Shown in pieces: positions 1-27,219 of a DNA stretch of 27,219 nucleotides. The position numbers and the translations under genes are program-made. Each line of letters starts with the position of its first letter. Within the stretch, counting starts at the first letter, position 1. The notes under the pieces were generated by a model. The model was not told where the DNA came from. It saw nothing but the letters and a program-made list of their open reading frames with translations, and did no database searches. Location of the stretch: contig DATCKS010000364.1 of assembly GCA_036562265.1 (NCBI GenBank), positions 1 through 27,219 on the forward strand, given 5' to 3'. The DNA comes from DASVDK01 sp036562265 [NCBI: Thermodesulfobacteriota bacterium] (GTDB lineage Bacteria; DASVDK01).

Positions 1-162
1 CCCGCCAGCGGCGTCTCGCCGTGCGCGCGGGGTAGGGCCGTCTGCCGTGCGCCGGATTGGCGCGGTCGACTGCGGTGGAAGACTCGTTCTGGAGCGGAAT
101 AGAAAGCCGGCCCGCCAGGCGCGATGCGCGCGAGGCCGTGCGAACGACAGGGGATCGAACGG

Positions 163-1593
163 ATGGATCTCGTCTGGACCGAGTCGCTGCACGCGCTGAA
201 GCAGCAAGTCGGTCCGCGTGACTTCAAAACGTGGTTTGAGCCTCTCGTGCTGGTCGAACGGACCCGCACGGAGGTCGTGATCAAGGCGCCGAACGAGCCC
301 TTCGCGAGCTGGGTCACGCGCCACTACCTCGACGCCATCACGGAGGCCATCGAGCAGGTCTCGGGTCGAAGCCTTCGGGTCCGTATCGTCAGCGACGACG
401 AGCCGCTCCCCGACGCGTCGGCCGACCTCGAGCGCGAGTCCGCCGTGGCGGCGACGGCGACGCGCAGCCGGTGGAGCGCCGGGCAGGGGAGCGGAGGGCA
501 CTGGGAGCGCGGGCTTGCGGCGCCTGGGGCGGGGCGCCGCGCGGAGACCGAGTCGCCGGACGCGGTGGCGTCGTCGGGATGGAATCCGCGCTTCACCTTC
601 GAGACCTACGTCGTCGGCCCGTCGAACCAGCTCGCCCATGCCGCTGCACGCGCGGTGGCTGCACGCCCCGGACAGGCGTACAACCCGCTCTACCTGTACG
701 GATGGGTCGGGCTCGGCAAGACGCACCTCCTGCACGCCATCGGCCACGCCATCACCGGCGCGAATCCCGACCTGCGCGTCCTCTATCTCACGGCCGAGCG
801 GCTCTTCGTCGAGTTCACGGCGGCGCTCCGCAACGGCCGCACGGGCGCGTTTCGCGAGCGGCTCCGCTCCGCGGACGTGCTGCTCCTCGACGACGTCCAG
901 TTCCTCGCGAAGAAGAAGGCGACGCAGGAGGAGCTGTTCCACACGTTCAACGACCTGCACGAGCGCAGTCGCCAGATCGTGTTCGCGAGCGACCGTCCCG
1001 CGCGCGAGATCCCGACGCTCGAGGAGCGGCTGCGCTCCCGCATGGAGATGGGGCTCACCGCGGACCTCCAGCCGCCCGACGTCGAGACCAAGATCGCCAT
1101 CCTGAAGAGCAAGGCGGCGTTCGAGCGCCTCGAGCTCGCGGACGACATCGCCCGCTTCATCGCGACCCGCATCGGGCACAACATCCGCAAGCTCGAGGGC
1201 GTGGCGGTCCGCCTGGCGGCCCACCAGTCGCTCACCGGGGCGCCGGTCACCGCGGACGTCGCGCGCAAGGTGCTCCAGGACTTCGTCGGCAGCGAGCCGC
1301 AGACGATCACCATCGACGACGTGCAGCGCGCCGTCGCCGAGCGCTACCAGCTCGACGTCGCCGACCTCACGTCGAAGCGACGCGAGGGCGCGGTGGTCGG
1401 CCCGCGGCACATCGCCATGTACCTGAGCCTCCTCCTGGCGCGCGCCTCGAAGTCGGAGGTGGGGCGCCAGTTCGGCGATCGCGACCACGCCACGGTCTTC
1501 CACGCGTGGCAGAAGGTCGAGTCGCGCATGCAGGAGGACCGCGCGTTCAAGGAGGAGGTCGAGAGCCTGGTCTCGGCGATTCAAATGCGCTAG
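163..1593 (+). CDS. dnaA: Chromosomal replication initiator DnaA
   Basis: AAA+ initiator that binds DnaA boxes and melts the chromosomal origin. With the start at 163 the protein has 476 residues, and its N-terminus (MDLVWTESL...) aligns with the usual DnaA domain I, which binds DnaB. An in-frame ATG at 124 would add 13 basic residues with no family counterpart, so 163 is preferred. A variable, Ala/Arg/Gly-rich linker (about residues 90-140) precedes the ATPase. Walker A is GWVGLGKT at 180-187, where most DnaA proteins have GGVGLGKT. Walker B has D243-D244. The C-terminal helix-turn-helix carries RDHATV at 440-445, the DnaA-box-binding signature. No TTATCCACA-like box is visible in the 162 bases upstream, so if oriC is next to dnaA it lies outside the window or uses diverged boxes. 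The gene that follows is not dnaN. Confidence 0.97.
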   Translation: MDLVWTESLHALKQQVGPRDFKTWFEPLVLVERTRTEVVIKAPNEPFASWVTRHYLDAITEAIEQVSGRSLRVRIVSDDEPLPDASADLERESAVAATATRSRWSAGQGSGGHWERGLAAPGAGRRAETESPDAVASSGWNPRFTFETYVVGPSNQLAHAAARAVAARPGQAYNPLYLYGWVGLGKTHLLHAIGHAITGANPDLRVLYLTAERLFVEFTAALRNGRTGAFRERLRSADVLLLDDVQFLAKKKATQEELFHTFNDLHERSRQIVFASDRPAREIPTLEERLRSRMEMGLTADLQPPDVETKIAILKSKAAFERLELADDIARFIATRIGHNIRKLEGVAVRLAAHQSLTGAPVTADVARKVLQDFVGSEPQTITIDDVQRAVAERYQLDVADLTSKRREGAVVGPRHIAMYLSLLLARASKSEVGRQFGDRDHATVFHAWQKVESRMQEDRAFKEEVESLVSAIQMR

Positions 1594-1595
1594 AG

Positions 1596-1666
1596 TGCCT
1601 GCCCCCTCGGTCGCTGCTCGGGCGATCCCTTCAGGAGAAGGCGCCCTGGGCGGCGTCCGGCAGGCA
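1596..1666. repeat. 8-bp inverted repeat spanning the gap after dnaA
   Basis: TGCCTGCC at 1596-1603 is the exact reverse complement of GGCAGGCA at 1659-1666. The two arms flank nearly the whole gap between dnaA and the next gene. The right arm ends on the A of the downstream ATG, and an AGGAGAAG purine tract (1633-1640) sits in the loop. The 55-base loop makes a simple terminator unlikely, and in DNA this rich in GC an 8-bp match could arise by chance. Confidence 0.25.
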
Positions 1667-2811
1667 TGCGCGGCATGGCCCTCGGCAACCTCCGCGAGAC
1701 GGTTCGGCAGCTGCCAGAAGGTCCGGGCGTGTACCTCATGCGCAACCGGACCGGCGAGGTGATCTACGTCGGCAAGGCGAGCTCGCTGCGCGAGCGGGTG
1801 CGCTCGTACTTCGCGCCCGCCGCGGCGGAAACGGTGCCGAAGGTCCGGCGGATCGTCGCCGAGGTGGACCGGATCGAGGTGCAGGAGACCGGCTCGGAAC
1901 TCGCCGCCCTCCTGCTCGAGAGCCGGCTCATCAAGCGCCTCGCTCCGAGGTACAACTCGCAGGGGCGCGGGTATCGCAGCTTCGCGTTCATCAAGGTCGA
2001 GGTGGGGGAGCCGTTCCCGCGGGTGGTCGCCACGCGGCGGCCTTTGCAGGACGGCGCGCTCTACCTCGGGCCGTTCGCGAGCGGGCGCACGGTGGAGGCG
2101 GCGCTCGACCTCGTGCACCGGCTCTTCCCGCTGCGAACCTGCGACGAGCCGATCGGCCTCTTCCGCATCCGAAGGCCCTGCGTGCGCGGGCAGATCGGCC
2201 GGTGCGCCGCGCCCTGCGCGGGCCTCGTCGACATGCGCGGGTACGGGGCCGTGGTCGACGCGGCGCTGCGGTTCCTCCGAGGAGACGCGATCGACCTTGC
2301 GGCCAGGCTCGAGGCCGAGATGACGGCGGCGGCCGAGCGGCTGGAGTTCGAGCGGGCGGCGAGGCTGCGGGACGACCTGACGCTCGTCCGCGCTATCGTC
2401 GATCGGCAGGCGCTCCTGGCCGAGGCGCTGGCCCGGCGGACCGCGGTGGCGATCGGCCGGGGCCGGGTGCCCGGCGTCGCCGAGCTGTTCCTGATCGAGG
2501 ACGGCCTCCTCGCCGGCGAGACCCGGATCCCGGCCGCCGGACGGGGGCCGCTGGAACTCGTGCCGGAGGTGCTCGGCTTCCTCGGCGGCCTCGCGCCGCG
2601 GCCGCGGGACGCCCTTCGGCCGGCCGGCCGGTCGACGGCGCTCACGCGGGAGGACCTCGACGAGTTGCTGATCGTGGCCCGGTGGTTGCGGCGCCTGCCC
2701 CGGGCGTCGGTGATCGAGATCGACCCTGGCCGTCTCTCGGACGAGGCCGCCCGCCGATCGGTGGCCGGCCGCGTCGCCGCGCGGGTCCACCGCGTCGCCG
2801 GGACGGCTTGA
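1666..2811 (+). CDS. Short UvrC-like GIY-YIG nuclease lacking the RNase H-like half
   Basis: Probable structure-specific DNA endonuclease related to UvrC/Cho, 381 residues against about 600 for UvrC. The GIY-YIG domain (about 14-97) has GVY at 21-23, YVGKA at 34-38, the catalytic-Arg region at R42-R46, and the probable metal-binding glutamate E78 in SELAALLLE. Four cysteines, C159, C172, C180 and C184, match in spacing the UvrC cluster reported to hold [4Fe-4S] in E. coli. A UVR (UvrB-binding) helix pair follows at about 212-245. The remaining 135 residues resemble neither the RNase H-like nuclease domain nor the (HhH)2 domain, so only the 3'-incision half appears present. No purine-rich ribosome-binding site lies at normal distance from 1666; 1675 is an alternative start. 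It sits directly before lexA, which suggests a damage-response role. It could be a Cho-type backup nuclease, with true uvrC elsewhere. Confidence 0.85.
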   Translation: MRGMALGNLRETVRQLPEGPGVYLMRNRTGEVIYVGKASSLRERVRSYFAPAAAETVPKVRRIVAEVDRIEVQETGSELAALLLESRLIKRLAPRYNSQGRGYRSFAFIKVEVGEPFPRVVATRRPLQDGALYLGPFASGRTVEAALDLVHRLFPLRTCDEPIGLFRIRRPCVRGQIGRCAAPCAGLVDMRGYGAVVDAALRFLRGDAIDLAARLEAEMTAAAERLEFERAARLRDDLTLVRAIVDRQALLAEALARRTAVAIGRGRVPGVAELFLIEDGLLAGETRIPAAGRGPLELVPEVLGFLGGLAPRPRDALRPAGRSTALTREDLDELLIVARWLRRLPRASVIEIDPGRLSDEAARRSVAGRVAARVHRVAGTA

Positions 2812-2836
2812 CGACTGCCTTTTCGTGACCTAGACT
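2808..2836 (+). promoter_or_regulatory. Predicted sigma70-type promoter for lexA
   Basis: TTGACG (2808-2813) and TAGACT (2831-2836) are separated by exactly 17 bases, close to the TTGACA/TATAAT consensus. The -35 hexamer overlaps the TGA stop (2809-2811) of the UvrC-like gene. Transcription would start near 2843, giving a leader of about 130 bases before lexA. A short direct repeat GTAT-C-GTAT (2840-2848) lies at the predicted start and could contribute to a LexA site. No classical CTGT-N8-ACAG or GTTC-N7-GTTC box was found. Confidence 0.6.
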
Positions 2837-2974
2837 TTTGTATCGTATGCGGGAGAAGCGCGGCTCGGGGTGACCGGGCCGCGTGCCTGGGGTGTCCGGG
2901 AGGCCGTGTCCGCGCCGCGAGCGCTCCCGCGGCCCGCCGGTCCCGGCCCCGTAGGTCGACGGAGGGAGTAGCGC

Positions 2975-3637
2975 ATGGTGATCGACGCCGAGCGGGCGGC
3001 CGCGCGTCGCGAGCTGACCGACAAGCAGCGGCAGATTCTCGACTACATCCTCGAGATGGTGCGGACACGGGGCTACCCGCCGACCATCCGCCAGATCGGG
3101 ACCCGCTTCAAGATCTCGTCCACCAACGGCGTCCGGACGCACCTGTCGGCGCTCGAGCGCAAGGGGTACATCCGCCGCGCGCCCTGGAGCGCCCGCGGCA
3201 TCGAGCTGGTGCGCGAGATGATGCCCGAGACGGCCGAGGCCGAGGCGGTACAGATCCCCATCCTGGGCAAGGTCGCCGCCGGGCAGCCGATCCTCGCGCA
3301 GGAGAACCTCCAGGGCCACCTCTACGTCGACCGCAGCCTCGCGCGGGACCGGGGGGTCTTCGCCCTCAAGGTCCAGGGCGACTCCATGATCGACGCCGGC
3401 ATCCTCGACGGCGACTACGTCCTCGTCCGCCCGCAGCCCACCGCCGAGAACGGCGAGATCGTCGTCGCCATGATCGACGACGAGGCCACGGTCAAGCAGT
3501 TCTTCAAGGAGCCGGACGCCATCCGCCTGCAGCCGGCCAACGCGAACATGCCGCCCATCCGCGTACGCGACTGCCAGATCCTCGGCAAGGTGACCGGCCT
3601 CTTCCGCACCCGAATCCGCCGCCCGGGTGAGGCGTAG
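2975..3637 (+). CDS. lexA: SOS transcriptional repressor LexA
   Basis: Represses DNA-damage genes and self-cleaves when RecA-DNA filaments form. The protein has 220 residues, a normal to slightly long LexA. The N-terminal winged helix-turn-helix begins at LTDKQRQIL (14-22) and includes GYPPTIRQIG (33-42). The self-cleavage bond is A102-G103 in the KVAAG segment. The catalytic serine is S137 (GDSM) and the general base is K174 (ATVKQ), so all autoproteolysis residues are present. The ATG is preceded by GGAGGG at 2961-2966 with an 8-base spacer, which supports this start. It is probably co-transcribed with gyrB, which begins 21 bases after its stop. The gene has its own good promoter upstream, as expected for an autoregulated repressor. 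Confidence 0.97.
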   Translation: MVIDAERAAARRELTDKQRQILDYILEMVRTRGYPPTIRQIGTRFKISSTNGVRTHLSALERKGYIRRAPWSARGIELVREMMPETAEAEAVQIPILGKVAAGQPILAQENLQGHLYVDRSLARDRGVFALKVQGDSMIDAGILDGDYVLVRPQPTAENGEIVVAMIDDEATVKQFFKEPDAIRLQPANANMPPIRVRDCQILGKVTGLFRTRIRRPGEA

Positions 3638-3652
3638 TCCCTGACGGCCTGA

Positions 3653-6115
<2,463 letters not shown>

Positions 6116-6222
6116 CGTCGCCGCATCGGGGACGGACGCCGGCCCGGCGGCCGCACCTCTCTGGGACCGACGGCGTGGGCCGGGCGGGCGCTCGCGCCGG
6201 GGCCTGCTGCGAGACGGGGCGA

Positions 6223-6251
6223 CGCACGGGGCGGCGCCGTTGCGCCGTGCG
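6223..6251. repeat. Inverted repeat 1 in the gyrB-nurA gap
   Basis: CGCACGG (6223-6229) pairs perfectly with CCGTGCG (6245-6251) around a 15-base loop. The loop and right arm also allow a competing CGGCGC/GCGCCG stem (6232-6247, 4-base loop). It lies about 110 bases after the gyrB stop and has no T-run, so it could be a GC-rich transcript end or simply RNA structure. Confidence 0.35.
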
Positions 6252-6270
6252 GCTTCGAGGACCCCGGCGA

Positions 6271-6295
6271 GGGTGGCGCGGCCGGCAGGCCACCC
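6271..6295. repeat. Inverted repeat 2 in the gyrB-nurA gap
   Basis: GGGTGGC (6271-6277) is the exact reverse complement of GCCACCC (6289-6295), with an 11-base loop. It has no T-run downstream. It is the second of three perfect 7-bp stems in a 270-base gap that otherwise shows no convincing gene. Confidence 0.35.
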
Positions 6296-6322
6296 GGCGG
6301 CGCAAGGCGGGCCGCGTGACGG

Positions 6323-6341
6323 CCTGACACGCCCTGTCAGG
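6323..6341. promoter_or_regulatory. Dyad CCTGACA-N5-TGTCAGG before the nurA cluster (operator or hairpin)
   Basis: A perfect 7-bp inverted repeat (6323-6329 and 6335-6341) with a 5-base centre, about 45 bases before the nurA start. The spacing of the half-sites is typical of an operator for a dimeric regulator, but the same sequence could form an RNA hairpin. No convincing -35/-10 pair was found beside it. It differs from the well-known LexA box consensus sequences. The downstream genes are DNA repair genes, so a damage-responsive regulator is a reasonable guess, but it is only inference. Confidence 0.4.
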
Positions 6342-6385
6342 GTAGGTCGAGGTAAGGTGAAGCGCATGGAGGCTCGGGCCTGACC

Positions 6386-7612
6386 ATGCTCGACCTGGGG
6401 CGACTCGCGGCGCAGATCCAGGCCCTCGGCGACGCCGAGGCGCAGGCGCTCACGCGGAGCGGCGCGGAGCTCGCGCGGGCGCGCGAGGAGCTGGCGAAGG
6501 CGACCGCCGCGCCCGAGCCGCTCGTGGCCAAGACCGATCGCGCGCGGACCTCGTGGCTCGTGGCGCGGCTCGCCGGGCCGCCCGGCGAGGCGACGCCGCC
6601 CCCGCCGCTGCCGGCGCGCGTCACGGTCATCGGCGTCGACGGCTCGCAGATCGAGCCGGACCACCACGAGGGGCTCGCCTGTTACGTGCTGAACGTCGGC
6701 ACCGTGGTGCTGCACTACGGGGAGCCGGCCGGCGCGCCGTGCGCGTTCCTCGAGAGCCACCCCCGCCTCTGCTACGAGGAGGCGGACGTCGCCGTCGTGG
6801 TGGGCGGCCGGCGCGTGCCGGTGACCGGCGAGCTGCTCGGTTTCAAGCGCAGCCTCGCCGAGCTGGATCACCTTTTGAGGCTCGCCCTCGCGGCGCGCGA
6901 GGAGGGGCGCAAGCACGTCGTCGGCCTGATCGACGGCAGCCTGATCCGCTGGGGCGCCGAGAACAGCCGCGTCGTCCCCGACACGTTCCTCGACGACTAC
7001 CTCGCGCGCTTCGAGCGGCTCCGCGAGGCGGGCGTGCCGCTCGCGGGCTACATCAGCCAGTCGCGCGCGGCCGACGTGGTGAACGCCCTTCGGGTGCAGG
7101 TCTGCCCGGAGGAGACGCCCGACTGCGACCGCTGCCCGTACGTCCCCGGGGCGACCTACCCGAGGGCCGACCGGTCGTGGGCGGGCCCGGGGCTCCCCTG
7201 CGAGGTGATCGCCGGGGTGCTCGACCGCCGGCTCTTCGAGAGCGTGCTGGCGGTGGGGGAGCGAAGCCCCCTCTTCGGCAGCCGGTCGTCGGTGCTCGCG
7301 AAGCGCTACGGCGAGACGCAGACGATCGACTTCTGCTACCTGAACGTCGGGCCGGAGCTGGCCCGGATCGAAGTCCCCCGCTGGGTCGCCCGGGACCCGG
7401 CGCTCCTCGGCCTGGTGCACGCCGTCTGCCTCGACCAGGCCCGCAAGGGGAACGGTTACCCGGTGGCGCTCGCCGAGGCCCATCAACGGGCCGTCGTGCG
7501 GGGCGCCGAGCGAACCCTCTTCTACCAGATGGTGGAGGAGGCGCTGGTCAAACGGGGGGTGAGGCGATGGCGGTCGCCCAAGGCGCTGCACAAGGTCGGG
7601 CTCACGGTATGA
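6386..7612 (+). CDS. nurA: NurA family 5'-3' DNA nuclease
   Basis: Predicted Mn-dependent nuclease that works with the HerA translocase to resect DNA ends. The protein has 408 residues. The N-terminal helical segment (1-75) precedes the nuclease core, which opens with VIGVDGSQIEP, placing the conserved catalytic Asp at D85. A second conserved acidic residue is D183 in GLIDGSLI. The C-terminal motif YPVALAEAHQRA includes H366 and matches the family's last conserved block. An unusual cysteine group, C240, C247, C250 and C272, lies between the second and last motifs. It is the first gene of the cluster, and its TGA overlaps the next ATG (ATGA). An upstream GGAGG (6368-6372) lies somewhat far from the ATG. 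A five-codon reading frame ends 3 bases before the start. Confidence 0.9.
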   Translation: MLDLGRLAAQIQALGDAEAQALTRSGAELARAREELAKATAAPEPLVAKTDRARTSWLVARLAGPPGEATPPPPLPARVTVIGVDGSQIEPDHHEGLACYVLNVGTVVLHYGEPAGAPCAFLESHPRLCYEEADVAVVVGGRRVPVTGELLGFKRSLAELDHLLRLALAAREEGRKHVVGLIDGSLIRWGAENSRVVPDTFLDDYLARFERLREAGVPLAGYISQSRAADVVNALRVQVCPEETPDCDRCPYVPGATYPRADRSWAGPGLPCEVIAGVLDRRLFESVLAVGERSPLFGSRSSVLAKRYGETQTIDFCYLNVGPELARIEVPRWVARDPALLGLVHAVCLDQARKGNGYPVALAEAHQRAVVRGAERTLFYQMVEEALVKRGVRRWRSPKALHKVGLTV

Positions 7613-8196
7613 ACGGCGAGATCGGCGAGGTCATCGGCTCGTCCAACACCGAGTTCATCGCGCAGGCGCACCTCCTCTACGAGTCGCCGGCCTTCGGCGC
7701 CTTCGTGCGCGTGGACGGGCGGGACGAGACGGTCTACGGCGTGGTCTTCGCGGCGTACACGCACAGCCTCGAGCCGAACCGGCTGGCCGTGGCCTACCAC
7801 CGGTCTGAACTCGAGCTGCGCGCCGAGCAGCCGCAGATCTTCGAGCTGCTCAAGACCAAGTTCGAGGCGGTCATCGTCGGCTACAAGGGCAAGGACGTCG
7901 TGCGCGCGCAGCTCCCCACCAAGCCGCCGCGGATCCACGCGTTCGTCTACCCGCTCCAGGCGCTCGAGGTGAAGCGGGTGACGGCCGACCTCGGCTTCCT
8001 GCGGTTGCTCCTGGCCGGGGCCAGGGTGCCGGGCCGCGCGCCGGCCGACGAGCTGATCGCGGCGGCGCTCAGGCAGGCGCTCGAGGCGCACGGCGGCGAC
8101 CGCGCGTTCCTCGTGCGGGCCGGCAAGGAGCTGGCCCGCCTGCTCAAGGACGACTACGAGACGCTCTCGTCGGTCCTCAGGAGGGTCCGGTCATGA
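7609..8196 (+). CDS. Stand-alone HAS-barrel-like protein, putative HerA/NurA partner
   Basis: A 195-residue protein translated from the ATG that overlaps the nurA stop, and itself overlapping the herA ATG (ATGA at both ends). Its N-terminus (IGEVIGSSNTEF, 5-16) has the same pattern as the HAS-barrel opening of HerA here (IGVIVRGSLTEG) and of ATP-synthase/HerA barrel domains. It is probably a beta-barrel of about 100 residues. The C-terminal half (about 110-195) appears mostly helical. There is no nucleotide-binding motif, signal peptide or membrane segment. Being locked between nurA and herA suggests a structural subunit that docks to the HerA hexamer or bridges it to NurA. The domain call rests on pattern recognition alone, and its biochemical role is unknown. 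Confidence 0.75.
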   Translation: MNGEIGEVIGSSNTEFIAQAHLLYESPAFGAFVRVDGRDETVYGVVFAAYTHSLEPNRLAVAYHRSELELRAEQPQIFELLKTKFEAVIVGYKGKDVVRAQLPTKPPRIHAFVYPLQALEVKRVTADLGFLRLLLAGARVPGRAPADELIAAALRQALEAHGGDRAFLVRAGKELARLLKDDYETLSSVLRRVRS

Positions 8197-9887
8197 GCGA
8201 ACGCCGCCGGATCGGCGTGATCGTGCGGGGCTCCCTCACCGAGGGGCTCGAGATGCGGCTCGACGAGGGGGAGTCGGTCGAGGACGTCCGCGCCGGGAAG
8301 TTCGTCGTGATCGAGGGGGAGAAGTCGGACTTCTTCTGCATGATCACCGACGTGCGGCTCGACGCCACGAACCCCGCCATCCTCGTCGACCCGCCGGCCG
8401 CCCAGGACGACGAGGCCGACGCCCTCATGCGCCAGGTCCTCTCGGGCACGAGCACGTACGGCACCGTGATGCTGAAGCCGATGCTCATGCTGCCCAGCAG
8501 GGACGACGCGGGGACGGCGAGCGAGGGCGCCGCGCGGGCGGCCGATCGGGGGACGCTGCCCTCCACGACCCAGATCGTGAAGACCGTGCCGAGGCACTTC
8601 TCGATCGTGGCCGAGGCCACCGAAGCCGACGTCAACCTCGTCTTCGGGAGCGAGGAGCAGGACCGCCGCTACTACTACATCGGCCGGCCGCTCGACATGG
8701 AGACCCCCGTCTGCCTCGACCTCGACCGCTTCATCGAGCGCAGCAACGGCATCTTCGGCCGCACCGGCACCGGCAAGACGTTCCTGACCCGGCTCATCCT
8801 CTCCGGCCTCGTGAAGAGCGGCAAGGCGTCGGCGCTCGTCTTCGACATGCACTCCGAGTACGGCTGGGGGGCGCGACGCGAGGGGGACCACGCCGAGGCC
8901 AAGGGGCTCAGGCAGCTCTTCGGCGCGTCGCGGGTCGCGGTCTTCAGCCTCGATCCCGAGTCGTCCCGGCGCCGCGGCGTCTCGCCCGACGTCGAGGTCA
9001 AGATCCCCTACGACCGGATCGACGTGGAGGACATCCTCCCGCTCGCCGACGAGCTGAACCTCAACCCGACCGCGGCCGACTCGCTCTACCTCGTCCAGGC
9101 GCAGTACGGGTCCGAGTGGCTCGAGCGGCTCCTCGGCATGGGGGCCGAGGAGGTCCGCGACCTCGCGAGGGAACTCGGCGCGCACGCCGAGTCGTTCGCC
9201 GCCGTGCACCGCAAGCTGTCGCGCCTCAAGCGACTCGACTTCCTCGTGCCGCGGGCGCCCGACGACGCGGTCGATCGGATCATGGAGGCGCTCGATCGGC
9301 GGCAGCACGTCGTCCTCGAGTTCGGCACGCGCACGGATCTGCTCGTCTACATGCTGGTGGCGAACATCCTCACCCGCGAGATCCGCGAGCGGTACGTGCG
9401 CAAGACCGAGACCTACCTCGCCACCAAGCGGCCGCAGGACAGGCCGCATCCCCTCGTCATCACCATCGAGGAGGCGCACAAGTTCCTCAACCCGCAGGCG
9501 GCGCGCCAGACCATCTTCGGCACGATCGCGCGCGAACTCCGGAAGTACTTCGTGTCGCTGCTCGTCGTCGACCAGCGCCCCTCGGGGATCGACGACGAGA
9601 TCCTCTCCCAGCTCGGCACCCGCGTGACGGCGCTCCTCTCCGACGAGAAGGACATCGCCGCGGTCCTCACCGGCGTCTCGAACGCGCAGTGGCTCCGCTC
9701 GGTCCTCGCCTCGCTCGACACCCGGCAGCAGGCGCTCCTCATGGGGCACGCGGTGCCGATGCCGGTGGTGATCCGCACGCGCGACTACGACGCGGCGTTC
9801 TACAGGGCGATGGGGGCCGAGGACGAGGAGCCGGGCCGGGGCGGCCGGGGCGCCCGAGCCATCGACGACCTCTTCGGCAGTCGGTAG
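8193..9887 (+). CDS. herA: HerA family hexameric DNA translocase/helicase
   Basis: FtsK-like ATPase that pumps double-stranded DNA and drives the NurA nuclease in end resection. The protein has 564 residues, close to archaeal HerA. An N-terminal HAS-barrel (about 5-100) is followed by the RecA-like motor. Walker A is GRTGTGKT at 189-196. Walker B ends in E426-E427, followed by A-H. The segment DQRPSGIDDEILSQLGTR soon after is the typical sensor and subunit-interface region. The start is firmly supported by AGGAGGG (8179-8185), 7 bases before the ATG, the strongest ribosome-binding site in the cluster. The following gene starts 13 bases after its stop. The ATPase motifs are intact, so an active motor is expected. 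Confidence 0.95.
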   Translation: MSERRRIGVIVRGSLTEGLEMRLDEGESVEDVRAGKFVVIEGEKSDFFCMITDVRLDATNPAILVDPPAAQDDEADALMRQVLSGTSTYGTVMLKPMLMLPSRDDAGTASEGAARAADRGTLPSTTQIVKTVPRHFSIVAEATEADVNLVFGSEEQDRRYYYIGRPLDMETPVCLDLDRFIERSNGIFGRTGTGKTFLTRLILSGLVKSGKASALVFDMHSEYGWGARREGDHAEAKGLRQLFGASRVAVFSLDPESSRRRGVSPDVEVKIPYDRIDVEDILPLADELNLNPTAADSLYLVQAQYGSEWLERLLGMGAEEVRDLARELGAHAESFAAVHRKLSRLKRLDFLVPRAPDDAVDRIMEALDRRQHVVLEFGTRTDLLVYMLVANILTREIRERYVRKTETYLATKRPQDRPHPLVITIEEAHKFLNPQAARQTIFGTIARELRKYFVSLLVVDQRPSGIDDEILSQLGTRVTALLSDEKDIAAVLTGVSNAQWLRSVLASLDTRQQALLMGHAVPMPVVIRTRDYDAAFYRAMGAEDEEPGRGGRGARAIDDLFGSR

Positions 9888-9900
9888 AATCGCCCTCGCC

Positions 9901-11187
9901 ATGCCGATCCGGCTGCTCCATACGGCCGATCTCCACTTCGGAATGGAGAACTACGGCCGGATCGATCCGGCGACCGGGATGAACCGCCGGCTCGTCGACT
10001 TCCGCGACCAGTTCGCCCGCGCCATCGACCACGCCCTCGAGCGCGACGTCGACCTCGTCCTCATCGTCGGCGACTGCTTCAAGACGCGCGATCCCCAGGC
10101 CACGCACCAGCGCGAGTTCGCAAGCTGCCTCCGGAAGGTGCTCGACCGGCGCATCCCGGTCGTCATCGTCCTCGGCAACCACGACACGCCGAACGCCATC
10201 GGCCGCGCCCACGCCCTCGCCGTCTTCGGCAGCCTCGGCGTCGCCCGGCTCACGCTGTTCGAGAAGCCGGGCGTCAAGGTCTTCGACACCTTCCACGGCC
10301 CCCTCCAGGTCGCCGCGCTCCCGTACGTGAGCCGCGCCTTCCTCCTCGACAAGGACGCCTACAAGAGCCTGTCGGTCGAGGAGGTGAACCGGACGATGGC
10401 CGAGAAGTGCGAGCACGCGCTGCGGGAACTCGCCTCGCGGCTCGACCCGAACCTGCCGACCGTCCTCGCCTATCACGGCTCGGTCGGCGGGGCGGTCTTC
10501 GGGAGCGAGCGGGGCGTCATGGTCGGGCACGACCTGGTGATCCCGTACGGCGCGATCGACGTGCGCGACGGGCACGGCCGCCCGGTGTGGGACTACGTGG
10601 CGCTCGGCCACATCCACCGCCACCAGGACCTCAACGAGGGGCGGCAGCCGCCGGTGGTCTACCCGGGCTCCATCGAGCGGATCGACTTCGGCGAGGAGCG
10701 CGAGGACAAGGGCTTCTGCATGGTGGAGGTCGAGCGGGGGCACGCGTCGTACGAGTTCGTGAAGCTCCCCGCGAGACCCTTCGTGACGCTCAGGCTCGAC
10801 CTCGACGTGGAGGCGCCCGACCCCGAGGCGGCGATCGCCGCCTGCCTCGCCGCGCGCGAGCGGGAGCACGGACCGGGCGGCGGGCTACGCGACGCGGTCG
10901 TGCGCGTCATCTGCACCGTCCGGGCGGGACGCGACACGTTCGACGACCGCCCGATCCGCCGCCGGCTCGACGAGGCGGGGGTCTACTACCTGGCCGGCAT
11001 CGCGCGGGAGGTGACGGGCGAGGCGGTCCGCTCGCGCGACAGCCGGCTCACCGAACGCCTCGGTCCGGTGGAAGCCGTGGAGCGGTACCTCGAGTCGCAG
11101 CCCGACCTCCTGCCGCGCCGCGATCGCCTCCTGGAGGCCTTGAGAGGCCTCCTGCGCGAGCGGGACGAGGCGGCCCTCCCGCGATGA
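9901..11187 (+). CDS. sbcD: Mre11/SbcD family DNA repair nuclease
   Basis: Metal-dependent phosphoesterase that partners Rad50/SbcC to cut hairpins and blocked DNA ends and to start double-strand break processing. The protein has 428 residues. The calcineurin-like motifs are complete: DLH at 10-12, GD at 57-58, GNHD at 92-95, a YHGSV block, and GHIH at 236-239. The extra C-terminal region (about 290-428) matches the capping and Rad50-binding portions in position. Its TGA overlaps the ATG of the Rad50 gene (ATGA at 11184-11187), as expected for subunits of one complex. The linkage to herA and nurA follows the archaeal Mre11-Rad50-HerA-NurA arrangement rather than the usual isolated bacterial sbcDC pair. 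Confidence 0.95.
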   Translation: MPIRLLHTADLHFGMENYGRIDPATGMNRRLVDFRDQFARAIDHALERDVDLVLIVGDCFKTRDPQATHQREFASCLRKVLDRRIPVVIVLGNHDTPNAIGRAHALAVFGSLGVARLTLFEKPGVKVFDTFHGPLQVAALPYVSRAFLLDKDAYKSLSVEEVNRTMAEKCEHALRELASRLDPNLPTVLAYHGSVGGAVFGSERGVMVGHDLVIPYGAIDVRDGHGRPVWDYVALGHIHRHQDLNEGRQPPVVYPGSIERIDFGEEREDKGFCMVEVERGHASYEFVKLPARPFVTLRLDLDVEAPDPEAAIAACLAAREREHGPGGGLRDAVVRVICTVRAGRDTFDDRPIRRRLDEAGVYYLAGIAREVTGEAVRSRDSRLTERLGPVEAVERYLESQPDLLPRRDRLLEALRGLLRERDEAALPR

Positions 11188-14100
11188 TCCCCAGACGCCT
11201 CGCCCTGCGCAACTTCCTCTCCTACGGGGACCGGGTCGAGCCGCTCGACTTCTCCGCGATCCACGTGGCCTGCCTCACCGGCGACAACGGCCACGGCAAG
11301 AGCGCGCTCCTCGACGCCATCACCTGGAGCCTCTTCGGCAAGGCGCGCGCCGGCGCGGACGACCTGGTGCGGCGCGGCCAGACGGAGATGTGGGTCGAGT
11401 TCGAGTTCGAGCTGGACGGCGCGGTCTACCGCGTCATCCGCAAGCGCGACATCTCGCGCAAGACCGGCGTCTCCGACCTCCAGTTCCAGGTCCGGGACCC
11501 GGCGACCGGCGCCTTCCGGTCCCTCACCGGCACCGGCATCCGCGAGACCGAGGAGCGGATCGCCGAGGTCCTGCGCCTCGACTACGAGACCTTCGTCAAC
11601 GCCTCGTTCCTCCTCCAGGGGCGCGCCGACGCCTTCACGCAGAAGACGCCGGCCGAGCGCAAGCGGATCCTCGCCGAGATCCTCTCCCTCGGCGTCTTCG
11701 ACGACCTCGAGGCGAGGGCCCGGGCGAAGCAACGGGAGGCCGAGGAGGTCGTCGCCGCCGCGAACCGCGCCATGGCCGCGCTCGAGGCGGCGCTGGCCGA
11801 CCGCCCGGCGGCCGAGGCGGAGCGCGAGCGCCTCGCGGCGGCCCTCTCCGCGGCCGAGGCGGCGCTCGCGGCCGACGAGGCGTCGCTCGCGGCCGCCCGC
11901 GCCGCCCACGCGGCGCTCGTCCAGGCGGAGGCCGACGCCGCGAGGCTCGGCGAGCGGATCGAGGAGACGCGGCGCCGGGCCGACGAGGCGCAGGCGCGCG
12001 CCGCGCGAGAGGCGGCCCGGGTGGCCGCCTACGAGCAGGTCATCGCGGAGGCTCCCACCATCGAGGCCGGGCTCGCCCGCCTGCGCGACCTCAGGGCGGC
12101 CGAGCAGGCGATGGCCGAGCGCCTGCAGCGCGAGCGGGCCCTCGACGCGAGGCGGACCCGGCTCGAGGCCGCGATCGCCGAGGCGAGGAGCCGGATCGAG
12201 GTGCGACGCGCCACGGTCGCCGAGGCCCACGCCGGGCTCGCGGGGCGCCTCGCCGAGGCCGAGGGGCTCCTTGCGGCGCGCGACGAGATCGAGGCCGGAC
12301 TCGCGGCGCTGCGCGCCGCCGAAGACGAGGAGCGGGCGTTCGCGGCGCGACTCGAGGAGTCGTTGCGCCTGACGAGCCTCGCGGCCGACCTCGAGCGCCG
12401 GGTGGCCGAGGCGGAGATGGCCAGACGGCTCGAGCGCGAGCGGCTCGCCGCGCGCCTGGCCGACCTGACGCGGCGCGCCGAGGGGGCCGACGAGCAGCGC
12501 GCCCGGCTTGCCGCGATCGACCAGAAGCTCGCGGCGCTCGACGTCGCGGCGCGCCGGCGGGAGGAGGTCTTCGAGGCGGGGACGGCGGCGCGGACGCGAT
12601 TCGAGGCGATCCCCGACGAGGTCGCGCGGCTCACCGGCGAGATCCAGACGATCGAGGCGCGGCTCGCGGACCTCAGGCAGGCCGCGGGGGACTGCCCGCT
12701 CTGCGACCAGCCGCTCCCCGACGATCGGCGCGAGGCGGTGGTCGAGCGGATGATCCGCGAAGAACTCGAGCCGCGACGCGCGAAGCTCGCCGAGTTCGAG
12801 CGGATCGCCCCGGCGCTCGACCGGGAGGTCCGGCGGCTGCGCGAGGAGTACGTCCGGCTCGGCCGCGAGCTGGCGGCGCGCGAGGCGCTCCAGCAGGAGC
12901 GCTCCCGCGTGGCGGCCGCGGTGGCCGACGCCGAGGCGGCGGCCGGCGAGCTGGCCGAGCTGGCCGAGCGGGTCCGCGCGGCCGACGCGGCGCTCGCGGA
13001 CGGCGCGATCGCGCCGGAGGTCCGCGCCGCCCTCGCCGAGGCGCGCACGGCCCTTGCAGGGCTCGGCTACGACCGCGCGGCGCACGACCGGGTGCGCGAG
13101 CGGGTGGCCGGCCTGCGTCCGTTCGAAACGCGGGCCGCGAGGCTCGAGCAGGCCGCACGCGACGCCGCCGGCCTGCGGGAGGAGCTCTCGGCGACGGCGG
13201 CGGAGCTGGCCGACCTCGACCGTACGCTCGCAGAGGAGACGTACGCCGAGACCCAGCGGGCCGAACTGGCCCGCGTCGCCGCGGAGATCGCCGAGGTGGC
13301 CTACGACGCCGCCGAGCACGCCGCCTGTCGCAAGGCGCTCGCCGAGCACGAGGCGTTCGAGCGGCGGGCCGCCGAGCTGGCGCAGGCCGTCCGCGAGGTC
13401 GAAGGCGCCCGCGCAGCCCTCGCCGAGGCGCGCGCCTCGGCCTCCGCCGCGCGCGAACTGGCCGCGCGGCTCGCCGAGGAGCGGGCGGCCCGTCTCGCCG
13501 AGGCGGCGCGGCTGCCCGAGGTGGCGCGCGAGATCGCCGCGCTCGAGGCGCGGGTCGCGGACCGGCGCCGCGAGGTGGGCGACCTGCGCGAGCGGGTGGG
13601 GCGGGCCGACGCGCGGCTCGCCGAACTCGACCGGAAGCAGCAGGAGCTGGACACCGCCCGCGCGCAGGTCCAGGCGCTCGGCGAGACGCGGCGGACGTAC
13701 GCGGACCTCGCGCGGATCCTGGGGCGCAACGGCGTCCAGGCGCTCATCATCGAGAACGCGCTGCCCGAGATCGAGGACGAGGCGAACCGTCTGCTCGGCC
13801 GCCTCACCGACTACGCGATGCGGATCAAGCTCGAGACGCAGCGGGACAAGAAGACCGGCGGCGTGGCCGAGACGCTCGAGATCCGCATCTCGGACGAGCA
13901 GGGGACGCGCCCCTACGAGACCTTCTCGGGCGGCGAGGCCTTCCGGGTGAACTTCGCCCTGCGGATCGCACTGTCGCGCCTGCTCGCCAGGCGCGCGGGG
14001 GCGAGCCTGCAGACGCTGGTCGTGGACGAGGGCTTCGGCACCCAGGACGGCAGCGGCAAGCAGAAGGTCGTCGAGGCGATCCAGGCCGTCCAGGGGGACT

Positions 14101-14210
14101 TCGCGAAGATCCTGGTCATCACGCACCTCGAGGACCTCAAGGACCGCTTCCCGGCCCGCATCGAGGTGACCAAGCACCCCGAGTACGGGTCCGTCTACCG
14201 GGTGGTGTGA
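11184..14210 (+). CDS. sbcC: Rad50/SbcC family SMC-like ATPase
   Basis: ATPase arm of the Mre11-Rad50 complex, which tethers and senses DNA ends. With the start at 11184 the protein has 1008 residues. Walker A is GDNGHGKS at 33-40. The ABC signature is SGGE at 915-918 and Walker B ends in D948-E949. Between the two ATPase halves run long Ala/Glu/Arg-rich coiled coils (about 170-490 and 525-840). The zinc-hook motif CPLC occupies residues 504-507, at the exact midpoint of the chain, as needed for symmetrical antiparallel arms. It is somewhat longer than archaeal Rad50 and close to bacterial SbcC. It overlaps the Mre11 stop by 4 bases and the next gene by 1 base (TGATG). The reading frame stays open upstream into the Mre11 gene, but the ATP-binding fold begins at 11184. 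Confidence 0.95.
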   Translation: MIPRRLALRNFLSYGDRVEPLDFSAIHVACLTGDNGHGKSALLDAITWSLFGKARAGADDLVRRGQTEMWVEFEFELDGAVYRVIRKRDISRKTGVSDLQFQVRDPATGAFRSLTGTGIRETEERIAEVLRLDYETFVNASFLLQGRADAFTQKTPAERKRILAEILSLGVFDDLEARARAKQREAEEVVAAANRAMAALEAALADRPAAEAERERLAAALSAAEAALAADEASLAAARAAHAALVQAEADAARLGERIEETRRRADEAQARAAREAARVAAYEQVIAEAPTIEAGLARLRDLRAAEQAMAERLQRERALDARRTRLEAAIAEARSRIEVRRATVAEAHAGLAGRLAEAEGLLAARDEIEAGLAALRAAEDEERAFAARLEESLRLTSLAADLERRVAEAEMARRLERERLAARLADLTRRAEGADEQRARLAAIDQKLAALDVAARRREEVFEAGTAARTRFEAIPDEVARLTGEIQTIEARLADLRQAAGDCPLCDQPLPDDRREAVVERMIREELEPRRAKLAEFERIAPALDREVRRLREEYVRLGRELAAREALQQERSRVAAAVADAEAAAGELAELAERVRAADAALADGAIAPEVRAALAEARTALAGLGYDRAAHDRVRERVAGLRPFETRAARLEQAARDAAGLREELSATAAELADLDRTLAEETYAETQRAELARVAAEIAEVAYDAAEHAACRKALAEHEAFERRAAELAQAVREVEGARAALAEARASASAARELAARLAEERAARLAEAARLPEVAREIAALEARVADRRREVGDLRERVGRADARLAELDRKQQELDTARAQVQALGETRRTYADLARILGRNGVQALIIENALPEIEDEANRLLGRLTDYAMRIKLETQRDKKTGGVAETLEIRISDEQGTRPYETFSGGEAFRVNFALRIALSRLLARRAGASLQTLVVDEGFGTQDGSGKQKVVEAIQAVQGDFAKILVITHLEDLKDRFPARIEVTKHPEYGSVYRVV

Positions 14211-15535
14211 TGCCGACGCAGATCTACCGTGATCCGGTCCACAACATCATCGCCCTCGACCGGGACCATCGCGAGGACCGGCTCCTCATCGAGCTCGTCG
14301 ATTGTCCCGAGGTGCAGCGGCTGCGCCGCGTGCGGCAGCTCGGCCTCGCCGTCTACGCCTACGCCGGGGCCGACCACAGCCGCTTCAGCCACTCGGTCGG
14401 CGTCATGCACGTCGCCAGGCGCATCCTCTCGCGCCTCGGGCGCGACCACGCCATCGACCCCTGGGACCGGCTCGTCACCGCCGCCGCCGCGCTGCTGCAC
14501 GACGTCGGCCACTGGCCGTTCAGCCACGTCGTCGAGGACATCGTCGGCGAGCGGCACGAGCGATGGAGCGTAAGGCTCGTGGAGGACCCCGACGGCGCCC
14601 TCCACCGCCGGCTCGCGGCGCTCGACCCGCGGCTGCCGGCGGCCGTCGTCGAGCGGATGCGTCACGGCGGCCGGCCGCGGTTCCTGGCCGACCTGGTCGC
14701 CTCGCAGCTCGACGCCGACCGGTTCGACTACCTCCTGCGCGACTCGCTCATGACCGGCGTCACCTACGGGCAGTACGACCTCGAGTGGATCCTCGAGACG
14801 CTCGCGGTCGACCCCGCGGGCGACCGGATCGTCGTCCACGAGAAGGGGCACCTCGCGGTGGTCGCCTACCTCCAGGCGCGCCACCACATGTACCAGCAGG
14901 TCTACTTCCACAAGACCGTGCGCGCGGCGGACGTGATGCTCCGGGCGCTGATCGGCCGGGCCGTCGACCTCGCCCGCGCAGGCGCGCTCGCCTTCCCGCC
15001 GGCCGGCTCGCCGCTGGGGCGCGCCCTCGGCAACGGCGCCGCGCTCACGCCGCGCGACTTCCTGGCGCTCGACGACGCGACGCTCCTCCACGCCATGCGC
15101 GAGTGGGCGGCCGATCCCGACCCGATTCTGGCCGACCTCGCCTCGCGCCTCCTCGACCGGCGCCTCTTCAAGACCGTCGAGGTCCCGCCGGCCCGGTACC
15201 AGGACCTGCCGGTCCTCGCCGCCGAGGCGGGCGAGGTCATCCGGAAGGCGGGAGGCGACCCGCGCTACTACCTCCAGGTCGACCGCGCGGCCGACACCCC
15301 CTACCGCACCTACGGCGCCGACTCCGAGGTCTCCCCCGGCGGGACCATCGTGGTCCATCGCCCGGCCCGGACGCCGGCCTTCGTGGAGATCCGCGATCTC
15401 TCGCCCGCGGTCGAGGGGCTCGCGCGCGACCGCCGCGACATCATCCGCCTCTGCTTCCCCGACCGCATCGGGGACCGCGAGGTGCGGTCGACCATCGAGG
15501 CGCTCGTCGGCGCGGCGCGGGACGAGGACGACTGA
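14210..15535 (+). CDS. HD-domain dNTP triphosphohydrolase-like protein (SAMHD1/EF1143-type)
   Basis: Predicted metal-dependent phosphohydrolase, 441 residues. The N-terminus IYRDPVHNII is typical of the family that includes E. faecalis EF1143 and human SAMHD1. Metal ligands appear intact: H61 in SRFSHSVGVMH, H97-D98 in ALLHDVGHWPFSH, and D168 in QLDADRFDYLLRDS. These enzymes hydrolyse dNTPs to deoxynucleoside and triphosphate and are often allosterically controlled by nucleotides. The substrate here is inferred from family membership and not shown by the sequence. The ATG shares one base with the rad50 stop, which strongly suggests translational coupling to the resection module. Human SAMHD1 is known to bind and stimulate MRE11, so the pairing may be functionally meaningful. 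The next gene starts 11 bases later. Confidence 0.88.
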   Translation: MPTQIYRDPVHNIIALDRDHREDRLLIELVDCPEVQRLRRVRQLGLAVYAYAGADHSRFSHSVGVMHVARRILSRLGRDHAIDPWDRLVTAAAALLHDVGHWPFSHVVEDIVGERHERWSVRLVEDPDGALHRRLAALDPRLPAAVVERMRHGGRPRFLADLVASQLDADRFDYLLRDSLMTGVTYGQYDLEWILETLAVDPAGDRIVVHEKGHLAVVAYLQARHHMYQQVYFHKTVRAADVMLRALIGRAVDLARAGALAFPPAGSPLGRALGNGAALTPRDFLALDDATLLHAMREWAADPDPILADLASRLLDRRLFKTVEVPPARYQDLPVLAAEAGEVIRKAGGDPRYYLQVDRAADTPYRTYGADSEVSPGGTIVVHRPARTPAFVEIRDLSPAVEGLARDRRDIIRLCFPDRIGDREVRSTIEALVGAARDEDD

Positions 15536-15546
15536 GGGACGGCGAC

Positions 15547-16410
15547 GTGATTCCGATCGTCAAAGGCCACGGCCTCGGCAACGACTACCTGGTTCTCGCC
15601 GAGTGGGACCTCCCGCAGCCGCTCGACCCGCCGGCGGTGCGGCTCCTCTGCCACCGGCACCTCGGGGTCGGCAGCGACGGCATTCTCCTTGCCACCTCGC
15701 GCACCGAGCCCTACGGGCTTCGGATCTTCAACCCGGACGGCTCCGAGGCCGAGAAGAGCGGCAACGGCCTCAGGATCTTCGCGAAGTACCTCGTCGAACA
15801 CGGCGTGGCGACGACCGACGCGTTCGGCATCCGCACGGCCGGCGGGGACGTGCGGGCCGAGGTGCGGCGCGAGGAGGGGCGCGTCGTCTCGGTCGCGGTG
15901 GACATGGGCCGCGCCACGTTCGACGCGGCGGCCATCCCGGTGCTGGGGCCGCCGCGCGAGGTCGTGGACGAGCCGCTTGCCGTGGGCGACCGGACGGTGC
16001 GGATCACGGCCCTCTCGGTGGGCAACCCCCACTGCGTCGTCTTCGTCGACCGTCTCGAGGAGAGCCTGCTCCACGACCTCGGGCCGCGGCTCGAGCGCCA
16101 CCCGGCCTTCCCGCGCCGCACGAACGTCCAGCTCGCCCGCGTGGTGGCGCGAGACCGCCTCGAGGTGCTCGTGTGGGAGCGCGGCGCCGGCCCCACGATG
16201 GCCTCGGGGTCGTCGTCCTGCGCCGTCGCCGCGGCCGCCGTCAAGCGCGGCCTCGCCGACCGGCGGGTCGCCGTGCACCTGCCCGGGGGCCGCCTCGACG
16301 TCGAGGTGGGCGCCGACTTCGCGCTCAGGCTCGACGGGCCCGTCGAGGAGGTCTTCGAGGGCGTCCTCGCGCCGGACCTCTGCCGCCGGCTCGGCTGGCC
16401 GCACGGCTAG
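15547..16410 (+). CDS. dapF: DapF-family protein with both catalytic cysteines replaced by serine
   Basis: Homologue of diaminopimelate epimerase, the cofactor-independent racemase that makes meso-DAP for lysine and peptidoglycan; 287 residues, GTG start. The fold markers are clear: GLGNDYLV at 10-17, NPDGSEAEKSGNGLR from 62, SVGNPHCV at 157-164, and ERGAGPTMASG from 211. In DapF the two acid/base cysteines lie in CGNG and in the ACGTGA-type motif. Here they are S71 (SGNG, codon AGC) and S220 (ASGSS, codon TCG); C225 nearby does not align with the catalytic position. The second change needs two base substitutions, so a sequencing error is unlikely. The protein may be a weak epimerase, act on another substrate, or be non-catalytic. 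The gene lies 11 bases after the HD gene and 32 before the PolX-like gene. Confidence 0.88.
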   Translation: MIPIVKGHGLGNDYLVLAEWDLPQPLDPPAVRLLCHRHLGVGSDGILLATSRTEPYGLRIFNPDGSEAEKSGNGLRIFAKYLVEHGVATTDAFGIRTAGGDVRAEVRREEGRVVSVAVDMGRATFDAAAIPVLGPPREVVDEPLAVGDRTVRITALSVGNPHCVVFVDRLEESLLHDLGPRLERHPAFPRRTNVQLARVVARDRLEVLVWERGAGPTMASGSSSCAVAAAAVKRGLADRRVAVHLPGGRLDVEVGADFALRLDGPVEEVFEGVLAPDLCRRLGWPHG

Positions 16411-16442
16411 CGACTCGATCGGGCGGTACCATCCACGCCGGC

Positions 16443-18236
16443 ATGGAGAACGGCGAGTTCGCAGCGGCGTTGCGGGAGCTGGCCGACCTCCTCGAGTTCG
16501 AGGAGGCGGAGCTGCCGAAGGTGGCCGCCTATCGGAAGGCGGCCGCGTCGATCGAGGCGTGCGCGGAGGACGTCGAGCGGCTCGCGCGCGAGGGGCGACT
16601 CGAGACGCTGCCGGGGGTGGGGCCGTGGGTGTCGCGGCTGCTCGGCGAACTCGCCCGGACCGGCCGCCTCGCCGCGCTCGACGAGGCGCGCGACCGGCTG
16701 CCGCGCGGGGTGCGGGACGTCATCGCGCTGCCGGGCGTGGGGCCGCGCCGCGCCGCCCGCTTCCTGGCGGTGGCCCGCGTCGCCTCCCTGTCGGACCTCG
16801 ACCGCGCCCTGCGCGACGGCAAGCTCGCGCGAGCCGGGGTCGCGCCCGCCGACCTCGAGACCATCGCCCGGTCGCTCGAGCTTGCCCGTCTCGGCGCCGG
16901 CGCGCGGCCGCTCGGGTACGTGCTGCCGAGAGCGCGTGCCATCGCCGAGCGGCTCGCGTCCCTGCCGGACGTGCTGCGCGTCCGCATCGCCGGCGAGGTG
17001 CGCCGCGGGCGCGGCATCGTCGGCGAGCTGGCGCTCGCCGCGGCGGCCGAGTCGCCCGAGGCGCTCCTCGCCGCGTTCCGCGCGGACCCCCACGTCCGTC
17101 TCGTCCTGCCGCCGCCCGCGCCGGGCGCCGCGCGCGTCGCCATCGACGAGGGGCTCGTCGTCGCGCTGCACACGGCGGCGCCCGCGGCCTTCGGCAGCAC
17201 CCTCTGGCGGGCGACCGGGCACGCGCGGCACGTCGAGCAGGTCGAGGCGATCCTCTCGAGGCCCAGGCGCGGCGAGCGCCCCCTGACGGTGCGCGAGTTC
17301 GAGGACGAGCGGGACGTCTACGAGGCGGCCCGCCTCGCCTTCGTCCCGCCCGAGCTGCGCGAGGGACGAGGGGAGGTCGAGGCCGCGCGGGAGGGCCGCC
17401 TGCCTCGCGTCGTCGAGGCCGAGGAGGTCGAGGGAGATCTCCGCGTGCAGAGCGACTTCACGGGCGGCGCTCACCCGCCCGAGCGGCTCGCCGCCGCGGC
17501 GGCGTCGGCCGGACTCAGGTGGCTTGCGGTGGTCGACCCGGCGCGCGGCCCGCGTCGCCCCTCCGGCCTCGACGTCGAGCGCGCCGCACGGCGGGCCGAG
17601 GTGCTCGCCGCCGCCCGTTCCACCGCGTCCTGCGGTCTCGTCGCCGGCGTCGAGGCGCCGGTCGCACAGGGCGGCGTCCTCGAGGCCGATCCCGCCGTGC
17701 TGGCGGACGCCGAGCTCTGCATCGCCGTCCTCGATCCCGCAGGCCCGCTCGCGGCCTGCTCCCGCGCGGAGCGGACCGCGGCGGTCGTGCGGGTCCTGCT
17801 CGAGCGCGAGGCCGACCTGGTGGCGCTCGCGCCCGACCCGACCGGTTCGCCGCGAGGCGGCGCCGACCTCGCGCAGGCGTTCGGCGAGGAAGACGCCGAC
17901 GCGCCGGCCGAGGGACGGGCAAGCGTGCGTCCGCTCGCGGCCTTCGTCGACCTCGGGGCCATTCTCGCGGCTGCCTCCTCGGCCGGCGCCGGGCTCCTCG
18001 TGCCGGCGCACGCCGCCGGCAGCCTCCTCGGCCCGGCGGACCTGAGGCGGGCGGCGGCGCTGGGCGTCCCGCTCGCCCTCGGCAGCGGCGCGCGCGCCGT
18101 ACAGGAGATGTGGTCGCTCGAGATCGGCGTCGCGCTCGTGCGGCGCGCCGGCCTCGGTCCGGAGGCGCTGCTCAACACGAGGACCGAGGCGGAGCTGCGC
18201 GCCTGGCTTGCCGCTCGACGGGGCGCGAGACGGTGA
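16443..18236 (+). CDS. polX: PolX-PHP family protein with both active sites lost
   Basis: Full-length (597 residues) homologue of bacterial family X DNA polymerase fused to a PHP nuclease. Two helix-hairpin-helix motifs are intact, LPGVGP at 56-61 and 96-101, so DNA binding is likely. The linker PPELREGRGEVEAAREGRLP (302-321) is a clear PolX hallmark. The palm motif that normally reads GSxRRG...GDxD is GEVRRGRGIVGELA (184-197), so the two Asp are E195 and A197. The third Asp is A241 (VALH), and TGS is TGH. In the PHP domain DLHxH is DLRVQ (332-336) and TDH is VDP. Polymerase and phosphoesterase chemistry therefore look impossible by the known mechanisms. The intact frame argues for a retained structural role. 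It could be a paralogue of an active PolX elsewhere. Confidence 0.88.
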   Translation: MENGEFAAALRELADLLEFEEAELPKVAAYRKAAASIEACAEDVERLAREGRLETLPGVGPWVSRLLGELARTGRLAALDEARDRLPRGVRDVIALPGVGPRRAARFLAVARVASLSDLDRALRDGKLARAGVAPADLETIARSLELARLGAGARPLGYVLPRARAIAERLASLPDVLRVRIAGEVRRGRGIVGELALAAAAESPEALLAAFRADPHVRLVLPPPAPGAARVAIDEGLVVALHTAAPAAFGSTLWRATGHARHVEQVEAILSRPRRGERPLTVREFEDERDVYEAARLAFVPPELREGRGEVEAAREGRLPRVVEAEEVEGDLRVQSDFTGGAHPPERLAAAAASAGLRWLAVVDPARGPRRPSGLDVERAARRAEVLAAARSTASCGLVAGVEAPVAQGGVLEADPAVLADAELCIAVLDPAGPLAACSRAERTAAVVRVLLEREADLVALAPDPTGSPRGGADLAQAFGEEDADAPAEGRASVRPLAAFVDLGAILAAASSAGAGLLVPAHAAGSLLGPADLRRAAALGVPLALGSGARAVQEMWSLEIGVALVRRAGLGPEALLNTRTEAELRAWLAARRGARR

Positions 18237-18341
18237 CGGCGAGCGACGCGGGAGCCAGGCCCGTGCGGATCGCGCCGGCCGCGCTCGCCGACCGGGGCGG
18301 ATCGTAACCCTCGCCGGGGGGTCCCGTCTGGGGGTGCTCCA

Positions 18342-18358
18342 CCGTGCCGCTGGCACGG
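18342..18358. repeat. Perfect hairpin overlapping the dnaB -35 region
   Basis: CCGTGCC (18342-18348) and GGCACGG (18352-18358) form a 7-bp stem with a 3-base loop (GCT). The right arm overlaps the predicted -35 hexamer of dnaB. It lies about 105 bases after the PolX-like stop and has no T-run, so an operator-like site or a weak terminator for the preceding cluster are both possible. Confidence 0.4.
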
Positions 18359-18378
18359 GGGGCGAGGTACCCTATACT
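18350..18378 (+). promoter_or_regulatory. Predicted sigma70-type promoter for dnaB
   Basis: CTGGCA (18350-18355) and TATACT (18373-18378) are separated by 17 bases. The -10 box matches five of six consensus bases and the -35 box four of six. The transcript would start near 18385, about 30 bases before the GTG of dnaB, with AGGAG in between. Confidence 0.55.
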
Positions 18379-18416
18379 TCGTCGACGAGCCGTTCCCCGT
18401 CGCAGGAGACCGCCGT

Positions 18417-19799
18417 GTGACTCTCGCCCCGCGCGACGCAGAGCGCCCGAGGCCGGTGCCGCTCCGGACCGGGATCCTCGAGAAGGGCCTGCCGCACAAC
18501 CTCGACGCGGAGCGCGCCCTCCTGGGCGGTCTGCTCATCGACCCCGACGCCCTGCCCGCGGCGCGCGACCTCGTGTCCGCCGCCGACTTCTACCGCGCGG
18601 CGCACGGCCTCATCTTCGAGAGCATGACGGCGCTCTTCGAGCGCAACGAGGCGGTCGACCTCATCACGCTCGGCAAGGCGCTCGAGGCCCAGGGGCAACT
18701 CGAGGCGGCCGGCGGGCTCGCCTACCTGACGTACCTCGCCGAAGGGGTGCCGACGGCCGCCAACGTCGCGTACTACGCGCGGATCGTGAAGGAGAAGGCG
18801 ATCGTGCGGCGGCTCATCGAGACCGCCACCGACATCGCCGAGCGGGCGTACGACCACGAGGGGGAGGCGGAGCCGTTCCTGCGCGAGGCCGAGCAGGCGA
18901 TCTTCAGGATCAGCGAGGACCGGATCCGGGTGTCGTTCCTGCCGGCGCGCGAGGCGGTGCGGAGCGCCTTCCGGCAGATCGAGCGGCTCTACGAGCGCAA
19001 GGAACTCGTCACCGGCGTGCCGACCGGCTTCGTCGACCTCGACAAGATGACCGCGGGGCTTCAGCCCTCGGACCTGATCATCGTGGCGGGGCGGCCGTCC
19101 ATGGGCAAGACCGCCTTCTGCCTCAACATCGCCCGCTACGCGGCGGTGGAGGCGCAGGTGCCGGTGGCGATCTTCTCGCTCGAGATGGCGAGGGAGCAGA
19201 TCGCCTTCCGCCTCCTCGGCACCGAGGCGAGGATCGAGTTCGGCAAGCTCCGCAGCGGCGCCCTCAGTCGCGAGGAGTGGCCGCGCCTCACGCGCGCCGC
19301 CGGCACCCTCGCGCGCGCGCCGATCTTCGTCGACGACACCCCGGCGCTCCCGGTGGCCGAGCTTCGCGCCAAGGCGCGCCGCCTCAAGGCCGAGCACAGG
19401 CTCGGGCTCATCGTCGTCGACTACCTGCAGCTCCTCAGGGGGCGGCCGAACGCGGAGCGGCGCGAGCAGGAGATCTCGGACATCTCGCGGACGCTCAAGG
19501 CGATCGCCAAGGAGCTGTCGGTGCCGGTGGTGGCGCTCTCGCAGCTCAATCGTCAGGTCGAGTCGCGCAGCGACCGGCGGCCCCAGCTCTCCGACCTGCG
19601 CGAGTCGGGCGCCATCGAGCAGGACGCCGACGTGATCCTCTTCGTCTACCGTGACGAGGTCTATCACCCGGATTCGGAGGACCGGGGCGTCGCGGAGATC
19701 ATCATCGGCAAGCAGCGCAACGGGCCGACCGGCTTCGTCCGCCTCGCCTTCCTGGGGCAGTTCACCGCCTTCGAGAACCTCGCGCGGGAGCGCGACTGA
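18417..19799 (+). CDS. dnaB: Replicative DNA helicase DnaB (GTG start)
   Basis: Hexameric helicase that unwinds DNA ahead of the replisome and is loaded by DnaA at the origin. The protein has 460 residues, a normal length, and shows no intein. The N-terminal helical domain (about 23-130, beginning LPHNLDAERALLGGLL) binds primase and loader. The RecA-like motor has Walker A GRPSMGKT at 225-232 and Walker B IVVDYLQLL with D335. The block LSQLNRQVESR follows, and GAIEQDADVILFVYRDEVY is the usual C-terminal signature. GTG at 18417 is preceded by AGGAG (18404-18408) with an 8-base spacer, and a promoter lies just upstream, so it is probably transcribed apart from the preceding cluster. Its stop is 12 bases from the stop of a converging gene, leaving no room for a separate terminator. 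Confidence 0.97.
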   Translation: MTLAPRDAERPRPVPLRTGILEKGLPHNLDAERALLGGLLIDPDALPAARDLVSAADFYRAAHGLIFESMTALFERNEAVDLITLGKALEAQGQLEAAGGLAYLTYLAEGVPTAANVAYYARIVKEKAIVRRLIETATDIAERAYDHEGEAEPFLREAEQAIFRISEDRIRVSFLPAREAVRSAFRQIERLYERKELVTGVPTGFVDLDKMTAGLQPSDLIIVAGRPSMGKTAFCLNIARYAAVEAQVPVAIFSLEMAREQIAFRLLGTEARIEFGKLRSGALSREEWPRLTRAAGTLARAPIFVDDTPALPVAELRAKARRLKAEHRLGLIVVDYLQLLRGRPNAERREQEISDISRTLKAIAKELSVPVVALSQLNRQVESRSDRRPQLSDLRESGAIEQDADVILFVYRDEVYHPDSEDRGVAEIIIGKQRNGPTGFVRLAFLGQFTAFENLARERD

Positions 19800-19811
19800 T
19801 CCGCGACGCGG

Positions 19812-20420
19812 CTACGCGACCCGGGACGCGGTGGAGAGCGCCCGGAGCTGGGCGTCGAGCTGGGGGACCGGCACGACGCGCATCGCGGCGGGCGGCGTCA
19901 TGGCGACGAGCAGGCGCGCCGGAGCGGGACCGGGGTTCTCGATGACGTGCGGGGCGCTGGCGTCCCACTGGTACGCGTCGCCCTCGCCGAGCACCGCGCC
20001 GTGCTCCCCCTGACGGATCCGCACGCTGCCCGAGAGGACCCAGCAGGCCTCCTCGCCCTCGTGCGCGTGGGTGTCGCCGCCCACGGCGCACCCGGCCGGC
20101 AACTCGACCACGACGAGCTGCAGCGAGCGCCCCGAGATGGGCGACAGGTACTCGACGCGTCCCTGGCTCGCCTCGTCGATGAGCACCTGACGCTCGCCCC
20201 GACGTACGAGGGTCGGCTGCTGTCGCTCGCCGAGGAGCAGGTAGGTGAGCGGGGTCTCGAGAGCGTCGGCGATCCGCTCGAGGGTGTTCAGGGAGGGCGA
20301 GGTCTTGTCGTTCTCCACCTGCGACAGGAACCCCTTCGACAGCCCCGAGCGCTCCGCGATGTCCTGGATCGTGATGCCCTTGCCTGTCCGCACGCGCTTG
20401 ATCTTGCGGCCGAGCTTCAC
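19812..20420 (-). CDS. XRE-family regulator with C-terminal cupin domain (GTG start)
   Basis: Predicted small-molecule-responsive transcription factor, 202 residues, and the only convincing minus-strand gene. The helix-turn-helix (about 6-62) has the recognition segment SGLSKGFLSQVENDKTSPS. A linker leads to a cupin_2 barrel (about 105-175) with the metal-binding pattern H118, H120, E124 and H158. This architecture is shared with PuuR-like regulators, which control amine, amino-acid or other catabolic genes; its own ligand cannot be read from the sequence. The GTG start at 20420 is preceded on the minus strand by GGAGAA and a perfect -10 box. It is divergent from mscS, with 87 bases between the starts, so it could control itself and that gene. 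Confidence 0.92.
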   Translation of the reverse strand: MKLGRKIKRVRTGKGITIQDIAERSGLSKGFLSQVENDKTSPSLNTLERIADALETPLTYLLLGERQQPTLVRRGERQVLIDEASQGRVEYLSPISGRSLQLVVVELPAGCAVGGDTHAHEGEEACWVLSGSVRIRQGEHGAVLGEGDAYQWDASAPHVIENPGPAPARLLVAMTPPAAMRVVPVPQLDAQLRALSTASRVA

Positions 20421-20447
20421 GGGCGGTTCTCCAGTGCAACGGACCCG

Positions 20448-20453
20448 ATTATA
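20448..20453 (-). promoter_or_regulatory. Perfect TATAAT -10 box for the XRE-cupin gene
   Basis: On the minus strand these bases read TATAAT, about 28 bases before the GTG start. This places the transcript start some 20 bases upstream of the coding region. No good -35 hexamer lies at 16-18 bases; the closest match, TTGCGC (20474-20479), is 20 bases away. An activator-assisted or weak promoter is therefore possible. Confidence 0.5.
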
Positions 20454-20507
20454 CCCCGCCCGGCCGAGCGGCCGCGCAAGAAAAAGGCGCGCTAGACTCC
20501 CGTCGTC

Positions 20508-21452
20508 ATGGAAGACGGTCCCCGCGCTCAGCAGGTGATCGAGCCGATCGTGCGGGCCTTCGACGAGCCGCTCGTCCTCGCCGCCGATGCGCTCCACAAG
20601 GTGGTGGACTGGCTCGATCCGATCCTCTTCGTCCTCGTCGTCGCGCTCCTCGCCCGGGTCGCGGTGGCGATCGGGAGCCGGGTGGTGCTGCGCGTCACGC
20701 TTCCCGAGCGGATCGCGCGCCTCGACGTCGACCCGAAGCAGGTCGCCACCGTGCGCCGCTTCCTGCGGAGCGCCGTCGCCTACGCGGTCTACGTGCTGGC
20801 GGTGGTCGTCGTCCTCGCGCGCTTCGGCCTCGATCCGTCGCCGTTCCTGGTCGGCGCGGGCGGGCTCGTCGCCATCGCCATCGGCTTCGGCTCGCAGGGC
20901 TTCGTCCAGGACGTGGTCACCGGCCTCTTCGTCCTCGTCGAGAAGCAGTACGCCGTGGGCGACTTCGTCGAGATCGGCCCCATCTCGGGCTTCGTCGAGG
21001 AGGTCGGCATCCGCGTGACGCGCGTGCGCGACGTGAACGGCGCCCTCCGCCTCATCCCGAACCGCACCGTGCTGCAGGTCGGCAACTACCCGAAGGGCTA
21101 CACCGAGGCGCTCGTGGACGTCTTTCCCGAGAAGGCGGAGGCGATCGACCGGGTCGAGGCGCTGGTCGACGCGGTCGGGCGGCGGCTCGACGAGGAGCTG
21201 GACGTGATCCTCCTGCCGCCGCGCGTGACCCGGCCGCTGCCGGGCGATCCCCCCTTCGTGCGCACCACGGTCCGCATCCTCCCGAACCAGCAGTGGGCCG
21301 TCGACCGCGAACTCGTCGGGCGCATCAAGGCGGCGCTTGCCGCCGAAGGGATCGGCCTCGGCCCGTCGGGGATCCGGGTCGTCTACCAGTGCGACCGGGT
21401 GGCGTTCTACAACAACCTGAACCGGCTCAAGGCCCGCTGGACCGATTCGTGA
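20508..21452 (+). CDS. MscS-family mechanosensitive channel
   Basis: Small-conductance mechanosensitive channel protein of the inner membrane, which releases solutes under hypo-osmotic shock; 314 residues. Three membrane segments are visible: about 37-61, 86-107 and the pore-lining helix at about 111-146. The pore helix contains the Gly/Ala-rich stretch GAGGLVAIAIGFGSQ typical of TM3. The cytoplasmic beta domain follows with GDFVEIGPISGFVEEVGIR (151-169) and LIPNRTVLQVGNYPKG (182-196). The C-terminal alpha-beta domain runs to the end. The length and three-helix layout match E. coli MscS, with no large N-terminal addition. TAGACT (20493-20498) lies only 10 bases before the ATG, so it could be a -10 box only for a nearly leaderless transcript. 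A strong GC hairpin begins right after the stop. Confidence 0.92.
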   Translation: MEDGPRAQQVIEPIVRAFDEPLVLAADALHKVVDWLDPILFVLVVALLARVAVAIGSRVVLRVTLPERIARLDVDPKQVATVRRFLRSAVAYAVYVLAVVVVLARFGLDPSPFLVGAGGLVAIAIGFGSQGFVQDVVTGLFVLVEKQYAVGDFVEIGPISGFVEEVGIRVTRVRDVNGALRLIPNRTVLQVGNYPKGYTEALVDVFPEKAEAIDRVEALVDAVGRRLDEELDVILLPPRVTRPLPGDPPFVRTTVRILPNQQWAVDRELVGRIKAALAAEGIGLGPSGIRVVYQCDRVAFYNNLNRLKARWTDS

Positions 21453-21479
21453 CCGGCCGGGCGCGGCGCGCCCGGCCGG
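21453..21479 (+). terminator. 12-bp GC hairpin directly after mscS
   Basis: Bases 21453-21464 are the exact reverse complement of 21468-21479, leaving a 3-base loop (GGC). The stem is entirely G and C and begins on the base after the TGA stop. It has no T-run, so it may act as a non-canonical terminator or an RNA 3' end stabiliser. It separates mscS from the promoter of the next operon. Confidence 0.55.
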
Positions 21480-21492
21480 GGTCCCGCCCGGC

Positions 21493-21521
21493 TTGACCTC
21501 CCGTAGGCCCTCCGCTACCGT
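21493..21521 (+). promoter_or_regulatory. Candidate promoter for the ctaA-ctaB operon
   Basis: TTGACC (21493-21498) and TACCGT (21516-21521) are 17 bases apart. The -35 hexamer is good and the -10 hexamer weak. Transcription would begin near 21528, giving a leader of about 40 bases before the ATG at 21568. A TTG in the -35 box also opens the same reading frame but has no ribosome-binding site. Confidence 0.4.
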
Positions 21522-21567
21522 TCTTTCGTTTCCCCGACCGGCGTCCCGTACGCCTCCCCGAGGGTCC

Positions 21568-23457
21568 ATGTCCACGCACGCTCGTACCCCGCGCCGCGCC
21601 GGCTTCGCCTTCCGGTGGCTTGCCTGGGCGGCGGTCCTCTCGACCTACGCGCTCATCGTCTTCGGCGGCGTCGTCCGCATCACCGGCTCCGGCATGGGGT
21701 GCGGGGACGACTGGCCGCTCTGCAACGGCCACCTGATTCCCCCGATGGACCTGCCGACGTTCATCGAGTGGGGGCACAGGCTCGCGGCGGCGCTCGTGAG
21801 CGCGGTAACGGTGGCGGTGGCGGCGTTCGCGTGGCTCCGGTACCGGCGCGACCGGGGGCTTCTGCGGCCCGCCGCCTGGGCGGTCGCGCTGCTCGTCGTG
21901 CAGGTCCTGCTCGGCGCGGTCACGGTCAAGCTCGAGCTGCCGGCCTGGTCGGTGGTGCTCCACCTCGCCAACGCCATGCTCCTCCTCGCGGCGTTCGTGC
22001 TGGTCGCCCTGCGGGCGGCCCAGCCGGCCGACGCGCCGCGCGAGGGGCGGCCCTCGCCGGTGCGCCGCGCGGCCGCGTGGACCGCGGGGCTCGGGTTCCT
22101 CGCGGTGCTGGCCGGCGCGCTCGTGGCCAACCTGGACGCGGGGCCGGCGTGCCAGGGCTTCCCGCTCTGCAACGGGTCCTGGCTGCCGAACCCGGCCTTC
22201 GCCGTGCCGGTCGTCGTCCACTGGGCCCACCGGATGATCGCGTACGCGTTCGCGGCCTGGGCGCTGGTCTTCGCCATCCGCATGCGGCGCGAGGGGCCGG
22301 CGCTCGCCGCCGCGGCCTTCTCGGTGCTCGCGCTTACGGGGCTGCAGATCATCGTCGCCGCCGCCATGGTCGCGCACTTCCTGCCGTCCTCGCTGCGCGC
22401 CCTGCACCTGGCGGTCGGCACCGGCCTCTGGGCGGTCCTCGTGGTGCTCGTGCACGCCGCCCGGCACGCCGGCGATCAGCCCGAGGGGGAGGTGGCGCCC
22501 GCGACGCGCGAGCCCTCGCCGGCGGCGCCGGGATTCCTCCGGGTCGCGTCCGACCTCGTGGCCCTCACGAAGCCGCGCATCATCTCGCTTCTGCTCCTCA
22601 CGACGATCATCCCGCTCTTCGTCGCGAGCCCGGACGTGCCGCCGGTTTCGGTGGTCTTCTGGACGCTCGTCGGCGGCTATCTCATGGCGGGCGGCGCGAA
22701 CACGATCAACATGTGGTTCGACCGCGACATCGACCACGTCATGGGGCGGACCGCCAGGCGGCCGATCCCCGCGGGGCGCGTCGCCCCCCGCGCGGCGCTC
22801 GCGTTCGGCATCGCGCAGGGCCTCGCGGCCTTCGCCGCCTTCTGGGTGTTCGTGAACCCGCTCGCGGCCTGGCTCGCCCTGGCGGGATTCTTCTACTACG
22901 TCTTCATCTACACCATGTGGCTCAAGCGGTCGACGCCGCTCAACATCGTCCTCGGCGGCGCGGCCGGCGCCTTCCCGCCGCTCGTCGGCTGGGCGGCTGG
23001 CTCGGGCACCATCGACCTGGCGGCCATCTACCTCTTCGCCATCATCTTCTACTGGACCCCGCCGCACTTCTGGGCGCTCGCGCTCCTCAAGCAGGACGAC
23101 TACGCGCGGGCCGGCGTCCCGATGCTCCCGGTCGTGCGCGGCGAGCGCGAGACGAAGTGGCAGATGCTCCTCTACGCCGTCATGCTCGTGCCGCTCACGC
23201 TCGTCCCGAGCCTCTTCGGCGCCTTCGGGGCGCTCTACGCCACGGCCGCCATGCTCCTCGGCCTCAGGCTCGTCTGGTACTGCGTGAAGCTCATCCGGTC
23301 GGAGTCGCTGCAGCCGACCGCCTGGAAGCTCTACCGCTTCTCGCTCCTCTACCTGGCGCTGCTCTTCGCGGCCATGGCGCTCGACAAGCTCGTCCCGAGC
23401 ACCCGCGTCGAGGCGGCGCCGGAGCGGCCGGCCGCGGTGCTCGAGTCGGCGCGGTGA
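21568..23457 (+). CDS. ctaB: Fused heme A synthase-heme O synthase (CtaA-CtaB)
   Basis: Two consecutive enzymes of heme A biosynthesis in one 629-residue membrane protein. The N-terminal half (about 1-300) is CtaA/COX15, which oxidises heme O to heme A. It has heme-ligand histidines in EWGHR (H70), LHLAN (H132), HWAHR (H218/H221) and LHLAV (H280). Its external-loop cysteine pairs are C45/C52 and C195/C201. After a hydrophilic linker (about 300-325), the C-terminal half is CtaB, which farnesylates heme B. It begins LTKPRIIS and has the prenyl-diphosphate motif NMWFDRDID (N381, D385, D389), then KRSTPLNIVLGG and WTPPHFWALAL. Such fusions occur in Thermus and some other lineages. The product implies an aa3-type (or related heme A-containing) terminal oxidase. 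The start at 21568 is chosen because the first membrane segment follows closely. Confidence 0.95.
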   Translation: MSTHARTPRRAGFAFRWLAWAAVLSTYALIVFGGVVRITGSGMGCGDDWPLCNGHLIPPMDLPTFIEWGHRLAAALVSAVTVAVAAFAWLRYRRDRGLLRPAAWAVALLVVQVLLGAVTVKLELPAWSVVLHLANAMLLLAAFVLVALRAAQPADAPREGRPSPVRRAAAWTAGLGFLAVLAGALVANLDAGPACQGFPLCNGSWLPNPAFAVPVVVHWAHRMIAYAFAAWALVFAIRMRREGPALAAAAFSVLALTGLQIIVAAAMVAHFLPSSLRALHLAVGTGLWAVLVVLVHAARHAGDQPEGEVAPATREPSPAAPGFLRVASDLVALTKPRIISLLLLTTIIPLFVASPDVPPVSVVFWTLVGGYLMAGGANTINMWFDRDIDHVMGRTARRPIPAGRVAPRAALAFGIAQGLAAFAAFWVFVNPLAAWLALAGFFYYVFIYTMWLKRSTPLNIVLGGAAGAFPPLVGWAAGSGTIDLAAIYLFAIIFYWTPPHFWALALLKQDDYARAGVPMLPVVRGERETKWQMLLYAVMLVPLTLVPSLFGAFGALYATAAMLLGLRLVWYCVKLIRSESLQPTAWKLYRFSLLYLALLFAAMALDKLVPSTRVEAAPERPAAVLESAR

Positions 23458-25241
23458 CCGCGTCGGGGCGGCGCCGGCTCCCCTCGCCGGCGGCCCTCGC
23501 GCCGTTCTGGCGGCGCGTCCGCCCCGAGGCCTGGCCGCTCGCGGCGGCGGCCGTCTGCGTCCTGGCGAGCACGGCGGTCACGCTCGCGTTCCCGCTCTTC
23601 GTCCGCCGGCTCCTCGACTCGGCCTTCCTGGCCGGCGACGGCAGCCGGCTGAACCGCCTCACGCTCCTCCTGGCGGGGCTCCTCGTCCTGCAGGCCGGGG
23701 TCGTGTTCGTCCAGGCCTACCTGCTCTCGGGTGCGGCCGAGCGCGTCGTGGCCGGCCTGCGGCGCGACCTGTTCGCCCACCTCGTCCGGCTGCCGCCCGG
23801 CTTCTTCGCCACGCGGCGGACGGGCGAGCTGACGAGCCGGCTGGCCGCCGACGTCGCCCTCCTGCAGGCCTTCCTCTCGCAGCAGCTTTCGGGCTTCGTC
23901 CGGCAGGGGCTCACGCTCGTCGGCGGCGTCGTGCTGCTCGCCGTGGCCCACCCGCAGCTCACCGTGGCGGCGCTGGCCGTGGGCCCGCTCGTCGCCGGCG
24001 TCGCGCTCCTCTTCGGCCGGCGCCTCGGCCGCGTGAGCGGCGCCGTGCAGGACCGCGTGGCCGACGCGATGGCGCTGGCCGACGAGGTGTTCGGGCAGAT
24101 CCGCGTGGTGCAGAGCTTCGTGCGGGAGGCGGACGAGACCGCGCGGTTCGACGCCCGCGTCGACGCCGCGCTGCGGACGGCGATGCACCGGGCCCGCGTG
24201 CGGGGGCTCTTCTTCGCCGCCGTGACGTTCGCGACGTTCGCCGGCTGCCTCGCCGTCCTCTGGCAGGGGGGACGTCTCGTCCTCGCCGGGAACCTCACGG
24301 CCGGGGAGCTGGTGTCGTTCCTCCTTTATACGGTCTACGTGGCCGGCGCCGTGGGGGCGCTGGCCGGCTACTTCACCGGGTACCAGGAGGCCGTGGGCGC
24401 GGCGTCGCGCGTCTTCGAGCTGCTCGGCGTGGCGCCGGCCGTGGCCGATCCGGCGAGTCCGCTGCCGCTCCCCGCGCCGCTCCGCGGGGAGGTGCGCTTC
24501 GAGCGCGTGTCGTTCCGCTACGGGGACGGGGAGGCCCCCTGGGCGCTCCGCGACGTGAGCGTCACGATCGCGCCGGGCGAGGTGGTGGCGCTCGTCGGGC
24601 CGTCCGGCGCCGGCAAGAGCACCTTCGCCTCGCTGGTGCCGCGCTTCTTCGACCCCACGGAGGGACGGGTCACGCTCGACGGCGTCGACGTCCGCCGCCT
24701 GAGGCTCGCCGACCTGCGCGAGGCCATCGGCCTCGTGCCGCAGGAGCCGGTGCTCTTCAGCGGCACGATCCGCGACAACATCGCCTACGGGCGGCCGTCG
24801 GCGAGCGACGCCGAGATCGTCGAGGCGGCCCGCGCGGCGCACGTGGCGGAGTTCGTGGAGCGGCTCCCGGACCGGTACGCGACCCTCGTCGGCGAGCGCG
24901 GCGTCACGCTGTCGGCCGGCCAGCGCCAGCGGATCGCCATCGCGCGGGTGATCCTCAAGGACCCGGCCATCCTCATCCTCGACGAGGCCACGAGCAGCCT
25001 CGACGCCGAGAGCGAGCGGCTCGTCGAGGAGGCCATCGAGCGGCTCATGGCCGGCCGCACGACGCTCATCATCGCCCACCGGCTCTCCACCGTCCGGCGG
25101 GCCGATCGTCTCGTCGTCCTCGACCGGGGCCGCGTGGTGGAGGAGGGGACGCACGACGCGCTCCTCGCCCGGGGCGGCCTCTACGAGCGGCTCTACCGCC
25201 GCCAGTTCCGCGACGCGGAGGAAGCACGCGTCGCGGGCTAG
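23454..25241 (+). CDS. MsbA-type ABC exporter, fused membrane and ATPase domains
   Basis: Half-transporter of 595 residues that should work as a homodimer in the inner membrane. The membrane domain (about 15-320) shows six hydrophobic segments typical of type IV exporters. The nucleotide-binding domain has Walker A GPSGAGKS at 382-389 and the Q-loop VPQEPVLFSGTIRDNIAYG. The signature motif is LSAGQ at 486-490, where LSGGQ is commoner. Walker B ends in D510-E511 and the H-loop is H542. All ATPase residues are present. The GTG start overlaps the CtaB stop (GTGA), so translation is coupled. MsbA-like lipid export is the default reading. Coupling to heme biosynthesis also allows a heme- or cytochrome-related cargo, which cannot be decided from sequence. 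Confidence 0.92.
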   Translation: MTASGRRRLPSPAALAPFWRRVRPEAWPLAAAAVCVLASTAVTLAFPLFVRRLLDSAFLAGDGSRLNRLTLLLAGLLVLQAGVVFVQAYLLSGAAERVVAGLRRDLFAHLVRLPPGFFATRRTGELTSRLAADVALLQAFLSQQLSGFVRQGLTLVGGVVLLAVAHPQLTVAALAVGPLVAGVALLFGRRLGRVSGAVQDRVADAMALADEVFGQIRVVQSFVREADETARFDARVDAALRTAMHRARVRGLFFAAVTFATFAGCLAVLWQGGRLVLAGNLTAGELVSFLLYTVYVAGAVGALAGYFTGYQEAVGAASRVFELLGVAPAVADPASPLPLPAPLRGEVRFERVSFRYGDGEAPWALRDVSVTIAPGEVVALVGPSGAGKSTFASLVPRFFDPTEGRVTLDGVDVRRLRLADLREAIGLVPQEPVLFSGTIRDNIAYGRPSASDAEIVEAARAAHVAEFVERLPDRYATLVGERGVTLSAGQRQRIAIARVILKDPAILILDEATSSLDAESERLVEEAIERLMAGRTTLIIAHRLSTVRRADRLVVLDRGRVVEEGTHDALLARGGLYERLYRRQFRDAEEARVAG

Positions 25242-25250
25242 GAGCGTGCC

Positions 25251-26570
25251 ATGCCGTTCACCATCACGAGCGAACCGCTCGACTTTCCGCTGCCGGCCTG
25301 GCGGCTCGTCCGCCAGCGCTTCGAGGCCACGCGGGAGGCCGACGTGGCCGCGGCGGTGCACCGCGAGATGGCGAAGCTCGACGGCCGCATCCGGCCCGGG
25401 ATGACCGTCGCGGTCGGCGTCGGCAGCCGGGGCCTCGCCTCGCTCGCGACGCTCGTCCGGGCGACCGTCGAGGCGCTTGCGGCGCGCGGCGCGAAGCCGA
25501 TCGTCATGCCCGCGATGGGGAGCCACGGCGGCGCCACGCCGGAGGGGCAGCTCCGGGTCCTCGCCGAGTACGGCGTCACGCCCGAGTCGGTCGGCGCGCC
25601 GATCGACCCCTCGATGGAAACCGTGCGGATCGGCGTCGCCGAGGGGAACCTGCCCGTGCACTTCGGCCGGGCGGCGCTCGCGGCCGACGCCGTGCTCGTC
25701 GTCAACCGCGTCAAGCCGCACACGAGCTTCCACGGGCGCTTCGAGAGCGGGCTCGCCAAGATGCTCACCGTCGGCTTCGGCAAGCACGCGGGGGCGACCG
25801 AGATGCACCAGCGGGGGATGGACCGCCTCCCGGAGACCATCCCGGCGGCGCTCGCCGTGGTCCTCGAGGAGGTCCGCGTCCTCGGCGGCCTCGCCACCGT
25901 GGAGAACGCCAGAGACGAGGTGGCCCTGGTGGAGTTCGTGCCCGGGGAGGCGATCACCGCGCGCGAGCCTGCGCTGCTCGAGCGGGCGCGCGCGCTCCTG
26001 CCGCGAATCCCCTTCGACCGGCTCGACGTGCTGATCGTCGACCGGATCGGCAAGGACGTGAGCGGCACCGGCATGGACCCCAACGTGACCCGCCGCCACA
26101 CCGCCCGTCACCTGGGCGTCGATCCGCTCGCACCCCAGCGCATCGTGGTGCTCCGCCTCACCGAGCGGACGCACGGCAACGCGCACGGCCTCGGCGTTGC
26201 GGACATCACGACGCGCGACGTGATCGAGTCGATCGACTACCAGAAGGGGTGGACCAACGCGGTCGCCTCGCAGTCGCTCGACGCCGCACGGACTCCGCTC
26301 TGGATGCCGACCGACCGGGAGGCGATCGCCCTCGCCCTCCTCACGGCTCCCGGCGCCGACCGGACCGCCCCTCGCCTCGTGCGGATCGGCTCCACGCTCG
26401 AACTCGAGACGTTCCGGGTGTCCGAGGCGCTCTGGCAGGCGGAGGGGCGCCACCGCCCCGACCTCGAGCCGCTCGCCGAGGCCGAGCCGATGGCGTTCGG
26501 ACCGGACGGCCGCCTCGCCGACCTGCCGCCCCCCCGGACCCGGCACGGCCGGGCGCCGTGGACGGACTAG
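25251..26570 (+). CDS. LarA-like (DUF2088) lactate racemase-family protein
   Basis: 439-residue protein related to the nickel-pincer lactate racemase LarA. The N-terminal domain contains GSHGGATPEGQ (90-100), the counterpart of the LarA active-site loop, with H92. The second block, RVKPHTSFHGRFESGLAKML (153-172), includes K170, a plausible equivalent of the lysine that binds the nickel-pincer cofactor in LarA; H179 follows in GFGKHAG. The C-terminal half is diverged. DUF2088 proteins often have unknown substrates, so racemisation of lactate should not be assumed. No larB, larC or larE cofactor gene is in the window. The ATG follows the ABC gene after 9 bases, with AGGAG overlapping that gene's stop. 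The DapB-like gene starts 7 bases later, so these genes are likely co-transcribed. Confidence 0.85.
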   Translation: MPFTITSEPLDFPLPAWRLVRQRFEATREADVAAAVHREMAKLDGRIRPGMTVAVGVGSRGLASLATLVRATVEALAARGAKPIVMPAMGSHGGATPEGQLRVLAEYGVTPESVGAPIDPSMETVRIGVAEGNLPVHFGRAALAADAVLVVNRVKPHTSFHGRFESGLAKMLTVGFGKHAGATEMHQRGMDRLPETIPAALAVVLEEVRVLGGLATVENARDEVALVEFVPGEAITAREPALLERARALLPRIPFDRLDVLIVDRIGKDVSGTGMDPNVTRRHTARHLGVDPLAPQRIVVLRLTERTHGNAHGLGVADITTRDVIESIDYQKGWTNAVASQSLDAARTPLWMPTDREAIALALLTAPGADRTAPRLVRIGSTLELETFRVSEALWQAEGRHRPDLEPLAEAEPMAFGPDGRLADLPPPRTRHGRAPWTD

Positions 26571-26577
26571 AGCCGCG

Positions 26578-27219
26578 ATGACCATTGCCGTGACGCTGGT
26601 GGGGGCGACCGGGTGGGTGGGACGCGAACTGGTGCGAGCCGTGGCGGAGGCGCCCGACCTCCGGCTCGTCGCCGCGGTCGCCCGTGGTGCGGCCGGGACG
26701 GATGCCGGCGTCGCGGCCGGCGGATCGCCGCTGGGAGTGACGATCGTGCCGACCCTCGCCGAGGCGCTCGCCACGCCGAGCGACGTGGTCGTGGACTACA
26801 CGAGGCCCGACGCCGTGAAGGGCCACGTGCTGGCCGCCGTCGCCGCGGGCCGGTCGGTCGTGGTGGGGACTTCGGGACTCACCGCCGCCGACTACGAGGA
26901 GATCGACCGCGCCGCCCGCGATCGCGGCGTCGGCGTCCTCGCCGCCGGCAACTTCTCCATCACGGCCACGCTCATGCAGCGCTTCGCCCTCATGGCCGCG
27001 CGCTACGTCGCCGACGTCGAGGTGGTCGACTACGCCTCGGCCGGCAAGCCTGACGTGCCGAGCGGCACGGCGCGAGAACTGGCCGAGCGGCTCTCGGAGG
27101 TGCGGCGGGACCCGACGTCCCTGCCGGTCGACCGGCTCTTCGGCCCGAAGGAGGCGCGCGGCGCCGAGGTCGGCCGCACGCGCGTGCACTCGCTGCGCCT
27201 GCCGGGGTACGTGCTCGCC
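26578..27219 (+). CDS. dapB: DapB-like reductase lacking the catalytic His pair (3' end beyond window)
   Basis: First 214 residues of a dihydrodipicolinate-reductase family protein; the window ends inside the gene. The Rossmann nucleotide-binding motif GATGWVG (9-15) opens the chain, followed by VVDYTRPDAV, VVGTSGLTAADYEEI and AAGNFSITA, all matching DapB blocks. In true DapB (HTPA reductase, lysine/DAP pathway) the substrate loop reads HHRHKxDAPSGTA. Here it is ASAGKPDVPSGTA (153-165). Anchoring on PSGT, the catalytic His and its neighbour become A153 and S154, while the Lys (K157) and the PSGT loop remain. A different substrate or altered chemistry is likely, possibly linked to the adjacent LarA-like protein. 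The N-terminal portion is unambiguous, but the exact function is not. Confidence 0.85.
   Translation, partial: MTIAVTLVGATGWVGRELVRAVAEAPDLRLVAAVARGAAGTDAGVAAGGSPLGVTIVPTLAEALATPSDVVVDYTRPDAVKGHVLAAVAAGRSVVVGTSGLTAADYEEIDRAARDRGVGVLAAGNFSITATLMQRFALMAARYVADVEVVDYASAGKPDVPSGTARELAERLSEVRRDPTSLPVDRLFGPKEARGAEVGRTRVHSLRLPGYVLA

Follow-up and report, generated by a model that had tools for sequence, protein, structure and literature searches.

Gene content and organization of the locus

The window, the whole stretch of 27,219 nucleotides that was analysed, carries a compact run of genes encoding NurA, a small HAS-barrel protein, HerA, Mre11, Rad50, and an HD phosphohydrolase (Table 1). The first-pass annotation had proposed these six identities together with five tight junctions. 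Family matches bear out the identities, and the coordinates and the DNA at each junction bear out the arrangement. ATGA overlaps are read between nurA and the HAS gene (7609-7612), between the HAS gene and herA (8193-8196), and between mre11 and rad50 (11184-11187). A 13-base gap separates herA from mre11 (9888-9900), and rad50 and the HD gene meet at a TGATG junction (14208-14212). nurA and herA thus lie on one strand, joined via the HAS gene through ATGA overlaps, and an operon is predicted from the sequence. Third-position GC reaches 0.96-0.98 in all six frames. The gene run extends beyond the HD gene, with the GTG start of dapF 11 bases after the HD stop. Neither RNA families at gathering score nor tRNAs were found within the window, whose phylogenetic placing used two proteins, HerA and DnaA.

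Table 1. Genes of the run and the matches that identify them
Feature	Position	Strand	Product and evidence
nurA	6386-7612	+	408 aa; PF09376 4.9e-32; Foldseek best match NurA 2ygk
small HAS-barrel gene	7609-8196	+	195 aa; PF09378 3.9e-7; alignment A1; predicted model; co-occurrence
herA	8193-9887	+	564 aa; PF01935 (DUF87) 2.7e-35; PF09378 5.8e-8; conserved motifs
mre11/sbcD phosphoesterase	9901-11187	+	428 aa; TIGR00619 1.1e-34, over cut-off; PF00149
rad50/sbcC ATPase	11184-14210	+	1008 aa; TIGR00618 1.3e-90, under cut-off; PF13476 and PF04423, over cut-off
HD phosphohydrolase, SAMHD1/EF1143-like	14210-15535	+	441 aa; PF01966 1.6e-10; PDB 2o6i 1.3e-66
dapF	15547-16410	+	PF01678 2.6e-54 on the frame from 15550

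HerA belongs to a family of hexameric DNA translocases and combines its own HAS barrel with a RecA-like DUF87 motor that bears Walker A (8757-8780) and Walker B (9459-9479) motifs conserved in relatives. Its best NCBIfam match is HerA_antiphage, at 93.1 bits far below the cut-off of 800. It stays below the cut-offs of all other NCBIfam HerA equivalogs as well, including HerA_antiphage_2 (64.7/850 bits) and the repair types HerA_Thermprot (79.4/800 bits) and helicase_HerA (63.2/970 bits). Because antiphage and repair equivalogs are both missed, these cut-offs settle neither role. HerA and the HD protein each match two PHROGs families; NurA and the HAS protein have no PHROGs match, and no NCBIfam family at E up to 0.01. 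The immediate neighbors of herA are the HAS gene and mre11, with no SIR2 or DUF4297 effector adjoining.

NurA displays an RNase H-like fold (Foldseek 2ygk, 4.7e-9; TM-score of the query 0.46). Its profile listed no relatives among PDB sequences at E up to 0.001, though the fold matches NurA. The DGS aspartates D85 and D183 occupy invariant columns of alignment A2. A four-cysteine motif (C240, C247, C250, and C272; codons at 7103-7135 and 7199-7201) was also compared with relatives. The view that all motor and nuclease motifs are intact holds by comparison for the HerA Walker motifs and the NurA DGS motif, and for Mre11 and Rad50 by eye and by family match.

The small HAS-barrel protein

The product of the gene between nurA and herA matches PF09378 with 30.5 bits against a cut-off of 25.2. 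Its predicted model (pLDDT 86.5) consists of a barrel at residues 1-115 (about nt 7609-7953) followed by C-terminal helices at residues 118-194. The nearest folds are the N-terminal barrels of HerA, with 4d2i_B as the best match (Z 14.1, 115 aligned, rmsd 3.5). F1-ATPase barrels score Z about 11, the same level as several HerA rows. Searched against PDB sequences at E up to 10, the protein listed no relatives; its fold nonetheless matches HerA. The helical part is conserved as well, with G172, Y183, L186, and R192 invariant in 16 rows of alignment A1. The model thus points to a HerA-type HAS barrel with a helical tail and no motor.

Mre11, Rad50, and the HD protein

Mre11 exceeds the cut-off of the sbcd family TIGR00619 (120.4 vs 77.65 bits), and the archaeal Mre11 equivalogs fall below theirs. 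Rad50 remains under the sbcc cut-off (TIGR00618, 304.8 vs 478.5 bits) and under the Rad50 equivalogs. It passes the cut-offs of PF13476 (2.2e-19) and of the zinc hook PF04423 (3.7e-6; residues 486-525, about 12639-12758). An SbcD phosphoesterase paired with an SbcC/Rad50 ATPase that carries a predicted zinc hook indicates an SbcCD / Mre11-Rad50 complex, as judged from family profiles.

The HD protein aligns across residues 4-423 with PDB 2o6i (1.3e-66), which we take to be EF1143. Its HD domain and whole-length likeness to EF1143 suggest a SAMHD1/EF1143-like dNTPase, an activity that is predicted. A link between SAMHD1 and MRE11 is described for eukaryotes in the accessible text of PMC9640623, and offers an attractive parallel to an HD gene beside mre11, an arrangement seen here in one genome.

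Gene order and co-occurrence in relatives

The order NurA-HAS-HerA occurs at 17 of 80 related HerA loci, spread over several phyla. Here mre11 follows next in 5 of the 17 linked loci, and rad50 is present at 3 of the 80. All five genes from nurA to rad50 are consecutive in L001, L037, and G028. The HD gene appears at none of the 80 loci, nor was it seen in L127, and it is ruled out as a conserved member. This absence, together with the extension of the run into dapF, means that the six genes form no natural unit. The proposal of a six-gene unit hence survives in part: HerA, NurA, Mre11, and Rad50 recur with a HAS-barrel partner, and the HD gene drops out. The natural unit, unlike the six-gene run, is NurA-HAS-HerA.

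In four Tectomicrobia-phylum genomes (L001, L037, L127, and L129), lexA, radA, and recA lie upstream of NurA-HAS-HerA in the same orientation, and one or two genes separate recA from nurA. For L037 and L129, radA and recA were identified by eye. Three of these four genomes continue with mre11-rad50, and in L001 a RusA gene immediately precedes nurA. NurA-HAS pairs with HerA elsewhere were found in Dadabacteria, HR37, Thermodesulfobacteriota, Rhodothermota, and Herpetosiphonaceae.

The association between the HAS gene and herA extends to genomes where the genes are dispersed. Among 27 HerA genomes hand-picked from the 80 loci, every one contains a single HAS copy, even where HAS, HerA, and NurA are unlinked. 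In 121 Chloroflexota genomes, both genes occur in 50, HAS only in 1 (matched where its contig ends), HerA only in 2, and neither in 68. HAS lies within 3 kb of NurA on the same strand in 46/51 cases and within 4 kb of HerA in 31/50, and all 28 fully linked cases follow the NurA-HAS-HerA order. A further observation is that 27 Chloroflexota genomes encode NurA with neither HAS nor HerA, so NurA can work without them.

In 98 Cyanobacteria, both are present in 44, HAS only in 3, HerA only in 1 (a match that contains two stops), and neither in 50. Here HAS and HerA are never adjacent: 18 pairs share a contig, the nearest 267 kb apart, and 26 lie on different contigs. Across both phyla, HAS without detected HerA occurs in 4/219 genomes and HerA without HAS in 3/219. 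Fisher values of 2e-30 (Chloroflexota) and 4e-23 (Cyanobacteria) overstate independence, because presence and absence follow clades. HerA of this clade was detected in 52/121 Chloroflexota and 45/98 Cyanobacteria sampled, over two fifths. According to the accessible part of PMC12234771, UCYN-A2 lacks the orthogroups 'HAS barrel domain protein' (of unspecified HAS type) and 'NurA domain-containing protein', both of which are present in UCYN-A1.

Comparison with known systems

Bacterial HerA-NurA systems are already published, as the available portions of PMC9960219 and PMC5448004 document. The NurA-HerA (HepA) pair of Deinococcus radiodurans and Thermus resembles the window in its nurA-herA order, its HAS barrel with a RecA-like motor, the docking of the nuclease on the HAS crown, and a role in recombination (accessible text of PMC9960219 and PMC5448004). 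That system is two-component: as far as the available text of PMC5448004 goes, the Thermus nurA stop overlaps the hepA start, whereas the window places the HAS gene in between. At E 0.001, the solved structures that the window HerA and its profile match do not include D. radiodurans HerA. In Oceanithermus profundus, nurA-hepA with sbcD and sbcC, the Mre11-Rad50 homologs, downstream was also published; the accessible part of that source (PMC5448004) mentions no HAS gene.

The archaeal operon of Sulfolobus, Pyrococcus, and Thermococcus unites the same four enzyme families (PMC2288612, PMC12977600). A separate HAS-barrel gene is not mentioned in the available portions of these sources, in contrast to the window. 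Unlike the archaeal NurA in this comparison, the window-family NurA bears the four-cysteine motif and has no PDB sequence match at 0.001, with a fold that is that of NurA.

Among the matched structures, HerA-SIR2 (Nezha), HerA-DUF4297, and Thermus TdpAB share a HerA-type motor with a HAS crown. In these systems, the HAS crown docks an effector. The window differs in having NurA as the effector and an extra small HAS subunit, and its relatives in the lexA-radA-recA vicinity. No study of the third gene was found among the open-access papers searched. The locus therefore represents known HerA-NurA machinery with an additional small HAS gene that is apparently undescribed there.

A proposed three-subunit machine and its alternatives

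Of the HerA-bearing genomes surveyed, nearly all also have the small HAS gene, so its product is probably a third component of the HerA-NurA machine that has been overlooked. We consider it moderately likely that the locus encodes a bacterial three-subunit DNA-end-processing machine, composed of the NurA nuclease, the HerA translocase, and the small HAS subunit, together with Mre11-Rad50. What the data show are the gene identities and order, the predicted HAS fold, the presence of one HAS copy alongside HerA also in genomes where the two lie apart, and, in relatives, a lexA/radA/recA vicinity. In the accessible text of PMC9960219, the NurA-binding part of D. radiodurans HerA is its HAS domain.

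The mechanism could proceed as follows. Mre11-Rad50 would bind the break and open or clean it, after which a HerA hexamer would load and pump duplex DNA. The barrel of the small protein may pack on or near the HAS-barrel crown of HerA, and its helical tail may hold NurA, so that the protein would serve as a dedicated subunit docking NurA on HerA. NurA would then cut strands fed through the HerA ring, and a 3' tail would remain for RecA to use. In this scheme, the contacts between the proteins, their geometry and stoichiometry, the polarity of resection, and a role for the machine in the organism of the window are what we infer. According to the available portion of PMC12977600, HerA-NurA of Thermococcus kodakarensis cleaves both strands, and the authors of that work are doubtful that it acts in resection.

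Not every HerA-NurA system would have a third subunit, since no gene intervenes between nurA and hepA in Thermus (accessible text of PMC5448004). A broader reading, which we give an even chance, posits that a broad range of bacteria beyond the two-component Deinococcus-Thermus type, in Cyanobacteria, Chloroflexota, Tectomicrobia, Latescibacterota, and further groups, share a distinct three-subunit HerA-NurA-HAS nuclease. There, an obligatory motor-less HAS subunit with a helical domain of its own would adapt NurA to the HerA ring, and in many lineages the four cysteines of NurA would form a metal or Fe-S site. Should the HAS protein prove to be a subunit, reconstitutions of this bacterial type from two proteins would be incomplete, and how a nuclease dimer fits a six-fold motor could be tested in genetically tractable cyanobacteria.

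Three other explanations deserve weighing. A defence reading, modelled on HerA-SIR2 and HerA-DUF4297, would have HerA, NurA, and the HAS protein degrade phage or plasmid DNA that enters the cell. The closest structures do include HerA folds of defence systems, HerA matches 15 PADLOC models (14 HerA, 1 mad8; best 1.7e-35), and its best NCBIfam match is the antiphage family. Rad50 also matches LmuB and other PADLOC models, the HD protein matches a dGTPase model, and an antiviral role was suggested in the accessible text on T. kodakarensis (PMC12977600). PADLOC nevertheless has no match for NurA, HAS, or Mre11, and the lexA, radA, and recA neighbors in the four Tectomicrobia-phylum genomes argue against defence. 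The wide separation of HAS and HerA in Cyanobacteria is also unlike a transferable defence cassette, and we regard this reading as unlikely.

A regulatory function is doubtful to a somewhat lesser degree. The HAS protein would then be a decoy or brake that mimics the HAS crown of HerA and occupies NurA (or HerA) until a break is engaged, without bridging them. A HAS barrel lacking a motor fits this idea, as does the more frequent linkage to NurA (46/51) than to HerA (31/50), which a NurA-binding mimic predicts. A free-standing brake should, however, be lost more often, and both genes are present in 50/53 and 44/48 genomes with either; the conserved helical residues further suggest more than mimicry. 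That the run is a chance compact GC-rich operon, in which NurA-HerA alone matters and the rest are passengers, appears highly improbable. It is favored by the lack of conservation of HD and dapF and by the rarity of mre11 (5/17) and rad50 (3/80), and opposed by the retention of the HAS gene with HerA even unlinked, the invariant order in the fully linked Chloroflexota cases, and the recurrence of the five-gene order. Hence, passenger status is unlikely for the HAS gene and stands for HD.

Relation to RecF, RecBCD, and AddAB

Noting that most bacteria rely on RecBCD/AddAB or RecFOR and that the dnaA locus here lacks recF, the first-pass annotation suggested that the operon may be the main break-processing machine of the lineage. 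The relatives support neither a missing RecF pathway nor a replacement of RecBCD/AddAB. recF exceeds the family cut-off in 22/25 of them, among them G002, G028, G029, and G030; in G001, the gene occurs as pieces with broken frames. Absence of recF as a sign of a special pathway is thus rejected for the relatives, most of which carry it. Two dnaA genes occur in each of G001, G002, G028, and G029, and one of the two is next to recF; the second lies near nurA in G001, G002, and G028 and on another contig in G029. As counter-evidence, in G003 the window DnaA is closer to the recF-linked copy (406 vs 363 bits).

Four operon-bearing relatives of the phylum were compared. In one (G029), each of the three RecBCD subunits passes its cut-off. 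In another (G001), split frames interpreted as AddB adjoin an AddA-like protein that falls short of its cut-off. Neither RecBCD nor AddAB was found in G002 (Entotheonella) and G028, one long contig each, so the main-machine idea could hold in some lineages. For a 1270-aa UvrD-like frame in G002, the family scan covered the G028 counterpart. Paired AddAB-like frames also occur in G004 (Handelsmanbacteria) and G005 (Latescibacterota).

A candidate operator upstream of nurA

Positions 6323-6341, upstream of nurA, form a perfect inverted repeat, CCTGACA-N5-TGTCAGG, which is a candidate LexA-type operator. Shuffled sequences are expected to yield 0.65 matches at up to 3 mismatches, and the window contains no second match. 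The 12-base core of the repeat (spacer 4-6) occurs once more in the relatives' loci, inside another frame of L109.

The gene run and its conservation

The first-pass annotation had described an operon of nurA, a small HAS-barrel gene (HAS), herA, mre11, rad50 and an HD gene, and the window sequence reproduces its six frames and five junctions exactly. Pfam and NCBIfam support NurA, the HAS-barrel protein, HerA, SbcD/Mre11, SbcC/Rad50 with a zinc hook, and the HD phosphohydrolase, which resembles SAMHD1/EF1143 (PDB 2o6i, 1.3e-66). As dapF starts 11 bases after HD, the run extends past six genes. The NurA-HAS-HerA-Mre11-Rad50 operon is genuine and belongs to a known type, and finding it in bacteria is no novelty by itself. 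In PMC5448004, nurA and hepA overlap in Thermus and hepA precedes sbcD and sbcC in Oceanithermus; PMC9960219 places bacterial NurA-HerA in just a few bacteria.

Conservation was assessed in the best 80 of a longer list of genome contig matches to the window HerA, where NurA, HAS, Mre11, Rad50 and HD were sought by tblastn and iterated profiles (E up to 1e-5). Seventeen of these loci carry NurA, HAS and HerA in that order and on the same strand, with intergenic gaps reaching about 0.5 kb in some, and neither NurA nor HAS appears in the other 63, several of which are short. The linked loci include Tectomicrobia, Entotheonella, Latescibacterota, Handelsmanbacteria, Gemmatimonadetes, Gemmatimonas, Armatimonadetes, Chloroflexi and Ktedonobacter. 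Mre11 occurs in five of the 80 and Rad50 in three; HD occurs in none and drops out as a conserved member of the proposed unit. A quick HerA tree groups the window with two Tectomicrobia (SH-aLRT 97), and parsimony on it gives five changes between linked and unlinked layouts, two of them forced by starred branches.

Three loci (L001, L037 and L127, the last from the Tectomicrobia-phylum genome G028) carry lexA, radA and recA upstream on the same strand, then an unbroken nurA-HAS-herA-mre11-rad50 series and a PolX-like gene beyond. The recA-nurA interval holds mraZ in L037 and L127, and a HerA-like ATPase with a RusA resolvase in L001. In locus L129, from the related genome G029, lexA-radA-recA are followed by a HerA-like ATPase, then by a fragment resembling RusA (21.9 bits against a cut-off of 22.8) and then by nurA-HAS-herA, with no mre11 or rad50 after these. 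Pfam scans covered radA and recA in L001 together with recA in L127; the remaining copies were identified by eye, radA from its domain make-up. In locus L002 an opposite-strand gene separates herA from mre11. The second HerA-like ATPase of L001 and L129 would be odd in joining a HerA-type motor to a clamp-loader tail.

Features of the window and of related loci
Feature	Location	Strand	Observation
Six-gene run	window 6386-15535	+	nurA, HAS, herA, mre11, rad50, HD
HAS gene	window 7609-8196	+	195 aa
Perfect inverted repeat	window 6323-6341		CCTGACA-N5-TGTCAGG, 44 bases from the nurA start; shuffles show no excess over chance
PolX-like protein	window 16455-18236		HHH_8 and weak thumb matches
UvrC N-terminal/Cho-like GIY-YIG protein	window 1666-2811		stand-alone, with UVR motif; between dnaA and lexA
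Second HerA-like DUF87 ATPase, genome G001	L001:5919-7673	+	between recA and nurA; C-terminal DnaX_C (tau) 31.9 bits, cut-off 26.2
Second HerA-like DUF87 ATPase, genome G029	L129:5158-7095	-	between recA and nurA; C-terminal DnaX_C (tau) 22.6 bits, cut-off 26.2
Long frame with PDDEXK_1 match, genome G001	L126:1625-4702		1025 aa
Long frame with PDDEXK_1 match, genome G002	L132:2515-4947		810 aa

Co-occurrence of the small HAS gene with HerA

The small HAS-barrel gene appears to be a steady and under-described third partner of this bacterial HerA. A profile built from 16 aligned HAS proteins, searched against 27 whole HerA genomes that we chose from the 80 loci, returned exactly one match in each, so the profile misses HerA's own HAS domain. 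A solitary HerA goes with a NurA-HAS pair in Dadabacteria, HR37, Thermodesulfobacteriota, Rhodothermota and Herpetosiphonaceae. In Cyanobacteria, Roseiflexus and Dependentiae HAS lies beside neither NurA nor HerA within the roughly 1.5 kb examined on each side, and in Dependentiae it adjoins a gene that by eye resembles RNase HII. NurA is present in all 12 genomes tried, and HAS in four of five genomes examined from the phylum of L001.

Among 121 sampled Chloroflexota genomes (E limits 1e-3 for HAS, 1e-60 for HerA, 1e-5 for NurA), HAS occurs in 51, HerA in 52 and NurA in 79. HAS and HerA coincide in 50 and are both missing from 68; HAS alone is found in one (G043, at a contig end) and HerA alone in two (G052, G065). 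NurA accompanies HAS in 51 of 51 genomes, within 3 kb in 46, and HerA lies within 4 kb of HAS in 31 of 50. Where HAS is linked to both (28 genomes), the order is always NurA-HAS-HerA, and in none of the 121 do NurA and HerA lie close together unless HAS is near one of them. NurA-family matches also occur in 27 genomes without HAS or HerA of this clade, where NurA may work with a different partner or serve another purpose.

In 98 Cyanobacteria, HAS occurs in 47 and HerA in 45, together in 44; three have HAS only (G180, G199, G224), one HerA only (G195, whose match has two stops) and 50 neither. Their pairs share a contig in 18 cases, the nearest 267 kb apart, and lie on separate contigs in 26. 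Fisher values for this co-occurrence are inflated by clade inheritance. Co-retention of HAS and HerA outlasts the loss of linkage.

Structural models of HAS and NurA

The HAS AlphaFold model (16 rows; mean pLDDT 86.5, pTM 0.81) has a beta barrel reaching roughly residue 115, followed at 118-194 by a tail predicted to be helical and hardly covered by structural alignments past residue 160. Its best Foldseek matches are HerA N-termini (9x1m_A, 2.8e-7; TdpA, Sso HerA, DUF4297-HerA and SIR2-HerA). VIA-align gives Z 14.1 against 4d2i_B (rmsd 3.5, 115 aligned) and 11.9 against D. radiodurans HerA 7wrx_E (rmsd 3.5, 108 aligned), with F1-ATPase barrels at 10.4 to 11.2, on a par with the lower-scoring HerA structures.

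The window NurA model (pLDDT 90.4) matches Sso NurA 2ygk (4.7e-9, query TM 0.46) and D. radiodurans NurA (5.2e-7) in Foldseek. After eight motif-less rows (L039, L043, L056, L093, L103, L113, L114, L116) were excluded from a 28-row alignment, cysteine occupies positions 240, 250 and 272 in 20/20 rows, 247 in 19/20 and 99 in 18/20; rows were picked by the cysteine motif, so column 272 alone gives independent support. A four-cysteine metal site stays putative because pLDDT is near 60 at residues 251-270. The words cysteine, zinc and iron-sulfur are absent from the text of PMC9960219.

Functional reading and repair context

The best reading of the HAS protein is a bridging subunit, and the main rival is a brake. 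In D. radiodurans the HAS barrel of HerA is the part that binds NurA, according to PMC9960219. PMC12234771 lists HAS-barrel and NurA orthogroups present in UCYN-A1 and missing from UCYN-A2, which also lacks a 'Putative ATPase', possibly HerA. For NurA-HAS-HerA as a whole, resection is the candidate role favoured over defence, given the lexA-radA-recA neighbourhood in relatives. In T. kodakarensis, HerA-NurA cleaves both DNA strands, and the authors of that study question a role in resection (PMC12977600).

The run had also been proposed as perhaps the main break-processing machine of the lineage, partly from the missing recF at the dnaA locus. That proposal is not supported. RecF scores above cut-off in 22 of 25 relatives, against a missing RecF pathway in these; pieces occur in G001 and G007, and the Latescibacterota genome G005 has no RecF match near cut-off. 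Substitution for RecBCD/AddAB is likewise unsupported in general and could hold in some lineages. RecB exceeds its cut-off in one of eight relatives (G029), as do RecC and RecD (TIGR01447) there, and G001 encodes an AddA-like protein (TIGR02785, 276.5 bits, cut-off 707.65) next to split frames, read as a probable AddB from location and PDDEXK_1 matches; a 671-aa frame at that site matches no NCBIfam family. G028 and the Entotheonella genome G002, each one contig of about genome length, show no RecB or AddAB-like frame. Both have a long UvrD-like frame, and that of G028 has a PcrA-like score and an N-terminal extension. These matches indicate that relatives carry the machine together with RecF, and some of them also with AddAB or RecBCD. 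PDDEXK_1 exceeds its cut-off in 22 of 25 relatives, with many of the matching frames short; the long frames of L126 and L132 might, as a guess, be nuclease-helicase fusions.

Two dnaA genes are present in each of G001, G002, G028, G029 and the genome G003. In the first four, one copy sits beside recF (in G001 with an intervening gene that looks dnaN-like by eye) and the other scores higher against the window DnaA; in G003 the recF-linked copy does. In G001, G002 and G028 the non-recF copy belongs to the lexA-radA-recA-nurA region and lies near nurA; in G029 and G003 it is on a separate contig. The window dnaA locus may thus be of the second kind, not recF-linked. The window PolX-like protein matches neither a palm nor a PHP family at E up to 1 and may be a pseudo-enzyme, since by eye other residues seem to stand in place of its catalytic aspartates and metal histidines.
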